Below, in pieces: positions 1-64,000 of a stretch of DNA of 64,000 bases (positions within the stretch are counted from its first letter, which is position 1; each line of letters starts with the position of its first letter). A model generated the notes under the pieces. It ran no database searches and was not told the origin of the DNA. It was given only the letters and a program-made list of their open reading frames with translations. The stretch lies in contig JAHBVV010000011.1 in the NCBI GenBank assembly GCA_019637335.1, forward strand, positions 1-64,000, given 5' to 3'. The translations under genes were made by a program, and so were the position numbers. Source of the DNA: Candidatus Hydrogenedentota bacterium (GTDB lineage: Bacteria; Hydrogenedentota; Hydrogenedentia; Hydrogenedentales; JAEUWI01).

Positions 1-302
1 GTCAGTCCAACGACGGCGGCTACCGAAAACGACGCCCAAGTTGCTAGTCTTTGCGAGCGCTGAAGGTCGAGCATCTTCAGTTCCATCTCGCGCCGGTCAA
101 GATCGTGATACTCGCGGAATAGTCTTTCGGCATCGAGCCGGGCGGACTCAAGCCGAAGTTCATCCTGCGCCCGTGCATCCGGGTCTCCATAGCCGCTGCC
201 AAGTTGGAAAAGTTCGGAGGCAAGATTCGAGGCCAACTAGCTTGCCTCAAGCCATCTCGCTCGTGCTGATTCGGTTGCGCTGCTCGTCATCATTTGATTC
301 AT
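1..302 (-). CDS. Edge-truncated coiled-coil/membrane protein, in-frame TAG near start
   Basis: The minus strand reads through from position 302 to the window edge. An ATG at 302-300 gives 21 codons, then TAG at 239-237, then the same frame stays open for 78 codons beginning with a TTG (236-234). The part after TAG is rich in Glu, Arg and Leu (likely helical coiled coil) and ends at the edge in an Ala/Val-rich hydrophobic stretch that could start a membrane segment. Either translation starts at the TTG, or an amber codon has split an older gene. The family is not recognised, and the C-terminus lies outside the window. Codon use is less GC-rich than in the metabolic genes further right. Confidence 0.45.
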
Positions 303-902
303 ATCGTTACACCATCCATTGTGTTGCCACTCCGTCCAATGAATTGCCACCCATGAGCATTCCCACCCGAAGAAGCAGAGTTCGAAGACAATATCGCCTA
401 TATTGTCCGGTCATCGCATTAACCCTGTATACAACTCGACGCTGAATTTGATTCATTTAGAATATCACTCGTCCCGCCCCTCGATCTTCTTCTGCGTCTC
501 TGCGGGCGGCAGGGAATTCTCCTCCGTCACCACGCTCTTTCCGGTTTTTATTCCAATTCGAGCCGCGCCCTTATTTCTCTCGTTACCACGGTCCTCCGTG
601 GTAACGGGATGTTCGTACGCTTCTGCGTACGAAGGCGCGTCGCGAGCACCTTCGTTCATCCAGGGATGCCGGTACGTGCGTTCGCCGCCTGCGATACGCC
701 TGTTCCGCGGTAGCGTAACGGTATGCATTGCCACGGGGACCGTGGTAACGAGGAGAGTCGTGGTTGGCGGTCTGAATCTGGCATTCAAGTTGGGCCATGC
801 GCCAGCCGATTGCCCCAACACAGCGCTCTCCTATTCACTATGCCGCCATGACGGTGTTGCTGGGTTCGGCTTTCGAATCCCAGTCTCCGGCTTAAGCCTT
901 TC
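303..902. other. Gene-poor stretch with palindromes and a gene remnant
   Basis: No intact gene is seen in this 600-bp stretch. It holds a BRO-gene tail remnant (listed separately) and, at about 585-745, a set of hairpins: a perfect palindrome around TTACCACGG/CCGTGGTAA, one around TTCGTACGC/GCGTACGAA, and an inverted partial copy of the first near 740. The same layout of short perfect palindromes recurs near 56.1 kb, which suggests a dispersed palindromic repeat family. Confidence 0.6.
465..569 (-). pseudogene. Remnant of the 3' end of a BRO/antirepressor gene
   Basis: The last 34 codons of this minus-strand frame match the C-terminus of the intact BRO-N gene at 1980-2870: both contain TGKSVVTEEN followed by LPP and a charged tail. 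Nucleotide identity over about 65 bp is high, with a small indel where the intact gene has two lysine codons. Upstream of this point the frame runs into palindromic repeat DNA, so only the tail survives. It is read as the remains of a second copy, probably left after recombination. Confidence 0.65.
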
Positions 903-1124
903 TCAAAGCAGTTCTTTCATTTGCTCCACGGATAGGCCGGCACCCCTCAAGATGCTATGCAGGACCTTTGGAGCGTCTTGCCCGCGTGGACGGGAACGGT
1001 GGCGCGCTTGCCCGCCGCGTTCTTGTAGATGTGATGGCTTCCGCTCGACCGGGTGAGGGAGAAACCGCGCTGTTCGAGAACGCGGACAATCTCCCTGGCC
1101 GTGACGCGGCAGCCGTTCGCTCAT
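903..1124 (-). pseudogene. hicA: Broken HicA mRNA-interferase toxin (two frameshifts)
   Basis: HicA toxins are about 60-80-residue dsRBD-fold ribonucleases made from hicAB operons. The frame starting at 1124 gives a good HicA N-terminus (MSERLP) and C-terminus (SILRGAGLSVEQMKELL). The conserved middle, including the GSHHIYKN catalytic-His region and VPVHAGKTL, is found only in a neighbouring frame between about codons 7 and 55. That middle frame has no start codon of its own. Two compensating indels, near 1105 and near 970, would restore one full-length HicA. The ATG overlaps the hicB stop by 4 bp, as in intact hicBA operons. It is either a true pseudogene or an assembly error; no full-length toxin can be read as given. 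Confidence 0.75.
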
Positions 1125-1345
1125 ACGGCCACTTCGACCGTGGTAAGATTGATGCTCTCGGAGACTTTGATTTCCTCGCCGCCAGCCAGGCGGTCTTCGA
1201 CGTGGAGCCGGATGGCGTCGGCAAGGTTGGCCCGGGCCTCCTCAAAGGTGTCGCCGCTGGAGTAGCACCCCTGTAGTTCAGGACAGAAAGCGTAATAGCC
1301 ATCTTCGTCTTTCTCGATCACGGCGGCGAAATGATAGATTCTCAT
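1121..1345 (-). CDS. hicB: HicB-like antitoxin
   Basis: This 74-residue protein has the short HicB fold: an N-terminal beta strand, then DEDGYYAFCPELQGC and a helix with TFEEARANLADAI. HicB proteins of this size neutralise HicA by covering its active site. The frame is intact although the downstream hicA is broken. A consensus promoter lies 38 bp upstream (1384-1412) and a purine-rich GAAAGAAGG ribosome site precedes the ATG. With no working partner it may be an orphan antitoxin, or may act against HicA toxins made elsewhere. Confidence 0.85.
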   Translation of the reverse strand: MRIYHFAAVIEKDEDGYYAFCPELQGCYSSGDTFEEARANLADAIRLHVEDRLAGGEEIKVSESINLTTVEVAV

Positions 1346-1383
1346 CGGTCTAGCCTTCTTTCATGTTCGGTGCCAGATGTTTG

Positions 1384-1412
1384 AGTATAGGGCGGCGGGC
1401 CAAATTGATCAA
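1384..1412 (-). promoter_or_regulatory. Sigma70-type promoter of hicB in a repeated module
   Basis: On the minus strand TTGATC (1412-1407) and TATACT (1389-1384) are separated by 17 bp. The promoter lies in a 68-bp segment (1383-1450) repeated with identical spacing at 2927-2994, upstream of the BRO gene. Conservation continues upstream of the -35 box. Confidence 0.75.
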
Positions 1413-1473
1413 GTATTCAGGTATTGGCGGTCGAGAAGGGCGGGACGCCCGGGATGGCGACGATGCCATGCGG

Positions 1474-1638
1474 CAGGGCAATCGCGTTTAAACTTCGTGT
1501 CCGAGTTGATCCCCCGATCAGCCACCTGCATTTTAGAAAAAGGCGCTCCAGCACGCTCACATTCCTTGATTCGAGGTTTCCAATCCTCCCCCGCAAACCC
1601 ACATCCATCCCGATCCAGTTTAAATGCGATTGCCCTGT
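1474..1638. mobile_element. MITE, copy 1, with 9-bp target duplication
   Basis: This 165-bp non-coding element is bounded by inverted repeats with the core GGCAATCGCRTTTAAAC (left about 1476-1493, right about 1618-1636). It is flanked on both sides by the 9-bp direct repeat GCCATGCGG (1465-1473 and 1639-1647). The right half shares extended similarity with the left half of copy 2 at 54.8 kb in inverted orientation, including a CGCTCC..CACGCTCA block. No ORF of note lies inside, so movement would need a transposase supplied in trans. Confidence 0.75.
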
Positions 1639-1727
1639 GCCATGCGGGCGTGCCTTCCTCGTGGTAGTATGATGGTGTGCGATGCGGATTGGTGCATTGG
1701 TTTCAGTACAATGGAAAGTAGACGGCA

Positions 1728-1883
1728 ATGACCACCTATTCGAGAGAGGATTCTCCCGAGACACTGCCGCTGACGGACGGGCAAAAGGCGGAGCTGGATC
1801 GGCGGCTCCCCGCGTGGCGCGAGCGGCCTTCGGAGGGGGCGTCGTGGCCGGTCGTCCGGGCGCGGCTTCAGAACCGGGGATGA
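1728..1883 (+). CDS. Small addiction-module antitoxin (PF09720-like)
   Basis: A 51-residue protein whose body resembles the conserved C-terminal half of the Unstab_antitox/TIGR02574 family: LTDGQKAELDRRL, then a Glu-rich turn and SWPVVRARL. Family members are usually 70-80 residues, so this version lacks most of the N-terminal helix. The stop overlaps the next ATG by ATGA, the usual layout before a RelE/ParE toxin gene. The start ATG follows GACGGCA, a weak ribosome site. The role is antitoxin by family; the toxin that follows is broken. Confidence 0.65.
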   Translation: MTTYSREDSPETLPLTDGQKAELDRRLPAWRERPSEGASWPVVRARLQNRG

Positions 1884-2002
1884 ACCCGGCATTGCTCGTC
1901 TGCCCCGAGGCGGAAACTGGATTTGAAGGAAGCGTTCGGGGCGCCGGCGGGGGAGTGCTATCCGTGGTTCGGTGGCGGTTCAGTCCTCACTTGTGTCTTT
2001 GA
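1880..2002 (+). pseudogene. Truncated, frameshifted ParE/RelE-like toxin remnant
   Basis: The ATG overlaps the antitoxin stop. The first 13 codons (MNPALLVCPEAET) resemble a ParE N-terminus, where the usual pattern is R-P-E-A-E-x-D-L-x-E-A. The continuation DLKEAFG is present but in the next frame, so a 1-bp shift occurs near 1918. Similarity then ends and the frame runs into the 3' end of the convergent BRO gene. Most of the toxin (normally about 95 residues) is missing. Identification rests on short motifs plus operon position. Confidence 0.5.
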
Positions 2003-2870
2003 TGTGTTTTCGGGGCGCCTTGGGCGGCAGAAAATTCTCCTCCGTCACCACGCTCTTTCCGGTCTTCTTTTCCAATTCGAGCCGCGCCCCTTTCGCGATC
2101 CGTCCCCCTTTCCTTCCCGCCGCCGCGTTCTCCGGCATGCCGGTGGCCTGCACGCTTTCGGCGATTTGGCGGGTGGAGAGTTCGGCGAGCGCCGTGAAGA
2201 TGAGTTCCGCTTCGCTCATGTGGTCGCGCAGGTTTTGCGTTTTCAGGCCCTTGAGGTCTTTGTGCTTCTTGACGGAGACGCCGCTCCATTCCTGGTGGAT
2301 GATGTTGGTGAGGATGGCGTATTCCTCTTCCCCCGAGATTTCGTGGTCCTTCCAGTAGTCGGTCAGCTTGTTGCGGGTCTCCTGGCCCATCATCCGCTGC
2401 TGGATCCACTTTTCGCTGCGGCCGTGCTGGCGCCAGTAATCCCGGGCGCGGTCGAGGGAGCGGGCGGGGTCGCCCATGTCCTGAATCCGCTCGTACCCCA
2501 CCTTCGCGAGCCAGAGTTTGATGGGCTCGGCCTTCGGGCTGGGGACGGACTGGATGAGGCGGAGGAGGGTCTCGGGATTGGCTACGTCCGTCATATACAA
2601 TTTTCCGTCGGCCGCGGGTAATTTCAGTCGGTTACAATCTGTAACCGACTGACTGCCCTCTTTCTTCAGGCGGTTCTTCAGGACTTTCCAGTAATTGCGG
2701 GCCGCCTGATAATCCGGTTGCTGGATGAGCGCAGCGATGATGTCCACCACGGAGAAGTACCAGGTTTCCGTTGCCTCGTCATAGACCCGGCGGATCTTGA
2801 AGTCTTCGAAGACGGCGAGGGCGTTTTCGTTTTTCGCCCCTGTCGTGTTGCCCTGCTCTCGTTTCGCCAT
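1980..2870 (-). CDS. BRO-N domain antirepressor-like protein
   Basis: This 296-residue protein has an N-terminal BRO-N domain (about residues 20-120: FEDFKIRRVYDE, WYFSVVDIIAAL, YWKVLKNRLKKE), as in phage antirepressors and DinD-like proteins. A central helical region contains WKDHEISGEEEYAILTN and a basic C-terminal tail. BRO-N proteins bind DNA and often modulate phage or SOS-type repressors. A promoter at 2928-2956 lies about 57 bp upstream. The gene converges on the toxin remnant and shares its last 23 bp with it. A second copy's tail survives at 465-569, so the locus may have moved or duplicated. The start ATG follows GGGGAGG. Confidence 0.75.
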   Translation of the reverse strand: MAKREQGNTTGAKNENALAVFEDFKIRRVYDEATETWYFSVVDIIAALIQQPDYQAARNYWKVLKNRLKKEGSQSVTDCNRLKLPAADGKLYMTDVANPETLLRLIQSVPSPKAEPIKLWLAKVGYERIQDMGDPARSLDRARDYWRQHGRSEKWIQQRMMGQETRNKLTDYWKDHEISGEEEYAILTNIIHQEWSGVSVKKHKDLKGLKTQNLRDHMSEAELIFTALAELSTRQIAESVQATGMPENAAAGRKGGRIAKGARLELEKKTGKSVVTEENFLPPKAPRKHIKDTSED

Positions 2871-2927
2871 CGTGCGCCTCCCCTTGGTGGAACGTCCTGG
2901 AGCCGAGTTTCCGTGTCGACGCCCTGG

Positions 2928-2956
2928 AGTATAGACGTTCCGGAATGCCTGATCAA
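2928..2956 (-). promoter_or_regulatory. Promoter of the BRO gene, twin of the hicB promoter
   Basis: TTGATC (2956-2951) and TATACT (2933-2928) with a 17-bp spacer on the minus strand. Spacing to the surrounding repeat is the same as in the copy at 1383-1450. The shared upstream sequence (ACCGCCAATACCTGAA, on the minus strand) may be an UP-type element or a common regulator site. Confidence 0.75.
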
Positions 2957-2981
2957 GTGTTCAGGTATTGGCGGTCGAGAC

Positions 2982-3107
2982 GGACGGGACGCCTATCCTA
3001 CGTTTGAGCAGGCTTGCGCCGGCAATGGACAGGCGGGACGCCTATCCTACGTTCGAGCAGACTTGCGCCGGCATTGGACGGGCGGGACGCCTATCCTACG
3101 CTCAGCC
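2982..3107. repeat. Two-and-a-half tandem copies of a 49-bp unit
   Basis: The unit begins GGGACGCCTATCCTACG and continues through GAGCAGxCTTGCGCCGGCA. It occurs three times, the last copy being partial and ending in the 3' end of the TatD gene. The inverse sense motif GTAGGATAGCCGTCCCGG recurs twice at about 38.47-38.54 kb, so this is a dispersed family. Confidence 0.8.
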
Positions 3108-3911
3108 CTATTCCGCCACCCGAAAATTCGCCGACTGCCCCAGGAACGTCCGCGGGTTGTCCCACGTCAGCCGCTGGATCGTCGCGTCCGAGTGCCCCCG
3201 GCGCTTGAGCTCGATCCTTGCCTTCGGCACCGCCAGCGGATCGCTGATGCCCCAGTCGCAGGCGGAATTCATCCAGAGCCGCTCCGTGCCGTGCATTTCG
3301 ATGATGTCGGCGGCGCGCTGGCTGGTGCATTTGGTTTCGGGGTAGAGGGTCATACCGGCCCAGTAGCCGCGATCGAGGACCTCGGCGACGGTGTGTTCCT
3401 CGACGTGGTCGATGAGGACGCGGCCGGGGTCGGCGCCGTGGTTCTTGAGGGCGTCGAGGATGATCAGCGTGCCCTTGCGCTTGTCTTCGAGGTGGGGGGT
3501 ATGCACGAGGATGAGCTGGTCGTGCTGGAGCGCGAGGCTGATCTGCTCTTCGAGGATGGACAGCTCGTTGCGGGTGTTCTTGTTGAGGCCGATTTCGCCG
3601 ACGCCCAGAACATTGGGCTTCTGGAGGAATTCCGGGATAATCGCGATGACCTCCCGCGCGAAGCCGGGGTCGTCGCCTTCCTTCGGGTTGATGCAGATCC
3701 AGCAGTAGTGCTGAATGCCGAATTTCTTCGCCCGCGCCGGCTCGTATTCCGTCAGCTGCCGGAAGTAGTCGTAAAAGCCCTTCACCGATGCGCGGTCAAA
3801 GCCCGCCCAGAAGGCCGGCTCCGAAATCGCCACGCAACCCGCCAGCGCCATGCGCTCGTAGTCGTCCGTCGTGCGGGAAACCATGTGTCCGTGCGGTTCG
3901 ATGTACTTCAC
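3108..3911 (-). CDS. TatD-family metal-dependent hydrolase (EboB-like)
   Basis: A 267-residue amidohydrolase-fold protein. An N-terminal metal site is seen as EPHGHM (residues 4-9), GVGEIGLNK supplies the carboxylate, LVHTPH and IDHVEEH give the later histidines, and a C-terminal WDNPRTFL motif is typical of TatD-like enzymes. Family members are metal-dependent hydrolases, often nucleases, but this subtype is known from ebo clusters, where it helps export or process an unidentified metabolite. The ATG overlaps the upstream 104-residue gene by 4 bp, so they are translationally coupled. Assignment to the ebo pathway is inferred from the cyclase two genes upstream. Confidence 0.75.
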   Translation of the reverse strand: MKYIEPHGHMVSRTTDDYERMALAGCVAISEPAFWAGFDRASVKGFYDYFRQLTEYEPARAKKFGIQHYCWICINPKEGDDPGFAREVIAIIPEFLQKPNVLGVGEIGLNKNTRNELSILEEQISLALQHDQLILVHTPHLEDKRKGTLIILDALKNHGADPGRVLIDHVEEHTVAEVLDRGYWAGMTLYPETKCTSQRAADIIEMHGTERLWMNSACDWGISDPLAVPKARIELKRRGHSDATIQRLTWDNPRTFLGQSANFRVAE

Positions 3912-4222
3912 GTCGACTTCTCCGGCGCCGCGCCGAGGGCGCCCTTCATGCCGCGCGCGGACTCGGGGATTTCCGTGGAGGGATCGCTCAACAGCTCCAG
4001 CACACGCCGCGCGCGCTCGCCCTGGCCGTCGCCCAGGAGCCCCAGCGCGTCCCGCAGCGCGGCCACGCGGAAGTCGTCGCGCGCGGGCGGGCCATCGGCG
4101 GCGCGCTCGAGCCGGTCGAGAAACGCCGCGATATCGAGCACCTTCGCCCGGTGTTCCAGGAAGTACGCGTCCACGATTTCCCGATAGGTCATGGGGCAGC
4201 TGCTTGGGTAATTCATACGCAA
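3908..4222 (-). CDS. Small helical protein of the ebo-like cluster
   Basis: A 104-residue protein with no signal peptide or membrane segment, predicted mostly helical. Notable stretches are REIVDAYFLEHRAKVLDIAAFLDRLERA and RARRVLELLSDP. Its stop overlaps the TatD start by ATGA. It lies between the cyclase and the hydrolase genes, so a joint role is likely. Sequence alone does not reveal a catalytic motif. It could be a highly reduced EboA-like protein, but that is a guess from position. Confidence 0.6.
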   Translation of the reverse strand: MRMNYPSSCPMTYREIVDAYFLEHRAKVLDIAAFLDRLERAADGPPARDDFRVAALRDALGLLGDGQGERARRVLELLSDPSTEIPESARGMKGALGAAPEKST

Positions 4223-4255
4223 CTTCCTACGGTGCGCCCAACAGGGAGCGGTACT

Positions 4256-4442
4256 GTGCCACGCGATCCGGCTTCGCCGGTTCGTGTGTCAGGAGCAACG
4301 TGTGCCGGGTATCCAGCCATTGTGCTCAATCGAGCGGCACAATTGGAAACCGTCACAGGCCGCTGGGTTTCCAATGCTCTTGGGGGCGCCACGCTCATCT
4401 CACAACGGGCACACGAACCGGCGTTGCCGGATCGCGTGGCAC
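4256..4442. repeat. Head-to-head pair of dispersed palindromes (large inverted repeat)
   Basis: Two copies of a GTGCCACGCGAT...TTCGTGTG repeat face each other (4256-4300 plus, 4407-4442 minus). Inside lies a perfect inverted repeat ATTGGAAAC (4342-4350) / GTTTCCAAT (4367-4375). The pair fills the 244-bp gap between the cyclase and the small-protein gene and could fold into a long cruciform or act as a terminator or mRNA-processing site within the operon. Confidence 0.7.
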
Positions 4443-4466
4443 GGGCGTTGAAGCGCCGCGGTTGGA

Positions 4467-5636
4467 TCATGGTAGTCCGCTCCCCGGTTCAGCGAGGGCC
4501 GGTTGCCAGGCCCGGAGCGTTTCCAGGGCCTGTTTCATTACGGCATCGTCTATTTCATGCACTTCGAAGGCGTCCCCCGCCGCGCGGATCATGGGGATCG
4601 ACCGTTGGCCGCCCAGGTGTTCCTGAAACTCCGCCAGGCCGCAGAGCAGCGCGTCGCCGTCCGCCATCGCGGCGTGATAACGCGGAAAGCCCAGGGCGTC
4701 CAGGCAATGGAGGATGCGTTCATGCTCCGCCTCGGGCAGCCAGCCCTGCAACCGCGCATAGGTCACGTCCAGCGCCAGCCCGATAGCCACCGCCGTCCCG
4801 TGCCGCACTTCGTAGCGGCTCAGCTGTTCGAGCTTGTGCGCCGCCCAGTGCCCGAAATCGAGCGGGCGCGCCTCGCCCCGTTCAAAGGGGTCGCCGTTCC
4901 GCGTAATGTGGTCGAAATGGTGCTTCGCCGAAGCGCGCAAAATCGGGATCGCCGCCTCTTCGTCCCGCGCGTGGATTGCGCTCGCGCTTCGCTCGATGGC
5001 GTCAAAAAGCGCCGGATCCTTGAGCAGCGCCACCTTCACCGCCTCGCTGAAGCCCGCGGCCCAGTCTTCGTCGTCCAGCGTCGCAAGCGTAGCCTCGTCG
5101 TGGATCACCGCCCACGGCACATCGTAAACCCCCAGGTAGTTCTTCTGGTCGAACGCGTTGATGCCGTTTTTCACCCCCAGCGCCGAATCCGACTGGCTCA
5201 ACGTGGTCGTTGCGATGCGGATCAGGCGCACACCCCGGTGCGCTAAGGAGGCCGCCAGCCCTACCGCATCCAACAGCGCGCCGCCCCCCGCCACAATCAC
5301 ATACGAGCGGCGGCAGAGGTGCGCCTCGCTGATCAGTTCGAGGGCCCGATCCAGCGTCGCGCGATCGCGCTTGGCCGTCTCGCCGCCCGGCAGCACGCAG
5401 GGCGGCGCGACCAACTCCAGGCGGTCGTGGTGCGCGTCGAAATAGCCGGCGGCCTCGCGCAGCAATTCGGACTGGGCGCGCGCCAGCCCTTCGTCCACAA
5501 CCAGGACGCAACGCGCGCGGGACCCTTCCGGGGCCTCCGCAAGGTCCGCAAGCAGGGGATTGTCTATCTGGAACACCCCGCGGGTACAGCGCAACCGGTG
5601 CGCGTACTGAACGCGGAATGTGGCATCGAGTTCCAT
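4467..5636 (-). CDS. 3-dehydroquinate synthase-like sugar phosphate cyclase (EboD-like)
   Basis: A 389-residue protein of the dehydroquinate synthase superfamily. Residues about 95-160 give the NAD-binding region (VIVAGGGALLDAVGLAASLAHRG, IRIATTTLSQSDS), followed by GVKNGINAFDQKN, AAGFSEAVKVALLKD, and a C-terminal metal-ligand segment RPLDFGHWAAHKLE and RHGTAVAIGLALD. Such enzymes cyclise sugar phosphates with NAD and a divalent metal. With the downstream TatD hydrolase and small protein it forms an ebo-like cluster. No shikimate-pathway genes are nearby, so a role in aromatic amino acid synthesis is less likely. A UbiA prenyltransferase, usual in ebo loci, is absent here. A 244-bp palindromic gap separates it from the next gene. 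Confidence 0.8.
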   Translation of the reverse strand: MELDATFRVQYAHRLRCTRGVFQIDNPLLADLAEAPEGSRARCVLVVDEGLARAQSELLREAAGYFDAHHDRLELVAPPCVLPGGETAKRDRATLDRALELISEAHLCRRSYVIVAGGGALLDAVGLAASLAHRGVRLIRIATTTLSQSDSALGVKNGINAFDQKNYLGVYDVPWAVIHDEATLATLDDEDWAAGFSEAVKVALLKDPALFDAIERSASAIHARDEEAAIPILRASAKHHFDHITRNGDPFERGEARPLDFGHWAAHKLEQLSRYEVRHGTAVAIGLALDVTYARLQGWLPEAEHERILHCLDALGFPRYHAAMADGDALLCGLAEFQEHLGGQRSIPMIRAAGDAFEVHEIDDAVMKQALETLRAWQPALAEPGSGLP

Positions 5637-5797
5637 CGTACTGTGGGGCCTTCTGTCGTGCCTCGCTGAAGCGCGGGCGCCATGGCGGCGGGCGGGCGCG
5701 CCAGGAGGGAAAAACCAGCGATTCCAATTGTGCCGCCGCGCGCCAGAGCGACGAATGCGCGGCGATTGACATTCCCGCGGAACCGCAATCGCGACAA
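5637..5797 (-). pseudogene. Possible orphan Tat signal peptide upstream of the cyclase
   Basis: In a frame different from that of the cyclase, codons from an ATG at 5797 give NRRAFVALARGGTIGIAGFS, which has the twin-arginine, hydrophobic and Ala-rich layout of a Tat signal. After about 50 codons the frame enters the start of the cyclase gene out of phase. It may be the remnant of an exported protein gene lost upstream of the cluster, or chance. Low confidence. Confidence 0.3.
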
Positions 5798-5925
5798 AGC
5801 CTTATCTTACGCCGGAAGGGGGGCGCTGTCAAATTTCGGGGCGCCGATGGGTTGCGGTTGGGTGTTCGGATGTGCGATTATCGCGGCGAATGCGAACATG
5901 AACGAACATTCACGGAGTCTCCCCG

Positions 5926-7515
5926 ATGACACCCTCCCCAGCACCGTTCAGGCCGGTCCAAATATCGCTCGCGGACCTCTGCGGGCGCGAATTCGTCGCG
6001 GCGGCGGCGGGCGCCCGCGCCTGGCTCACCGGCGAACACGCCACCGCGCTCGAGGCCGAGGCCGTCCGTCCGGTGTCCTTCTTTCCCGTCGCCTTCGAAC
6101 AGCGCCTGATCGATATGCTGCCCCACGTCGGCGCGGTGGTCGCGCCCTCGCTTCCCGGATCCGCCGCCGGCGCCTCGACGGCGAATTTCAACCGCGCGAC
6201 GCGGGCGGCGATGGCACCCCTGAGTGGTCTGGGCTACTTCCGCATCGGGGAAGACGGGCGGCTGTACCTGGCGACGAAGAGCGAACACTACCACGCTTCG
6301 CTGGGACACGGGTTTCCCGGCTACGCGCTGGTGGACATCGCGAAGCGCCTCGGAATTCCCAACGCGACCCACAACAACACCCGCGGGCACATCACCCGCC
6401 GCCTGGAAGAGGAGCTGGTGGCGGCGGCGAACGGAATCTCCCCGGACGACCACGCGGCGATGGGTCTGGTGCTGGCGTCGGACCGTCTCGACGTCCTGAA
6501 CCGCGTGCTGAACCTGGAAACGGGCAGCCTCGCGGTGGAGGCCGCCCTGAAAATGATCCTCGCGCGCTTCTACCGCATGCAGACAGGGCTCGCGGAGCCG
6601 CGCTACGCGGGGAAGACGCCCGTGGTGCTTGTCATGGGCGACGCCGACGGCAAGGTCGCGGGGAATTACCACGGCACCACCGTCCTGACCCAGGTGATGC
6701 GCGGCATGTGGGGGGGGCTGGCGCGCAAGCTCGATGCCGCGGGCGCGTTCCAGGTGCGCGCCATTCGCCCGAACAACATTGCCGATGTGGAAGCGGCCTT
6801 TCGCGAGTGCAATACGGGCGACACCCGGATCGCCGGCTTCTTCCACGAGATCGTCATGATGAACTACGGCGGCGTCCTGCTGACGAAGGAATTCCTCCAA
6901 CAGGCCTACGCCCTGTGCCACGCGCACGGCGTGCCGGTCGTGTGCGACGAGATACAGTCCTGCGTCTGGAGTTCGGAGGTGTTCCTCTTCCGCGAATACG
7001 GCCTCAAGCCCTCCTTCGTCTCGGCCGGAAAGGGCTTCCCCGGGGGCGAATATCCCGCCTCGCGCATCGTCTTCAGCGCGGCGATGGACAACGACCTGCC
7101 GCAGTTCGGCGCGCTCGTCACCAACGGCCAGGAAGAACTCGCATCCCTCGCTTACCTGGTCACGATGAAGTGGGTACAGGCCAACGGCGCGGCCATCGCC
7201 GCCAACGGCGAGTACTACGCCGCGCGCCTGCGCGAAGTCGCCGCGCGATTCGACGGGCTCATCACCGGCATCGAGGGCAAAGGCCACATGTCGAGCATTA
7301 TGGTCGCCGATCTGGACGCCGCCAAAGCCATCGCCGCGCTCTTGGTGGAGTCGGGCCTCGATATCAGCGTACAGGCCTACAAGGCCGATTGCCCGCCCGC
7401 GCTCTTGAGCAAGCTCCCCCTGATCGCGGGGCGTGAAGTAATCGATTGCGTGGTGGCCAAAATCGAGGCCGCCCTGGCAACCTATTCCGGCGCCCTGCTC
7501 GCCGCGGGACACTAA
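5926..7515 (+). CDS. Class III PLP-dependent aminotransferase
   Basis: A 529-residue fold-type I aminotransferase. The PLP aspartate is in VVCDEIQS (about residue 342) and the Schiff-base lysine in VSAGKGFPGGEYPAS (about residue 369). GNYHGTTVLTQ and FHEIVMMNYGGV correspond to the substrate loop. Class III enzymes move an omega- or sugar-linked amino group onto a keto acid. It is longer than usual (about 430-460) because of an N-terminal extension of some 100 residues with no signal peptide. It starts the plus-strand sugar-use block and lies 114 bp before the DeoR gene. The substrate cannot be told from sequence. Confidence 0.8.
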   Translation: MTPSPAPFRPVQISLADLCGREFVAAAAGARAWLTGEHATALEAEAVRPVSFFPVAFEQRLIDMLPHVGAVVAPSLPGSAAGASTANFNRATRAAMAPLSGLGYFRIGEDGRLYLATKSEHYHASLGHGFPGYALVDIAKRLGIPNATHNNTRGHITRRLEEELVAAANGISPDDHAAMGLVLASDRLDVLNRVLNLETGSLAVEAALKMILARFYRMQTGLAEPRYAGKTPVVLVMGDADGKVAGNYHGTTVLTQVMRGMWGGLARKLDAAGAFQVRAIRPNNIADVEAAFRECNTGDTRIAGFFHEIVMMNYGGVLLTKEFLQQAYALCHAHGVPVVCDEIQSCVWSSEVFLFREYGLKPSFVSAGKGFPGGEYPASRIVFSAAMDNDLPQFGALVTNGQEELASLAYLVTMKWVQANGAAIAANGEYYAARLREVAARFDGLITGIEGKGHMSSIMVADLDAAKAIAALLVESGLDISVQAYKADCPPALLSKLPLIAGREVIDCVVAKIEAALATYSGALLAAGH

Positions 7516-7550
7516 CGTGACCGGAAACATCGCGCAACCCCTGAAGAGCC

Positions 7551-7612
7551 TTGTGTCCCTGCTGTCGCTGCGGTCCCTGTTGTCCCTGTTGTCCCTGTTG
7601 TCCCCGCAACCC
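7551..7612. repeat. 9-bp tandem repeat (GTCCCTGTT type)
   Basis: A 9-nt unit of the form TGTTGTCCC is repeated with small changes. Similar short-unit repeats sit in other gene gaps at about 13.16-13.20, 16.92-16.96, 18.35-18.49 and 33.84-33.90 kb. Confidence 0.8.
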
Positions 7613-7629
7613 CGCCCGCTCCTCCGCCC

Positions 7630-8454
7630 ATGACGCCTGCCCCCCCCAGAAAACAGACCTCCACGCGCCGCCGCGAACAGATCCTCGAATTCCTGGCGGC
7701 GGAGGGCGAGGTCTTCGTGCTGGATCTGGCCGAACGCTTCGGCGTCGCGCCCATGACCATCCGCCGCGATCTGGAGGCCTTGGAGCGCCAGAACGTCCTG
7801 ACGCGCACGCACGGCGGCGCCATTTTCTCGAAGCAGTCGGTGGCGGAGTTCGCGTTCCTCGAGCGCAACCGCACGAGCATCCTGGAAAAACAGGCGATCG
7901 CGCGGGAAGCCGCCGCCCTCGTGGAGCCGGGCATGACCATCGTCATGGACACCGGCACCACCACGCTGGAAGTCGCACGCGCGCTTCGCGGGGTCGAGCG
8001 GCTTACCGTGCTTACGTCCTCGCTCGCCGTGGCCTCCGAGTTGCACACCCACCCGGACATGGAAATCGTGTTGCTCGGCGGCAACGTGGGGAAGAACAGC
8101 CCCGATCTCTTCGGCGCGCTCACGGAGGACAACCTCCGGCGCTTCCGCGTGCAACTCGCCATCCTGGGGGCCGACGCGCTCGACGAGCGCGGCCTCTACA
8201 CCTCCGGCCTCCATGTCGCGCGGGTGTCCGAGGCGATGATCGACGTCGCGCGGGATACCGTGCTCGTGGCGGACAGCCGGAAATTCCGGCGCCATTCCTT
8301 CGTGAAATTCGCCGACTGGCCGAGCATTCGCCACCTCGTCACGGACGATAGCGTGGCGGAAATTGATCGCGCCTGGCTGGAGCAATCGGTGCGGGATGTG
8401 CGCTACGCGCGCCCGGACACCGACGCGTTGGCGGGAGGTCCCGGCGCATGCTGA
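7630..8454 (+). CDS. DeoR-family transcriptional regulator
   Basis: A 274-residue regulator with a winged helix-turn-helix at about residues 12-65 (RREQILEFL, LAERFGVAPMTIRRDLEALE, LTRTHGGAIF), which is the DeoR signature. The C-terminal sugar-phosphate sensor domain contains the VMDTGTTTLEVARAL and LLGGNVGKNSPDLFG motifs. DeoR proteins usually repress sugar operons and release DNA on binding a phosphosugar. The gene overlaps the start of the FGGY kinase by 7 bp, and the kinase product is the likely inducer. No operator could be identified with confidence in the 114-bp upstream gap. The start lacks a clear ribosome site, so a slightly later start is possible. Confidence 0.88.
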   Translation: MTPAPPRKQTSTRRREQILEFLAAEGEVFVLDLAERFGVAPMTIRRDLEALERQNVLTRTHGGAIFSKQSVAEFAFLERNRTSILEKQAIAREAAALVEPGMTIVMDTGTTTLEVARALRGVERLTVLTSSLAVASELHTHPDMEIVLLGGNVGKNSPDLFGALTEDNLRRFRVQLAILGADALDERGLYTSGLHVARVSEAMIDVARDTVLVADSRKFRRHSFVKFADWPSIRHLVTDDSVAEIDRAWLEQSVRDVRYARPDTDALAGGPGAC

Positions 8455-9938
8455 TCGGCGCCGATCTGGGCACCACCGCGCTCAAGGTGGCGCTGTACGA
8501 TCCGAAAACGGGCAATCGCATCGCGGGCGAGAGCGCGGACCTGCCGATCGACGCTGGCGTGGATGGTCGCCGGGAACAGGCGCCCGACGCGATAGTGCGC
8601 GCGCTCGCCCGGGCCGTCCGACGAATCGGCCAGGCCGCCGGGGGCCTCGATCGCGTAAGCGGAATCGGGCTGGCCTCGCAGGGCGGCAGCGGTATCGTGG
8701 CGGATCGGAAGTCGGGCCGCGCGCTCACCCCCATGGTGCTGTGGAACGATGCGCGGGCCTTTCCACTGCTGCCCGCTATCGCGGCGGAGCGCACCGCGTC
8801 CTTCTGGCGCGCGCGCACCTTGCGGGACGATCCCGGCATGGGTCTGGCCCGGCTGCGGCAGCTCTCCGAGGAGGCCCCGGCGCTGGTCTGCCCGGAGAAC
8901 ATCTACGCGGGCGCGGGGGACTACCTGTACCACCACCTTACCGGCCAGTGGCGCCAGGATGCCTGCCACGCCCTGCAAACCGGCTGTTACGACGCGCGGA
9001 CCGGTGCCCTGAGCCGCGATCTACCGGCAATAGCGGGCATTCACTTCGATTTCTTCCCGGCGTTGCGCCAGGGCCACGAAACCTTTCCCCTCGGTTCGGC
9101 GGCGGCGCGGCGTCTCGGTCTCCCCGTCGGGATCCCGGTCGCGGGTCCCTACATGGACCACGAAGCGGGCTACCTCGCCACCGCCGGGCTGACCCCGGAC
9201 CCCATCCAGTGCTCTCTCGGCACCGCGTGGGTCGGGAACTTTCAGCTGCCCGCCACCTTTACCGGTTACGCGCCGATCCAGTTTTCCATTCCCGCGCCCG
9301 CGGGCGACGGCAGACTGGTCATTCATCCGCTCTTGACGGGCAACGTCACGTGGGATTGGGCCTTGCGCGAATTTGTCGATCCGCGCCCGGCCCGGGCCTT
9401 GGCCGAGCAGGCGCGCATACTCGATCAAGATATCCTGCCGCCACCCGGCCTCGTCGCACTGCCCTGGCTCAACCAGCCCAATCCCCTGGCGCCCGACCTG
9501 CTCGGCGGGTGCGCACTACTTGGAGCGGGGCCTGCCACGGATCGGGCCGATCTCCTGCGCGCCGTGGCGTCTGGGATGTGTTTCGAGTTGCACCGCGTGT
9601 TCGAGAGCGCCGCGACACACGGCGCGGTGGGTAGCCTCGTACTGAGCGGGGGCGCCAGCCGGAGCCCGCATTTCCAGCAGCTCATCGCGGCGCTCTTCGA
9701 ACCGCTGCCCGTCTGGCAGCTGGACGACGCCGCCTGGATGGGGACGCGCGGCTGCCTCTGGGCCTTCAGCCGCCGCGCCGCGCGGGCCGGGGGGCGGCGG
9801 GTGCGCCCCGATGGGACTGTGGATCGCAATGCGCTGGCGCGCGGGCGTAAGCTATACGAAGAGGCCTTTGCGCGCATCTATGGGAAGGTGCGCGCGGGCA
9901 GGGCCTATGAAGTTCGACCGGAGGGAAGCGTGTCATGA
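8448..9938 (+). CDS. FGGY-family carbohydrate kinase
   Basis: A 496-residue ASKHA-fold sugar kinase. The N-terminal phosphate-1 loop is GADLGTTALKVALYD. The catalytic aspartate region is LWNDARAF, the sugar-site region GIPVAGPYMDHEAGYLATAG, and the C-terminal adenosine motif SLVLSGGASRSPHFQQL. Length fits xylulokinase/gluconokinase-type enzymes (about 490-510). It phosphorylates a sugar or ketose with ATP in the cytoplasm. A GGGAGG site lies 9 nt before the ATG. It overlaps both neighbours by a few bases, so regulator, kinase and isomerase are co-translated. The substrate is probably the ketose made by the next gene's product. Confidence 0.88.
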   Translation: MLIGADLGTTALKVALYDPKTGNRIAGESADLPIDAGVDGRREQAPDAIVRALARAVRRIGQAAGGLDRVSGIGLASQGGSGIVADRKSGRALTPMVLWNDARAFPLLPAIAAERTASFWRARTLRDDPGMGLARLRQLSEEAPALVCPENIYAGAGDYLYHHLTGQWRQDACHALQTGCYDARTGALSRDLPAIAGIHFDFFPALRQGHETFPLGSAAARRLGLPVGIPVAGPYMDHEAGYLATAGLTPDPIQCSLGTAWVGNFQLPATFTGYAPIQFSIPAPAGDGRLVIHPLLTGNVTWDWALREFVDPRPARALAEQARILDQDILPPPGLVALPWLNQPNPLAPDLLGGCALLGAGPATDRADLLRAVASGMCFELHRVFESAATHGAVGSLVLSGGASRSPHFQQLIAALFEPLPVWQLDDAAWMGTRGCLWAFSRRAARAGGRRVRPDGTVDRNALARGRKLYEEAFARIYGKVRAGRAYEVRPEGSVS

Positions 9939-11341
9939 TCCCGTATCCGCGCATCGGCCTGTTGCCGCTGTACCTGAAACTGTATGATTCCGCGTTGCCG
10001 GAATTGCTGGGCGCGATCGAGCCCTACCACCACGCCGTCACCGCCACCTTCAAGGATGCGGATGTGGAAGTGGTCGAAGCCCCGGTCTGCCGCGTATTGG
10101 ACGACGTCGCGGCCGCGGTCGCCGATCTCGAACGGCGGGGCGTGGATTTGATTGTTACACTGCACCTCGCCTACTCGCCGTCGTTGGAGGCCGTGGGCCC
10201 CCTCGTGGAGACGCGGCTTCCCATCCTGATGCTGGACACTACGCCGGACGCGAGCTTCGGCCGCGATACGGACCCGGTACGCCTCCTGTACAACCACGGC
10301 ATCCACGGCGTGCAGGATCTGGCGTCCGTGTTGCGCCGCCGGGGCAAGGACTACTGGGTCGTCGCGGGCCACCTCGACAATCCCGATGTGATGACGCGGG
10401 CCGCCGCCATCGCGCGGGGCGCGCGCGCGGCCAGCCAGCTGCGGAAATCTTGCGCGCTGCGTATCGGGCCCCGGTTTGACGGCATGGGCGACTTTCGCGT
10501 CGCGGACCTGGAGCTGTACGGCAGCCTCGGCATCGCGGTGGATCAGATCGAGGCCGCGACGCTCACCGAGGATGTCCGCGCGGTGACGGACGAGGAGGTC
10601 GAGGCGGAGCTCGCCGCCGATGCAAAGCGCTTCGAGATCGATGCCCCCCGCGACGTCCATGCGCGCTCCGTGCGGGTCGGCCTCGGCCTCAGAAAGTACC
10701 TGGATCGCCACGGCTACGCCGCCTTTTCGATGAATTTCCTCGCCTTCGATAGCGCCGACGGTCCCGTGGACACGGTCCCCTTTCTGGAGTGCTGCAAGGC
10801 CATGGCGCGCGGCATCGGCTACGCGGGCGAGGGCGACGTCCTGACCGCTTCCTTCAACGGCGCCCTGGCCAACGCCATCGGCGAAGTCACCTTCACCGAA
10901 ATGTTCTGCCCGGACTGGGAGGGAGGCGCCATCTTCCTCTCGCACATGGGCGAGTTCAATCCCGCCGTCGCGGGCGGCAAACCGCGCCTCTACGAGAAGG
11001 AGTTTCCCTTTACGCCCGCGCTGAACCCCGCCACGCTGGCCTGTGCGCCGCGCCCGGGCGCCGCCACCCTCGTGAACCTGGCCCCCGGGCCGGAGGGAAG
11101 CTACACCATTATCGGCGCGCCCGTGAAAGTGCTCGCCGATGGAACGCACCCGGCCTGCCGGGACTGGATCCGGGGCTGGGTGAAGCCACAACTGCAACTC
11201 GAGCCCTTCCTGGAGCGCTATTCCGAACTCGGCGGCACGCACCACGCCGCACTGCTCTACGGCGACGGGCGCGACGCGCTGGACGCCTTCGCGCGGGGCG
11301 CGGGCTTCGGCTTCGCCTGGCTTGACGGGAGTCCGTGCTGA
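9935..11341 (+). CDS. L-fucose/L-arabinose isomerase-like protein
   Basis: A 468-residue protein of the fucose/arabinose isomerase superfamily. It opens with an N-terminal Rossmann-like domain (PRIGLLPLYLKLYD), followed by a DLIVTLHLAYSPSLEA segment. The C-terminal half contains EGDVLTASFNGALANA and TFTEMFCPDWEGGAIFLSHMGEFNP, which carry the Glu and His metal ligands expected of the family. Members convert aldoses to ketoses with Mn2+ or related metals. The start ATG overlaps the kinase stop by 4 bp and has a GGAGGG ribosome site. Order regulator-kinase-isomerase-symporter supports one catabolic pathway. The exact sugar is unknown. Confidence 0.83.
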   Translation: MIPYPRIGLLPLYLKLYDSALPELLGAIEPYHHAVTATFKDADVEVVEAPVCRVLDDVAAAVADLERRGVDLIVTLHLAYSPSLEAVGPLVETRLPILMLDTTPDASFGRDTDPVRLLYNHGIHGVQDLASVLRRRGKDYWVVAGHLDNPDVMTRAAAIARGARAASQLRKSCALRIGPRFDGMGDFRVADLELYGSLGIAVDQIEAATLTEDVRAVTDEEVEAELAADAKRFEIDAPRDVHARSVRVGLGLRKYLDRHGYAAFSMNFLAFDSADGPVDTVPFLECCKAMARGIGYAGEGDVLTASFNGALANAIGEVTFTEMFCPDWEGGAIFLSHMGEFNPAVAGGKPRLYEKEFPFTPALNPATLACAPRPGAATLVNLAPGPEGSYTIIGAPVKVLADGTHPACRDWIRGWVKPQLQLEPFLERYSELGGTHHAALLYGDGRDALDAFARGAGFGFAWLDGSPC

Positions 11342-13074
11342 TGGGGGCCATCGATACATTTGCCCTCGGGCCGCTGGACTACTTCGCTTTTCTGGCGTTC
11401 TTCGCCATACTCTCGCTGGTGGGCTATTGGGCCGGTCGCCGGGAGCGCGGCAGCGCGGACGACTACTTCCTGGCGGGCCGAAACCTGCCGTGGTACGTCG
11501 TCGGCGGGTCCTTCATCGCTTCGAACATCAGCACCGAGCACTTCATCGGCATGATCGGCGCCGCGTACATCTACGGCATCTGCGTGGCGGACTCGGAATG
11601 GCTCAACGTCGCGAGTTTCTCGCTCATTATCTGGTTCTTCATTCCGTTCTTGATGGCTTCCCGCGTCTTCACCATGCCGGAGTATCTGGAGCGCCGCTTT
11701 AACGGAACCCTGCGCCAGTTTTTCGCATTCGTGACCGTGTTGAGCAATGTCGTGGCTTTCCTGGCCGCCGTGCTGTATGGCGGCGCCATCGCACTGCAAT
11801 CACTCTTCGGCTGGCCCTTCTGGGTCGCGGTCGTCGTGCTCGGCCTGGCGGCGGGCGCCTGGGCCATCTACGGCGGCCTGTCCTCCGTGGCGTGGACCGA
11901 CTTCTTCACCGTTATCGTGATGGTGCTGGGCGGGCTCTCCGTCACGCTCCTCGGCCTCCACATGCTCGGGGGAGAATCCGGCTCGATTGTCGCCGGATTC
12001 AAGAATATGCTTGAGGCGAACCGCGCCACGGCGGGGGTCTGGAAGGAGGCGGTGGACGCCACGGCGGAGCACATCACCGGAGCGCCCGAGTACAACCGCC
12101 TGTCTGTGATCCAGCCCGCCAGCCACGCGGTCTGGCCTTGGCCCGCGTTGATCTTCGGCACGTTTTCCATCAGCATCTGGTACAACGCGCTGAATCAATT
12201 CATGATCCAGCGCGTCCTCGGCGCCCGGGACGTCTATCACGCGCGCATGGGCATCGTCTTCGCCGGCATGCTCAAGGTGTTCATGCCGGTCATTGTCGTG
12301 CTGCCGGGGCTCATCCTCTTCGCGAAGTACCCCGAGGTCCTTTTGAAGCCCTGGGACGAAGTGCAGGGCGCGGCGGATCGCGGGTACGTGCACATGCTGC
12401 AAACCCTCGTGCCGGCCGGCCTCCGGGGCCTCTTTCTTGCCGCGCTGTTCGGCGCGATCCAGTCGACCGTGAACTCCGTACTGAATTCCTCGGCCACCAT
12501 CGTAACCCTTGATTTCTACAAGCGCCTGATCGCGCCGGACGCCACGCAAAAGCAACTCGTACGCGCGGGAATCTTGACCTCCGCGGCCCTGCTCTTGCTC
12601 TCGATGGTGCTGGCGGGCTTCATCGAACGGCTCGGCAGCGGACTCTTCGTATACATCCAGTCGCTCTACGCCTTCTTCGCGCCCCCGTTCTCGGCAGTCT
12701 TCCTCCTGGGCATCCTGTTCCGCCGGATCAACGCCGCGGGCGCCACGGCCGGCGTGTTCAGCGGGTTTGCGCTGGGCATCGCGCTGAAGGTCTACGTGCA
12801 GTATGCGCCCGAACACCCCGCGTGGCTCGGGCCCTTCATGAACCAGGCCATTATCAACTGGCTGGCGAGCGTCGCCGTCTGTGTGGCCGTGAGCCTGGTC
12901 ACCGCCCCGCCGCGCCCCGACCAGGTGGACCAGACCCTGATGATCGATTGGAAGTCGCTGCGCGCCGGCGCCGGCCTCGGTTCCCACTGGTACACCAGCG
13001 TGCTCACGTGGTGGCTCGTATTCGTCGCCGCAATACTCGCCCTGGCCACGGTATTCTCGGGGCTCGTGTTCTGA
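11341..13074 (+). CDS. Sodium:solute symporter family (SSS) transporter
   Basis: A 577-residue polytopic membrane protein with about 14 hydrophobic segments. GRRERGSADDYFLAGRNLPW near the N-terminus and STEHFIGMIGAAYIYG are typical of the SSF family, and GLFLAALFGAIQSTVNSVLN matches the conserved sodium-site helix. SGLT-like members take up sugars with Na+. I place the start at ATG 11341, sharing bases with the isomerase stop (TGATG), because GGGAG lies 8 nt upstream; an in-frame GTG at 11335 is possible. It is the likely uptake system for the sugar handled by the preceding genes. Confidence 0.9.
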   Translation: MGAIDTFALGPLDYFAFLAFFAILSLVGYWAGRRERGSADDYFLAGRNLPWYVVGGSFIASNISTEHFIGMIGAAYIYGICVADSEWLNVASFSLIIWFFIPFLMASRVFTMPEYLERRFNGTLRQFFAFVTVLSNVVAFLAAVLYGGAIALQSLFGWPFWVAVVVLGLAAGAWAIYGGLSSVAWTDFFTVIVMVLGGLSVTLLGLHMLGGESGSIVAGFKNMLEANRATAGVWKEAVDATAEHITGAPEYNRLSVIQPASHAVWPWPALIFGTFSISIWYNALNQFMIQRVLGARDVYHARMGIVFAGMLKVFMPVIVVLPGLILFAKYPEVLLKPWDEVQGAADRGYVHMLQTLVPAGLRGLFLAALFGAIQSTVNSVLNSSATIVTLDFYKRLIAPDATQKQLVRAGILTSAALLLLSMVLAGFIERLGSGLFVYIQSLYAFFAPPFSAVFLLGILFRRINAAGATAGVFSGFALGIALKVYVQYAPEHPAWLGPFMNQAIINWLASVAVCVAVSLVTAPPRPDQVDQTLMIDWKSLRAGAGLGSHWYTSVLTWWLVFVAAILALATVFSGLVF

Positions 13075-13231
13075 TGCGGGCGACGAAAACCATACCCCCA
13101 ACAAGGCGGCTTCTCGACCGTCCCTGCGGTCCTGGTAGTCGCCGCCCGCATCGCGGTCACTGTCTAATCTGCCGTCCCTGTAGTCCCTGTAACCCCCCAG
13201 TTCCAGCGTACCTCCAGCCCGAGACCCCTTC

Positions 13232-14299
13232 ATGACCAACACCCCGCTCCACCATGTCTACACCTACAACGACGTCGACCGCGCCTTCTGGGCCGAACAC
13301 CTCGAAGAATGGGTTCCGCGTCGCATCATCGACAGCCACGTGCACATGGCCGATCCGCGCTTCAAAATCGAAACCATTACCGAGGAAATGCGTCGAGACT
13401 ATTGGGTCAACGAACTCTCGCACGCAGAAGATCCCGATTCCGCCGAGCGCAACCACGCCATCGTGTATCCGGGGCGCGATGTAACCTCGGTCGCCTTTGC
13501 GGTGCCCAACCTGAGCTGGGAAGTCGAAGGCTCCAACCTCGACCTAATGCCGCGCGCACGGGCGAAGGGCTGGCGCACGCTCGCCGTCGTCCGCCCGACC
13601 TGGCGCGGCGAACAGATCGCATGGTGGCTCGACCAGCCGGGCTGTATCGGCGTGAAGCCCTACTACGCCCTCATCGGCTACGACGCTGCCACGCGCGACC
13701 GCTATATCGAAGCCAGTATCTTCGACTTTCTGCCGCACCACCAGCTCGAAGTCATAAACGATCGCGGCGCCTGGGTCACCCTGCACGTCCCCAAAGCCGA
13801 TCGGCTCGGCCATCCCGACAATATCCGCGAGATCCAGGAGATTCGATCGCGCTACCCTCGGGTAAAGCTCGTGATCGCCCACCTCGGCCGCAGCTACACA
13901 CTGCCGCACGCGGAAGAGGGGCTCGCCCCGCTCAAGGACGACCCCGGTCTGTATTTCGACAACTCCGCCGTGCTCAATCCCGCCGTGCACCGCTACGCCC
14001 TCGAAACCATCGGGCCCGATCGCATCCTCTACGGCACCGACAACCCCATCTTCTACATGCGCGGGCGGCGGCAGTGGTCCGGGCGCACCTACACCAACCG
14101 CACCAGCCACGATTTTTATTTCAACAAGGAACGGGAGGCGCCGGAGATCGAAGCGCAGTACACGCTCTACATGTACGAGGCGATGAAAGCGCTCAAGGAC
14201 GCCTGCGCTGATCTGGGTCTCGGTCGGGACGCGGTGGAGGCGATGTTTCACGGCACAAGCGCGCGTCTCATCGCGGAGATCGAGGCGGGTAAACGTTAA
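13232..14299 (+). CDS. Amidohydrolase-2 family metal-dependent hydrolase
   Basis: A 355-residue TIM-barrel hydrolase. The metal motif is RRIIDSHVHMADP (HxH, about residue 34), later VKLVIAHLGRSY supplies a His, and ILYGTDNPIFYMRG supplies the catalytic Asp. Related enzymes act as lactonases, decarboxylases or amidases. No signal peptide is present, so it is cytoplasmic. It follows the symporter after a 157-bp gap with a short tandem repeat. A lactonase-type step in sugar or sugar-acid breakdown is plausible but not proved. C-terminus MFHGTSARLIAE is typical of the family. Confidence 0.82.
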   Translation: MTNTPLHHVYTYNDVDRAFWAEHLEEWVPRRIIDSHVHMADPRFKIETITEEMRRDYWVNELSHAEDPDSAERNHAIVYPGRDVTSVAFAVPNLSWEVEGSNLDLMPRARAKGWRTLAVVRPTWRGEQIAWWLDQPGCIGVKPYYALIGYDAATRDRYIEASIFDFLPHHQLEVINDRGAWVTLHVPKADRLGHPDNIREIQEIRSRYPRVKLVIAHLGRSYTLPHAEEGLAPLKDDPGLYFDNSAVLNPAVHRYALETIGPDRILYGTDNPIFYMRGRRQWSGRTYTNRTSHDFYFNKEREAPEIEAQYTLYMYEAMKALKDACADLGLGRDAVEAMFHGTSARLIAEIEAGKR

Positions 14300-14407
14300 G
14301 AGCGCACGCCGTTGGGCCTTGACTGAGCGGGCGTCCCTGTGTATCGTAATGAACACAAAGAAACAGATTCGAACAATTTGGTCTCAAGTAACGGGAGGCG
14401 CCGCATC

Positions 14408-15610
14408 ATGACGCGCAACACACGACGGGGATTCCTGCGGCAGATGTCGCTGGGCGCCGGGATCGCCGGTATAGGCGGCTCGGCCTTCGGCGCCGAGAAC
14501 ACCATCCAGGGCTTCGATGAAACGGACACCACCGCCCGGACGGACGCGGTGTGGCAGCCCATCTCCGACCGTAAGGTGCGCGTCGGCATCGTCGGCTATG
14601 GCGTCTGCCGCTTCGGCGCGGCTTTCAGCTTTCAGGACCATCCGAACGTGGAAGTGGCGGCGGTGAGTGATCTGTTTCCCGATCGTTGCGCCGCGCTCGC
14701 GAAGGCCTGCCGCTGCGATAAGACCTACCCCTCGCTGGAGGAGATGGTGAAGGACGACACCCTGGAGGCCATCTTCCTGGCTACCGATGCGCCAAGCCAC
14801 GCGCGGCACGCCATCCTGGCGCTGGAGCACGGCAAGCACGTGGCCTGCGCGGTGCCGGCCACCTGGGGCTCGCTTGAAGAAGGCCAGCAGCTCTACGACA
14901 CCGTCAAGAAGACCGGCCTCAAGTACATGATGTTTGAGACCTCCGTCTATCGGGATGATTGCTACGCCATGCGGACGCTCTACAACGCGGGCAAGCTCGG
15001 GCGAATCGTCTACAGCGAAGGCGAGTACTACCACTACGTCGCCACGCCCATCGACTCCTACAAGGGCTGGCGCATCGGCGGACCGCCCCTCTGGTACCCG
15101 ACCCACTCCACGGCCTACCACGTCGGGGTCTGCGGCGAACACTACACGGAAGTGTCGTGCATGGCGATTCCCAGCACGCGCCCGGATCTTGTGGACGGAA
15201 AAAATGCCTACAACAACCCCTTCGGCACCGAGGTCGGGCTGTTCCGCGCGAGCGGCGGGGGCATGTCGCGGATGCTCATGAGCAAGGACTCGCCCGGATA
15301 CCACGGCGAGGTGGGCCGGGTGCGCGGCGACAAGGGCTCCGTCACCGGGACCCGCTACGAGGGCATCGAAGACATCGGCGGGATCGAACTGGCCAAGCCG
15401 CCTCTGCCGCCGGACGTCAAGGCGGGCGGGCACGGTGGCTCGCACGGCTATCTGACCGAGGAATTCATCACCGCAATTCTTCAGGATCGCGCGCCGCTGG
15501 TGGACGTATCCTGGAGCCTGAATATGACGGTGTGTGGTATCGTGGCGCACGAGTCCGCCATGAAGGGCGGCGAATTGCTGAAGATCCCCTATTTCGCGCC
15601 GCTGGCGTAA
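14408..15610 (+). CDS. Tat-exported Gfo/Idh/MocA oxidoreductase, paralog 1
   Basis: A 400-residue protein. The first residues RRGFLRQMSLGAGIAGIGGSAFGAE form a twin-arginine signal peptide. Then comes a Rossmann motif VRVGIVGYGVCRFGAAF (about 58-75), VAAVSDLFPDRC, and a conserved EHGKHVACAVP in place of the usual E-K-P motif of the family. These proteins normally use NAD(P) for sugar redox steps. Here the catalytic lysine of E-K-P is replaced, so chemistry is uncertain. A GGGAGG ribosome site at about 14394 picks the ATG at 14408 over an upstream frame start. It is the first of three tandem paralogs. Confidence 0.85.
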   Translation: MTRNTRRGFLRQMSLGAGIAGIGGSAFGAENTIQGFDETDTTARTDAVWQPISDRKVRVGIVGYGVCRFGAAFSFQDHPNVEVAAVSDLFPDRCAALAKACRCDKTYPSLEEMVKDDTLEAIFLATDAPSHARHAILALEHGKHVACAVPATWGSLEEGQQLYDTVKKTGLKYMMFETSVYRDDCYAMRTLYNAGKLGRIVYSEGEYYHYVATPIDSYKGWRIGGPPLWYPTHSTAYHVGVCGEHYTEVSCMAIPSTRPDLVDGKNAYNNPFGTEVGLFRASGGGMSRMLMSKDSPGYHGEVGRVRGDKGSVTGTRYEGIEDIGGIELAKPPLPPDVKAGGHGGSHGYLTEEFITAILQDRAPLVDVSWSLNMTVCGIVAHESAMKGGELLKIPYFAPLA

Positions 15611-15639
15611 GTGGCGAAACCCCGAGGAGCACCAGGTCC

Positions 15640-16839
15640 ATGTCACACGATTCACGGCGCACGTTTCTGAGGCAGCTTTCCATCGGCGCGGGCCTCGCCG
15701 GCCTGGGCGGATCGGCCCTGGCCGCCGAGGGGACAATCCAGGGCTTTGATGATACGGCCACCACGCGCCAGGACCGGGCCTGGCAGCCGGTTTCCGATTG
15801 CAAGGTGCGCGTCGGCATCGTCGGCTATGGCGTCTGCCGCTTCGGCGCGGCCTTCAGCTTCCAGGACCATCCCAACGTGGAAGTGGCGGCGGTCAGCGAT
15901 CTCTTCCCGGATCGCTGCGCCGCGCTTTCGAAGGCGTGCCGCTGCAAAAAGACCTACCCCTCGCTGGAGGAGATGGTGAAGGACGACACCCTGGAGGCCA
16001 TCTTCCTGGCCACCGATGCGCCGAGCCACGCCCGGCACGCCATCCTGGCGCTGGAACATGGCAAACACGTCGCCTGCGCCGTGCCGGCCACCTGGGGCTC
16101 GCTGGAAGAGGGCCAGCAGCTCTACGACACCGTCAAGAAGACCGGCCTCAAGTACATGATGTACGAAACATCCGTCTACCGCGATGACTGCCACGCCATG
16201 CGCACGCTGTACAACGCCGGCAAGCTGGGCCGCATCCTCTACAGCGAGGGCGAGTATTACCACTACGTCGCGACCCCGATCGACTCCTATCGCGGCTGGC
16301 GCATTGCGTGCCCGCCGATCTGGTATCCCACGCACTCCACCGCCTACCACGTGGGCGTGTGCGGCGAGCACTACACGGAAGTGTCGTGTATGGCGATCCC
16401 CAGCATCCTGCCCGACCGCAGTTCCGGAAAGAACCCCTACAACAACCAGTTCGGCACCGAAATCGCCCTGTTCCGCACGAGCGGCGGCGGCATGTCGCGC
16501 ATGCTCGTGAGCCTCGATTCGCCCGGCTACCACGGCGAGATCGGGCGCGTGCGCGGGGAGCGGGGCTCCGTGGCCGGAATGAAATACGAGGGCCTCGACG
16601 ACATCGCGGGCCTCGATCTGGCCAAGCCGCCGCTCCCGCCCAGCGTGGACCCCGGTGGCCACGGCGGATCGCACGGCCAGCTGACCGAGGAGTTCATCAC
16701 CGCCATCCTGCAGGACCGCGCCCCGCTGGTGGACATCTCCTGGAGCCTCAACATGACCGTCTGCGGCATCGTGGCGCACGAATCGGCCCTCAAGGGCGGG
16801 GAGCTGCTGAAGATTCCCTGGTTCCCGCCGCTGGCCTGA
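15640..16839 (+). CDS. Tat-exported Gfo/Idh/MocA oxidoreductase, paralog 2
   Basis: A 399-residue near-duplicate of the preceding protein, with Tat signal SRRTFLRQLSIGAGLAGLGG and the same Rossmann and CAVP motifs. Nucleotide identity to paralog 1 is very high from about 15.80 to 16.30 kb, whereas the signal peptide and the linker (TATTRQDRAWQ) differ more. That pattern suggests recent duplication or gene conversion confined to the mature domain. It lies 29 bp after paralog 1, with GAGGAG before the ATG, so one operon is likely. Substrate unknown. Confidence 0.85.
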   Translation: MSHDSRRTFLRQLSIGAGLAGLGGSALAAEGTIQGFDDTATTRQDRAWQPVSDCKVRVGIVGYGVCRFGAAFSFQDHPNVEVAAVSDLFPDRCAALSKACRCKKTYPSLEEMVKDDTLEAIFLATDAPSHARHAILALEHGKHVACAVPATWGSLEEGQQLYDTVKKTGLKYMMYETSVYRDDCHAMRTLYNAGKLGRILYSEGEYYHYVATPIDSYRGWRIACPPIWYPTHSTAYHVGVCGEHYTEVSCMAIPSILPDRSSGKNPYNNQFGTEIALFRTSGGGMSRMLVSLDSPGYHGEIGRVRGERGSVAGMKYEGLDDIAGLDLAKPPLPPSVDPGGHGGSHGQLTEEFITAILQDRAPLVDISWSLNMTVCGIVAHESALKGGELLKIPWFPPLA

Positions 16840-17046
16840 CCGGAGACGTATAGTCCTGAAATGAGAATCAACCATTGGCAAGAGCACGGCCAGCGCCAGG
16901 GCGCCGGACGCGAGCCCGGCATATTTCCCTGCCGTCCCTGCTGTCGCTGATGTCCCTGAAACGCTGAATCCGCGGCGCCCACTGGCGCCTTAACACGGGT
17001 CCCGATGTCTCGGCCACCCGACACGACCATAGGAGCAATAGCAACC

Positions 17047-18240
17047 ATGAGTTCAAATTCACGCCGAAACTTCCTCAAACACCTCTCGCTCGGGGCCGGG
17101 TTCGCCGGCGCGAGCGGTTTCGCCTTCGCCGCGGAAGAGACCATACAGGGCTTCGACGACACCGCCACCACCGTCCAGGCCGAAAAGGTCTGGACGCCCG
17201 TTTCCGACCGCAAGGTGCGCGTCGGGATCGTGGGCTATGGCGTCTGCCGCTTCGGCGCGGCCTTTGGCTTCCAGGATCACCCGAACGTGGAGATCGTGGC
17301 CGTCAGCGACCTCCTGCCCGACCGTTGCGCCGGCCTGGCGAAGGCCTGCCGCTGTGAAAAGACCTATCCCTCGCTGGAAGAGATGGTGAAGGACGACAAC
17401 ATCGAGGCCATCTTCGTGGCGACCGACGCGCCAAGCCACGCGCGGCACTGCATCGAAGTGATGAAGCACGGCAAGCACGTGGCCTGCGCGGTGCCCTCCA
17501 CCTTCGGCTCCCTGGAAGAGGCGGAGGAACTCTACAAGGTGGTCAAGGAGACGGGCCTGAACTACATGCTCTTCGAGACCTCCGCCTTCCACGACGCCGC
17601 CTACGCCATGCGCGTGCTGTTTGACGCCGGGCATTTCGGGCGCATGCTCTACACCGAGGGCGAGTACTACCACTACATGGACGTGCCCATCGACTCCTTC
17701 AAGGGCTGGCGCATCGGCCTGCCGCCGCAGTACTATCCCACGCACTCCAACGCCTACCACACCTGCGTCACCGGCGAGAGCTTCACCGAGGTGTCGTGCA
17801 TGGGCATCCCCAGTTCCATCGAGCACCTCAAGCCCGAAAACAACATCTACAAGAACCCCTTCGGCACCGAAGTGGCCCTCTTCCGCACCAGCGGCGGCGG
17901 CATGTCCCGCATGGTCGTGAGCTGGGATACCCCCGGCTACCACGGCGAGATGGGCCGCGTCCGCGGCGAGAAGGGCTCCATGATCAACACCGCATTCCAG
18001 GGGATCGCGGACATCTCCGGCATCGAACTGCGCAAGCCCCCGCTTCCCAAGTCGGTCGACCCCGGCGGGCACGGCGGCTCCCACGGCTACCTCATGAACG
18101 AGTTCGTCCACTCAATTCTGGAGAACCGCCAGCCGCTCGTCGATATCGCCTGGGGACTGAACATGACGGTGTCCGGCATCGTGGCGCACCAGTCGGCCAT
18201 GAAAGACGGCGAGTTGCTGAAGATCCCGCAGTACGCGTAG
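17047..18240 (+). CDS. Tat-exported Gfo/Idh/MocA oxidoreductase, paralog 3
   Basis: A 397-residue third member. Tat signal SRRNFLKHLSLGAGFAGASG; Rossmann VRVGIVGYGVCRFGAAF; EHGKHVACAVP is replaced by KHGKHVACAVP. It is more diverged than paralogs 1 and 2 in the substrate domain (YYHYMDVPIDSFKGWRIGLP, GMGIPSSIEHLKPENN) but ends with the same GGELLKIP-type tail (DGELLKIPQYA). It is separated from paralog 2 by 207 bp containing a short tandem repeat, so it may have its own promoter. An AGGAG-like site precedes the ATG. Probably a periplasmic sugar oxidoreductase or a structural relative. Confidence 0.85.
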   Translation: MSSNSRRNFLKHLSLGAGFAGASGFAFAAEETIQGFDDTATTVQAEKVWTPVSDRKVRVGIVGYGVCRFGAAFGFQDHPNVEIVAVSDLLPDRCAGLAKACRCEKTYPSLEEMVKDDNIEAIFVATDAPSHARHCIEVMKHGKHVACAVPSTFGSLEEAEELYKVVKETGLNYMLFETSAFHDAAYAMRVLFDAGHFGRMLYTEGEYYHYMDVPIDSFKGWRIGLPPQYYPTHSNAYHTCVTGESFTEVSCMGIPSSIEHLKPENNIYKNPFGTEVALFRTSGGGMSRMVVSWDTPGYHGEMGRVRGEKGSMINTAFQGIADISGIELRKPPLPKSVDPGGHGGSHGYLMNEFVHSILENRQPLVDIAWGLNMTVSGIVAHQSAMKDGELLKIPQYA

Positions 18241-18579
18241 GGCGTGTGCATAGATTGGTTAGCGTGGATCGCCAGGGCCTCCCTGGCGATCCACGTTCTT
18301 TTCGGGGAGAGCCCGTCGCATGAGCCGGTGTTTGTCGCAGGCGCGTCCAACCGGTCCACTCCGTGCAACCGGTCCACTCCGTCCAACCGGTCCACTCCGT
18401 CCAACCCGTCCAACCCGTCCAACCCGTCCAACCCGTCCAACCCGTCCACTCCGTCCACTCCGTCCAACCCGTCCACTCTGTCCACTTGCCTGACCGCCAG
18501 CCTCCTTCTCCCCTTGAACTGTCCGCCGTGCTGCGCCTATCATGCCATCTCGCATTGACCCCAACCCAAGGAGTACCCC
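18241..18579. repeat. Gap with long 9-bp tandem repeat (about 18352-18487)
   Basis: After a GC-rich hairpin around 18265-18297 (AGGGCCTCCCTGGCGATCC arms, possible terminator for paralog 3), about 15 copies of a 9-bp unit of the CCGTCCAAC/GTCCACTC type run without interruption. No gene is seen. Confidence 0.75.
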
Positions 18580-19563
18580 ATGAGAACCATGCTTGCCGCG
18601 GCCATCGCAGCCGCGCTTTCCCTTTCCGCCGCGGCCGAGGATATCAAAGTCGGCATTATCGGCCTCGACACCTCGCACGTCACGGCCTTCACGAAGCTGT
18701 TGAACGACAAGGAAAACCCCGCCCACATCCCCGGCGCAAAAGTCGTCGCCGCGTATAAGGGCGGCAGTGACGATATCGAATCGAGCTACTCCCGGGTCGA
18801 CGGCTACACCGCCGAGCTTCAGAATAACTACGGCGTCCAGATCGTGGATACCATTGAAGAGCTCTGCACGCTCGTGGACGCCGTGCTCCTCGAAAGTGTG
18901 GACGGACGCCCCCACCTGGAGCAGGTGAAGCCCGTGTTCGCCGCCGGCAAGCCGGTATTCATCGACAAGCCTGTGGCCGGCACGCTGAAGGACGCCATCG
19001 AAATCTACAAGCTCGGCAAGCAGCACAACGTCAAGTGGTTCAGCTCCTCATCCTACCGCTATTACCCCAGCATGACCGCGCTGATGCAGGAAGACGTCGG
19101 CGCGCTGCGCGGCGCCATCTCCTTCGGCCCCGCGCACCTGGAAGAGCACCACCCCGACCTCTTCTGGTACGGCGTGCACCCCGTGGAAGCGCTCTACACC
19201 GCCATGGGCACGGGCTGCGTGAGTGTCGTCCGCACCCACACCGAAAACACCGACGTAGTGACCGGCCTCTGGGACGGCGGCAAAGTCGGCACCCTCCGGG
19301 GACTTCGCAACCAGGCCACGCCGCACCAGGTCATCCTGTTCGGCGAAAAGAAAGTCGCCCACCAGTCCCTCGAGCGCGGGGACTACGCGCCCCTCGTCGC
19401 CGAGATCGTGAAATTCTTCCAGACCGGCGTCGTGCCCGTCGACCCAGAGATCACCATCGAAATGTTCGCCTTCATGGAAGCCGCCGACGAAAGCAAGCGC
19501 CGCGGCGGCGCCCCGGTCACGCTCGAGGAAGTCATCGCGGCCAACGGCGGCCCCATCGAGTAA
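18580..19563 (+). CDS. Secreted Gfo/Idh/MocA-like oxidoreductase (shorter type)
   Basis: A 327-residue protein with a Sec signal (MRTMLAAAIAAALSLSAAAED), then VGIIGLDTSHVTAF, an altered Rossmann turn in which GxGxxG is replaced. FIDKPVAGTLKDAIEIYKL carries the family lysine (DKP). WFSSSSYRYYPS and HLEEHHPDLFWYGVHPVEALY form the substrate site with the catalytic His. It is more distant from the three tandem paralogs than they are from one another. AAGGAG precedes the start. It ends the plus-strand oxidoreductase block. Periplasmic action on a sugar or sugar-like compound is inferred; no substrate can be named. Confidence 0.83.
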   Translation: MRTMLAAAIAAALSLSAAAEDIKVGIIGLDTSHVTAFTKLLNDKENPAHIPGAKVVAAYKGGSDDIESSYSRVDGYTAELQNNYGVQIVDTIEELCTLVDAVLLESVDGRPHLEQVKPVFAAGKPVFIDKPVAGTLKDAIEIYKLGKQHNVKWFSSSSYRYYPSMTALMQEDVGALRGAISFGPAHLEEHHPDLFWYGVHPVEALYTAMGTGCVSVVRTHTENTDVVTGLWDGGKVGTLRGLRNQATPHQVILFGEKKVAHQSLERGDYAPLVAEIVKFFQTGVVPVDPEITIEMFAFMEAADESKRRGGAPVTLEEVIAANGGPIE

Positions 19564-20520
19564 CCAATCCAATTACGCATACCCGACGGAAGTCAAAGGA
19601 GACCGGGCGGCGGCCGAAACATTGGTCGCCGCCCCTCTATTTTGGCGCCCAAAAGGATCGCAGTCATTCCTGCCCGCGGCAACAAGCGCGCCAAATACAA
19701 CAGACGCCTCATCCTTCTCAATCCACCCCGATCCATTAGCGAACGCCAACGTGGGCTGAAAGTCCGCCGCAGGCGGAATAAGCGTCCACGCTTGTCATGC
19801 CACCCGCCAACGACCCCGCCAGACCGTCCCCCTGCTCAATCCACCCCCAACCTGAGCCGCCCGCGCAACGCGATGGCGCCCCAGCACCTTCGTGAGCCTG
19901 GAGCATTGTTTACCCAATGACTCCAGCGCCGCCCAAAACGAGCGGCGCATCCGGTGGTCGGGCCTACCGTCCACGATATTGACGGACGAACGCTGGCGGC
20001 AAGGATTCCTTTTCGTAATACGTTAGCTGTATGAAGCAGTGAGCAGGTATACTTCCAAGCGCTCCGGTAATTCTGCGAGGAAGCACGGCTAAAGGATCGC
20101 GGGCATTCTTGCCTGCGGCAACGCCTGCGTCGGCTTTCAACGGGCATGGCTGGCCTGGAATAGATTCCCGGCGTCCCCAAAACCGGAATCACCAATCGGG
20201 ACCGGGGTCTATACACAAGCGCAGCAATCACATGAAGTCTTGCGCTCCTCCTGCTGCAGACAGGCCGAAGGTGCGCCGTGGCGGAAATGTCCGCGATCCT
20301 TCGATTCACGCTCTCTTGACCGAGACATGCTCTCCCACCAGGGGTGCCTCATACGGCTAAAGTGTTACTCCTTTTCATATATTGACTCTTGTTCCGTCAT
20401 TGTAATGTATAGCAATCGAGACTTGGAGAGAAAGAATTGCGACGAGGCGAGCAGGGGATACGCGCAGTGTAGGGAAATTAATCGGTTGAAAATTTAAACC
20501 ATTCAGTTTAGAATGGGGGT
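19564..20520. other. Gene-free gap with dispersed palindromes
   Basis: Nearly 1 kb without a convincing gene. Two copies of an AAAGGATCGC...CCGCGGCAAC palindrome family occur at 19652-19683 and 20091-20122; a third copy lies at 46255-46286. GC content falls sharply after about 20350, where the regulatory region of the next locus begins. Confidence 0.6.
20486..20520 (+). promoter_or_regulatory. mqsR promoter with overlapping operator palindrome
   Basis: TTGAAA (20486-20491) and TAGAAT (20509-20514) are 17 bp apart. A perfect inverted repeat CCATTC-N6-GAATGG (20499-20516) covers the -10 box, as expected for autorepression by the MqsA antitoxin. The ATG follows 6 nt after the -10 box, so the transcript would be leaderless or nearly so. 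Confidence 0.65.
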
Positions 20521-20829
20521 ATGGAGAAGCGTAAGCCCCACTACACGCTGTCTCGCATAAAGTAGCTTATTGAGGCGGGCCAGTATCGACTCACCAAGAC
20601 CGCGCTACAGTGCGCCGCGCGGGATTTTGGATTTCTCTCCTCCGCTGAGGTGGCTACGCAATTGCTTGCCATCGAGCATTGGAGTTTTTACAAGTCGATG
20701 ACTGCCGTACACGACAGTGGCCTTTGGCAAGATGTTTACCGTCCATCAATAAACGGCAGAGAAGCCTACGTGAAGGTTCAAATTCTGAATGATATGACGG
20801 TTGTCATATCCTTTAAAGGACGGGAGTAG
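20521..20829 (+). pseudogene. mqsR: MqsR-like RNase toxin interrupted by TAG
   Basis: The frame from ATG 20521 encodes an MqsR homologue of normal length (102 codons with the stop): MEKRKPHYTLSRIK, then TAG at 20563-20565, then LIEAGQYRLTKTAL, DFGFLSSAEV, FYKSMTAVHDSGLWQDVYRPS and VVISFKGRE. MqsR is a GCU-specific mRNA interferase of the RelE fold; the FYKSMT and WQDVYRP blocks are the family hallmarks. One amber codon at position 15 stops translation; the rest is free of frameshifts, which points to a recent loss or a base-call error. TAG ends several ordinary genes here, so readthrough is not expected. Confidence 0.8.
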
Positions 20830-20836
20830 TAGGCCG

Positions 20837-21250
20837 ATGCGGGAAAAAAAGTGGACAGACTGCCCCGCGTGCGGCGCGCGCGGAAGTATGCGCCAACGGG
20901 CGGGTCAGTCGGAACGAATTCAGCCCGCGGGCTATCCTCCGCTTGACATAAGCGAGCTGGACGGTCAGTTTTGTTCGGCGTGTGGCGATGGCTTCTGGTC
21001 AATGCGGTCTGAGCGGCGTATCACGCGACTGCTGGCCGCACACAAGGCGGAATTCGACGCGGGACGCGTTGTAGCCGCGGAACTGGCCAGCGTTCGGGAA
21101 GGCGCCGAAGCGTTGGGCGTTACGGTGCAGGCCATACACCGGATGATGGATGAAGGGCGGTTGCGGTATGTACTGGCCGGAGGAACCCGGCTGCCCATCC
21201 GGAAGGACCTCGAAGCGAAGGCCAGGGCGCGCGGCCGTACGCCGGTCTGA
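20837..21250 (+). CDS. mqsA: MqsA-family antitoxin
   Basis: A 137-residue antitoxin. The N-terminal zinc domain shows CPACGARG (about residues 8-15) and CSACGDGFW (about 42-50), giving the two Cys pairs of MqsA. The C-terminal half ends in a helix-turn-helix of the excisionase/MerR type (VREGAEALGVTVQAIHRMM, GGTRLPIRKDLEAKA) rather than the Xre-type domain of E. coli MqsA. It binds and blocks MqsR and represses its own operon. It starts 7 nt after the mqsR stop. The frame is intact while the toxin is interrupted. An upstream in-frame GTG at 20801 exists, but the ATG next to MREKKWTDC fits family starts. Confidence 0.8.
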   Translation: MREKKWTDCPACGARGSMRQRAGQSERIQPAGYPPLDISELDGQFCSACGDGFWSMRSERRITRLLAAHKAEFDAGRVVAAELASVREGAEALGVTVQAIHRMMDEGRLRYVLAGGTRLPIRKDLEAKARARGRTPV

Positions 21251-21334
21251 TGTTGACCTGATCGACAGCAGCCGCAGGCAACGCGTGATGCCGTCCGGGC
21301 CGTAAGTCCGGGAGGCGCTTGCATCCGCGACATC

Positions 21335-21532
21335 GTGATGGAGCGCGTCGTTCCCCTGCTTCGGAAACGACACTACTGCGACGCCGCAGCGGATCGACTG
21401 CTAGCCCAGGTCGGGGCCTGGGCGGAGGTGGGCGTATACATGCGATGGCCCTACCGGCCCATCCTCGCGACCGTAGCGGAACGGCTCCGCCCCCGCGCCC
21501 GCGAGGCCCTGCCCGAGTTTTTCCCGGGCTGA
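21335..21532 (+). CDS. Small ORF of unknown function after mqsA
   Basis: 65 codons from GTG 21335 (an ATG follows directly). The product is basic and Arg/Ala/Pro-rich with RLLAQVGAWAEVGVYMRWPY and no recognised motif. It lies in the 410-bp gap between mqsA and blaI. Coding status is uncertain; it could be a chance frame in GC-rich DNA. Confidence 0.25.
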   Translation: MMERVVPLLRKRHYCDAAADRLLAQVGAWAEVGVYMRWPYRPILATVAERLRPRAREALPEFFPG

Positions 21533-21606
21533 AAGTGTCGTTTGAGGGTGCCCCCGTAGGCTGGTGAAGGATGGCGCCCGTGGCGCGCCGCACGTGCTTC
21601 AACTTG

Positions 21607-21654
21607 TACAGATGTAAAATTTGTCTTGACAATATTTACAAATGTAAATATACT
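21607..21654 (+). promoter_or_regulatory. blaI-type promoter with twin BlaI operators
   Basis: TTGACA (21626-21631) and TATACT (21649-21654) are 17 bp apart. Two 10-bp dyads of the BlaI/MecI TACANNTGTA type lie at 21607-21616 (TACAGATGTA) and 21637-21646 (TACAAATGTA). The second sits in the spacer and would block RNA polymerase. Autorepression by the BlaI protein is expected, lifted when the M56 peptidase acts. Confidence 0.9.
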
Positions 21655-21684
21655 GCGCCCATGGACAATCTGAAGGAGGCAACC

Positions 21685-22077
21685 ATGGCGCCATTGATAT
21701 CGGAAGCGGAAGCACAAGTTTTGCAGGCCCTGGTGGAGATGGAGGAGGCGACAGCCCGCGAATTATATGCGGTACTCGCGGAATCCACAGGCTGGGCGCA
21801 GCCCACGGTAGTCACATTCTTGCGGCGGCTCGAGGCCAAGGGGCTGGTGTCTCACAGCAAGGAGAAGGGCCAGCGGGCCTTCCTCTACCGGCCCAACCAG
21901 CGCGGGCGCTCGGCGGGCCGGGAGCAGGTGAAGAACCTGGTGAACCGGGTCTTTGGCGGCAACCCCGTGCCGCTTATGTCCATGTTTGTGGAAGAGGAAG
22001 CGCTCACGAAAGAGCAGATCACGGCGCTGCGGCAGTTGCTCGATGAGCAGGAAAAAAAGAAGGGAGGCAGGGTATGA
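21685..22077 (+). CDS. BlaI/MecI/CopY-family repressor
   Basis: A 130-residue penicillinase-repressor-like protein: ISEAEAQVLQALVEM at the start and a winged helix with STGWAQPTVVTFLRRLEAKGLVSHSKEKGQRAFLYRP. The C-terminal helices (TKEQITALRQLLDEQEKK) should dimerise. It should bind the two operators upstream and be cleaved when the neighbouring M56 protein senses a signal. AAGGAGG at 21673-21679 lies 5 nt before ATG 21685. Another ATG at 21661 is at the predicted transcription start and could give 8 extra residues as a leaderless form. It overlaps the next gene by 4 bp. Confidence 0.9.
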   Translation: MAPLISEAEAQVLQALVEMEEATARELYAVLAESTGWAQPTVVTFLRRLEAKGLVSHSKEKGQRAFLYRPNQRGRSAGREQVKNLVNRVFGGNPVPLMSMFVEEEALTKEQITALRQLLDEQEKKKGGRV

Positions 22078-24389
22078 ACCGCATGATCGAAGCGCTCAAC
22101 GGGATTGCGGCGGCATGGTGGGATTGGACGGTGGCGTCCACGTGGCAGGGGGCCTTGCTTCTGTCGGTAGTCGGGGTGATCTTGGCCGCGGGCAGGTCGC
22201 TGCGGCCGGGCTTCCGCTACGGCCTGCTGCTGGTGGTGCTGCTGAAGTTCGCCTTGCCGCCGGTCTTCGGCGTGGCCTACGGGTTTTCGGATCTGCTGGC
22301 GCGCGCATTCAGCGGTGTCCCCGCACCGGCGTTGAACACGGACGTGTACGAAGTTGTGGTTGCGCCGCCTCCGCCAGCAACAGCGACGGTGCCTGCGCCC
22401 GCTCCCCTGGCGCGTATAGCGCCTCAAGCGCCCGCGCTTTCTCCGCTGGCGTGGTTGCTGGTCCTGGAGGTGGCGGGCGCCGGGATGCTCCTCTTCCTGA
22501 TCGCGCGCCAGTGGCGTGTGGCGAGGCAATTACTGCGCGGGGGCGTCGACGGCGATGAACCCTTGCGGCAGCGCTTTCGGGCGGCTGTCCGCGCCATGAA
22601 GCTGCGGCGCACGCCCCGGCTCTGTCTCAGCGACGGGGCCAGCGCGCCGCAATCCGGCGGCATCCTGCGTCCCTTCGTTCTGCTGCCTTCGTGGGCCGCG
22701 GCGATGCCAGCGGACGAGCTCGAAATCCTCCTCGCGCACGAACTCGCCCATGTGCGGCGCAGGGACGCGCTGGTCAACGGTTTCCAGGCTGCGGCACAGG
22801 CACTGCTCTGGTGGAACCCCGCCGTGTGGTGGCTGAACCCCCGCATCCGCGAGGAACGCGAGTTTTGCTGCGACGACCTGGTGCTCGCGCGCGGGATAGC
22901 CAGCGGGGAGGCCTATTCGCGGGCCTTGGTCAATGTTGCGGAACGTGTTTCGTTGCCCGCGTCTCCCTGGGCCATGGCGGGCATGGCGGACAACTTTCGC
23001 GCGCTCGACCGGCGCGTGCGGATGGCGCTGGACGGCGGACATGGACGCCGAGGCTGGGGGCACTACGGGGCGATGGTGGTCGTAGTGCTGGTGGCGGGGT
23101 GGGTACTGCCTGGCGCGACTGATGAGGCGACCGATGAACGCAAGGAGGGGTTCGATCCCGTCGGGAAGAGCGCCGATGAGACGTCAATTGATTCTGTTAC
23201 GGTTAACGATGCGCCGGGAAGGGCCGATGCGGAGGAGGAACTGGTGATCGCGTCGGAAGGTACAGCCGTGCCGGAACCCGAGAATTTCTTGCCCGGACTC
23301 GAGTATCAAATCCTGAACATGACCGCGGAAAGAATTTCCAGGGATCACGTCAAGCCGGGTGTCATGGGACCGTTCGGGCCGCGGGACCACCGGATGACGG
23401 TTTTTGAGGAAGTCAGCTTGACGCTCCACTCGGCGCAGCATGCCGTGGACATTAATATCAAGGCAAAACGACTGGAACACACCACAGGCAGCGACAGCGA
23501 CGGCCTGATGGTGTGGGAAGGCGATGTGGAGGCGCAATTCGCCGAGTTTACCGCACAGGCCGAGCGCCTGGAGTTTACCTCAACCTTTCTGTTTTTCAAT
23601 GCGAATCTCTTATTGAGGGACTTCGGCACGGTCCAAGCTGAGCAGATTCGCGTGGACCCAGTAGCCAGGCGCATCGATGTACTGAACGGCACCGTTGACG
23701 AGGCGCGCCTGAAGGAAGCCTTCGGCGAGAACGCCACGTACGCACCCAGGGGCGAATGGCTGACACTGCCCTTTGCCGTCGTTCGGCAGATTGTGGTCGA
23801 TGCGTGGATAATGGAGGTTGACCGTGATGCGGACCTGAAATTGCCCGATGCGATGAGGCGCGTATCCGAGAACGACAGCCCTGCGTCAAGAACCGTTACG
23901 GGCGGAAGTGAGCAGGATCCAAAGGCTCTTGTTGCGGGAACCGCGAGTAACGAGGAGTGGTCCGTTTGCAAAGCGGGAATCATGGAACTTGTCGACGCGG
24001 GCCGCGGCAAAATTGTAGGTGCGCCCAAGTTAATCACCCTTGACGGACAGGAGGCGACGATTTCGATTGGGACCGAAGTTCCATACACGCAGGATGACGA
24101 GATCGCTTATGAATTTGAAGGTATGAAATTGGGTGTTCTGGTTTCGGTTGTAACCGCGGAAAATGGCTCGGAAGGCTTCGACATCAGGCTCAACTACACG
24201 CGCACAACGCAACAGGACCCTGACGCCACGCCTCCGGTTTTTGAAACCGCCGAGACGGCGCATTCCATTCGGTTGGAAAGTATTCACGATCCGAGATGGA
24301 TTTACTTCATGACGGTGCGGCCGGGAGCGCGTCATGAGTTGGTGGCGTTCCGTGTTTCGCTGGTCCGGCCGGGCGGTCAACCCGCATAG
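22074..24389 (+). CDS. BlaR1-like M56 metallopeptidase fused to LptA-like and secretin-like modules
   Basis: A 771-residue membrane protein. Residues 1-150 have three to four hydrophobic helices. The M56 domain contains HELAH at 222-226 and the later EREFCCDDLVLA motif (third zinc ligand Glu and following Asp). A further membrane segment lies at about 325-345 (VVVVLVAGW). The extracytoplasmic part is unusual. About 430-560 looks like an OstA/LptA-type strand repeat (VWEGDVEAQFAEFTAQAERLEF). About 570-771 resembles the secretin core: QIVVDAWIMEVDRDA, then GKIVGAPKLITLDGQEATI and SIGTEVPY. M56 proteins cleave BlaI-type repressors after sensing an envelope signal; here sensing may be linked to outer-membrane assembly. 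No beta-lactamase gene is nearby. Confidence 0.8.
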   Translation: MNRMIEALNGIAAAWWDWTVASTWQGALLLSVVGVILAAGRSLRPGFRYGLLLVVLLKFALPPVFGVAYGFSDLLARAFSGVPAPALNTDVYEVVVAPPPPATATVPAPAPLARIAPQAPALSPLAWLLVLEVAGAGMLLFLIARQWRVARQLLRGGVDGDEPLRQRFRAAVRAMKLRRTPRLCLSDGASAPQSGGILRPFVLLPSWAAAMPADELEILLAHELAHVRRRDALVNGFQAAAQALLWWNPAVWWLNPRIREEREFCCDDLVLARGIASGEAYSRALVNVAERVSLPASPWAMAGMADNFRALDRRVRMALDGGHGRRGWGHYGAMVVVVLVAGWVLPGATDEATDERKEGFDPVGKSADETSIDSVTVNDAPGRADAEEELVIASEGTAVPEPENFLPGLEYQILNMTAERISRDHVKPGVMGPFGPRDHRMTVFEEVSLTLHSAQHAVDINIKAKRLEHTTGSDSDGLMVWEGDVEAQFAEFTAQAERLEFTSTFLFFNANLLLRDFGTVQAEQIRVDPVARRIDVLNGTVDEARLKEAFGENATYAPRGEWLTLPFAVVRQIVVDAWIMEVDRDADLKLPDAMRRVSENDSPASRTVTGGSEQDPKALVAGTASNEEWSVCKAGIMELVDAGRGKIVGAPKLITLDGQEATISIGTEVPYTQDDEIAYEFEGMKLGVLVSVVTAENGSEGFDIRLNYTRTTQQDPDATPPVFETAETAHSIRLESIHDPRWIYFMTVRPGARHELVAFRVSLVRPGGQPA

Positions 24390-24583
24390 GCAGTTGCGGG
24401 GAACGGTCCCTCGGTCCGTGCGGCCAATTCGATAGCGAAATCACGGTGTTTGGTGTAAAATACAAGGCGGCGCGATCGGTAGGTCGACCGATCTACCGGC
24501 GTGGAGTCGTATTGACGGTATGGATCGTAGAGGACGACAAACCCTTTCGACTGGTGACAGCGTACCCGGATGATTTCAAATGA
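24390..24583 (+). pseudogene. Truncated DUF6883-like remnant
   Basis: Directly after the M56 stop an open frame without its own start runs to TGA at 24581-24583. Readable residues include DSEITVFGVKY, RRGVVLTVWIVEDD and FRLVTAYPDD, resembling the C-terminal part of DUF6883 proteins, which often precede DUF4926 genes. The stop overlaps the DUF4926 start by 4 bp. The 5' part is missing, which fits a truncated first cassette or deletion at the M56 boundary. Confidence 0.45.
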
Positions 24584-24804
24584 TTGCTGAACATTCACTT
24601 GTGGTATTGGACTGCGAGCCGCCGCACGACAAACTGAATCGTGGTGACGTGGGAACTGTGGTGCATGTTTACCAAGGCGGTCGCGGATATGAGATCGAGT
24701 TTGTCGATGGCGGGGGACGGACAGTGGCGCTTGTCACCGTTGATGCCGGCGATCTTCGGCCAATAGAACCTGGTGAACTTCTCCACGCCCGACGTACAGC
24801 TTAG
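24580..24804 (+). CDS. DUF4926-family small protein
   Basis: A 74-residue beta-rich protein matching the DUF4926 pattern: VVLDCEPPHDKLNRGDVGTVVHVYQGGRGYEIEF and VALVTVDAGDLRP. These are SH3-like small proteins, often found beside DUF6883 in accessory regions and suspected to be toxin-antitoxin-like pairs; the function is not established. It ends 4 nt before an attC-like site (24809-24905), so it looks like the gene of an integron cassette. The start overlaps the stop of the DUF6883 remnant. Confidence 0.7.
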   Translation: MIAEHSLVVLDCEPPHDKLNRGDVGTVVHVYQGGRGYEIEFVDGGGRTVALVTVDAGDLRPIEPGELLHARRTA

Positions 24805-24808
24805 ATCG

Positions 24809-24905
24809 CAGAAACACGATTCGAGGGGAGCGGCGGATCGGGTCGCTCCCCCTCTCTGACAAGAACAGTTCCCAACCACCACCCGCTGAATCGAGTGTGT
24901 TATGC
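24809..24905 (+). other. attC-like recombination site 1
   Basis: The site starts with CAGAAAC and ends with GTTATGC (97 bp). The inner arms pair as CGATTCGAG against the complement of CTGAATCG, leaving one unpaired G, the extrahelical base typical of attC. The centre holds a strong hairpin (GGGGAGCG/CGCTCCCC, about 24825-24850). The R'' box is a poor match to RYYYAAC. Confidence comes mainly from pairing with site 2. Confidence 0.5.
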
Positions 24906-24964
24906 ACTGCGAACATGATCAACTTCACCTCGGGGTTGTACAATGAAGCAAGGAGGTGCAATCC

Positions 24965-25183
24965 ATGACGAAGCTGCTGGAGAAGGCCTTTGCCGAGGCC
25001 GCGAAGCTGCCCGAGGAGGCGCAGGATCGCATCGCTGCGCAACTGCTCCAAGAGCTGGCGGACGAAGCGAAGTGGGACACTTCATTTGCCGCCTCCGCTT
25101 CCCAACTCGAGCGGCTTGCGGCCGAGGCTCTGGAGGAGTACCGGGCTGGTCGAACTCTGGAGTCGGGGTTTGACGAGCTTTGA
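24965..25183 (+). CDS. Antitoxin of a RelE/ParE-type pair
   Basis: A 72-residue acidic helical protein (MTKLLEKAFAEAAKLPEE, AAQLLQEL, EEYRAGRTLESGFDEL) of the kind encoded before RelE-like toxins. The C-terminal ESGFDEL tail probably wraps the toxin. AAGGAGG lies 8 nt before the ATG. Its stop shares bases with the TTG start of the toxin gene (TTGA). The pair sits inside an attC-bounded cassette and is the only complete toxin-antitoxin pair seen in the window. Confidence 0.8.
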   Translation: MTKLLEKAFAEAAKLPEEAQDRIAAQLLQELADEAKWDTSFAASASQLERLAAEALEEYRAGRTLESGFDEL

Positions 25184-25449
25184 ATTCGCATGTCACTGCG
25201 GAATTCCGCCGCTTATTTATGAATCTCCCGAACGAGGTGCGTCAGCGCGCACGCCACAGCTACCTGCTCTGGAAGGAGAACCCGGCTCATCCCGGTGTTC
25301 AGTTCAAGCGGGTGCACCGCCGCCAGCCCATTTACTCGGTGCGGATCGGTATCGATTGGCGCGCTGTCGGCCTTCGGCAGGGGGAGACGATTATTTGGTT
25401 CTGGATCGGTTCACACGCTGAGTACGACGCCTTGCTCAAGCGTCTTTGA
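25180..25449 (+). CDS. RelE/ParE-family toxin, intact
   Basis: An 89-residue protein with the RelE-like fold: FRRLFMNLPNEVRQRARHSY, WKENPAHPGVQFKRV, YSVRIGIDWRAVG and WFWIGSHAEYDALL. This matches the cytotoxic translational repressor subgroup, whose members usually cleave mRNA. Translation appears to start at TTG 25180, overlapping the antitoxin stop, which would keep toxin production low and coupled. The attC-like site begins 16 nt after the stop. Residues conserved in the subgroup (H, R, Y and the terminal EYD) are present. Confidence 0.8.
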   Translation: MNSHVTAEFRRLFMNLPNEVRQRARHSYLLWKENPAHPGVQFKRVHRRQPIYSVRIGIDWRAVGLRQGETIIWFWIGSHAEYDALLKRL

Positions 25450-25465
25450 TGGTCGATGTGAGGTT

Positions 25466-25524
25466 GCATAACATAGCATGCAGCAGAAGGCGCACCGCAC
25501 CGCCGCCGAACTGATGCGTTAGAC
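25466..25524 (+). other. attC-like recombination site 2 (59 bp)
   Basis: R'' GCATAAC (25466-25472) and R' GTTAGAC (25518-25524, full match to GTTRRRY) bound a 59-bp imperfect palindrome. Next to the outer boxes GCATGCAG pairs with CTGATGC, leaving one extra unpaired G, as in attC sites. R'' complements the 5' boundary of the cassette, not its own R', as expected for a cassette inside an array. Confidence 0.7.
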
Positions 25525-25679
25525 GCCAAGAAGACGTCATGACCGTCAAGAACGCCGTGATGCGTACGGCCGGACGTCCACGCCGGCTCAAGTTGTCCCG
25601 ACTTCTCGTGGCCGCCGATCACCGCGATGCCCTGGTGAACGCGAGGCTATTGCGCTTCGAATTAATGTGTCGCGGTTTG
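25525..25679. other. Continuation of a following cassette-like unit
   Basis: After the attC site a 50-codon frame (25539-25691, plus) can be read with no recognisable similarity. No third attC site was found, so this unit is probably truncated at its 3' side by the esterase remnant. Confidence 0.35.
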
Positions 25680-25831
25680 TCAGTCCCTTGACGCTGCCAC
25701 ATGCCCACGTATCGTCTCCAGCACCATCGCATCCCATTCCGGCGCCACGGCGTGGTTCATCAGCGGCTTGTTGAGCATTTCCTTCTTGCCCTGGAGGTTG
25801 TTGTATGCCGCATAGACGCTGGTGGGGCGGC
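25680..25831 (-). pseudogene. C-terminal remnant of an acetyl-xylan-esterase-like gene
   Basis: About 50 minus-strand codons read CRPTSVYAAYNNLQGKKEM, then NKPLMNHAVAPEW and a stop. Acetyl-xylan/cephalosporin-C esterases carry C-P-P-(S/T)-S-V-(F/Y)-A-A-Y-N followed by a G-P-K turn and a G-H motif, so this is read as the last part of such an enzyme (the catalytic His region altered to NH). It has no start and is joined directly to a truncated PIN toxin. Confidence 0.5.
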
Positions 25832-25879
25832 AGTGAGAAAAATAAGCGGAGAGGCGTTAACGACGGCGGCGTCAGCCAC
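25832..25879 (-). pseudogene. DUF3368 PIN-domain toxin cut to about 15 codons
   Basis: A GTG at 25879, overlapping the end of the UPF0175 gene by 8 bp, begins VADAAVVNASPLIFL. V-x-N-A-S-P-L-I-F-L is the N-terminal signature of DUF3368 PIN-like toxins, which normally follow UPF0175 genes. Similarity stops after 15 codons, where esterase-like sequence in another frame takes over. The toxin has therefore been deleted almost completely. Confidence 0.6.
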
Positions 25880-26123
25880 GGGAGAGCTCACGGTCGAGGT
25901 CGTCAAAATCTACCTGAAATGAATCCCTTCCCATCCGGGCCAGCGCCAGGAGGAAGTCAGTCCGGCACATGCCCGCGACCTGTGCGGCGATTTCCTGGGA
26001 GACTTTGCCGCTCTCATACCAGGTGACGGCGGCCGCGAGCCGTAACTCACCGGGAAAGTCCGCCGGTGAAAGGCGCAACGCGCCCAGCACACCTTCTGGA
26101 AGTTCGACAGTCATCGTAGTCAT
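25872..26123 (-). CDS. UPF0175-family antitoxin
   Basis: An 83-residue protein: VELPEGVLGALRLSPADFPGELRLAAAVTWYESGKVSQEIAAQVAGM, then TDFLLALARMGRDSF and DLDREL. UPF0175 proteins have a ribbon/helix DNA-binding fold and act as antitoxins of DUF3368 PIN toxins. The frame is complete, but its partner gene downstream retains only its first codons. It may now be silent, a self-regulating leftover, or a protection against related toxins. Confidence 0.8.
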   Translation of the reverse strand: MTTMTVELPEGVLGALRLSPADFPGELRLAAAVTWYESGKVSQEIAAQVAGMCRTDFLLALARMGRDSFQVDFDDLDRELSRG

Positions 26124-26294
26124 CGCGAAATTCTCCGTTTACCAACCATATCACTATTATACCCGCAACTCGGTTGGCCCCGGCAATGCGGCCCGCCGAG
26201 GGCGCATGATCGTGTGCAGCCGCAGTCTTCCCGGAGGCGGTGTATGGTGTATAGTTGGCGTGGGGGGAACACACCAGTACGGAAAGGAATCATC

Positions 26295-28313
26295 ATGCGG
26301 TACGTTGTTGTCATGGCCCTGGTATTCTATGTGGCGCATGCCCGCGCCACGGAGTTCCACATCGCCCCCGCGGGGAGCGACGGCAACCCCGGCACGGAGG
26401 CGTCGCCGCTGGCTACCCTTGGGGCCGCGCGCGATGCCGTGCGAGCGGCCGGTGCGGGGCCGCACACGGTGTGGCTGCACGATGGCGTCTACACGCACAC
26501 CGAGCCGGTGGTCTTTACGGAGGAGGATAGCGGCGCGGAAGACGCCCCGGTGATCTATCGGGCGGTGAATCAAGGTGGCGCGCGCATCCAGGGCGGGCGG
26601 ATGCTGCCGGCGGACGCCTTCGAGCCGCTACCCGAAGCGGCGGCCGCGCGTGTTCCGGTCGAGGCCCGGGGAACGGTGCTACAGGCCGATCTCGGCGCGC
26701 TCGGTATCGCGGATCTGGGGGCCTTCCCCGACGCCTTCCGGACTCCCCAAGCCCTCCCGGAGCTCTACTTCAACGGCGAGCGCATGACCCTGTCCCAGTG
26801 GCCCAACGAGGGCTGGGCCGAAATAGAGGCCGTGGTCGAGAGTGGCCCCGCCACGTGGCGTAATCACGCATCGGAGGATTTCGGCGCCTTCACCTACAGC
26901 GGGGAGCACCCGGCGCGCTGGGCCGGTGTGGCCGATGTCTGGCTGGAGGGTTACTGGTGTTTCGACTGGGCGGCCGAGACGATTCGCGTAAAATCCGTCG
27001 ATCCGGAGTCGCGCACGATCACGCTCGGATCCAAACACGTCTACGGCATCGGCAGTGGCAATCCCGCGCCGCGCCGCTACCGCGCCGTGAACCTGCTCGA
27101 AGAACTCGACACCGCCGGTGAGTATTTCATCGATCGCGCCGAGGGGGCCCTCTACTTCTGGCCGCCCGCACCGCTGGAAGGCGCGGAGGTGATGCTCGCG
27201 TTGGCGGCGGAACCCCTGATTGCCCTGAGTGACGTGTCCCATGTCCAGATTACGGGCCTCACTTTCGAATACGCGGCGGGAACCGCGGTAACCGTTACCG
27301 GCGGGCAGCATGTGTCGCTCGCCGGCTGCACGATCCGCAATGCCGGCCTCGTCGGCGTGGTCGTCGATGGAGGCGCGGACCACACGGTGCAGAGTTGCGA
27401 CATCTACAACAACGGCACGGGCGGCCTCCACATCAGCGGCGGGGATCGCAAGGCCTTGACCCCTTCGGGCCACCGCGTAGTGAACAACCACATCTACCGT
27501 GTCTCCGAGCGCATGCGGACAGCGGCCTACAACATCGTGATGGACGGCGTGGGGGTGTACGTGGCGCACAATGAGATCCACGATGCGCCGCACCAGGCTA
27601 TTCTGCTTTCGGGCAACGATCATATCTTCGAGCTGAATGATGTGCACCATGTCAGCATGAATTCCGACGACTGCGGCGCCTTCTACATGGGCCGCAACCC
27701 CTCGCACCGCGGCACGATCATTCGCCACAACTACTGGCATGGGATCGGCAGCGCCATGGCGCACGGAAGCTGCGCGATTTACTTCGACGACGGCGACGGC
27801 GGACAGACAGTGCACGGCAATGTGTTCTACAAGGCCTCGGGCGGAAGTTTCGGCGCCGTATTCAACCATGGCGGCCACGACAACACCGTGACGAACAACG
27901 TCTTCATCGAGTGCGGGCTCGCCCTGGGCGCCGCCCCGTGGGGCGATGCGACCTGGAAGGAATGGCTCGGCGGCGATCTGTGGCGGGAGCGCCTGTTGGC
28001 GGAAGTGGACATCACCCGGCCCCCGTTTACGGAGCGCTACCCGGAGTTGAAGGATTTCTTCGAGTACGAAGGCCTGCGGCTGAACCGGGCGTCGCGGAAT
28101 GTCGCCGTGCGCTGCAAGAACTTCGTGAACGGAAATTGGACTATAAGCGAGAGCTTTATTACCCGTGAAGACCCCGGTTTTGTGGACTACGCCGCGCGGG
28201 ATTTCACGCTGCGGGAGGACGCCGCCGTCTTTGAGCAGATTCCGGGTTTCGAAGCGATTCCATTCGGCGCCATCGGATTGCGCCTTGACGAATACCGCAC
28301 CTCGCTGGAGTAG
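26295..28313 (+). CDS. Secreted right-handed parallel beta-helix protein (GH141-like)
   Basis: A 672-residue exported protein. Sec signal MRYVVVMALVFYVAHARA, then FHIAPAGSDGNPGTEASPLATLGAARDAVRAAG, the DUF1565-like N-terminal beta-helix cap. Residues about 330-540 form beta-helix coils (VTVTGGQHVSLAGCTI, GNDHIFELNDVHHVS). Carbohydrate-active proteins of this build, including GH141-type fucosidase/xylanase-like enzymes, degrade polysaccharide side chains. GGAAAGGA before ATG 26295 picks this start over an upstream frame. It lies alone, facing the aldehyde dehydrogenase gene. The enzyme class is a proposal. Confidence 0.75.
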   Translation: MRYVVVMALVFYVAHARATEFHIAPAGSDGNPGTEASPLATLGAARDAVRAAGAGPHTVWLHDGVYTHTEPVVFTEEDSGAEDAPVIYRAVNQGGARIQGGRMLPADAFEPLPEAAAARVPVEARGTVLQADLGALGIADLGAFPDAFRTPQALPELYFNGERMTLSQWPNEGWAEIEAVVESGPATWRNHASEDFGAFTYSGEHPARWAGVADVWLEGYWCFDWAAETIRVKSVDPESRTITLGSKHVYGIGSGNPAPRRYRAVNLLEELDTAGEYFIDRAEGALYFWPPAPLEGAEVMLALAAEPLIALSDVSHVQITGLTFEYAAGTAVTVTGGQHVSLAGCTIRNAGLVGVVVDGGADHTVQSCDIYNNGTGGLHISGGDRKALTPSGHRVVNNHIYRVSERMRTAAYNIVMDGVGVYVAHNEIHDAPHQAILLSGNDHIFELNDVHHVSMNSDDCGAFYMGRNPSHRGTIIRHNYWHGIGSAMAHGSCAIYFDDGDGGQTVHGNVFYKASGGSFGAVFNHGGHDNTVTNNVFIECGLALGAAPWGDATWKEWLGGDLWRERLLAEVDITRPPFTERYPELKDFFEYEGLRLNRASRNVAVRCKNFVNGNWTISESFITREDPGFVDYAARDFTLREDAAVFEQIPGFEAIPFGAIGLRLDEYRTSLE

Positions 28314-28320
28314 GCGACTA

Positions 28321-29883
28321 TCAGGGTTTCATGAACTTGCTCAGCCGCAGGCCCACCAGTACGGTGTTCAGCAGGCCCCGAAGGCCGCCGGTGACCGATG
28401 CATCGATCAGGTCGGAAATCAGCTTGTATTTCTCCGCCGTATACGGGTACCAGATCGGTTCCTTCCGGCCGCTGTTCTTGTCGACAAGCACGGATTTCAC
28501 GTTGGAGAAGGAGTAGAGGCCGTGCGGGCCCTTGTAGCGGCCCATGCCCGAGTGTTTCGTGCCGCCGAAAGGCAGCGCGGAGTTGCCCTGCGTCGCAAGC
28601 ACATTGTTGATCGAGACATTCCCGGTCACGATCGCGCGCGCCACGCGTTCCGCCAGTTCCGGATCGCCGGACCACACGCTCGCGCTCAGGCCGAAGCGGC
28701 TGTCGTTCGCGAGTGCGATGGCCTCGGCCTCCCCGGCGAAAGGCGTCACCGTCACCACGGGCCCAAACGTCTCCTCGCCGTGGATCGCCATCTCGGGCGT
28801 GACGCCCGTGATCAGCGTGGGGGGGAAGACCCGCGTGCCCGGGATGCGCTGGCCGCCGCACACCACGGTGGCCCCTTTCTGAACGGCGTCTTCCACTTGG
28901 CGTTCCACCTTGTCCAGCTGAAATTCCGCCGTCATGCAGCCCAGATCCAGGTCGAGACGATCAGCGGCCGGCGCGTTCTCGCGGCTGATCGTAAGGCGCT
29001 CCATGGCGGCCCCAAGTTCCGATACGAATTGCTCCGCGATGCGATCCTGCACAAATATCCGTTCCACCGACGTGCAGGTTTGTCCGCTGTTGGTCATGGC
29101 GCCCCAAAGCGCCCCCTGCACCGCCCGCGGCAGGCAAACGTCCTCGAATACGACCATGGGATCCTTGCCGCCAAGCTCCAGTTCCACCGGTATGAGATCG
29201 TCCGCCGCCTGCTTGAGAATAGCGCGACCGGCGGCGTCGCTCCCCGTGAAAAAGATCTTCGCCGGTTTCCGGGCGATTAGCGCGCTGCCCGTTTCCTTGC
29301 CGCCATAGACGACCTGCACGGCGCCTTCGGGCAGGCCGGCGTCCGCGAAGATCTCCTCAAGAAGGCCCTGCAGCGGCGTGTGCTCGGAAGGCTTGAAGAC
29401 AACGGAATTTCCCGCCGCCAAAGCGGTGATAATCGGGGTCATCGAAAGGTTAAACGGGTAGTTCCAGGGCGAAATGATCAACACCGGGCCCAGCGGCTCA
29501 TACTGGATCCTCGATTTCTTCCCCATAAGAACCAGCGGCGTGGGCTGCGGCTGGTCGCGCAGTATCCGGGCGGCGTTCTTCTCGTAATACTGGATCAGAT
29601 CCAGCGCCGGAAAGACCTCCGTCATCAGCGCCTCAATGCGAGGCTTGCCGGTCTCGTCCACGACCCGCTGTACGATGGCTTCCTTGTTGGCCTGAATCCA
29701 GTCCTTCACGCGCCCGAGGCGTGCCAGCCGCTCGCGGACCGAAAGATCGCGCACTTGCGGGAAGGCGCGGTGCGCCCGCTCGAAGACGGCGTCGATTTCC
29801 GGCGCGCCCGGTGGCGTCACACGATAGAGAAGCGCGCCAGTTCGCGGGTTGTGTACCGAAAAACCGTCGTGGGACTCGGCCAT
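28321..29883 (-). CDS. Aldehyde dehydrogenase family protein
   Basis: A 520-residue NAD(P)-dependent aldehyde dehydrogenase. It has PWNYPFNLSM (Asn at the oxyanion site), VFKPSEHTP (NAD lysine), ELGGKDPMVVFED (general-base Glu) and NSGQTCTSVERI (catalytic Cys), followed by EETFGPVVTVTPF. The C-terminus has an extra hydrophobic stretch (GLRGLLNTVLVGLRLSKF), suggesting membrane attachment as in fatty-aldehyde dehydrogenases. AGGAGG before ATG 29883 sets the start. It oxidises an aldehyde to a carboxylate; the substrate is not evident. It stands alone on the minus strand. Confidence 0.88.
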   Translation of the reverse strand: MAESHDGFSVHNPRTGALLYRVTPPGAPEIDAVFERAHRAFPQVRDLSVRERLARLGRVKDWIQANKEAIVQRVVDETGKPRIEALMTEVFPALDLIQYYEKNAARILRDQPQPTPLVLMGKKSRIQYEPLGPVLIISPWNYPFNLSMTPIITALAAGNSVVFKPSEHTPLQGLLEEIFADAGLPEGAVQVVYGGKETGSALIARKPAKIFFTGSDAAGRAILKQAADDLIPVELELGGKDPMVVFEDVCLPRAVQGALWGAMTNSGQTCTSVERIFVQDRIAEQFVSELGAAMERLTISRENAPAADRLDLDLGCMTAEFQLDKVERQVEDAVQKGATVVCGGQRIPGTRVFPPTLITGVTPEMAIHGEETFGPVVTVTPFAGEAEAIALANDSRFGLSASVWSGDPELAERVARAIVTGNVSINNVLATQGNSALPFGGTKHSGMGRYKGPHGLYSFSNVKSVLVDKNSGRKEPIWYPYTAEKYKLISDLIDASVTGGLRGLLNTVLVGLRLSKFMKP

Positions 29884-30035
29884 GCGTGGAACCTCCTCGT
29901 GCGGCGCCGAAGTACCGGCGGGTGCTGCCTGGTATGCCAACAAGAGGGGCCGCGCGGTAAAGGCGGCCCAAGCTGCGTATGGATCTGACCGCCGCGGGGG
30001 GCTTCAGGTTACACGGGGTGAACCATGGATTCCGG

Positions 30036-31343
30036 TCACTCCGGCTCCCAGTAAAACCGCGCGATGGCCTGTTCGATGTCGGGCCCGGTGCCCACGACAA
30101 CCTCGACCTTGCGGTTCGAGAATCGCTCGACGTCCTCGATGGCGAGCAAATCCATGGGATTCACAACCGCCAGGCGCATGATGTCCTCCGTAGCGGATAC
30201 GGGAATGCAGGTATGCTGCTCGGCCAGGCGCCGCGAGATGAGTGCCGCGGCTTCCGGGTCCACCGTCGACTCGCTGAAACGGATATACTCCACCCCGCAT
30301 TGGCTCGCGCGCGCCTGGGCGATTGCTTCGTCGGAAGCAAAGCCCAGTTCCGCCAGCAGGGATCCCAGGTGTTGCTGCGGGTTGCTCTTCTGCAACTCCA
30401 GTGCGGTCTGAAGCTGGTCGCCGGAGATCACGCCCGCGTCCAGCAGAATCTGGCCGATAACCCGTTTCGGGCCGTGCTGCGGCTTCCGCGCGGATTCCTG
30501 GATGCGGTGCAATTCGTCTTCCGCCGAACGCGACACCTGCGCGGGCGCGGGCGCAACGGCGGCCGGCTCCAGCTCGGGGAATTGCAGGGAGGGGGCCGGT
30601 TCGGCGCCTCCCGAGCGACCCAACTCGCCCTTCAGTCGCTCGTTCTCATCTTCGAGGCGCTCGGTCTCCGCGATCGCCTCGGCAAGCTGCTGGGCAAGCA
30701 CCGATCGGCGGCCCTGTTCCCGCGCGCCCTCCAATTCCACACGGGCGGCATCGCGTTCGCGGGCCGCCTCGTCCAATTGTTGCCGCAGGGAATCCAGCTC
30801 GCGCTGAACCGACTTCAGCTCCGTGCGCAGCGCCTCATGCGTCGCCTCGGCATCGCGCACCGTAGCCTGGAGTGTCTCGATGTCCTCGCCCGCGCCCAGA
30901 CGCGCTTCAAATTCGCCGATTCGCGCTTCGAGCGCCGCGATCATCGCTCCCCGCGCCTCGGCATCCTCGCGGAGCGCGGCCAGCTCTTCCAGTTCCGCCC
31001 CGCGCGCCTCCAGCTGCTCGGAAAGGGAAGTGCGTTCGCGCTCGCTCTGCTCCAGCGCCTGCGACAACTCGTCGATGCGGGATTGCAGCGACTCGCGATC
31101 GGAGGAGGCGGATTCGTGAACCCGCTTCGCAATGGAATCCAGCTCGCCGCGCGCGGCGTCGGCAAGCGCATCCAGCACTTCGCCGTCGGCATTCACCGAC
31201 TCCGAAACCGATTGCAGCGATGCCATCAGGGTGGACAATTGATCCAACCGGGCTCTATGCTGTTCTCGCATCTGCTTGATTCCGTTTTCCAGCGTGGAGC
31301 CAGGCGCATCCGCTTCGTTGTGCCCGTACTGTGAATCGTCCAT
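30036..31343 (-). CDS. Coiled-coil protein with C-terminal MshEN (GspE N-terminal) domain
   Basis: A 435-residue cytoplasmic protein. Residues about 20-260 form a long coiled coil (RIDELSQALEQSERERTSLSEQLEARGAELEEL and similar heptads). About 295-435 is an MshEN/T2SSE_N domain: KRVIGQILLDAGVISGDQLQTALELQ, LGSLLAELGFASDEAI, VDPEAAALISRRLAEQHTCIPV, LAVVNPMDLLAIEDVE. MshEN domains bind c-di-GMP in pilus or secretion ATPases. No ATPase domain follows, so this protein would be a signalling or scaffold component for a type II/IV system elsewhere. Long coiled-coil plus MshEN proteins are seen in delta-like and PVC-like bacteria. Confidence 0.8.
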   Translation of the reverse strand: MDDSQYGHNEADAPGSTLENGIKQMREQHRARLDQLSTLMASLQSVSESVNADGEVLDALADAARGELDSIAKRVHESASSDRESLQSRIDELSQALEQSERERTSLSEQLEARGAELEELAALREDAEARGAMIAALEARIGEFEARLGAGEDIETLQATVRDAEATHEALRTELKSVQRELDSLRQQLDEAARERDAARVELEGAREQGRRSVLAQQLAEAIAETERLEDENERLKGELGRSGGAEPAPSLQFPELEPAAVAPAPAQVSRSAEDELHRIQESARKPQHGPKRVIGQILLDAGVISGDQLQTALELQKSNPQQHLGSLLAELGFASDEAIAQARASQCGVEYIRFSESTVDPEAAALISRRLAEQHTCIPVSATEDIMRLAVVNPMDLLAIEDVERFSNRKVEVVVGTGPDIEQAIARFYWEPE

Positions 31344-31589
31344 CGGTGCGGTCCCTTACGGTCTTGTTTGTCACACTTCCCCTTACTGGAAGTTTAAACA
31401 CTTTACCCAAAACTGTCAAGATGTGAAATTGTCGCAAATTGGCGTGCGCCAGCCCGTACGCCTCGAATTCCAGGCGCGAAAACCGTAAACTCCCGGCCAT
31501 CGGGGCCGGTAGCGAATGAATTGCGGGCGCCGGCTGTACTACAAGCGCTATCGGTACACCGCGCCGTGCGGGAAAGGACAGGGAGCCTT

Positions 31590-32753
31590 ATGAGTCGAGG
31601 AAAACCAGAGTTTGTGGGTGAAGGCGGGCGCCCCGCGTTTCGGGGGCCGGGCGGCTCCGGCCTCTCGCGCCGTTCGATGTTCCTGGCCATGGCGCTGGCG
31701 GCTTTTCTCCTGGCGCCGCTTGTGGTCTTCAATCTGTGCTTCGAGTACGTCCGCCCCAACGAATTTGGGATTAAGGTCGTTCATATCGGCATTAACCGCG
31801 GCGTACAGGAGAAGATCTACCCGGCCGGTTACGCGTTCCGTATTCCGTTCGGCGTGGAGCAGGTCCACCGGCTGCCGCAGAGCATCCAGGTGCTCGAGCT
31901 CACCAACTATGCCGGGACGCCGGGCGCGGGAGCCCATGTCACCAAGGGGGCCAAGATCCAAACCTCCGACGGCTTCTTCGTGGATGTGGACGCGACCATT
32001 CTCTACCGGATCGTCGATCCCTACGAAGTCTTCACGCGCCTGGGGCAGGAGCAGAAGTTCCTCGAGCTCGGGATGCTGCCCAAGGCCGAATCCGTGTTGA
32101 AGGAGGCTCTGGGACAACTCACGACGGAGGAGTTCTACGATTCGCAGTTGCGGGTCGCCAAGGCGCATCTGGCGCGCGAAATTCTCAACGAAAAACTGGC
32201 CAACGAAGGCATGGAAGTCGAGCACGTGCTGGTCCGCTACTTCGAGTACAGCCCATCGATCCAGCAGAACATCGAAGACAAGAAGCTCCAGGACCAGCTC
32301 GTGTTTACCAACGAATCCAAGGGGCGGGCCGCCGAACAGCGGCAGGTCCTCATGCGGACGAAGGAGGAGGGGGAATACATGGTTAAGGTGAAGATGGCCG
32401 AGGGCGACGCCTACCGGGTGGAGAAGGAAGCGGAGCGCGACCTGTACCAGCGCACGAAGACGGCCGAGGCCGACTTAATGGTGGCGCGGGCGGAGGCGGA
32501 GGGAATCCGCATGAAGAACGATGCCATGCAGACCCTGGGCGCGGACGCTATGGTGGCGATGCGCATGGCCGAGGTTCTCGAGGGCCTGGACACCATCTAC
32601 GTTCCCGCGGGCGGCGATCTGGGCCTTAACCCGCTTGACCTGGACAGCGTATTGCGCATGTTCGGGGTGGCGCAGGGCGATGCCGCATCCGCGCCGGCGA
32701 GGCAGCCCCGGCCGCTCCCGGCGCCCGGCGCGGCGGAGGAGGCAGCCCAATGA
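31590..32753 (+). CDS. SPFH/band 7 membrane protein
   Basis: A 387-residue prohibitin-like protein with one N-terminal membrane helix (FLAMALAAFLLAPLVVFNL), then an SPFH domain (GIKVVHIGINRGVQEKIYPAGYAFRIPFGVEQVHRLPQ, IQTSDGFFVDVDATILYRIVDP) and a long coiled coil rich in Glu and Lys. The C-terminal tail is Pro/Ala-rich. SPFH proteins scaffold membrane complexes or proteases such as FtsH. It overlaps the next gene by 4 bp, so two different SPFH proteins are made together, as in HflK/HflC-type complexes, although neither has the usual HflK or HflC ends. Confidence 0.83.
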   Translation: MSRGKPEFVGEGGRPAFRGPGGSGLSRRSMFLAMALAAFLLAPLVVFNLCFEYVRPNEFGIKVVHIGINRGVQEKIYPAGYAFRIPFGVEQVHRLPQSIQVLELTNYAGTPGAGAHVTKGAKIQTSDGFFVDVDATILYRIVDPYEVFTRLGQEQKFLELGMLPKAESVLKEALGQLTTEEFYDSQLRVAKAHLAREILNEKLANEGMEVEHVLVRYFEYSPSIQQNIEDKKLQDQLVFTNESKGRAAEQRQVLMRTKEEGEYMVKVKMAEGDAYRVEKEAERDLYQRTKTAEADLMVARAEAEGIRMKNDAMQTLGADAMVAMRMAEVLEGLDTIYVPAGGDLGLNPLDLDSVLRMFGVAQGDAASAPARQPRPLPAPGAAEEAAQ

Positions 32754-33784
32754 AACGCCCGGAACTCTTACTCGTCGCGATACTGCTCCTCGGCTCCCTG
32801 GCCGGGTGCATGCCCTACAGCACCGGACCCACGGAGATCGGCGTCCGCACCGTGAAGTGGTCGCCCACCGGCGGCCAGGGTGTGCAGGATCACGTCTACC
32901 AGCCGGGCTCAACGCATTTCTTTGTGCCGTTCATTACGGACTGGCATACCTTTGACACGCGCATCCAGAAACTCGAAATGACCGCCTCACCGGGCGCGGG
33001 CGATCGCTATGGAATGCGGGATGACCTGCTGTTCAAGACCATCGACGGGAACGACATCAGCCTCGACGTCATCATTTCCTATCGCATCGATCCGGCTCGT
33101 GGCCCGTTGATACTCCAGCAGGTGGGCGCGACCGACCTGCAGATACGGGACAATATCGTGCGAACCATCGGGCGCAGCAAGCCGCGCGACATCTTCGGCG
33201 AGCTCAAGACGGAAGACTTCTACCAGGCCGAAAAGCGCAGCCGCCAGGCGTTAATCGTTAAGGACAAACTCAATGAGATGCTGGCCGAGTACGGCGTCGA
33301 CGTGACCGAGGTGCTCCTGCAGGATTACAATTTCACGCCGGCGTACCAGGAGGCGATCGAAGAGAAAAAAATCGCCGATCAGCAGGTGGAGAAGCTGCGC
33401 TCGGAGACGAAGGCCGTGGAGCAGGAGTACATCACGCTCGTGAAGGAGGCCGAGGCCGAGATCGCCAAGATTAAGGCCGCCGCAGACGGCGAGTTTGAGC
33501 GCGCAAAGATCGAGGCGGACGCCTACTTCCGCCAGCAGGAGCGGATCGCGGAAGCGATCCTGGCGGAGGCCGTGGCGGAGGCGGAAGGTATAACGAAAAT
33601 GAACGAGGCGCTCTCGGGCGACGGCGCGCCGGACGTCGTCAAGCTGCGGATCGCCGAGGCGCTGGCGAAGAAGAAAATCGTGATGGTGCCCATGGGCGGC
33701 GGCGGGCTCGACGTGCGCTCAATGGACATCAACGCGCTGCTCGGGCTCTACGGCGCCAGGGCGCTGGGCGAGAAGAAGGAGTAA
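32750..33784 (+). CDS. SPFH/band 7 lipoprotein
   Basis: A 344-residue protein with a lipoprotein signal MKRPELLLVAILLLGSLAGC; the lipobox Cys is residue 20. SPFH domain: TEIGVRTVKWSPTGGQGVQDHVYQPGSTHFFVPF, DGNDISLDVIISYRIDPARG, then coiled coil KIADQQVEKLRSETKAVEQEY and a Gly-rich tail. Compared with the partner it is anchored by lipid rather than a helix. The start overlaps the stop of the preceding gene by 4 bp, and both share the GVQ turn and the Y-x-P-G motif. A hetero-oligomeric membrane ring is likely; no protease gene is nearby. Confidence 0.8.
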   Translation: MKRPELLLVAILLLGSLAGCMPYSTGPTEIGVRTVKWSPTGGQGVQDHVYQPGSTHFFVPFITDWHTFDTRIQKLEMTASPGAGDRYGMRDDLLFKTIDGNDISLDVIISYRIDPARGPLILQQVGATDLQIRDNIVRTIGRSKPRDIFGELKTEDFYQAEKRSRQALIVKDKLNEMLAEYGVDVTEVLLQDYNFTPAYQEAIEEKKIADQQVEKLRSETKAVEQEYITLVKEAEAEIAKIKAAADGEFERAKIEADAYFRQQERIAEAILAEAVAEAEGITKMNEALSGDGAPDVVKLRIAEALAKKKIVMVPMGGGGLDVRSMDINALLGLYGARALGEKKE

Positions 33785-33835
33785 CAGGGCTCGTTGAACG
33801 GAGTAGACCGAACCTCTCACGAGCGATGTCGCGCG

Positions 33836-33905
33836 GTCCACCCCGTCCACTCCGTCCACTCAGTCCACTTAGTCCACTCTGTCCACTCTGTCCACTCTGT
33901 CCCGG
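33836..33905. repeat. 9-bp tandem repeat (GTCCACTC type)
   Basis: Eight or more copies of a 9-nt unit around GTCCACTCN between the SPFH operon and the 3' end of mrfB. Same family as the repeat at 18.35 kb. Confidence 0.8.
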
Positions 33906-33913
33906 TAACGCCC

Positions 33914-35503
33914 TCAAAAATCCAGCGATCCGCCCCGTCGGCCCAGTTTCTTCTCCAGCCGCTTCAGGCGGTGGCGGAAGGCGCGCGCTTCCGGGCGCTC
34001 CAGGCCCGCGCTGCCGCTCCGGGTCGCATACGCGGTGAGCGCCTCGCGGCAAAGGCGAGCGGCCGACTCCAGGTCCCGGGCGCGGTGCTCATAGTGCTTG
34101 GCGAGTTCGTGCAGCGCTTCGGGGTCCCCCGGGAATTCCTCCAGCAGCCGCTCCCAGGCCTCCTGCATTTCTTCCCATCGCGCGCGCCGCTTGCACGCCA
34201 GCGCGAGCATCTCCAGGCATTCCCGCCGCAACGGCGAATCGCTCACCTCTTCCAGGAATGCGGCGGCATGTTCGATGGCCCCGTCGTACTGCTTCTGCCG
34301 GAAGTGGAGCCGCACCACCGAAAGTTTGTCTTCCGTGTGGGCGAATCCCTGGCCCGCGGGCGCATCCAGGCATTGCGACATCCACGCCGTCAGAGAAACC
34401 AGCGAGAGAATGTCCATTTCGTGGTGATAGATCACACCCTCCAGCGGGCGGGCGTCGCGCTCGTCGAGATAGCGGAACCACAGCTGCGGGATCAGGTAGC
34501 CGGGGACGTCGCCCTCGCGGTAAATGGAGAGGATCTCGCGCTCCACATTGCCGAGGCTGCAATCCTTCAGGCGCTGCTTCCAGAAGCGCCGCGCGGCGTG
34601 CACCAGGTCCAGGTGAAGGATGTCGCCCTTGCGGAACGGGATGCGGTTCTGAATAAAACGGGTTCGGAGCAGCGGCAGGTCAAAGCTCTTGCCGTTGTAA
34701 CTCACCAGCGCGTCGTGCCGGTCAAACAGCTCCGCCAGATACTCCAGCATTGGCTCTTCATCGTCGAAATCGCGCAGGATGCATTGGTCCAGCCGGAAGG
34801 CGTCGTCCAAGAAATAGCCCACGCCCACGAGAAACGCCACGGTCCCCGCCCCGCCCATGAGCCCCGTCGTCTCCGTGTCCACGAAGCAGGCCCGGCGCGG
34901 ATCAAAATCGGCCAGCGTTGGGTCGCACGCGGATAAGGCGATGTGGCGGGACTGGCTCTGAAGCGCCGCGCCCAGTTCGACAATGCCCTGGCGGTAATCG
35001 AGCGGGTAATCGTGGCGTATCAGGTAGAAGCCGCGGTCCGGCTCGCCGATTATCTCGCCGGGAATGTGGTTTTCGAGGAGGTAGACGCCGGACTCGCGCT
35101 CTTCCTGTGTGATCCGCGGCCCGCGCGCGATCGGGGCCTCAAAGGTATGGTCCACCGGCACGCCCAGCCGATCCGCCAGGCCGCGCAGCCGGTTTACGTT
35201 ACCCGAGGGCGGCAGCGCGGCCTCGCGCGGCGGCGATCGGCGCGGCGTCGGGTTCTCGGCCAGTTCGCGCTGAAGCGTGGCCCCCGTCTTGAGCCCGTGG
35301 GCCTTCAACAGGTCCGCCAGCTTGCCCGTGGGAGTCGCGCCCCGATCTTGCGGAGGCAGCGGGTCCGCCGGTTCGGCCCGATCCGGCGTCTCGGCGGGCC
35401 GTTGAGATTCCTGCGCCTTGGCCGCCGCCGGCGCGACATCCCCCGCCGTGCCCAGGCCCGTCATGCCCTTCAGTGCGTCGAGCTTCCTCTTCAAGTCGCT
35501 CAT
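33914..35503 (-). CDS. mrfB: MrfB/YprB-like RNase H-fold exonuclease
   Basis: A 529-residue protein. After a low-complexity N-terminus (about 1-110) comes a DEDD exonuclease domain: ACFVDTETTGLMGGAGTVAFLVG (first Asp-Glu), LVSYNGKSFDLPLLRTR, and the LEGVIYHHEMDILSLVSL end motif. The last 120 residues are helical repeats (TPR-like). The gene starts at ATG 35503, overlapping the helicase gene by 4 bp. In Bacillus subtilis MrfA/MrfB (YprA/YprB) form a repair route for mitomycin-C-type damage; the same pair and order are seen here. Metal-dependent trimming of damaged DNA is the expected role. Confidence 0.8.
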   Translation of the reverse strand: MSDLKRKLDALKGMTGLGTAGDVAPAAAKAQESQRPAETPDRAEPADPLPPQDRGATPTGKLADLLKAHGLKTGATLQRELAENPTPRRSPPREAALPPSGNVNRLRGLADRLGVPVDHTFEAPIARGPRITQEERESGVYLLENHIPGEIIGEPDRGFYLIRHDYPLDYRQGIVELGAALQSQSRHIALSACDPTLADFDPRRACFVDTETTGLMGGAGTVAFLVGVGYFLDDAFRLDQCILRDFDDEEPMLEYLAELFDRHDALVSYNGKSFDLPLLRTRFIQNRIPFRKGDILHLDLVHAARRFWKQRLKDCSLGNVEREILSIYREGDVPGYLIPQLWFRYLDERDARPLEGVIYHHEMDILSLVSLTAWMSQCLDAPAGQGFAHTEDKLSVVRLHFRQKQYDGAIEHAAAFLEEVSDSPLRRECLEMLALACKRRARWEEMQEAWERLLEEFPGDPEALHELAKHYEHRARDLESAARLCREALTAYATRSGSAGLERPEARAFRHRLKRLEKKLGRRGGSLDF

Positions 35504-37821
35504 GGCAGCGCGGCCTTCTGCTCGGGATCGGCCGGCGCCGCCGCGTCCTCCACGCCCAGCGCCATCCGCACCAGCCGCAGCGCGCCGCCCTTGCCGTGAA
35601 CGCCCGTCTCCAGCACGCTCCCCACGCAACTCGGGCACCCCTCCCGGCACGGACAATCCGAGAGCAGCGACACCGCCGCCTCCAGAAGCCGCCGGTGGTG
35701 GTGGAACAGCTTCTCGCTGATACCCACGCCGCCGGGGTACCGTTCATACAGGTAGACCGTGGGCAACTCGCCGGTGGGCGACCGCAACATCGCCTGCGCG
35801 CGGATGTCGCTCGGATCGCAGAGCACCTGCACCGGCGCCACCTGCTTGAGCGTGTTCGCCAGCGCGTTCAGCGCCTCGCCGAGTTCCTCTTTCGCAATGC
35901 CGAAGCGCTCCGCCGTGTCCAGGGGGAACTCGATCCAGTAGCCCGTCGTGTGCATGGTCTGCTCGGGTAGGTGGATCTCGCCCCAGCCCACGTTCTCGTG
36001 CGAACCGAACTTGATCTTCTTATAGATCGTCGGCAGCCACGTCACGCTCAGCTCGCCGCAGCACCGCTCCACTTCGTGCTCGGGCTTGCTCTCGAAGACG
36101 TCCAGCACCTTCAGATCGACCTTCATCTCGGCGTCCGTGTAGTAATCCACCTCCACGGGCCGCGCATACGCCTTGCGGTCCTCCAGGTCCAGCTCGTCGA
36201 TCGTGTACTGCTGGCTCTGGTGAAGGTAGATCGCATTCTGATACACCTCCACGTGCGCCGCGAAAAAATCCACCTCCCCGATGACCCGCCCGTTGTCCGA
36301 CGTGTCCAGGATCACCACGTTGCCCGGCGCCGCCGTCCGCAGGCTGATGTCGGAAGCGGGGTAGGTGTCCGCGCTCCAGTGCCACTTGTTCCGCACCTTA
36401 CGCAGCACCCGGTTGTCCGCCAGATAATCCAGGATTTCGCCCGTCGACTTCGCGTCCAGCCCGAAGGCCTCGCCCTCCACAAAGGGAATCTCAAACGCCG
36501 CGCACTTCAGGTGGCTCGTGAGGATTATCAGGTTGTTTGGGTCCACCGTGGCCGTTTCCGGCGGCTGCTCGAAGAAATACTCCGGGTGCCCGATAATATA
36601 CTGATCGATCGGCGCGCTCGTGGCGATAAGCACCACCAGCGACACCGTGTTGCGACGGCCCGCGCGACCCGCCTGCTGCCACGTGCTCGCGATGCTCCCC
36701 GCGTAGCCCGTCATGATGCACACGTCCAGCGCGCCGATGTCGATGCCCAGCTCCAGCGCGTTCGTGCTCACCACCGCCATCACGTCCCCGTTCCGGATGC
36801 CCTGCTCGATCTCCCGGCGCTCCGTGGGCAGGTAGCCCCCCCGATAGCCCCGCACCAGGTGGTGGCTCTTGCCCATCTTCCGCACCGCCTCCTTCAGATA
36901 CGTCGTCAGAATCTCCACGCGCAGGCGGCTCCGCGCGAATACGATGGACTGGATATCCTTGAACAGCAGCGAGGCCGCCAGCCGGCTCGCCTCCTTCACC
37001 GAGGATCGGCGGATGCCCAGCTCCGCGTTCACCACCGGCGGATTGTAGAACAGGAAATGCTTCTCGCCCGCCGGCGCCCCGTTGTTGTCGATCAGACGCA
37101 CCGGCTCCTCGATAATCCGCTCCGCCATCTCCTTCGGGTTCGCAATCGTCGCGCTGCAACAGATGAACCGCGGGTTTGACCCGTAAAACGCGCAAATCCG
37201 CTTCAGCCGCCGGATCACATTCGCCAGGTGGCTCCCGAACACGCCCCGGTAATGGTGGATCTCGTCGATCACCACATACTCCAGGTGCTCGAACAGCCGG
37301 ATCCATATCGTGTGGTGCGGCAGAATGCCCGTGTGCAGCATGTCCGGATTCGTCACCACGATATGCCCCGCGCTCCGCACCGCCTGCCGCGCCGACGCCG
37401 GCGTGTCCCCGTCGAAGGTATACGTCCCGATCTTCACCTCCATCGTGTCGATCGCCCCCTTCAATTCGTTCACCTGATCCTGCGATAGCGCCTTCGTCGG
37501 AAACAGGTACAGCGCCCGCGCCTGCGGATTCCGCAAGATCGTGTTCAGCACCGGCAGGTTGTAGCACAGCGTCTTCCCGGAAGCCGTCGGCGTCACCACG
37601 CACGTGTGCTCCCCGCCCAACGTCGCCGCCACCGCCTCCGCCTGATGCGTATACAGTTGATGGATGCCCCGCTTACGCATCCCCGCAACAAGATCCGGAT
37701 GCATCCCCGCCGGAAAATCCGCATACCGCGCCGCGCGCGGCGGGATCGTGTGCCACTTCGTCAGATTCCGGCAGAATTCCGGATCCGAGCGAAGGCGGTC
37801 CAGGGTTTGGGCTACGTTCAT
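35500..37821 (-). CDS. mrfA: MrfA/YprA-like DEAD/DEAH-box helicase
   Basis: A 773-residue SF2 helicase. Motif I TPTASGKTLCYN, motif II VIDEIHHY, motif III CSATIANP, then helicase C motifs FARSRLRVE and GRAGRRNTVSLV. The C-terminal DUF1998 region holds the four-Cys cluster CPCREGCPSC, typical of MrfA. It unwinds DNA in a nucleotide-excision-independent repair path with MrfB. The promoter is TTGCAA-17-TATATT (37857-37829), with the -10 box only 7 nt before ATG 37821, so the message would be leaderless. A duplicated fragment of the start and promoter lies 606 bp upstream. Confidence 0.85.
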   Translation of the reverse strand: MNVAQTLDRLRSDPEFCRNLTKWHTIPPRAARYADFPAGMHPDLVAGMRKRGIHQLYTHQAEAVAATLGGEHTCVVTPTASGKTLCYNLPVLNTILRNPQARALYLFPTKALSQDQVNELKGAIDTMEVKIGTYTFDGDTPASARQAVRSAGHIVVTNPDMLHTGILPHHTIWIRLFEHLEYVVIDEIHHYRGVFGSHLANVIRRLKRICAFYGSNPRFICCSATIANPKEMAERIIEEPVRLIDNNGAPAGEKHFLFYNPPVVNAELGIRRSSVKEASRLAASLLFKDIQSIVFARSRLRVEILTTYLKEAVRKMGKSHHLVRGYRGGYLPTERREIEQGIRNGDVMAVVSTNALELGIDIGALDVCIMTGYAGSIASTWQQAGRAGRRNTVSLVVLIATSAPIDQYIIGHPEYFFEQPPETATVDPNNLIILTSHLKCAAFEIPFVEGEAFGLDAKSTGEILDYLADNRVLRKVRNKWHWSADTYPASDISLRTAAPGNVVILDTSDNGRVIGEVDFFAAHVEVYQNAIYLHQSQQYTIDELDLEDRKAYARPVEVDYYTDAEMKVDLKVLDVFESKPEHEVERCCGELSVTWLPTIYKKIKFGSHENVGWGEIHLPEQTMHTTGYWIEFPLDTAERFGIAKEELGEALNALANTLKQVAPVQVLCDPSDIRAQAMLRSPTGELPTVYLYERYPGGVGISEKLFHHHRRLLEAAVSLLSDCPCREGCPSCVGSVLETGVHGKGGALRLVRMALGVEDAAAPADPEQKAALP

Positions 37822-37828
37822 GAAACTG

Positions 37829-37857
37829 AATATAGCATCAGTGGTTGCGAATTGCAA
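37829..37857 (-). promoter_or_regulatory. mrfA promoter, leaderless type
   Basis: TTGCAA (37857-37852) and TATATT (37834-37829), 17-bp spacer. The distance to the ATG is 7 nt. The same arrangement is duplicated at 38438-38466. Confidence 0.7.
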
Positions 37858-37879
37858 GAGACGGGTTGCGCCGCCAATT

Positions 37880-38308
37880 CTAATCGTCGTCCTTTCCCGA
37901 TATTCGCCGTACCTCCCGGTCAAAGTCCGAGACATATTCCCGGTCCTGCTTCACGCGATAAACGTCAAACTCCTGTTCGGCTTTCAGTTTTGCCTCGCGC
38001 GAGTTCACCCGGTAGCCCACGGAGATAATAGCGTCCAGGTTGTAGTATTTCGTGTTGTAGGTTTTCCCGTCGGCGGCAGTTCGTGCAAAAACTGCACATA
38101 CTGAACGCTCCTCCAGCTCGCCGTTCCTGAATACGTTACGAAGGTGCTTCGTTATGACGCTTCGCTCCGAGCCGAATAGATCCGCAATATCACGCTGGGT
38201 CAGCCAGACCGTCTCGTCACGGAGGAATACCTCCACGTTCACCTTACGGTCTTTTGCGGTATACAGCAAAAAGTCGGAGCGCTCGCCTCGCGCCGCGTCA
38301 TCGTTCAT
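37880..38308 (-). pseudogene. RhuM-family protein with an internal deletion
   Basis: A 142-residue frame. Residues 1-105 match the N-terminal part of RhuM virulence-type proteins (VNVEVFLRDETVWLTQRDIADLFGSERSVITKHLRNVF, KTYNTKYYNLDAIISVGYRVNS). The last 35 residues match the C-terminal tail (KLKAEQEFDVYRVKQDREYVSDFDREV). RhuM proteins are usually about 330 residues, so some 190 central codons are missing with the frame kept. Its ATG overlaps the stop of a truncated copy of the mrfA start (ATGA), so it is coupled to the duplicated mrfA promoter. It may make a short protein; function unknown. Confidence 0.65.
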
Positions 38309-38430
38309 GGCGCCGCCTCTGGATTAGCTGCAAACCGCGCCGCGCGCGGCGGGATCGTGGGCCACTTCGTCAGATCCCGGCAGAATTCCGGATCCGATCG
38401 AAGGCGGTCTAGCGTCTGGGCGACATCCAT
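38305..38430 (-). pseudogene. Duplicated 5' fragment of mrfA
   Basis: From ATG 38430 the 41 codons begin MDVAQTLDRLRSDPEFCRDL and match the first part of mrfA (start 37821), with several substitutions. The duplication covers about 137 bp (38331-38467 versus 37725-37861), including the promoter (TTGCAA-17-TATATT). Its stop overlaps the RhuM start. The copy therefore drives RhuM, while the original still drives mrfA. Confidence 0.8.
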
Positions 38431-38467
38431 GAGACTGAATATAGCATCAGTGGTGCCGGATTGCAAG

Positions 38468-38741
38468 GAAAGTAGGATAGCCGTCCCGGCTGTCCACCCC
38501 TGAATGTAGGATAGCCGTCCCGGCTGTCCAACCGCGCCGGCAGGCGCGGAGTAGCCACGTCGTGACCACGCAGGCTGGGGCATCGTGAAGGCACGGACAA
38601 GTTGACAATTGGCGTCAAATAGAGCGCCAGGAAAGCCAAAAGCCATGTCCGCCAAGACAGTATGTTGGCATGGGGGGATTCTGAAGGTAATATGAAGAAG
38701 GACCTGTCGCAAGGACTTCGAAAAGCCCCCCCGAGGTACAA
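38468..38741. repeat. Palindromic and direct repeats upstream of the RhuM insertion
   Basis: Two direct copies of GTAGGATAGCCGTCCCGG (about 38471-38490 and 38510-38530), the reverse-sense member of the family at 2982-3107. The rest shows no gene that I can support. Confidence 0.6.
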
Positions 38742-38915
38742 ATGGACGAAAGAGCAATCACCGAGGGTTCGGGCAATGTATTCGCCGACTTCGGCATCCA
38801 GAAATCGGAAGAAGCCCAACTCAAATCGCGACCGGCCCTACGCATCTACAAGGCCATTCAAGACCAAGGTCTGACCCAACGTCAAGCGGCCGCGACGACA
38901 CGGGTGGTGCGGTGA
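38742..38915 (+). pseudogene. Truncated Xre/HigA-type antitoxin
   Basis: 57 codons: MDERAITEGSGNVFADFGIQ, then EEAQLKSRPALRIYKAIQDQGLTQRQAAATTRVVR and stop. The start matches HTH_37/HigA-like antitoxins (S-S-G-N-V-F-A-D-L-G), but the helix-turn-helix normally continues with an L-G-V-S-Q-P turn and about 35 further residues. Here it ends in the first helix. No toxin gene was recognised on either side. Confidence 0.55.
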
Positions 38916-38961
38916 GGCAGCGCGCCCGCGGGAAAACTGTTGGGTAACTCAAGTTGGAAGC

Positions 38962-41679
38962 TCAGCCCCCAGGCCCCAGGAGGGCTTCCAGCCGGGTTTG
39001 CGCTTGGGGCGGCGCGGCCTCGCGTATGGGCCCGCGCCCGGCGAGATCGGTGAGGATGGCCATGGCCTCCTCCGTCATGGGGAATTCGCCGGGATAGTCG
39101 AGCCACTCTGTATGGCCGTCCATGTAGAGCACGTTGCCGCCGCGGAGTTGACCGTGGTTGTCGGGCCATTCCACGAGCACGGGAATATTTTTCTGGGAAG
39201 ACCGGGCTGCGCCGGGATTGTTGATATCGGTAATTAGAAAGCGCTCAACCCCTTCGCGCAGGCGGTAGACGGTTTCTTCGCCCACGGCCAGGTCTTCGGT
39301 GAAATCTCCGCCATCCGCAATCTGCTGCCCGTATGCCGTGGCGAATCGCTCCAGCGCTTCCTGATCGCGTATCACGTAGCCCAAGTAGGCGTAGCTGTGA
39401 TCGTCCGCCGCCGGTTGGCGGTAGGCATTCGCGGAACCGGGGCAATTCAACAGCCGCAGTTCGCGCAGGTCATACTTGAGGAACCGCGCGTCATCCATCA
39501 TGAGTGTACCGCCCTCGGCGGAGAGGGGCGGGAAAAACTCGCCCTCGGCGGTGCTGGCATAGATCTTGAAGGCGAGGCCGACTTGCTTCTCGGCACTCGC
39601 GCAGAGACCATGATCGTAGTCATGGAAGCTTTGAAAACGGGGCACGGTCCACGAGGTGGTCGGGGTCCAGTCAGCAAGGCCATCGAGGGCGGCGATGGTG
39701 GCTTCGGTCATGGGGAACTTGCCGGGATACTCGATCCACTCCACATGGCCATCCATATAAAGGACGTGGCCACCGGTGTAGCCTTCATGATTGCCGGGCC
39801 ACTCGATCATGACGGGAATAGTGCGCCGTGGCACGTAAAGAAAGGGGGAGGGCTCGCCATATTCCAGGACGTAGCGCTCGATGCGCTCGCGAATACGCAC
39901 CATGGTGTCTCCGTAACTCATTTCAATGGCGATATCGTCCGAAAAGTCGCCACCCCCGGCGATCTCATTGCCATAGGCCGTGACAAACTGCTGCACGTCG
40001 CTGTCGTTGAGGAGCACATAGCCAAGATACACGTAGTGGCGGTCATCCAGCATCTCAACGGCGGCGCCGTCGACGCCCGCTCCCGGGCACACCCCAATTT
40101 CGCGATCAACCATATATTCGGGATAGACCTCCGCGTCGCGGGCGACCAGCTCGCCGGGTACCAGGGAGAGGGGTGGCCAGACATATCCTTGATGCTCATT
40201 GGCATACATTTTTTGCACAAGCGACCATTGATTCAGATTAGACGCACAATCGTTACGATAGGGGACGGGTAGCACGGTCGAATCCGCCCAAGTCGTCGCC
40301 GGGCTGTTTTGCGCCAGGCCCCGGAGGGTCGTGATGACCGTCTCGGTCATGGGGAATTCACCCGGATAGGGCATCCATTCCACGTGGCCGTCCAGAAAGA
40401 GAACGTTGCCGCCGCTTTCACTTTCGTGATTCTCGGGCCACTCCAGCAAGACCGGTATGCTTTTCTGCGTGATGCCGGGCTGGGTCGGATCGGGCGGCCC
40501 CTGGGGGATGGCCTCCACGATGTCCTCGCGCAGCCGGAGCAGGGCATTCCCATAGCTGGTCGCGATGTCGAGGTCGCCGGTGAATTCGCCGTCCGCGGCG
40601 ATGACTTGAGTGTAGGCTGCGGCAAACTGCTGGACGTCACTTTCGGTCAGCATCAGATAGCCCAGGTAGGCATAGTGGACGTCATCGAAGAAGGGCAGAG
40701 GATCATCGGATTCACGGCCCGGGCACGTGTACACAATCGGGTCGTTTATATACTCGGGATAAACGGCCTCCGGGGCCAACATGAGCCGCCCGCCCGCATT
40801 ACTCAAGGGAGGGAGAAATTTCCCCTGGTTATTATTGGCAAACATCGTGTTCACGAGTCCCAAATGCCTCATGTTGTTGCCGCATCGGCCGGGCAGCGGG
40901 CTGGTCGTAGCATAGGGATAGTTTTCAAGGAATTCATTGGGCGCCCAGTCCGTGGGCGGGGTGTGATTGGCCAGCCCCGCCAGAACAGCGAAGGCTTCTT
41001 CGGTTATGGGGAATTTCTCGCCAAAATGGACGAATTTCACGTGCCCGTCCATATAGAGCACATTGGAACCGTAGCGTTCGTCGTGGTTGTCGGGCCAATC
41101 CCACATGACCGGAATCGTAGATCGGAGATTGGCCCCGGCCCCCGGGCTATTGACGTCGGTAATCAGAAAACGCTCGATGCCTTCGCGCAGGCGAAAGACG
41201 CTGTTACCGTAGCTTGTCGTTCCGGGCAAGTTGCCGGAAAAGTCGCCGTCGCCCGCGATCTCGGTGCTGTAAGCATCGGCGAAGGCCACGAGGTCGGCCT
41301 GCTCCGTCAGCAGATAACCCGTGTAGACGTAGTACTGGTCGGTGAATGGATTTTCCGGCCGCTCGCCCGCCGGTCCCGGGCAATTGAGTATGGTACCGTC
41401 CCGAAGTATTTCAGGATAGACCTCTTCCCAGGGAAACATGAGATTTCCCCCTTCACTGCTCAGAAGGGGAAAGGTATTTCCCTTAGACGAGTTCGCATAC
41501 ATTTTGAAGACAATTCCCATTTGCTTGAGATTGTTTTGGCATGACGCGGAAAGGGCCGAGCGGAGGGGGGCGAAGCGATCGAATTCCCAGACGGCGCGGG
41601 TCAGCCCATAGGCCAGGCCCGCGATCGGGAGGGCGGCCACAAGCAAAACGGGAAGTGGAATGCGCTTCAAAACACCCAT
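38962..41679 (-). CDS. Exported protein with four tandem pseudopilin-like head modules
   Basis: A 905-residue protein. Residues about 8-28 form one membrane helix (LPVLLVAALPIAGLAYGL) with no prepilin cleavage site. Four repeats of about 215 residues follow (roughly 47-265, 266-490, 491-705, 706-905). Each has an N-terminal helix like the one after a pilin stem (NNLKQMGIVFKMYAN; MRHLGLVNTMFAN; LNQWSLVQKMYAN; KQVGLAFKIYAS), a central P-x-Y-Y/CPG region, and ends with N/H-VLYMDGH-V/T-E/K. The D-G-H end is the DUF1559/H-x9-DG pseudopilin signature. Normally each head has its own stem. A promoter (TTGTAT-17-TATAGT) is upstream. Probably anchored in the inner membrane and exposed outside; function unknown. 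Confidence 0.8.
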   Translation of the reverse strand: MGVLKRIPLPVLLVAALPIAGLAYGLTRAVWEFDRFAPLRSALSASCQNNLKQMGIVFKMYANSSKGNTFPLLSSEGGNLMFPWEEVYPEILRDGTILNCPGPAGERPENPFTDQYYVYTGYLLTEQADLVAFADAYSTEIAGDGDFSGNLPGTTSYGNSVFRLREGIERFLITDVNSPGAGANLRSTIPVMWDWPDNHDERYGSNVLYMDGHVKFVHFGEKFPITEEAFAVLAGLANHTPPTDWAPNEFLENYPYATTSPLPGRCGNNMRHLGLVNTMFANNNQGKFLPPLSNAGGRLMLAPEAVYPEYINDPIVYTCPGRESDDPLPFFDDVHYAYLGYLMLTESDVQQFAAAYTQVIAADGEFTGDLDIATSYGNALLRLREDIVEAIPQGPPDPTQPGITQKSIPVLLEWPENHESESGGNVLFLDGHVEWMPYPGEFPMTETVITTLRGLAQNSPATTWADSTVLPVPYRNDCASNLNQWSLVQKMYANEHQGYVWPPLSLVPGELVARDAEVYPEYMVDREIGVCPGAGVDGAAVEMLDDRHYVYLGYVLLNDSDVQQFVTAYGNEIAGGGDFSDDIAIEMSYGDTMVRIRERIERYVLEYGEPSPFLYVPRRTIPVMIEWPGNHEGYTGGHVLYMDGHVEWIEYPGKFPMTEATIAALDGLADWTPTTSWTVPRFQSFHDYDHGLCASAEKQVGLAFKIYASTAEGEFFPPLSAEGGTLMMDDARFLKYDLRELRLLNCPGSANAYRQPAADDHSYAYLGYVIRDQEALERFATAYGQQIADGGDFTEDLAVGEETVYRLREGVERFLITDINNPGAARSSQKNIPVLVEWPDNHGQLRGGNVLYMDGHTEWLDYPGEFPMTEEAMAILTDLAGRGPIREAAPPQAQTRLEALLGPGG

Positions 41680-41736
41680 GGGAGAGTTCCCCTGAATTTT
41701 AAATAGAACGTGTCAGATGTTAATGCTGGGAGATAC

Positions 41737-41817
41737 ACTATAGCCCTTTGGTCCAAAAAATACAACGTTTATCAGGAGGTCATAACCATTGCCTATTTAT
41801 GAAATACCTGCTACAAT
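41737..41817. promoter_or_regulatory. Divergent promoters between two surface-protein genes
   Basis: Minus strand: TTGTAT (41765-41760) and TATAGT (41742-41737), 17 bp apart, for the four-module protein. Plus strand: TTGCCT (41789-41794) and TACAAT (41812-41817), 17 bp apart, for the 1431-residue protein. The two -35 boxes lie 23 bp apart, so a shared regulator is possible. Confidence 0.7.
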
Positions 41818-41872
41818 CGGAATCTGTTAGCTTGGGAACTTCCGTTTCGACCTTCTACGGGAAAGGTCTTCC

Positions 41873-44800
41873 ATGATCTCTTTTCGACTCGCGGTTGCGG
41901 CGCTCTTGATTTCCGGCGCCGCGCACGCCGAAGTATTCCGTGTGGCCATAGATGCCGGCGCCGCCGCGCCGGATGGAGCGACCTGGTCCACGGCGTACCC
42001 GACCATACAGGCCGGCGTAAACGCGGCCTACGACGCGGGCGGCGGCGAGGTCTGGGTCGCCGCGGGGGTCTATTCCGGATCGGCGGGCGATCCCCTGAGA
42101 AGCGACAACACCCCGGCGGGGGACACCACGGTGATCCTGCGGGAAGGCGTCTATCTCTACGGTGGCTTCAACGGTTCCGAGAACGCTCTGGGCCAACGGG
42201 ACTGGATCGAGAACCCGACCGTCATCGACGGCCTCGACCTGCGCCGGGGCATTTTCAGCACCGCCATTCCCCTCGGGAAAGCGGCGGTCGACGGTTTCGT
42301 CATAAGGCGGGGCCGCGCCAATTTGGGTGCGGGCATGTACAGCGACCAGTCCACGCCCTTTATTGCCCACTGCCGCTTCGAAGACAACCATGCAACTCTT
42401 CATGGCGGGGGGCTCTACGCCGATGCGTCCGCGGATATACTAAGTTTCTATTACGGGATAGATCCCGCCATCTGGGACGTGGAGTTTCGGGGCAACTCCG
42501 CCGCGATTGGCGGTGGCGGCGTGTATTCCATGAGCGAATGGTTGCTCTTTGAGGACTGTCTCTTTTTTCGGAATCAGGCAGCGATCGGCGGCGCGTTTTA
42601 CGATGGGGGCACGGGCACGTCGTTCAAACGCTGTACCTTCAAGGAAAATACGGCGGCGGATGTGGGCGGCGGCTATGCCTTCGAAGGCGAAGCGAGCACC
42701 GAATTCACCAACTGTATTCTCGGCAACAATAGCGCGGGCGTCGCCGGCGGCGCGATATACCACGGCGGACACCGCGTGTCCTTGACCTACTGCACCGTGG
42801 CCCACAACACGGCGCCCCAGGGCGGGGGCGTATACGGCGATCCGGCCTTCCCCCTCATCTTAAACAGTATCCTGTTCGCCAACGGGGCCAGCAATGTGGT
42901 GGAAAACACCGTCACACCCTACAACACGCTGGCCTCCAACGTGGAACAGAAGACGCCCGACGAGAGTCAGGGACGTATCGACGGGGACCCGAATTTCGCC
43001 GATGGCCCCCTGGGCTTTTTCGGGCTTCGCCCCGGGTCACCCAGCCGCGATGCCGGCATCAGCGGTTGGGCGGCGGAAGTGGGCGGCTACCATCTCCAGA
43101 CTATCCCCATCTGGCGGGAGCTGTCTGAAGACATCGACGCCAATGAACGTCCCCAGGGCGTTGGCTTCGATATGGGGGCCTACGAAATCCACCCCTTCGC
43201 CGCCGAGGGAGATTCCGATAACGATGGGTTGCGCGACACGTGGGAGCAATACTATTTCGGGACGCTGGGCCGGGACGGAACGGGTGACTTCGACGGGGAC
43301 GGACTGACCGACCTGGAAGAGTTCCTCCTCGGCACGAACCCATTGGAAAAGGACACGGACGGCGACGGCTTCGACGATAAGGTGGAGCGTGATGCTGGGT
43401 CGGACCCCTTGGATCCGGATAGCACACCCTCCGAGATAGTCGAATTTCCAGACGCGGGCCTGGAGGCGGCGGTGCGCGCGGCGATCGGCAAGCCGGCGGG
43501 CGATATTCTGAAAACCGATCTGGTGGGGCAGGGCTTTGTGTCGCTCTCGGTAACCGACGCCTCGATTAGCGATCTAAGCGGACTGGAACACTGCACGGAC
43601 CTCACGTTCTTGCGGTTGGACAGGAACGAGATTGCCGATATTGAAGCGCTCAAGCCGTTGGTGTCTCTGCGGACACTAGCGCTGACCGGCAATGCGGTAT
43701 CCGACCTGACGCCCCTCGCGGGGCTTGCCGAGTTGAGCTTACTTCAACTTGGGGTCAATGCGATCTCAGACCTTGCGCCTTTGTCAGAACTTTCGGCACT
43801 CAGAACCCTCGGGCTTCTCCATAACGAGATTTCGGACCTGAGCCCGCTCGCGGGACTCGATTCGCTGGAGCAACTGACTATATCGCATAATGCGTTGACA
43901 AGTATCCAGCCGATCAGCAGCATGTCCGGACTCACCAAAGTCGACATCGCGAACAATGATGTCAGTGACTTGGAACCGCTGGCCGCCCTTTCCAATCTGA
44001 ATACGCTGCAGGTGGACCACAACGTCATTTCCAGTCTGACGCCCCTTTCCGGCCTCACGAAGTTGAGCTATCTCTCGGTCTATGGCAACGATATTTCGGA
44101 CATCAGTCCCCTCGCGGGGTTGGGCCAACTCGCGACCTTCAATGCGGGCGACAACGCCATTTCCGATCTTAGCGCCCTGGAAAACCTGACGGAACTCACG
44201 TTTCTCAATGTGCTGGCCAACAACATTGTGGATCTCTCGCCCCTGTCGGATCTCGACAAATTGATCTTCCTCGGACTCAGCGCCAACCCGATAGCGGATG
44301 TCTCTCCGCTGGCGGGCCTCGTAAATCTGGAACAATTCTATATTCGCGACTGCGGGCCGCTGGATTTCTCGGCCCTTTCCGGGCTTGTGAAACTTCGTTC
44401 CTTCGACGCTTCGGGCAATGGTGTTGGCGATATCGCGTTCGTGGGCGGCATGACCAGCTTGACAATACTCACCCTCTCCAACAACGACATCCGCGACATT
44501 TCGGCCTTAGCAGCATTGATTAACTTGGCGGAATTGCGACTGCAAAAAAACCCCATATTTGACATAGACACCCTCGTGAATAATCCGGGTCTTGGTACGG
44601 GTGACCTGATTGACCTGACTTTTACCCCGCTGACCCAAACGGCCCTCTGCATCGACATTCCCGAACTCATCGATCGCGGTGTCGATGTGCATTTCCTCAC
44701 GGGAACCGGTAGTTGCGGCGATGACCTGGATGGCGACGGCCTTGCCGGGGCCTATGAGTTGTATATTGGCACACGTCCCGACCTCGCGGACACGGATGGG

Positions 44801-46168
44801 GATGGCGTAAATGACGGCGACGAAGTTCGCGCTGGCACCGACCCGCTCGTTCCTGACAATGTCGGCGAAGGCGAGGGAGAGGGCGAGGGAGAGGGCGAGG
44901 GAGAAGGCGAGGGAGAAGGAGAGGGAGAAGGAGAGGGAGAAGGAGAGGGAGAAGGAGAGGGTGAAGGTGAGGGTGAAGGTGAGGGTGAAGGTGAAGGTGA
45001 GGGTGAAGGCGAGGGTGAAGGAGAAGGTGAAGGAGAAGGTGAAGGGGAAGGTGAAGGGGAAGGTGAAGGGGAAGGCGAGGGTGAAGGAGAAGGTGAAGGC
45101 GAGGGCGAAGGAGAGGGTGAAGGAGAAGGAGAAGGAGAAGGTGAAGGGGAAGGTGAAGGCGAAGGAGAGGGTGAAGGAGAGGGTGAAGGAGAAGGTGAAG
45201 GAGAAGGTGAAGGGGAAGGTGAAGGCGAAGGAGAGGGTGAAGGAGAGGGCGAGGGTGAAGGAGAGGGAGAGGGCGAAGGAGAGGGCGAAGGAGAAGGCGA
45301 GGGAGAAGGAGAAGGAGAAGGTGAGGGAGAAGGAGAGGGTGAAGGAGAGGGCGAAGGAGAAGGCGAGGGAGAGGGCGAAGGAGAAGGTGAGGGAGAAGGA
45401 GAGGGCGAAGGAGAGGGCGAAGGAGAGGGTGAAGGAGAGGGTGAAGGAGAGGGTGAAGGAGAGGGCGAAGGAGAGGGCGAAGGAGAGGGCGAAGGAGAGG
45501 GCGAGGGAGAGGGCGAGGGAGAGGGCGAGGGAGAGGGCGAAGGAGAGGGAGAAGGTGAAGGTGAAGTCCTGATACCGGAAGCCAACTTTGTTGCCGATAC
45601 GACGCGCGGTCGAGCACCCCTTACGGTAGCGTTTACCGATCAGTCCTCGGTGGACAGCGGTCTGATAAGTCGCTGGTATTGGGATTTTGGTGACGGTGGA
45701 ACGTCCGAAGAGCAACACCCGACCTACACCTATCAGCGCCCCGGAAACTACACCGTTTCACTTTGGGTCTACGCGGAGGATGACGATACGGGCGACGAAC
45801 TCATCCGGAAAAACTATATTAACGTGCAAGGGGGCGGAGGAAATGGTCAGGGGCGACGCCAGATCGCGCAGGCCCTCCTGGGCAACCTGGTCGCGGCGGA
45901 TCTTGATGGCGACGGGAGTTTGAGCTTCGACGAGGTCAGGGCCGTTCTCGGAGACTTGTCCCAGGCGGAATTTGACGATATCGACACCAACGGCGACGGC
46001 TATCTGGATGTTGGCGAACTAGAGGCCGCGTTGACCCCGTCGCCTCCCCCCGGCTGCGCATTCGGAAAGCGGGGCGCGGATTGGTCACGCATGCTCAGCG
46101 ACGCTTTCCTGCTCGGCCTCGCGCTCGTCGTGTTGGTCGGATGGCGCGGAGGACGGCAGGGCTCGTAA
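41873..46168 (+). CDS. 1431-residue surface protein: beta-helix, LRR, (Gly-Glu)117, PKD, EF hand
   Basis: Domains in order: Sec signal ([19 protein letters not shown]); parallel beta-helix with polymorphic-membrane-type repeats to about 430 ([20 protein letters not shown]); calcium-binding thrombospondin-type turns ([25 protein letters not shown]) at about 440-515; some 16 internalin-like 22-residue LRRs ([20 protein letters not shown] type) at about 520-955; another DxDGDG turn set; 117 Gly-Glu dipeptides (residues 998-1231, bases 44864-45565); a PKD domain ([21 protein letters not shown]); two EF hands ([24 protein letters not shown]); and a C-terminal Cys, hydrophobic helix and Arg cluster resembling a sorting/anchor tag. 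Probably a cell-surface adhesin or carbohydrate-binding protein. Confidence 0.85.
44864..45565 (+). repeat. 702-bp hexamer repeat encoding (Gly-Glu)117
   Basis: 117 uninterrupted GGN-GAR hexamers. Seven codon combinations are mixed (GGCGAG, GGAGAG, GGAGAA, GGTGAA, GGTGAG, GGGGAA, GGCGAA), so the array is varied at synonymous sites while every dipeptide is Gly-Glu. That points to selection on the protein and not only to replication slippage. Confidence 0.95.
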
Positions 46169-46474
46169 TGCTATCAAGTACTGTAAGGCGTCGGTTGGAA
46201 TGGGAATGGCCGTCAAGCGTCCTCGCTTGACACGCCACCCCGCCAGGCCGCCACAAAGGATCGCGGGCATTCCTGCCCGCGGCAACGGAGGCCCCGGACA
46301 ACCCAATACCGCGTAGTTCAATTTCACACCACACCCCCGTGCCACGCGATCGCGCTCCAGCGCGTTCGTGTGCCCGGAGCAACACAAGCCCACATCTCAC
46401 CATTACCACCTCACACGAGCGGCGCAAAGTCGGATTGGGCATCCCGCCAGGCCGCGTCCCCGATAATCCACCCC
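46169..46474. repeat. Gap with two dispersed palindrome families
   Basis: 46255-46286 is a copy of the GGATCGCGGGCATTCC palindrome family and 46339-46383 a copy of the GTGCCACGCGAT...TTCGTGTG family. They lie between the convergent ends of two genes. No gene is seen. Confidence 0.7.
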
Positions 46475-46951
46475 TCACCGCCCCACCAGCCCATAAAGGC
46501 GCTCAAGCTGAACCTGGAGCGCCCCGGGCTTGCCGTGTTTCGCGTCGAGAAACGCCTTATACAGCCGGATAGTCCGCGCGGGACGCCATCGGGGGAAGAG
46601 CACGACCAGGGGGTTGTGCTCATAGTATCCGCCCCAATGCGCGATGGCGCGGGCCTCGGCCGGGTGGCGCGCCTTCCAGTCGGGCCGGGAGCGGTCAATG
46701 GCGACGCAGGCGTCCCCCAGGCGTGGAATGACCTCGTTCTCCAGGTAGGGCGCCCACACCGCGCTCTGCGTGTAGGAAAGCAAGATCCACTGCCCGGCCC
46801 GCCAGGCGCGGCGGAGCTGCCATCGTATGGTCAAGCTGCGGTAAACGTAGCGCAGGCCTATTGCCGGAAGCAGGATCAGCATAAGAAGCAAATAGAGAGG
46901 AAGGATGATCGCGAGAATGACCCAGTCCGGTAGGCGACGTGCGCGGTTCAC
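46475..46951 (-). CDS. Small membrane protein of unknown function
   Basis: I place the start at GTG 46951, because AGGAGAGG lies just upstream; this gives 158 residues. Residues about 10-33 are a strong membrane helix (VILAIILPLYLLLMLILLPAIGL). The soluble part carries WAPYLENEVIPRLGDACVAIDRSRPDW and YEHNPLVVLFPRWRPARTIRLYKAFLDAKHGKPGAL. A basic stretch follows the helix, so the C-terminus is probably cytoplasmic. No family is recognised. It is divergent from the YHS protein gene. Confidence 0.65.
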   Translation of the reverse strand: MNRARRLPDWVILAIILPLYLLLMLILLPAIGLRYVYRSLTIRWQLRRAWRAGQWILLSYTQSAVWAPYLENEVIPRLGDACVAIDRSRPDWKARHPAEARAIAHWGGYYEHNPLVVLFPRWRPARTIRLYKAFLDAKHGKPGALQVQLERLYGLVGR

Positions 46952-47089
46952 TATCCTCTCCTCTCTACAGTCCCAATCCTCAACATCCTTCAACCAGAGT
47001 ATGCATACGCGCGCCGCCGGGTTCCTCCTTTTCCACGAGCGTGATCTATACTGACCCCACAACAGGAACGCCTCGGAGGGAACGCGCAA

Positions 47090-47857
47090 ATGAACATCGA
47101 TGTCTTGTACGTGGAAGGCTGTCCGAACTACGCCGCCGCGCTGACCATGGCGCGGGAGGCCGCTGCCGAACTCGGCGTGAACGCGGACATTCAGGAGGTC
47201 CTAGTCCGCGGTCCGGAAGAGGCGCGCGCCATGCATTTCCTCGGCTCGCCGAGCATCCAGGTCGACTTCGAGGACATCGAGCCGGGCGCGGGGGAGCGGA
47301 CGGACTTCGCCTATGCCGCCCGCAGCTACGGCGGCGCGCCGCTGCCACCGCGCGCAATGCTCGTCGCGGCCATCGCGCGCGCGGCGGGCCTGGAGCCAAA
47401 CGAGGAGACCGAGTCCGCCGCCGGCAGCGAGGAGGGGCCAGCCGAGCACGCCCCGGCGCGAGCACCGGGCGAGGCGCGGGTCATCCCCACGCCGATCTGC
47501 CCCGGTTGCCTGTCGTCGCTCGTGCGGCTCGGCATGCACAAGCCCACCGCCGTGGCGCACAACTATCGGGGCCGCGAGTACTACTTCTGCTGCCGCGATT
47601 GCGTGGATCTGTTCGAGCGTGACGCCGAGCGCTACCTCCTGGAACTCAAAGACCTGATCGTATGCCCTGTATGCCTCGGCGAACGCTACCTCCGGTCGGC
47701 GGGCCTCGCCGTGGTCGACGGCGTGAGCTACTACACCTGCCGCTCGCCCCGATGCCAGGCCTACCTGGCGGAAGCGCCGGAATTCTACATGAAACGGCTC
47801 GCCGGAACAGTCAAAAACCAGGGCGTGCGCGATCACGACGGCATGCCGCTGGGCTGA
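47090..47857 (+). CDS. Thioredoxin-fold / YHS metal-binding fusion protein
   Basis: A 255-residue protein. Residues 1-100 have a thioredoxin-like fold: DVLYVEGCPNYAAALTMAREAAAELG, FLGSPSIQVDFEDIEPG and RSYGGAPLPP. After an acidic linker (about 100-135), a Cys-rich part begins CPGCLSSLVRLG, followed by a YHS domain (NYRGREYYFCCRDCVDLFERDAERYL) and two more Cys pairs (CPVCLGERY, CRSPRCQAYLAE). YHS domains bind metals and occur in copper- and mercury-handling proteins. A redox/metal trafficking role is inferred. GGAGGG lies 8 nt before the ATG. It is a stand-alone gene. Confidence 0.7.
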   Translation: MNIDVLYVEGCPNYAAALTMAREAAAELGVNADIQEVLVRGPEEARAMHFLGSPSIQVDFEDIEPGAGERTDFAYAARSYGGAPLPPRAMLVAAIARAAGLEPNEETESAAGSEEGPAEHAPARAPGEARVIPTPICPGCLSSLVRLGMHKPTAVAHNYRGREYYFCCRDCVDLFERDAERYLLELKDLIVCPVCLGERYLRSAGLAVVDGVSYYTCRSPRCQAYLAEAPEFYMKRLAGTVKNQGVRDHDGMPLG

Positions 47858-48005
47858 CGGATCATAGCCCATCGCCCGGTTTCGATTAGACTTTTGCGCG
47901 GCCCATTGCCTATCCTACCCGTTTCCAGATTGACCCGGATCCGGCCCGCGTTGAGGGGCTGCGCCTGTATCGCCCGCCGATCCGCCCGACGCCACGAGGT
48001 ATCCC

Positions 48006-50936
48006 ATGTCCCACCGCCTGTTTTTTGCCCTCTTGATCGGCCTGCTCACTTCCGCCGCGCCGCGCGCCGAGCAACTGGACCCCATCGCCCCGGGCGACGC
48101 GCTCGCGACCATCGTGGTTCCGGAAGACGTGGAGATTCAGCTCGTGGCGTCCGAGCCTATCGTGGAGGATCCGGTCGCCCTCGCGTTCGACACGGAAGGG
48201 CGCATGTACGTCGTGGAAAATCGTGGCTACCCCACCGACGAAACCCAGCGGGGGCGTGTGAGCATCCTGCGCGACCGCGACGGCGATGGCTGCTACGAAT
48301 CCCGCACGGTCTTCGCGGAAGGCTTCGGTTTTCCCAATGGCGTCATGCCGTGGAAGGGCGGCGTGCTGGTGACGAGCGCCCCGGCGGTCTACTTCCTGAA
48401 GGACACCAACGGCGACGACATCGCGGATGTGCGCGAGGAATTCCTTACGGGCTTCAAGCTCGGCGGCTCCACCCAGCTCTACGTGAGCCACCCCACCCTC
48501 GGGCTCGACAACTGGCTCTACTTCACCAATGGCCTGAGCGGGGGAGAGGTAACCGATCCCCTGCGCCCGGACGCGGCCCCGGTAAGCATGGGCAACGACG
48601 ACCTGCGCTTCCACCCCATCACGCGCGCCATGGAAGCCGCCACCGGACGCGCGCAGTTCGGGCAGTCCTTCGACAACGACGGCCACCGCTTCGTGTGCAC
48701 CAACCGGAAACACATCTCCCAGGTCATGATCCAGCGGGCGGACCTGGCGCGGAACCCCTACGCCGGGATGCACGAGGTGGAGGACGAGTTCGCTGGGCTC
48801 GGCAGCGAAACCCGGCTCTACGCCCTCTCGGACGCCACAACCACCGCCTATTCCCACGCCGGCACCTTCACCGCCGCGTGCGGCCTGGTCATCTACCGGG
48901 GAACGGCTCTCCCCGCGCCCTACCACGAAAACGGCTTCACCTGCGACCCCACCAGCAACATCGTGCACCGCACAATCATCGAAGATCGCGGCGGCCCCGC
49001 CTACCACGGGCGGCGCGGGCGCGAGGGTGTGGAGTTCCTCGCCAGTACCGACAACTGGCACCGCCCCGTCTTCCTGGCCAACGGCCCCGATGGCGCGCTT
49101 TACCTCTGCGACATGTACCGCAAGACGATCGAACACCCGCAATACCTGCCGAAGGACGTCGCGGCCATCACCGACTTTGACAGTGGCAAGGGCCTTGGCC
49201 GCATCTACCGCATCGCCGCGAAGGCCAGCGACAAACCTCGCCGCTTCGTGGCGGACGCTGCCGACGCCACGGACCTCGTGGCCGCCCTGGCCCACGAGGA
49301 CGCCTGGCAGCGCGAATCCGCGCACCGCCTCCTCCTGACCGAGGCCACCGCCGACGAGGCCCTCCTCGGCAGTTTGCGCGAGGCCGCCACGAAGAGCGCC
49401 AGCGTCCACGCCCGGCTGCACGCCCTCCACCTGCTCGACGGCCATGCGGCCCTGGATGAACCCACGCTGCTTGCCGCCCTGGCGGATGCGGAACACGCCG
49501 TACGGGAGCGCGCGGTAACGCTCGCTCGCCCGCGCCTGGGGGACTCCGCGGCCCTCCGGGAGGCGACTGCCGCGGCGGCCTCCGATGAACACGGTCGCGT
49601 GCGCTACGCCGCCGCGCTGGCGCTGGGCGACCTGTCCGGCGACGACACCGTCGCGCCACTGCTGGAAGTCGCGCGGCGAGGCCTGCCGGATAAATGGACC
49701 CGGGCCGCCGTATTGACCGGCATACGCGAAAGGGAAGCCGCGTTCGCGCAGGCCTTCGTGGCCTCGGGCGCGGGTTCCGAGGCCGAGGCCCTGCCCTGGC
49801 TCGATCCGCTCGCCCGGATGGTCGCCCAGAGCCAGCCCAAAGAAGCGGCCGGCGCGCTGCTCGGGCAGATGCTGGCCGAAGGCGCGCCCCTGGAGGGCGC
49901 CGCGCTGCTCTCCGCGCTCGAGGGCGCGGCCGAGGGCATCCGGCGCAACAGCGCATACGACCGAAATGTTGCCCCGCTCGCGCACCTGGAAGCCCTGGCG
50001 GGCGAGGCTGGCGTGGCGTCCGGGCTGGAAAGCGCCCTTGCACGAAGCCAGGCCGTGGCGGCCGATCGCGGCGCCCCCGCCGTGGAACGCCTGGCCGCCG
50101 TCCGCCTGCTCGGCTACGGCAGCTTCGACCAGGCGGGCGCACTACTCGCCGACCTGCTGCACCCGCGCGAAACGCAGGACATGCACCAGGCGGCTGTGCA
50201 GGCCCTGGGCATGATTGCCGACCCGCGCGTGGCGGAACTGCTGGCCTCCCGGGAAGCGTGGGGCATGTTCAGCACCCCGATTCGCGCCGCGGCCCTTTCC
50301 GCGCTGCTCTCCCGCCCCGAGCGAACCGCCATTTTCCTCGACGCGCTGGAAGCCGGCAAGATCGCCCCGCAGACCATCGACCCGATCAGCCGGCGTCAGC
50401 TGGAAAACCACAAGGACGCGGCCCTGAAGGAGCGCGCAAGCGCCATCTTCAGCCAGGTGCAAACCACCGACCGCACCGCCGTATACGAGGAGTACAAGAG
50501 CGTCTTCACGCTGGATCCGGATCCCGTTTCCGGGCGCGAGGTCTTCAAGAACCACTGCGCGAGCTGCCACCGCTTTCAGGAGGACGGCTTCGACGTCGGC
50601 CCCGACCTCACGGGCATCCGCAGCCAGCCGCGCGAGTCGATCCTGCTGCACATCATCAAGCCCAACAGCGAGGTATTGCCCGGCTACGAAAACGTGCTGG
50701 TGGAAACGCGGGATTTCGAGTCCTTCTCCGGGATTATCGTGTCCGAAAACGAGAGCACGGTGACCATCCGGAGCGCCATGGGCGTGGAAAACACGATTAA
50801 CCGCGAGGACATCGACGCCATGACCTCGGGAAGCCTATCGTTGATGCCTGAAGAGCTCGAAAAAGCCATGACAAAGCAGGAGATGCGCGATCTCATCGGC
50901 TTCCTCAAGGGCGAAGGCCTGCAGGCGCAACGCTGA
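48006..50936 (+). CDS. PVC-type heme-binding dehydrogenase-like protein
   Basis: A 976-residue exported protein. Sec signal MSHRLFFALLIGLLTSAAPRAEQ. Residues about 35-400 form the TIGR02604-type beta-propeller dehydrogenase domain (DTEGRMYVVENRGYPTDE, LYFTNGLSGGE, DGALYLCDMYRKTIEHPQYLP). About 430-800 is a HEAT-like helical repeat region. About 850-976 contains the single c-type heme site CASCH in GREVFKNHCASCHRFQEDGFDVGPDLTG, then KPNSEVLPGYENVLVETRDFESFSGIIV of TIGR02603. Such proteins are frequent in PVC bacteria and are thought to oxidise sugars in the periplasm. Its presence supports the suggested taxonomic placement. Confidence 0.9.
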   Translation: MSHRLFFALLIGLLTSAAPRAEQLDPIAPGDALATIVVPEDVEIQLVASEPIVEDPVALAFDTEGRMYVVENRGYPTDETQRGRVSILRDRDGDGCYESRTVFAEGFGFPNGVMPWKGGVLVTSAPAVYFLKDTNGDDIADVREEFLTGFKLGGSTQLYVSHPTLGLDNWLYFTNGLSGGEVTDPLRPDAAPVSMGNDDLRFHPITRAMEAATGRAQFGQSFDNDGHRFVCTNRKHISQVMIQRADLARNPYAGMHEVEDEFAGLGSETRLYALSDATTTAYSHAGTFTAACGLVIYRGTALPAPYHENGFTCDPTSNIVHRTIIEDRGGPAYHGRRGREGVEFLASTDNWHRPVFLANGPDGALYLCDMYRKTIEHPQYLPKDVAAITDFDSGKGLGRIYRIAAKASDKPRRFVADAADATDLVAALAHEDAWQRESAHRLLLTEATADEALLGSLREAATKSASVHARLHALHLLDGHAALDEPTLLAALADAEHAVRERAVTLARPRLGDSAALREATAAAASDEHGRVRYAAALALGDLSGDDTVAPLLEVARRGLPDKWTRAAVLTGIREREAAFAQAFVASGAGSEAEALPWLDPLARMVAQSQPKEAAGALLGQMLAEGAPLEGAALLSALEGAAEGIRRNSAYDRNVAPLAHLEALAGEAGVASGLESALARSQAVAADRGAPAVERLAAVRLLGYGSFDQAGALLADLLHPRETQDMHQAAVQALGMIADPRVAELLASREAWGMFSTPIRAAALSALLSRPERTAIFLDALEAGKIAPQTIDPISRRQLENHKDAALKERASAIFSQVQTTDRTAVYEEYKSVFTLDPDPVSGREVFKNHCASCHRFQEDGFDVGPDLTGIRSQPRESILLHIIKPNSEVLPGYENVLVETRDFESFSGIIVSENESTVTIRSAMGVENTINREDIDAMTSGSLSLMPEELEKAMTKQEMRDLIGFLKGEGLQAQR

Positions 50937-50945
50937 GCCCGCGCG

Positions 50946-52292
50946 CTACACGTTGAGGTTCGTTTCCACCTCGCAATCGGGCAGCTGCGCCTTGAAGCGG
51001 CGGATCCCCTCGACAGAGATGTTGTCGCAACCCTTGATCCCGACTTTCTTCAGCGTGCGGATGCCCGCAAGCTCCAGAAATCCCTCGGTGGTTACCTCCG
51101 TGTACGCAATCCCAATCTCCTCGATGCCCGGCATCAGCCGGAAACCGGCCATCGACGCGTCGGTGATCTTCGTGCCCTCGAACCAGGCGCGTTTCAGTGA
51201 CTTGAGCGACTGGAGCGATTTCATGGACGCGTCGGTGAGGCCCGTGTAACTCAGGAACAGATGCTCCAGATTCTGGTGCTTTGCGATGTGCCGGATCCCC
51301 TCGTCCGTAATGCCGGGCGTGTCGTCCAGGCTGAGAAACGTCAGATTCTCCAGTGGTGGCAGGTCAATCAGCCACGCGTCAGTCAGGTCGGCCCGGTCCG
51401 CGTCAATGCCCGTCAGGTACTGCTGCCGCCCGATGAACTCCCGCCCGGTTTCGCCAAGCTCCGTGTCGATTATGGACACGTCCCGCAGCGACGTAAGCCG
51501 GCGGAGCATCCGGTAGCCTTCCGGGCCGATAGGCGTGTCGTCGATACTGAGCACGAACAGTCCGGTGAGGTGCGCGATATGCGACAGGTCCGCATCCTGA
51601 ATCGCGCAGCGGTTCATGTTCAGCGCCTGGATGTCGTTCGGGCCGAGACGCCGGAGCGCCGGCAACTGCGCAATCTGACCGGGTGCGATCGTCAATTGCA
51701 CTTCCTTCCCGGCGGGAACCCTCACCCGGCCCCGCGCCTCGCCGAGAGATTGCCACGCGCTCGCGGCGCGGCCCAGCGGGTCCGTGGCGAAGCGCCAGTC
51801 CCGCATGACAAGGGTTCCCACGCTCGCGTTCTCCGGAAAGCGGAGCACGCGCTCGCCCGGCGCGGGCATGGTGGCGATGGAAGGCGGGATCGGGGCTTCG
51901 TAGGCGCTGTAGAACGACCACGCCGTCATGCACACGGCCAGCGTGAAGCAGAGCACGATCCCGCGCTTGAGCGCCTCGGGGGAGAGGATCGGCTTGCGCG
52001 CCTTCTTCTCCTCGGGCGCGGCCTTGCCCTCCCGCCGCCACAGCGGGATCTCGGCCCGCAGTTGCGCGCCCCGCGGATCCTTGTGCACGATCGTAATGTG
52101 ATCGCACAAGAGTTCCGCCTCTTCCTCATTTCCCAGTCGCGCCAGGCACATCGCCCGGTTCAACATGATCTCGGGATCGGACTTGTAGGACAGCGACAGG
52201 TCGTCAAACACGCGCAGCGCCTCGGCCCACCGCTCCTGGCGGTACAGTTCCTGCGCATCCCGAAACCGCTGGATCGTCTTCTGATCGTGCAT
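50946..52292 (-). CDS. Membrane-anchored leucine-rich repeat protein
   Basis: A 448-residue protein. The cytoplasmic N-terminus (about 1-105) carries a TPR-like segment (YRQERWAEALRVFDDLSLSYKSDPEIMLNRAMCLARLGNEEEA). One membrane helix lies at about 115-135 (VLCFTLAVCMTAWSFYSAYE). The external part has about eight LRRs of the F-box/GALA type (LTGLFVLSIDDTPIGPEGY, LENLTFLSLDDTPGITDEGI, LKRAWFEGTKITDASMAGF). I use ATG 52292 although the frame extends upstream into repeat DNA. Such single-helix TPR-LRR proteins are common in planctomycete-like genomes; the function is unknown. Confidence 0.75.
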   Translation of the reverse strand: MHDQKTIQRFRDAQELYRQERWAEALRVFDDLSLSYKSDPEIMLNRAMCLARLGNEEEAELLCDHITIVHKDPRGAQLRAEIPLWRREGKAAPEEKKARKPILSPEALKRGIVLCFTLAVCMTAWSFYSAYEAPIPPSIATMPAPGERVLRFPENASVGTLVMRDWRFATDPLGRAASAWQSLGEARGRVRVPAGKEVQLTIAPGQIAQLPALRRLGPNDIQALNMNRCAIQDADLSHIAHLTGLFVLSIDDTPIGPEGYRMLRRLTSLRDVSIIDTELGETGREFIGRQQYLTGIDADRADLTDAWLIDLPPLENLTFLSLDDTPGITDEGIRHIAKHQNLEHLFLSYTGLTDASMKSLQSLKSLKRAWFEGTKITDASMAGFRLMPGIEEIGIAYTEVTTEGFLELAGIRTLKKVGIKGCDNISVEGIRRFKAQLPDCEVETNLNV

Positions 52293-52788
52293 GGGGTCTC
52301 CCAACCTCAATCCGCGCGCGGCCCGCGCATACGGATTGCCCAATTCACACTGCATTGCCTGGACGTAGTATCGGCAATTCAAGCCCCAAAGTCCAGCACC
52401 GACGCCCGGGCCGAATTCGAACAGATGGACGTCACCCAGACGCAGTACAGGCGCTCGCTTCAAGGGAATCCAGCCCGATGGAGCGCCGGCATCCCTGCCG
52501 GCAGAGGTGTTGAAGCCAATCCACGCCATACGCCGGGACATACCCTCGAACCTGGCTCTACTGCCGTAGGTTCGGTCGCACTCGCCGAAAATCATACGCA
52601 ACAGCCCCAAGTCGAATCCCAATAGATGGTCGTTCCCCAGCCCCACTGCAACGCTTCCGTTCAAGTGAAATGAGCCCGATGGAGCGCCGGCATCCCTGCC
52701 GGCCAGGATCAAGAAGCTCGGCCGCGCCCAGTGTGCTACACTGTCGCCGTGAACGCATCTGGCAGGGTTCAAAAAGGGGATTGCCATC
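52293..52788. repeat. Promoter-side gap with two diverged repeats
   Basis: Two similar segments (about 52410-52490 and 52610-52700) each contain AATNAGCCCGATGGAGCGCC-type sequence followed by CCGGCATCCCTGCCGG. A third, related palindrome lies inside MITE copy 2 at 54.92 kb. No gene is seen. Confidence 0.65.
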
Positions 52789-53184
52789 ATGGCCCTTCCG
52801 AAAAAAGTGTTGGTAGTGGATGACGACGAGAGCGTGCGCCTTTTCGTCGCGGGGATTATGGAGGCCGAGGGCTGGGAAGTGATTGAGGCCCTCAACGGAC
52901 AGCAGGCCCTCGATCAGGCTGAATCCGAGCAGCCCGACCTCATCGTGCTTGACGTGAACATGCCGGTAATGGACGGCTTCACCGCCTTCAAGCTGCTCCG
53001 CGAGTCTCCCTTTACGGGGACCATCCCGATTATCATGTTGACCGCGATAAACGAGGAGGAAGGGACCAGCTACGACCGCGGTCGCATGGAGGAGGAGTTT
53101 GGTGTCGACGGTCCCAATGCCTTCGTGGACAAACCGGTGGACGCCGTGTTCCTCCTGCAAAGCGTGATGGGGGTCGTCGGCTGA
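52789..53184 (+). CDS. CheY-like response regulator receiver protein
   Basis: A 131-residue single receiver domain. VLVVDDDESVRLFVAGIM carries the acidic pocket, LIVLDVNMPVMDGFTAF the phospho-acceptor Asp (about residue 57), IIMLTAINEEE the switch Thr, and FVDKPVDAVFLL the conserved Lys. An insert in the alpha4 region (TSYDRGRMEEEFGVDGPN) is slightly longer than usual. No output domain is present. Its stop shares bases with the start of the histidine kinase (TGATG), so the kinase is the likely partner. Confidence 0.88.
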   Translation: MALPKKVLVVDDDESVRLFVAGIMEAEGWEVIEALNGQQALDQAESEQPDLIVLDVNMPVMDGFTAFKLLRESPFTGTIPIIMLTAINEEEGTSYDRGRMEEEFGVDGPNAFVDKPVDAVFLLQSVMGVVG

Positions 53185-54788
53185 TGGCCTCCATCGACGT
53201 CGTCGTGCGGGAGGGCGACGCCATAGCCCGTTACCCGATCCCGGAATCCGGTCTGACCGTGGGGCGTGGCGACGAATGCGACATCGTGTTGAACTCCCGG
53301 CACGCCTCCCGCGTTCACGCCCGCATCTGGCTCGAGGCCGGCGCGGTGCACCTCCAGGACTTGGGCTCGCGCAATGGCGTAGAAGTGAACGGCGCGCGCG
53401 TTGAGTCCTGCGTGCTCGGCGAAGCGGACAAGGTCCGCATCGCGGGCGCGGAAATCGCCATCGCACGCGGAACGGAATCCGGCTTCGGCCGCGCCGCCAT
53501 CAGCCGCGAGCAGGCCTCGGCTCTCCAGCAATCCATCATGCGCGATGCCGGCGATGCGCGCCTCCTGGTGCTCTACGACGCCGCAAAGCTGCTCGGCGAA
53601 GTCTTCGATCTCGACGAGCTGCTGGACAAAATCCTGGCCCTGATTTTCCAGGCGCTTCCGGTCCGGCGCGGGTTCATCCTGACGGCAAGGGAGAGCGATC
53701 GCGCGCCGGAAGTGCGCGCCTCCCGGATGCTGGAGGCGGGCGAATCCGGCCTCCCGCTCAGCCACACCCTGATCGAACACGTGTTCGCGAACGCCGAGGC
53801 CATTCTCACGCTCGACGCCCAGGCGGACAGCCGCTTCGGCCAGGCGGAGAGCATCATGGGCCACGACATTCACGCCGCCATGTGCGCACCGCTGCATGGG
53901 CGCGCGGCGGTGGCGGGCGCCATCTACGTCGACACGGGCAACACCGCCTCGCCGCTTACCGAGCGCGATCTGGAGCTCCTCTCCGCCATCGCGCAGGTGG
54001 TGGGCGTCGCCGTCGAGAACGCCAGGCTCTACCGGGAGAACGTGGAGCGCGAGCGCCTCGCCGCGCTCGGCATGGCCACCGCCGGCCTCGGACATTGCAT
54101 CAAAAACATCCTCACCGGCATTCGCGGCGGCGCGCAACTGGTCAACATGGCCATCGAGAAGCAGGAACTCCGCTACCTGAACCGGGGCTGGCCGATTCTC
54201 CGCGGCGCCATGGCGCGCATCGACATGTTGGTGATGAACATGCTTGTGTTTTCCCGCGACCGCGAGCCCGAACGCATCGCGACGGACATCAATGCGCTGA
54301 TTCACGATGTTATCGCCCTCTTCGAGGAGCGCGCCGCGCGCTACAAGGTCGGGATCGCCTTCGAGCCGGACCCCGTCGGAATGGCCACCGTGGATCCCCA
54401 GGCGATCTACCGCGTGCTGGCGAACCTGGTGGTAAACGCGGTCGAAGCCTGCGAGCACAACGGCGGCGCAATCGAGATCGCGTGCGTCTGCGCGGAAGGC
54501 GGCTGCACCATCCGCGTGCGCGACACCGGCATCGGCATCCCGGCGGAGTTGCTCCCGCAGGTCTTTCAGGCCTTCGTGAGCGGGAAGGGCAGTTCCGGTA
54601 CCGGCCTCGGGCTCGCGTGCAGCTATAAGATTGTTCGCGAGCACGGCGGCGATATCCAGGTGCGGAGCGATCCCGGAAGCGGGACCGTGTTCACTGTTTT
54701 TCTGCCCGAAGGCAACGCGGAACCGCCCGCGCAGAGAAAGACGACCATACAACGCCGCCAGCGAGAGGATAATGCCAGTGTGGAATAG
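53184..54788 (+). CDS. FHA-GAF histidine kinase
   Basis: A 534-residue soluble kinase. FHA domain at about 15-95 (GLTVGRGDECDIVLNSRHASRVHARIW, LQDLGSRNGVEVNGARV). GAF domain at about 130-285 (LLVLYDAAKLLGEVFDLDELLDKILALIFQALPVRRGFIL, DIHAAMCAPLHGRAAVAGAIYVDTGN). A DHp-like helix follows with LGHCIKNILTGIRGG, where His is in a compact H-x-I-K-N box, then HATPase: VLANLVVNAVEAC (N box), VRDTGIGIP (G1), GKGSSGTGLGL (G2). There is no membrane segment, so it senses phosphothreonine proteins or small molecules in the cytoplasm. The neighbouring receiver should take the phosphate. Confidence 0.87.
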   Translation: MASIDVVVREGDAIARYPIPESGLTVGRGDECDIVLNSRHASRVHARIWLEAGAVHLQDLGSRNGVEVNGARVESCVLGEADKVRIAGAEIAIARGTESGFGRAAISREQASALQQSIMRDAGDARLLVLYDAAKLLGEVFDLDELLDKILALIFQALPVRRGFILTARESDRAPEVRASRMLEAGESGLPLSHTLIEHVFANAEAILTLDAQADSRFGQAESIMGHDIHAAMCAPLHGRAAVAGAIYVDTGNTASPLTERDLELLSAIAQVVGVAVENARLYRENVERERLAALGMATAGLGHCIKNILTGIRGGAQLVNMAIEKQELRYLNRGWPILRGAMARIDMLVMNMLVFSRDREPERIATDINALIHDVIALFEERAARYKVGIAFEPDPVGMATVDPQAIYRVLANLVVNAVEACEHNGGAIEIACVCAEGGCTIRVRDTGIGIPAELLPQVFQAFVSGKGSSGTGLGLACSYKIVREHGGDIQVRSDPGSGTVFTVFLPEGNAEPPAQRKTTIQRRQREDNASVE

Positions 54789-56016
54789 ACTGAAGTCGTG
54801 CACGGCGCGCATGGGCGCGGCTATCGCACCACGGCAATCGCATTTAAACCCGATCGCGGCATTTGGACGTAAACTTGAGTTGATTTGGAGCCTTGAATCA
54901 ATGAAAGTGAGCGTGTTGGAGCGCCGGCATCTCTGCCGGCAAGGATGCCAGCGCTCCAACACGCGCCCTTTTCAACATTTCAGCTGGTTTGTATGGCGCT
55001 CGGCTCGGACAGGAAGCTTAAATGCGATTGCCTTGGCTATCGCGCTGCTCGCGCTCGGATCCGGGTGCGGCAACATGGAGGACAGGCAGGTGCGGGCGAA
55101 TGCGATAAGCAAGGGCACGGAAGCGGGGCTGGTCGCCGTCCAGGCGCCGCCGCCGGAATTGTCCGGGTGCGCCGTCGTGGAAGGCGGCGTGCTGGTTGTG
55201 GAGGACGAGGCCATCGGCGCCGTGCTCTTCTGCCCCGATACCGCGGCGCGCCCCCTGCCGCTGCGATCCGTCAAGCTGGAGCGAAAGAAGAAGGATCGCG
55301 CCCCCTTCGCGGACCGCGACAAGCTCTTTCCCGTGCAGGATTTCGAAGACATCGCCAGCGACGGGCGCCGCGAGGTGTTCTTCATCGGCTCCCACAATGG
55401 AAAAGACGGGGAGCGCCGCCCGGACCGCGAGTTTCTCATTCAGGCGAAATGGAGCCCGAAAGACGCCGAGCTGAAGGTTTCGGGCGAGGCCTACAACCTC
55501 CTGGACCGGCTGGCGCCCGCGCTGGAGGAGAAAGGCGTCCCCCTCGGGCTGACCCGCGAGAACGTCGTGGACGCCCTGAACTTCGAAGGGCTGGCCTACC
55601 ATGACGGGCGGCTGTTTATCGGCCTGCGCGGGCCGCTCGCGCCCACCGGCGGAGCCCTGATCTGCGTGGTGGACGCCGAAGCGGCCTTCGGCGGAAATGG
55701 GCCGCTCAACGCCGACATTCTCGTGCTGGATCTCCGCGGCGCGGGCATCCGCGCGCTGGACTGGGACCCCGTGGAGAACACCCTGCTCGTGATCAGCGGA
55801 CCCTCGGTAGACGGCGGTGGGGGGCCGGTGGCGCTGTGGCGCTGCGATGCGAAAGGCGGCGGCCTGGTCGAAGTGCACGCGTTTGACCCGGCGGTCGCCC
55901 GGAAAAAACCGGAAGGCGTCTGCCGCTTACCCGCCGATCAAGGCGGAAACCTGATGGTCGTGCTCGACGGAGACGGGGAAAGCCACGTCTCCGAAGTGCT
56001 CTTCCTGCCCGGCTGA
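54772..56016 (+). CDS. DUF3616 lipoprotein, signal peptide interrupted by a MITE
   Basis: The best start is ATG 54772, with GAGAGG just upstream and a 17-bp overlap with the kinase gene. The frame is open for 414 residues. Residues 1-19 (MPVWNRLKSCTARMGAAIA) resume at about residue 87 as LAIALLALGSGC, a lipobox. Between them lie about 72 codons from a MITE that kept the frame open. Removing the MITE and one target copy restores MGAAIALLALGSGC. The mature part matches DUF3616 (esterase-phytase-like propeller): EDIASDGRREVFFIGSHNGKDGE, ALNFEGLAYHDGRLFIGLRGP, AGIRALDWDPVENTLLVISGPS and KKPEGVCRLP. The exact substrate is unknown; secretion of the present form is doubtful. Confidence 0.7.
   Translation: MPVWNRLKSCTARMGAAIAPRQSHLNPIAAFGRKLELIWSLESMKVSVLERRHLCRQGCQRSNTRPFQHFSWFVWRSARTGSLNAIALAIALLALGSGCGNMEDRQVRANAISKGTEAGLVAVQAPPPELSGCAVVEGGVLVVEDEAIGAVLFCPDTAARPLPLRSVKLERKKKDRAPFADRDKLFPVQDFEDIASDGRREVFFIGSHNGKDGERRPDREFLIQAKWSPKDAELKVSGEAYNLLDRLAPALEEKGVPLGLTRENVVDALNFEGLAYHDGRLFIGLRGPLAPTGGALICVVDAEAAFGGNGPLNADILVLDLRGAGIRALDWDPVENTLLVISGPSVDGGGGPVALWRCDAKGGGLVEVHAFDPAVARKKPEGVCRLPADQGGNLMVVLDGDGESHVSEVLFLPG
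54828..55034. mobile_element. MITE, copy 2, inserted in frame with 9-bp target duplication
   Basis: A 207-bp element. Terminal repeats: left GGCAATCGCATTTAAAC (54833-54849), right GCTTAAATGCGATTGCC (55016-55032). The 9-bp direct repeat GGCTATCGC flanks it (54819-54827 and 55035-55043). Inside are a long palindrome GCGTGTTGGAGCGC/GCGCTCCAACACGC and an inner CCGGCATC palindrome. Its length plus one target copy (216 bp) is a multiple of three and contains no stop in the host frame. Confidence 0.85.
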
Positions 56017-56049
56017 CGACCCCGCCACACGCATAACGACCCCCACCAC

Positions 56050-56180
56050 CCCGAACTCGTTCCCACGGTCCTCCACCCCGAACTCGTTCCCACGGTCCCC
56101 CGTGGGAATGCCGACCGTTCCGCTCAGCGGAACAACGCCAGCAACAAGCGCCTCCAAGCGCCTCCAAGCGCCTCCAAGCC
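56050..56180. repeat. Cluster of short palindromes between convergent genes
   Basis: Direct repeats of a CCCCGAACTCGTTCCCACGG unit occur twice, followed by perfect palindromes TTCCCACGG/CCGTGGGAA-type and GTTCCGC/GCGGAAC. GCGCCTCCAA is repeated three times next. The arrangement parallels that at 585-745. It could act as a bidirectional terminator. Confidence 0.65.
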
Positions 56181-56187
56181 CTCCAGC

Positions 56188-58191
56188 CTAAAGCAGCTCG
56201 ACCCGCAGCACAACCGTTTCGCGCGGCGGGAGGGTGAACGCGATCTCCGCGCGCGGGCCCGTGACGTCCAGCGCCTGCGTTTCGTCTCCGATCCGCACCT
56301 GGTATACGCCCTCGCGGAGAAGGTAGAACTCGGCCCCCATCGCGCGCGGCTTCGGGCCAAAGTGATACATCCGCGCCTCGAAACCATCCGGACTCGAATC
56401 GGTCACCAGCGCCGCAATATTGCGCGGCGGCGTCTTCCAACGCACGGCATTCAGCGGAAAATAGCCCGCCGTGCCCGGGTCCCCGGTGATCGTGGCGTAG
56501 AGGAGCATCGGATCGGGCGATTCGATGCCCTCGACCGCCTCGGGGTACATCCCGTTCGCGCCGTAGAGCGTGGGGAACCGGAGTACGCGATCAGTATAGC
56601 GCACCTCACTCGTGAAGCCGGGAAAATTGGTTCCCAGCGCCGTAGCGGTGCGTTCCAGCGCGGATACGAGCGGCGCTTTCTCACCCCGGAACCGGAACTG
56701 GGCGTACGGTGCGTTCCCGGCGAGCAGCGCGTCAAATTCGGTGCTCCCCGAGAGCAGCCGGTACTTCGAGAGGACGCTCGACTGATCGCCCATCTTCATC
56801 GCGCACCACGCCTCCGAACCCGGCGCCGGCTCGGTAGCCGGGGGTTCCAACGTGTACTTCAGGCGAAGCGCCGCCATGCTCCGAACCGGCGCCAGGTACT
56901 TATCGTCGCCCGTAATGTGCCACGCCAGCAGCAGGGTGTGCGTCATCTGCGACATCGCGCTCGGGAACACATACAGCGGGTCGTTCGTGTGGTTTTCCGG
57001 GTCCCACCAGTTTGCGCCGGTTCCGCCGACCGTACCGCTGGGCCAGTGGATCGCGCTGGGGATGACCCCGGCGGGCTTGCCACGCTCTTCGCGCGCGGCG
57101 GCGTCGGCCCAGGTGTCCATCCAGTCGGTGAAAAGCCGCGTCAGGCCGGGGTCGCGGGTGCGCTGCCACAGGATCGTCACGGGCTGTAGCGCGCGGGGGT
57201 GATACACCGTGTCGCAGGCCCGCTTGGGGGATTCGTCGACCTGGTCCACGGAGAAATAAGTGCTCTTGAACTGGAGCTGCCCCCGCTCGTTCCGGCCCAT
57301 CCAGAGCGACTCCGCCAGCTCCACAAGCCGCATGGACCGCTCCCGCCACTCCGCGCTGTCCGGGTCGAGGTGCAGCATCGGCGTCAGGACATCCGAGGAG
57401 TCCTCGGCGGTGTGTTCCACGTCATAGACATGGTCGGTGTACCCGCCCTGCATGTGTTTCTGGGAAAGCAGCCCGCGCGAGAGCTTCTCTTGCGCCGCAC
57501 GGACCTTCGCGTCCTCGAAGCCCATCAGGATCGCCGGCCAGAAGCGCCACATCTCGCAATCGTCGCCCCAGTCGCCGCCGTATTGCCCGTCCGCCTGCTG
57601 GCGGTGATCGATCCACCAGTGGATGATATCGGTCAGCCGCTCGATGCCCTCGCGCTGCGCAACGGCCCACGCGGGCGCATCCGCGGGCGCTGGATAGGCC
57701 GACGGCGGCGGGACGGGCTCGCCCAGGTACATCCGGGCAAGCGGCTCGGCGGGAAAGGCCTCGTGCGCCTGCTCGAAGATCCCCCGCACCTGGTCCAGCC
57801 GCGCGCGGCGAACGGCGGGGTCCTTCCAATAGCCCCCGTACTCCATCGTTACCCAAATCAGCATCCGCGCGCGATACAGGTGTGTCAGCGGATACAGCGG
57901 TGAATCCGCGGCGATGCCGAAATCGTAGTCCTCGGTGTCGAGCACCGGACGGCTGAAATAGTCCGTCCGCGGGTTGTTGATGTAGCGGTCCACCTCCTCC
58001 GCCAGCCGCGCCGCATCCCGCCGGACAGAATCGTCCAGGTTCGGATCCGACGCGAGTTCCTGCAACACGAGCAGGCGCGCGGCGTCCGACGGCGCGTTGC
58101 CCGCGCGGGAAATGCGGTCTTCGAGGCCCGCGGCGCCCGCGAACGGCCCGGACAGGAGAAAGAAGGTGACAAAAATACAGCACAGGCGCAT
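56188..58191 (-). CDS. Secreted (alpha/alpha)-barrel-like protein of unknown specificity
   Basis: A 667-residue exported protein with signal MRLCCIFVTFFLLSGPFAGAAG. AGGAGG lies inside the longer frame 9 nt before ATG 58191, which decides this start over ATG 58209. The mature part is helical with Trp/Asp-rich turns: YGGYWKDPAVRRARLDQV, QQADGQYGGDWGDDCEMWRFWP, YTDHVYDVEHTAEDSSDVL, WDPENHTNDPLYVFPSAMSQMTHTLLLAWHITGD. This looks like the (alpha/alpha)6 fold of glycoside hydrolases and polysaccharide lyases, with a C-terminal beta-sandwich (ALDVTGPRAEIAFTLPP). The enzyme class is not certain. It stands near the RraA-like and heparinase-like genes, so a polysaccharide-related role is likely. Confidence 0.65.
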   Translation of the reverse strand: MRLCCIFVTFFLLSGPFAGAAGLEDRISRAGNAPSDAARLLVLQELASDPNLDDSVRRDAARLAEEVDRYINNPRTDYFSRPVLDTEDYDFGIAADSPLYPLTHLYRARMLIWVTMEYGGYWKDPAVRRARLDQVRGIFEQAHEAFPAEPLARMYLGEPVPPPSAYPAPADAPAWAVAQREGIERLTDIIHWWIDHRQQADGQYGGDWGDDCEMWRFWPAILMGFEDAKVRAAQEKLSRGLLSQKHMQGGYTDHVYDVEHTAEDSSDVLTPMLHLDPDSAEWRERSMRLVELAESLWMGRNERGQLQFKSTYFSVDQVDESPKRACDTVYHPRALQPVTILWQRTRDPGLTRLFTDWMDTWADAAAREERGKPAGVIPSAIHWPSGTVGGTGANWWDPENHTNDPLYVFPSAMSQMTHTLLLAWHITGDDKYLAPVRSMAALRLKYTLEPPATEPAPGSEAWCAMKMGDQSSVLSKYRLLSGSTEFDALLAGNAPYAQFRFRGEKAPLVSALERTATALGTNFPGFTSEVRYTDRVLRFPTLYGANGMYPEAVEGIESPDPMLLYATITGDPGTAGYFPLNAVRWKTPPRNIAALVTDSSPDGFEARMYHFGPKPRAMGAEFYLLREGVYQVRIGDETQALDVTGPRAEIAFTLPPRETVVLRVELL

Positions 58192-58293
58192 CGGAATGGC
58201 CCTCCTCATGATCAGGTGGCGCGCAACGTTGAATCCATTCTCACCTTACGGGAGCCACACCGCCGATGCAAGCCACGGGCGCCGCGTATCCGC

Positions 58294-59040
58294 CTACCAC
58301 TCCCCGCGTTTGCCGAACTTCTCCCGCGCCGCCGCGCCAAAAGCCGCGCCCGCCGCGCGCATATCCGCCAGGATCTCCTCCGTCGTCTTCCCCGCCGCCC
58401 CGCGCCCCGCCGGGATTACCGTCCGGCACTCGTTGGAGTCCATAAAGCGCGCCGCGTCCAGCAGCCCGGCCTCGTCCTCCTCCGGAACAACGAGAAATCC
58501 GTGCTTGTCCGCATGGATAATCTGGCCCGGGCGCACCCGGCGGCCAAACACCTCCACCTCGCAATTCCAGCGCGCCGGCCAGCTGTGCGCATGCCCCACG
58601 CAGAAGCGCCCCGCCAGCGCCTTGAAGCCCGCGTTGCACATCTCGTCCCAATCGCGGATCGCCCCGTCCGTAATCGTGCCCACGCACCCAAGCGCCCGGT
58701 GAATATTCGCGTTCACCTCGCCCCAGTACGACCCCAGCACCCGGGGCTTGTCCAGATCCTGCACCACAACAATCTTCGGACCCGGCTGCTCCGCGATATA
58801 GCGGAGATACGCCTGCACCGCGTCCGGATGCTCCGCCTTGTGCGCGGGATTCCCCGGCTCGCAGACCACCGTCACCGCATACCCCACCATCGGGCCCATC
58901 TGCGGCATGAAATCCGTGCACGCCTCCAGATTAAACCCGTCCGCGGCCGGATCATGCCGGGTGATTTGCTCCCAGCCATTGTAAATCGTCGGGGTGTTCC
59001 AGCGTTTCAGTTCCAGCAGTTCGGCGTGGGAGAGGGGCAT
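58294..59040 (-). CDS. RraA-like / HMG aldolase-family protein
   Basis: A 248-residue protein of the RraA/4-hydroxy-4-methyl-2-oxoglutarate aldolase superfamily. KIVVVQDLDKPRVLGSYWGEVNANIHRALGCVGTITDGAIRDWDEM holds the G-x-R-D-x-D substrate-site pattern (with W in place of the usual Arg spacer), and RPGQIIHADKHGFLVVPEE is the second hallmark. Family members are either aldolases of 2-oxo acids or RNase E regulators. It is longer than RraA (about 160), fitting the aldolase branch. The active Asp-Gly-Ala-I-R-D sequence is intact. Catabolism of a keto-acid from sugars or aromatics is inferred. Confidence 0.8.
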   Translation of the reverse strand: MPLSHAELLELKRWNTPTIYNGWEQITRHDPAADGFNLEACTDFMPQMGPMVGYAVTVVCEPGNPAHKAEHPDAVQAYLRYIAEQPGPKIVVVQDLDKPRVLGSYWGEVNANIHRALGCVGTITDGAIRDWDEMCNAGFKALAGRFCVGHAHSWPARWNCEVEVFGRRVRPGQIIHADKHGFLVVPEEDEAGLLDAARFMDSNECRTVIPAGRGAAGKTTEEILADMRAAGAAFGAAAREKFGKRGEW

Positions 59041-59358
59041 GGCGGCGCTTTCGAATCCAGAGGTTGGACGCCGGGAACCACAATCGCCCGGCGGACTGCG
59101 GAAACTCTAGCAGGATACGGGCGTCGGATTAAACCGCGGGGAGGGGGAGGGCAAACCAGAACCACCGGCGCCGACTTCATTGCGGCGCCATGCGATCGGC
59201 GCAAAATCCCCCTTTTCGTGCCACGCGATTGCCGCCTCCGGCGGCATTCGTGTGCCTGGAGCAAGGCAGCGCGCGGCGCCGGCAGAACAACCCCTCACGC
59301 GCGTTTCGAGCATCCAAATGCGTATCGTCCGGAAGCTAATGGAGGGATTTTGATCGCC
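59041..59358. repeat. Gap with a dispersed GTGCCACGCGAT-type palindrome
   Basis: The copy at 59218-59265 belongs to the same family as 4256-4442 and 46339-46383. Flanks are conserved but the hairpin stem differs (here GCCGCC/GGCGGC). No gene is seen. Confidence 0.65.
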
Positions 59359-59808
59359 CTACGGAAGGTTTGCCAGATCGTCCATATCGTTCGCCCGCCC
59401 TCGTGCGCGCTTGTTTACCTTGAGGTCTTCCAGGCTGATGATATCGGCTTCGATATCGTCGAATCTGGCCTTCCCCCGCCGCGCGTAACATGCCTGGAAT
59501 ATCAGGCCCTCCATGCCAGTGAGCAGTTCGATGCGCAGCGGCGGACACCCCAGCCGGATGACTTTGCCCCATTTCCGGAATGCCTCGTAGAATGTTTCAG
59601 AAGGGCGGATTTCAAACGCTTCCAATGTGGCGGTCACTGCGCGTTCGTTGTCCAATGTATTATCGACCCAGAAGTGTATCCCTCCGGCGCCGCGGGGATA
59701 TCCGTAGTAAACCACCGCAATCCCGCCGACAAGCATGTACCGGACGTCATTTGAGATCATCAATCTCAAAAACTCGTTCCATACGTGCGGTAGCGGGATC
59801 GTAGCCAT
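59359..59808 (-). CDS. Nucleotidyltransferase-like protein (DUF6036/MNT-type)
   Basis: A 149-residue protein: HVWNEFLRLMISNDVRYMLVGGIAVVYYGYPRGAGGIHFWVD. The expected metal motif in this family is T-x-D-I-D-I-W-V; here IHFWV replaces it, so at least the first catalytic Asp is absent. The last part (IISLEDLKVNKRARGRANDMDDLANL) matches the family's helix. Complete members adenylylate or otherwise modify partners in MNT/HEPN-type modules. A likely inactive enzyme or antitoxin-like protein. It overlaps its upstream neighbour by 62 bp in another frame. Confidence 0.7.
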   Translation of the reverse strand: MATIPLPHVWNEFLRLMISNDVRYMLVGGIAVVYYGYPRGAGGIHFWVDNTLDNERAVTATLEAFEIRPSETFYEAFRKWGKVIRLGCPPLRIELLTGMEGLIFQACYARRGKARFDDIEADIISLEDLKVNKRARGRANDMDDLANLP

Positions 59809-59962
59809 ACACCATCCGTCTCATATATTCGATCGCCTCAAGCCGCTCTGCCGGCGTCCGGCTCAGCCAGTATTCCAGGTCGGTTCCCTCGTTGCCAAGG
59901 TCGCACACGGAGAAGGCCGTCTTATCGAAAGTGTTCCAATCCACGCTATCCATCCTCTGCAC
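59747..59962 (-). CDS. Small partner protein of the nucleotidyltransferase
   Basis: A 71-residue protein ending EYWLSRTPAERLEAIEYMRRMVYGYDPATARMERVFEIDDL. This resembles small proteins that often precede MNT-type nucleotidyltransferase genes (E-Y-W-L-S-K-T-P-E-E-R-L-E-A-V-E pattern). The two genes overlap by 62 bp, a long overlap. Its function is unknown; as a pair they may be a toxin-antitoxin-like or regulatory module. Confidence 0.6.
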   Translation of the reverse strand: MQRMDSVDWNTFDKTAFSVCDLGNEGTDLEYWLSRTPAERLEAIEYMRRMVYGYDPATARMERVFEIDDLK

Positions 59963-60735
59963 GGCGCGATTTGCGCCATGCTCACACCTCCATTATGGCC
60001 CCCTCGGGCGCGCCAATCAACCACCCGATCGCACCGACGCCCCGCCGGAACCGCGATCGCCCACGCAACTCCCAATCGCCCTCGGCCTCGGCATGCCGCT
60101 CGCTTCAGTCAACGCGCGCCAACGTGGCTTGGCCTTCCAGGCTGAGGCAGCGTGAGCGCCGGATTCGAACACCCCATCGAGGTCGTGAACACAGCCTCGG
60201 ATTCCCAAAGTCTGATCGTCTTTTCCTCATTCGTGTCCATTCGCGTTGATTCGCGGTTCAACTTCCTTTGGTTTCGGCCAACGGCCGCCCTGAGCCCTTC
60301 GTGGTGATCAATTAATAGACTCCCCTGTGATCTCTGTGATCTCTGTGTTCTTTGGGCTCTATGTGGCTCCCAAACCAATCCCCGTCGCGCCATACTCCCA
60401 CATCCCGCCCCGGGTCTCGTCCTCCCTTCGTCGTTCTTCTCAACCATCTGTGTGGTCACAAATCCCGATCGCGGCCCGCGGCTGCACCAGGCGAATTCGT
60501 GTCAATTGGTGTTCATTCGAGGTCAAAAAACGCTCCCATGCATCCACCCAATTCGTCTGCCTGCAAGAAATCACCCTATGCGCTCTCTGCGTTCTATGCG
60601 GTTAAAGCTCTTCTCTGTTAACCTTCGTGCCCTTCGTGGTGATCCCCGCTTCGTTTGTGGCCGATCGCCTTTGCCCCCTCCGCCATTGATGCGCTACCAT
60701 GCAAATCAATCGCAGCACAACGCAAGGGGCCCATC
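59963..60735. other. Long non-coding gap rich in prose-like repeat blocks
   Basis: About 770 bp without a supported gene. It includes short low-complexity blocks such as CTTCGTGGTGAT (about 60297 and 60632), TTCGTGTCCATTCGCG and CTCTGTGATCTCTGTG. Such G/T-rich blocks recur in many uncultured bacterial genomes between genes. No promoter stands out. Confidence 0.5.
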
Positions 60736-62793
60736 ATGCGCACGCGCCTTCCGAAACCAATCCTGATCGCCATCCTCCTCTTCCTCACGTTGAGCACCCG
60801 CGCCGCCGAACCCGACTACGCCGCGAAAGCCGCACAATTGGCCGCGCCTCGGGATCGCCCATCCATGTATATCACCGCCGCGCCGGTCCCTGGGCTGCGC
60901 TCCGTGGCGGATCTCCGCGCGGGGATTCAGTCGGGCCACGCGAAAAAACTCTGGGAGGCCCTGCGCGAATCGGTGGACGCGGATCTCGAATCCCCGCCCG
61001 TGACCCCGGTGCGGATGGATAACGGCGAGCGCGTCGTGCTCAACCGCTCCTACGGGATCGTATCCCAGGCCGCGAGCCGCATTCTGAACACCGCGCTGGT
61101 GGGGCTCGTGCTGGAGGACCGGCGCTATGTTGACGCCACCCTGAACCAGATAATGGCGCTGTTCGACGAAGCGCAGTGGCCGGAATGGTCCGACCAGGCG
61201 CACCTGAACAAGGGAATGCACGCGGACTTGCGGCACGGGCAACTCGTGCTGCCCGTGGCCCTCGCCTACGACTGGCTCTACCATCAGCTCACACCCGAGG
61301 AACGGAAGGCCATTCTCGACGGCCTCGATGAATACGCGATTACGCCCTACAAAAAAGGCCTCGAGGCCGGAGAACACTGGAGCCGCCGCCACAGCAACTG
61401 GATGACCGTCGTGCTCGGCGGCTTCGGCGTCGCCGGCATGGCCCTGGGCCTCGATCACCCGGACAGCGCGATGCTCGTAGCGAATTCGCTGCCCATGATG
61501 GAGACCTACCTCGACGCCCTCGGCCCGGAGGGCGAGTTCAACGAAAGCGTGCAGTACGCGGGGTCGATGTTCTCGGTCGTGGGCTATTTCATGGCCATGC
61601 GTTACGCAAGCGGCGGGGAGGACCAGCCCTTCGACCGGCATTCGCTCGACAAATTCTACACGTGGTACATGCACTTCACCTTCCCGCCCGGGCGCGTGGC
61701 GGGCTTTGGCGATCCCGCCCCGGACATGCCCCCCGTGGTCACGCCCGTGGCTGCCGTGGCGGCCGCCACCCGGAACCCCGTGTTCCAATGGTTCTATGAG
61801 CAATACCACACCCAGATGTTGGAGTCGCACCGGCGCCGCGCCATGGAGCTGCTCTACTACGACGCCACCCTCGAACCGAAATCCCCCGCCGGCGTCCTCC
61901 CGCTCGGCCGCGCCTACCACTACCAGGGCCACCTCGTGAGCAGTCGCAGCAGCTGGGATCCCGATTCCTGCGTCTCCGTGGTCTATGGCAAGTCCGGACG
62001 CGAAGCGCACCACGGCCACGCGGACTGGGGGCAGGTCTGTATCGATGGCTACGGCGAACGCCTGATCGTGGATCTGGGCTCGCCGCCGGGCTACCCCAAG
62101 GACAGCACCGAGCGCTATTACAACTACCAGCAGTTCGGGCACAACGTCTTCGTGTTCGGCCAGAACGAACTCGGCGGCGTCCACGCCCGCGAGAAGAATC
62201 CCGGCGGCGCGACGGTGTACGCGGAGTTCGACGAAGACCGCGGCGCCGCCTGGACCTTCGATCTCGGCGCGGTGTACGGCGAGGGCTACACCGTCACGCG
62301 GACCGTCGTCCACCTGCTGCCCCGGACCGTGGTAGTGCTGGACACGGCGAAGTTGCCCGAAGTGCAGCCAATCAGCCTGCGCTGGCATCTGGCGAAGCCA
62401 GTCGAGCCCGCGCCGGATGGTTCATTTCGATGCGCGAGTGGTGGCGTGACGTTGATCGGCCGGATGGTGCAGATCGCTGGGAATGGAAGTCTATCCAACG
62501 GACAGCATGCCTATGAGCCCCCCTACAACAAACACAGACTCGGGGAAGAATTCGCGCAACGGTATGAGCCGTATATCGAAGCAAGATCGGAAGCGGATCA
62601 ATGTCGGGTCATTTCGATGTTCTCGGTCACTGAATCTAACGAGTCGCATCCGGTGTGGCAGGATACACCTGCCAGGGACATATGGTCGATCCAAACGCCG
62701 GAGGGACTGGTTTCAGTTGACTTGGAGGAGGCGGGATTGACGGTGGCGCTGGATGACACAGCGTTGTGGCAGGTGGCGGTGGGAGGAGAGTAA
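60736..62793 (+). CDS. Heparinase II/III-like exported protein
   Basis: A 685-residue protein with a Sec signal (MRTRLPKPILIAILLFLTLSTRAAEPD). Residues about 100-370 form the (alpha/alpha) toroid: QLVLPVALAYDWLYHQLTPEERKAILDGL, SRRHSNWMTVVLGGFGVAGMALG, LGPEGEFNESVQYAGSMFSVVGYFMAM. The rest is a beta-sandwich with REAHHGHADWGQVCIDGYGERLIVDLGSPPGYP, the typical heparinase II/III histidine region (H-x-H-x-D). GAGs or alginate-like uronides are usual substrates. I use ATG 60736, where the signal peptide starts. The frame is complete to 62793. Confidence 0.85.
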   Translation: MRTRLPKPILIAILLFLTLSTRAAEPDYAAKAAQLAAPRDRPSMYITAAPVPGLRSVADLRAGIQSGHAKKLWEALRESVDADLESPPVTPVRMDNGERVVLNRSYGIVSQAASRILNTALVGLVLEDRRYVDATLNQIMALFDEAQWPEWSDQAHLNKGMHADLRHGQLVLPVALAYDWLYHQLTPEERKAILDGLDEYAITPYKKGLEAGEHWSRRHSNWMTVVLGGFGVAGMALGLDHPDSAMLVANSLPMMETYLDALGPEGEFNESVQYAGSMFSVVGYFMAMRYASGGEDQPFDRHSLDKFYTWYMHFTFPPGRVAGFGDPAPDMPPVVTPVAAVAAATRNPVFQWFYEQYHTQMLESHRRRAMELLYYDATLEPKSPAGVLPLGRAYHYQGHLVSSRSSWDPDSCVSVVYGKSGREAHHGHADWGQVCIDGYGERLIVDLGSPPGYPKDSTERYYNYQQFGHNVFVFGQNELGGVHAREKNPGGATVYAEFDEDRGAAWTFDLGAVYGEGYTVTRTVVHLLPRTVVVLDTAKLPEVQPISLRWHLAKPVEPAPDGSFRCASGGVTLIGRMVQIAGNGSLSNGQHAYEPPYNKHRLGEEFAQRYEPYIEARSEADQCRVISMFSVTESNESHPVWQDTPARDIWSIQTPEGLVSVDLEEAGLTVALDDTALWQVAVGGE

Positions 62794-63106
62794 ATCTGTT
62801 GGATTCTCAGAGGTTTTCTGCAATGACCCGTCGTTTGCGCGGCGCGCGTTGGCGATTCATCGCGCACATGAACCGGGCCGACGTCGGTTTAGGGCGGGTC
62901 TCTGGAAACGCCTGGCGGATGCCGCGACATCCATTGTCGGCAAACCCGACGCATATTTTATGGAGAGTTTTTGTTTTTTCGGGTACTATCGAGGTGAGGT
63001 CGACCGTTCGACCTGCTCATGGTTCATTGTGGTGTGCGCAATTAGCGGCCTGCGAATAGCGTAGCGTCAAGAAGGTGTGCAGATAAATCTGGAGTTACCC
63101 CATAAC
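62794..63106. other. Gene-free gap
   Basis: No gene supported. A short palindrome AGGTCGACCGTTCGACCT is at about 62997-63014. GC content drops relative to the previous gene. Confidence 0.45.
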
Positions 63107-64000
63107 ATGGCGAGTCATTGGCTCCTGAAACTGTGCGGTCTTTTCCAGACTTTGGTTGGTATCTTTTGCTGCATAGTTTTTCTAAATCTCTGGCCAACTG
63201 CCGACTTCGTGATAGGAATTCTCTTCGGAACCATGGGCCTTTGGCTATGCGCGCTCGGTTTGGGCGTGATGGCGAGTTCACCGTGGGCCTGTTCGCTTTC
63301 CCAAGCGACGGCGTGGCTTTGCTTCGCTTTTGGTGCGTGGCAAGTCTTTGGAGAGAAGCTGATTCGTACGGCGAGAATGACGCACACGGCCGACAACGGT
63401 GACGTATGGGTGGGCCAAGTCTGTGGCCTTATGGCATTTGCAATTCTTGTAAGGCTGCTTCTTTTTGTCCTGATTCCCTTGGGGTTGGCCCTTGCCTATA
63501 GCTTTCTTCAACCCATCGCGAACGCCGGAGAACAAGGGCCGGGAAGGCGCTGGTCGAGGGACCACCCGACATCGGCCCTGGTCCTGTCGGGTCTGTATGC
63601 GGTGTCCGCGTTAATTTTGGGCTGCAACGCCTGGCTGGGGACACCATTCCTTTTCTTTGGCGTAATGCTCCCTGGCCCGATTGGCGCCCAGCTGGCCAGC
63701 CTAGTTGCGCTCGGGATGCTCTTGCTCTCTGTCGCACACGGGCTGCAATGGAAGCGGACGTGGCTCTTCTCCTCAATATTCAGCGTGGTAATCGGCGGGT
63801 CCATCATGACTACGTTGACACGCGTTGATTCCGCTGCACTCTATACTGCCATGGAGTGGTCCGCCGCACCCGGGTATCCACATATCGATGTCGCGCGCTA
63901 TGGCGCCGCCTTTTGGATGTTCGGAATACTCGGACTCAATATGTACGGGCTGATGAAGCCACTGTTGTTCAGACCTGCCGAACCGGATTCGCCATTGGCT
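63107..64000 (+). CDS. Multi-pass membrane protein, 3' end outside the window
   Basis: From ATG 63107 the frame is open to the window edge (298 codons, no stop). About eight hydrophobic segments alternate with short loops (LVGIFCCIVFLNLW, FVIGILFGTMGLWLCALGLGVMA, LMAFAILVRLLLFVLIPLGLALAYSF, ASLVALGMLLLSVAHGL, FGILGLNMYGLMKPLLF). There is a soluble loop with GEKLIRTARMTHTADNGDVWVG. No family is recognised. A GGAG site lies about 12 nt before the ATG. GC content is clearly lower than in the metabolic genes, which may mark different origin. Confidence 0.6.
   Translation, partial: MASHWLLKLCGLFQTLVGIFCCIVFLNLWPTADFVIGILFGTMGLWLCALGLGVMASSPWACSLSQATAWLCFAFGAWQVFGEKLIRTARMTHTADNGDVWVGQVCGLMAFAILVRLLLFVLIPLGLALAYSFLQPIANAGEQGPGRRWSRDHPTSALVLSGLYAVSALILGCNAWLGTPFLFFGVMLPGPIGAQLASLVALGMLLLSVAHGLQWKRTWLFSSIFSVVIGGSIMTTLTRVDSAALYTAMEWSAAPGYPHIDVARYGAAFWMFGILGLNMYGLMKPLLFRPAEPDSPLA

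Follow-up and report, generated by a model that had tools for sequence, protein, structure and literature searches.

The window, the whole 64,000-nucleotide stretch of Hydrogenedentota DNA analysed here, carries a blaI-type gene that overlaps a gene for an M56 peptidase with a secretin-like C-terminal tail (Table 1). On balance, the pair is probably a BlaI/BlaR1-type cassette that uses a look-alike of envelope machinery as its sensor and works as a self-amplifying envelope-stress switch. That an M56 peptidase with a secretin-like end is encoded here had been proposed in a sequence-only reading, and the open reading frame, the matches to PF05569 and PF00263, the predicted fold and two congeneric orthologs all agree with it.

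Table 1. Coordinates of the cassette, its promoter region and the predicted domains of the fusion protein (window positions; res, residues of the fusion protein).
Feature	Position	Strand	Basis or remark
Upstream BlaI-type box TGTACAGATGTAAA, one mismatch	21605..21618	.	30 bp from second box
Sigma-70-type promoter TTGACA-17-TATACT	21626..21654	+	perfect BlaI box within spacer
Perfect BlaI-type operator TTTACAAATGTAAA	21635..21648	.	in promoter spacer
BlaI/MecI-type repressor, 130 aa	21685..22077	+	PF03965 E=2.7e-28, NCBIfam, MecI alignment
M56 peptidase - Lpt-like - secretin-like fusion	22074..24389	+	771 aa; ATGA start/stop overlap with blaI
M56 domain	22152..23024	+	PF05569; catalytic motifs compared with BlaR1; hydropathy
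Last transmembrane helix, res 331-349	23064..23120	+	hydropathy peak; topology by BlaR1 analogy
LptA/LptC/OstA-like beta-jellyroll (predicted), res 403-566	23280..23771	+	AlphaFold2 pLDDT 79, Foldseek
Secretin-core-like domain, res 567-771	23772..24386	+	PF00263 at 641-735; fold; without VPxLGDxPxxGxxF loop

The N-terminal part of the fusion protein matches the Peptidase_M56 profile of Pfam (PF05569, E=4e-35, residues 27-317), and every M56/BlaR1 motif tested is present: HELAH at 222-226, D231, E263xxxD267 and R313/R314, the counterparts in BlaR1 being H201EXXH, D210, E242xxxD246 and R293/R294 (PMC9834060). The spacing between the second histidine and the glutamate is 37 residues, equal to that of BlaR1 (PMC9834060). 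Hydropathy peaks near residues 20, 50, 125 and 331 agree in position with the four helices of BlaR1, and by this agreement the tail beyond the last helix should be extracytoplasmic, i.e. periplasmic. A transpeptidase or beta-lactamase domain, and hence a penicillin-binding sensor, was absent in the Pfam search of the protein, and the BlaR1/MecR1 equivalog model NF000326 reached 63.6 bits against a cut-off of 400. The NCBIfam matches to blaR1, PilQ, GspD and MshL, all below cut-off, coincide with the places of the Pfam domains. The GC content declines along the gene, being 69% for the M56 part and 56-58% for the tail.

The blaI gene has AAGGAGG ahead of its ATG and overlaps the M56 gene by 4 bp. 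Phe101 of its product aligns with the P1' Phe102, the cleavage residue of S. aureus MecI/BlaI, and this residue, the PF03965 domain and the TACA..TGTA operator together mark the product as a probable BlaI/MecI-type repressor. The perfect box TTTACANNTGTAAA occurs once in the 7.16 Mb genome, with about 0.03 expected per genome from base composition, and it is likewise single in the genomes of the two congeneric species (G001 and G002), again in the blaI-M56 promoter. Both of these promoters keep TTGACA, with CATAAT and TATAGT, and have another, imperfect box 29-30 bp farther upstream. A wider regulon, outside the operon, was rejected, as in three of four genomes operator-like sites with two mismatches do not outnumber those of a reversed-pattern control (25 vs 61, 43 vs 72 and 53 vs 70). 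G002 has 136 such sites and its control 82; several of the 136 are TTTACACGGGTAAA, and they may represent a repeat family or the site of another regulator.

A downstream cargo gene as the regulated target was also discarded, since the loci have no gene in common downstream of the cassette; at the ortholog in G001 (L035) the operon ends with the M56 gene, and a convergently oriented gene follows. Neither a beta-lactamase nor a PBP gene lies beside the cassette, and no Lpt gene was found among the neighbours checked. With the perfect box only at its own promoter and no shared downstream gene, the anatomy points to a self-regulating cassette of two genes without an obvious other target, and the uniqueness of the operator makes the circuit small and easily tested. 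What is oddest about the system is that it has no further perfect operator, which may mean that the protease itself is the effector. Genes resembling toxin-antitoxin components flank the cassette (20801-21250, 25180-25449 and 25872-26123), their types being MqsA-like (below cut-off), ParE-like toxin and UPF0175, and a low-complexity repeat (NRSTPSN/NPSNPSN in one frame) is found at 18244-18500 between two Gfo/Idh-type genes.

The sensor tail is predicted to combine an LptC/LptA-like sheet with a clipped PilQ-type secretin core. The Secretin profile PF00263 matches residues 641-735 with 29.7 bits (cut-off 27.5), as the sequence-only reading had anticipated, and a three-row profile of the tail retrieved PilQ and pIV chains among PDB sequences at E~4e-4. 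The tail models were built on three-row alignments. For residues 397-771 the AlphaFold2 model (pLDDT 71) matched in Foldseek both LptD/LptA/LptC and the secretins RcpA, pIV and GspD with probability near 1, thus agreeing with the fold that had been proposed; its TM values over the whole model are low, since each domain matches targets of its own. When residues 403-566 were modelled separately in order to locate the Lpt signal (pLDDT 79), all 32 of the 32 top PDB matches were LptD, LptC or LptA, with TM values for LptC of 0.74-0.75 by target length and an rmsd of 2.8-3.8. The proposed LptA/OstA-type region is therefore backed by its predicted fold but not by Pfam, as neither PF03968 nor PF06835 matches the fusion protein. 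STN and Secretin_N domains were likewise not detected in the Pfam search, i.e. the core appears without N-domains.

The amphipathic helical loop of secretins, which we take to be the motif VPxLGDxPxxGxxF, is absent from the fusion protein and from both orthologs, and is kept by the other secretins of the genome (L199-L205), e.g. TPILGDAPLVGWLF; in the six distinct ones it was recognized three times by regular expression and otherwise read by eye. Standalone secretins of Verrucomicrobiota have the loop as well. Solved secretins enter the outer membrane by a beta-lip together with this highly conserved loop (PMC6532946, PMC8134430), and its absence suggests that the core of the fusion protein is probably a soluble domain rather than a pore. 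A genuine secretin pore of the outer membrane, anchored in the inner one through the M56 part, would accord with the PF00263 match and the secretin topology, but is very improbable with the insertion loop missing here and in the orthologs while present in the genome's own secretins (PMC6532946, PMC8134430), and with no N-domains detected; a pore-forming role was consequently rejected.

Two congeneric species, G001 (L035, 962 aa) and G002 (L036, 703 aa, JAJRPE010000556.1), have the same arrangement of blaI - M56 - Lpt-like - secretin, the PF00263 score being above the cut-off in L036 (29.4 bits) and weak in L035 (14.9). This conservation excludes chance or a chimeric contig. An assembly or annotation artefact that fused two genes is hardly credible: nothing was found in its favour, apart from the fall in GC along the gene, and it is refuted by the same fusion in three separately assembled genomes, similar fusions being found in another phylum. 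In the M56 part the two orthologs are 70% and 54% identical to the window protein, against 37% and 30% in the tail, the faster change of the tail being as expected of a sensor. Silent sites between the orthologs are saturated in the tail and not in the M56 part, for which reason dN/dS of the tail was dropped as a test of selection. A search with the tail through 68 genomes of the phylum gave matches confined to the same genus, so the exact Lpt-secretin tail is narrowly distributed. The lower GC of the tail and the silent-site saturation limited to it may reflect a tail exchange by recombination; the G001 ortholog (L035:4120-7005) carries an extra, degenerate secretin-like repeat ahead of the Lpt-like part; and residues 403-430 of the window protein resemble a remnant of that repeat.

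Outside the phylum, further secretin-tailed M56 proteins next to blaI were found in Verrucomicrobiota, relatives beside blaI being what the sequence-only reading had named as support. Secretin is the commonest Pfam family among 70 M56 tails of a wider search, with eight members, the G002 ortholog included. Six Verrucomicrobiota loci (L061, L067, L068, L073, L082, L124) encode M56 and secretin domains above cut-off in one frame, two more fusions above cut-off come from the same Verrucomicrobiota class (L228, L234), and weaker cases occur at loci that end early (L212, L213). A TACA..TGTA box lies upstream of these fusions wherever the region is readable (L067 sits at a contig edge and its upstream region is unreadable), and a BlaI frame accompanies most of them. 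By home-made profiles 12 of the 31 best M56 frames of that class look secretin-tailed, an upper figure because the profiles were partly built from such tails and five of the twelve (L216, L210, L232, L214, L222) are without a Pfam secretin match. In some of these genomes a strict TTACANNTGTAA marks the M56-secretin locus too, as the sole site in G068 and G070 and as one of two in G069 and G357.

For the secretin label, three changes are required on the M56 tree, which has 105 rows (mean of 14.2 with shuffled labels), and the starred branches force three, although the tree was made by a quick method, has long branches and yields a change count that cannot separate gain from loss. The fusions sit on at least two further M56 branches in Verrucomicrobiota. 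In the secretin-core tree the Verrucomicrobiota tails that were included join the standalone secretins of that phylum (support 100/100), and the window family is placed beside the PilQ-like L201 of its own genome (92/87, on a very short branch). Since the tails group with local standalone secretins, independent (convergent) captures of secretin cores by M56 proteins are the simplest reading, the Verrucomicrobiota proteins apparently being a separate fusion event; common ancestry of the tails of the two phyla was rejected, as the tree puts the Verrucomicrobiota tails with their local secretins. The domain order had been regarded as undescribed, and no paper on M56, secretin and BlaR1, or on peptidase M56 and secretin, was found in the open-licence literature searched, but M56-secretin proteins lacking the Lpt-like part are thus not restricted to this genus. 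The M56-secretin architecture may be listed in domain databases.

Within the phylum, M56 tails are of very many kinds (HEAT, LRR, carboxypeptidase-regulatory, Ig-like and STN domains), and the tail of L059, the closest M56 protein from beyond the genus, is unrelated. Such diversity, and the different tail of L059, imply that a new type of sensor sits here on a known receptor chassis. It also follows from L059 that tails are exchangeable, and that a secretin-like tail need not imply a secretin-related ligand. Generic tail swapping, in which M56 receptors would acquire any periplasmic domain available and the secretin piece would sense something unrelated or be a decaying passenger, would suit this variety, the fast substitution, the tail-only saturation of silent sites, the lower tail GC and the degenerate extra repeat of one ortholog. 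It is nevertheless rather doubtful, given an open frame and a recognisable secretin core in three species, and a secretin that has been joined to M56 repeatedly and retained across a whole Verrucomicrobiota clade. The origin of secretin-type tails on several branches suggests that they have a use on which selection can act. Tails of other M56 proteins showed further features: weak STN/secretin N0-like repeats in two of Hydrogenedentota (two in L050, G000:C7:176266-177129, and apparently four in L083), an ExbD/TolR-like stretch in L210, L214 and L216 of Verrucomicrobiota (two of three below the Pfam cut-off), and, among Phycisphaerae proteins (L076, L089, L094), repeats in L076 that by eye resemble secretin N-domains.

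In the envelope-stress switch that we favour, BlaI would occupy the two boxes over the promoter and repress blaI-M56, as the anatomy of the region suggests. The M56 protein would span the membrane with four helices, exposing a zinc-protease domain to the cytoplasm and, by analogy to BlaR1, the tail to the periplasm. There the tail may bind a client from the envelope, the likeliest candidates being secretin subunits not yet assembled and intermediates of lipid/LPS transport; binding would switch on the protease, BlaI would by homology be cut before its conserved Phe, and the operon would be derepressed. As the genome has a single perfect operator, derepression may chiefly yield more of the receptor/protease itself, and a further target might be a substrate of the protease or a binding partner of the tail. 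It is thus plausible that the protein reports on envelope or secretion state, as had been proposed. Possible sensed partners are encoded in the genome, namely an LptD-like protein on C6, the only PF03968 match there, and seven other secretin-domain matches (six distinct). Against the switch stand the exchangeable tails, as shown by L059, and the operator that marks its own operon only, so that the classical circuit from sensor to target is missing.

This same feature speaks for a rival account, in which the protein is mainly an effector and not a reporter: its tail would anchor the protease to assemblies of secretin or Lpt, or would itself serve as a ring-like scaffold, and the BlaI loop would only set the dose. 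The perfect repressor box marks this promoter alone in three species, the strict TTACANNTGTAA marks the M56-secretin locus in several Verrucomicrobiota genomes too, the operon of L035 closes with the M56 gene, and the loci lack a common downstream cargo gene. Yet the membrane separates the cytoplasmic protease from a periplasmic client, the close kin BlaR1 works by cutting its repressor (PMC9834060), and weaker operators would escape a search for perfect boxes, which leaves the effector role a tenable but unlikely account. Returning to the sensory switch, a wider generalisation may be ventured with caution: an undescribed class of receptors for envelope stress that recurs in both Hydrogenedentota and Verrucomicrobiota, in which local secretin cores, repeatedly captured by BlaI-linked M56 proteases and deprived of pore function, would monitor the assembly of secretins (type IV pilus or type II secretion) or of Lpt by homotypic contact, in a closed self-inducing loop. 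We regard this as a tentative idea that is unlikely to hold. If the tail senses the state of secretins or LPS transport, a transmembrane protease route for envelope surveillance would be at hand.

To our knowledge, the sensing of beta-lactams is nearly the only function described for BlaR1-type receptors. The cassette shares with BlaR1/MecR1-BlaI/MecI the M56 gluzincin HEXXH...E with its spacing, four hydrophobic helices as predicted from hydropathy, and an adjacent repressor with the cleavage Phe and TACA..TGTA operators over the promoter. It differs in that an Lpt-like and secretin-like tail replaces the penicillin-binding sensor, in that the perfect operator is only its own, and in that no beta-lactamase/PBP gene adjoins it in a host that encodes outer-membrane machinery. 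With PilQ-type (type IV pilus) secretins and phage pIV, its best sequence matches, it has the core sequence and fold in common, but N-domains are not detected, the insertion loop is absent and the core is fused behind an inner-membrane protease; secretins are exported proteins of their own, whereas here the secretin domain follows an M56 protein with four predicted helices. The predicted fold of residues 403-566 is that of the LptC/LptA/LptD-N (OstA) beta-jellyroll, unaccompanied by a Pfam sequence match. A known bacterial response to mislocalised secretins is the Psp response, which uses PspA/B/C/F and has with the present system the theme of secretin trouble in the envelope in common. A further likeness is to the Verrucomicrobiota M56-secretin proteins, which also join both domains in one frame, behind a TACA..TGTA box and mostly a BlaI frame, but have local-secretin tails with no recognised Lpt-like part, and some of which keep the insertion loop.

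Follow-up and report, generated by a model that had tools for sequence, protein, structure and literature searches.

Integron cassettes that lie apart from an integrase are known as CALIN, in which attC-bounded cassettes occur without a nearby integrase. CALIN have been proposed to be degraded integrons, and IntegronFinder 2.0 by default requires at least two attC sites for a CALIN (PMC9024848). Off-target insertion and integron erosion have both been put forward as CALIN origins, and toxin-antitoxin (TA) systems rank among the commonest cassette contents (PMC8618304). Insertions into non-attC genomic sites have also been described (Loot et al. 2024, as cited in PMC11023631). In the sedentary chromosomal integron of Vibrio cholerae, a TA pair is found as one cassette with its genes directed towards the attC. 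Vibrio TA cassettes have their own promoters (PMC11023631).

The locus described here lies in a 64-kb stretch of DNA, which was analysed at its full length and is called the window. Region 24390-25678, between the genes for an M56 peptidase and an esterase, represents, with high confidence, an eroded remnant derived from integron gene cassettes. As in V. cholerae, a TA pair forms one cassette with its genes towards the attC, but no array is left at this locus. The relic is CALIN-like in kind, with one recognisable attC after the M56 peptidase gene, and represents an ordinary kind of fossil. It shares with CALIN an attC-bounded cassette and the absence of a nearby integrase, but its only recognisable attC is decayed. 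Because one site passes, while the upstream candidate reaches at most 7.6 bits and the default rule asks for two attC sites, we describe the locus as a single-attC remnant and not as a CALIN. The "cluster of attC sites" considered by the first-pass annotation of this DNA is thus reduced to one site, which is degenerate and predicted to be unfoldable. The features of the locus are as follows.

24392..24583, plus strand: 3' remnant of a DUF6883 gene (PF21814), 5' part (first half) missing; left edge of the relic
24580..24804, plus strand: DUF4926 gene, 74 aa, intact (PF16277, E 2.3e-17)
24807..24905, plus strand: hairpin resembling an attC, with a single additional G and R' GTTATGC at its end; either a degenerate attC or no attC at all
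24899..24905, plus strand: GTTATGC, the R' marking the 5' limit of the TA cassette, with the recombination point just 3' of G 24899; complemented by R'', sole plus-strand copy
24965..25183, plus strand: antitoxin gene, 72 aa, AGGAGG ribosome binding site before the ATG; homologues lie beside ParE-like toxins
25180..25449, plus strand: ParE-like toxin gene, 89 aa (PF24732, E 2.7e-12); its start overlaps the antitoxin stop
25466..25524, plus strand: decayed attC of the TA cassette, with R'' GCATAAC, L'' region GCATGCAGCAGAAGGC and R' GTTAGAC; identified by models and alignment, predicted fold lost
25518..25662, plus strand: decayed VOC/glyoxalase cassette (leader, start codon, middle piece) with internal deletion and frameshifts
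25680..25833, minus strand: 3' end (~50 codons) of an esterase gene, marking the right edge of the insertion; 119 bp are 91.6% identical to congener G001

Three attC covariance models were built, and the window site was absent from the training of all of them. Model R1 consists of 38 aligned sites adjoining integron integrases of other genomes, the integrases having been collected from named genomes and plasmids. A strict box-and-hairpin scan of integrase loci gave 58 sites compared to 10 in shuffles, the 38 sites of R1 being drawn from these 58, and R1 itself yielded 169 matches at E up to 5 in 83 integrase loci. Models R2 and R3 comprise 150 and 57 sites, respectively, those of R3 stemming from the order to which the window belongs. 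On both strands of the window, R1 produced a single match, 25466-25524 on the plus strand (20.5 bits, E 0.011), which spans all 68 model positions. The same site was the sole match of R2 (18.2 bits) and ranked first with R3 (19.7 bits), where the runner-up reached 14.0 bits (E 0.75). With these own-built models the site therefore scores 18.2-20.5 bits at E 0.01-0.04; a score of 18-20 bits lies at the low end among true sites, which counts against its reading as a relic attC. Over its full length, the site is alignable with 60-bp attC sites from genomes of the order, such as L200 GCCTAACAACCGGTTGCAGCGGACGGCGCTGCGCGCCGCCGCTGAACCGGAGCGTTATAC. The alignment score was 55.5, whereas none of 300 controls, in which the R boxes were kept and other window sequence was placed inside, exceeded 47.5. 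The L'' core TGCAGCrGAmGGC is common to the window site and the attC sites of L200, L183 and L192, but the hairpin pairing of these sites is lost in the window copy. Among all GTT positions of the window, the 20 bases preceding R' GTTAGAC obtained the top score against real L' arms.

The boundary boxes reported previously are present in the sequence: R' GTTATGC at 24899-24905, R'' GCATAAC at 25466-25472 and R' GTTAGAC at 25518-25524, the latter two delimiting a downstream site of 59 bp (25466-25524, plus strand). On the plus strand of the 64 kb, GTTATGC occurs once and GCATAAC twice. R'' is the exact complement of GTTATGC at 7/7 positions, with a spacing of 567 bp. The argument that an inserted cassette carries an R'' complementing its own 5' boundary is borne out by a reference set of 117 cassettes flanked on both sides by a detected attC: R'' exactly complements the own 5' R' in 82 of them (70%) and the following R' in 17 (15%), compared to an exact complement rate of 7.5% in R''/R' pairs from unrelated arrays. 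GTTAGAC and GCATAAC follow the R box consensus RYYYAAC / GTTRRRY, the latter being one base off RYYYAAC; despite this deviation, the GCATAAC box is used by real attC sites in L100, L135, L115, L103 and L184. The TA cassette thus extends over 24900-25518 (619 bp), and its genes are co-directional with the attC, as expected. Hence the proposed cassette boundary with the TA pair as content is supported.

A further line of evidence comes from the adjacent unit. From CGTTAGACGCC onward, the window aligns to the VOC/glyoxalase gene of two relatives, G052 and G048 (L045, L209), with the leader GTTAGACGCC common to all three, and a search with the intact VOC gene retrieved the window remnant at E 7.9e-14. 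The homology starts exactly at R' GTTAGAC and not before. Upstream of R', the window, G052 and G048 contain three different sequences, each of which scores as attC (R1: 20.5 bits in the window, 26.2 bits in G052; R3: 19.4 bits in G048). The unit following the TA pair therefore starts with R', and what precedes it varies among the three genomes, as is characteristic of a cassette. In the window, the VOC gene is a pseudogene. The gene preceding the corresponding attC in G052 shows weak HicA/HicB-like matches. No attC was recognised after the VOC gene in G052 and G048, where VOC is a candidate complete cassette. In G005, a genome of the window's family, 52 bp matching the beginning of the G052 VOC gene at 98% identity occur in isolation (L227, G005:C127:8706-8757).

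In contrast to the downstream site, 24807-24905 was not recognised as attC by any of the three models with filters off, the maximum being 7.6 bits for 24870-24905 only. Of the attC check suggested by the first-pass annotation for the whole region, only the part concerning 25466-25524 (18-20.5 bits) came out positive. The upstream hairpin contains one extra G (GATTC-G-AG / CT-GAATC), and a comparable extra-G hairpin is present at 4 of the 541 GTTR positions in the window, including the upstream site itself. Its L' sequence is not unusual, an equally good score being reached at 291 of the 1360 other GTT positions. Following the three models, the hairpin count and the L' comparison, the upstream site was not accepted as attC.

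The flanks of the relic were compared with congener G001, in which the M56 gene and the whole esterase gene converge at a distance of 220 bp with none of the relic genes between them. In the window, this interval measures 1.29 kb and only the last ~50 esterase codons are left. The DUF6883 remnant covers profile positions 64-109 of the 110 in PF21814 (E 6.7e-6, 26.8 bits versus a cut-off of 27), and the DUF4926 gene is possibly a candidate previous cassette. Because the esterase gene is truncated on the right and the DUF6883 gene lacks its first half on the left, the inserted stretch is eroded at both ends. The surrounding locus is also rearranged relative to G001: an MqsA-like gene (20801-21250) lies upstream of a penicillinase-repressor gene in the window, while its homologue in G001 adjoins a beta-helix gene instead. 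The repressor gene precedes the M56 gene (22074-24389), which encodes a BlaR1-type M56 peptidase domain and, near the C-terminus, a secretin-family match (E 6e-7), an unusual pairing. A putative ParE-like remnant in the intergenic region of G001 (FWIGHTRRR) was ruled out by a profile search (E 0.3).

As to the origin of the relic, one or two cassettes might have been inserted off-target into an attG-type or other non-attC site by an integrase acting in trans, instead of being left over from the erosion of a resident integron. This would be in line with the single recognisable attC, the lack of a platform and an upstream site unlike attC. Nevertheless, the VOC cassette follows and the DUF6883 and DUF4926 genes precede the TA cassette, suggesting an array, and the erosion of both edges has made the original site unreadable. 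Off-target insertion is a possible, though less likely, origin, and it leaves the identification of the region as a cassette remnant unaffected.

A second alternative considers that the TA cassette is still mobile, with a functional attC from which an incoming integrase could excise it. R'' and R' retain their AAC and GTT cores, and the match to the own boundary is exact. However, the model scores are low (18.2-20.5 bits), L' and L'' have ceased to pair in the correct register, and the predicted fold is lost. When folded as single-stranded DNA, the window-site strand has a z-score of +1.0, a level matched by 176 of 200 shuffles, compared to bottom-strand values of -6.0 for L200 and -3.8 and -2.2 for two L183 sites, its closest relatives; two more true attC sites gave -1.9 and -1.7. 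A bulged hairpin with an extrahelical base and an unpaired spacer was not predicted for the window-site strand in this comparison with 200 shuffles. The unpaired G previously described for both sites is found in the upstream hairpin, but in the downstream site it appears only in the register GCAT-G-CAG / CTG-ATGC, in which no spacer remains ahead of R'. Loss of the L'-R' spacer by deletion, as this register would imply, was considered and not retained, because the alignment with L200 indicates that substitutions in L' explain the site equally. Continued mobility is thus very unlikely. Because the window site is predicted not to fold as a hairpin while its relatives do, 25466-25524 is probably a dead site, derived from an attC but predicted to be unable to form a recombination substrate.

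In the window genome (G000; 96% complete, 55 contigs), no IntI over the cut-off was found, and the best TIGR02249 matches were partial (C-terminal) with 89 bits versus a cut-off of 265. The annotated absence of a nearby integrase thus extends to the search of the whole genome, and the locus does not represent a complete integron with intI and attI next to attC. Within the same order, G044 contains an intact intI with attC, and larger CALIN-like arrays occur: G024 has at least 17 attC sites over contigs C10, C80, C225 and C268 (L183-L186) and no integron integrase over the cut-off. Counts of attC in G000 are lower bounds, because an initial screen covered 150 of about 15,900 candidates. A search of G000 with the conserved attC core pattern gave no match, although this pattern would miss degenerate sites too. 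A second attC-like remnant in G000 (C34:16815-16863; L216 1501-1549, minus strand) has kept its core arms and lost its R boxes. It adjoins a DUF6714 gene, which is followed by the half-site-like GCCGCCGCCACTGACGCAGAGCGTTCCGC. With 22.4 bits and E 1.3 for the whole genome, this remnant rests on its likeness to the attC sites of the order and on its setting.

We propose the following course of events for the preferred reading, an eroded cassette remnant. The definable cassette would run from the first G of GTTATGC (24899) to the attC ending in GTTAGAC (25518), with the overlapping antitoxin/ParE-like pair located before the VOC cassette. Based on established integron knowledge, an integron integrase supplied by another element or by a since-lost integron would have bound the folded strand of the attC on the circular cassette. 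The cassette would then have recombined at the GTT in front of the VOC cassette, between G and TT. With no integrase found today and an attC that, presumably by drift, is no longer predicted to fold, the cassette would have become fixed. Integron cassettes would thus have reached a lineage that is now without a detectable integrase. The combination of model match, own-boundary match, neighbour-cassette junction and fold provides a worked test for distinguishing attC fossils from chance similarity.

The TA genes still look intact, while the surrounding sites and genes have decayed. The toxin belongs to a family known from type II TA systems (PF24732, ParE_like), with ParE-like homologues in 18 of 100 genomes. 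The antitoxin matches no family in Pfam or NCBIfam, and its homologues adjoin ParE-like toxins in several relatives. The window's own TA pair is found as an intact cassette in no relative. The TA homologues of the order encode proteins that are at most 58% identical and lie at other loci, and the attC model searches detected no attC beside them. The first-pass annotation had stated that the same genes without boundary boxes in relatives would argue against a cassette; TA homologues without a detected attC do exist in the order, but at no more than 58% protein identity and at other loci they do not represent the locus of the window pair. That the pair is an ordinary chromosomal TA module with boundary boxes by chance, as the homologues outside detected cassettes and the failure of the upstream site in the models might suggest, is highly improbable, because the E 0.011 match, the exact own-boundary match and the VOC junction are separate lines of evidence that converge with single-base precision.

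In contrast to the own promoters of Vibrio TA cassettes, no sigma-70-like promoter was found at the TA pair in a consensus scan, although such a scan carries little weight in a non-model phylum. The pair is probably expressed and retained as an addiction module. The view that TA cassettes stabilise large arrays, raised in the first-pass annotation, does not directly apply, as the array is gone: the VOC gene survives as a pseudogene, and truncation has affected the DUF6883 gene as well as the esterase gene. The TA cassette may outlive its neighbours after integrase loss, its own genes being kept by addiction while its flanks and its own attC decay. We consider this scenario rather unlikely; if it holds, a TA cassette on its own would be a general fossil trace of an integron that has vanished. 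Should lone TA cassettes regularly survive array decay, they could help to map lost integrons and would support the idea that TA cassettes protect their own DNA.

In two Gallionellaceae integrons (L063 2737-3434, L066 9336-10001), a ParDE-like pair arranged like that of the window separates intI from the first cassette boundary. Because the sequence preceding this boundary is similar in both, the pair may be part of the integron platform, between intI and attI, and not a cassette. In the window, a UPF0175 gene (25872-26123, minus strand, E 2.6e-20) directly follows the relic and is possibly a further TA component.
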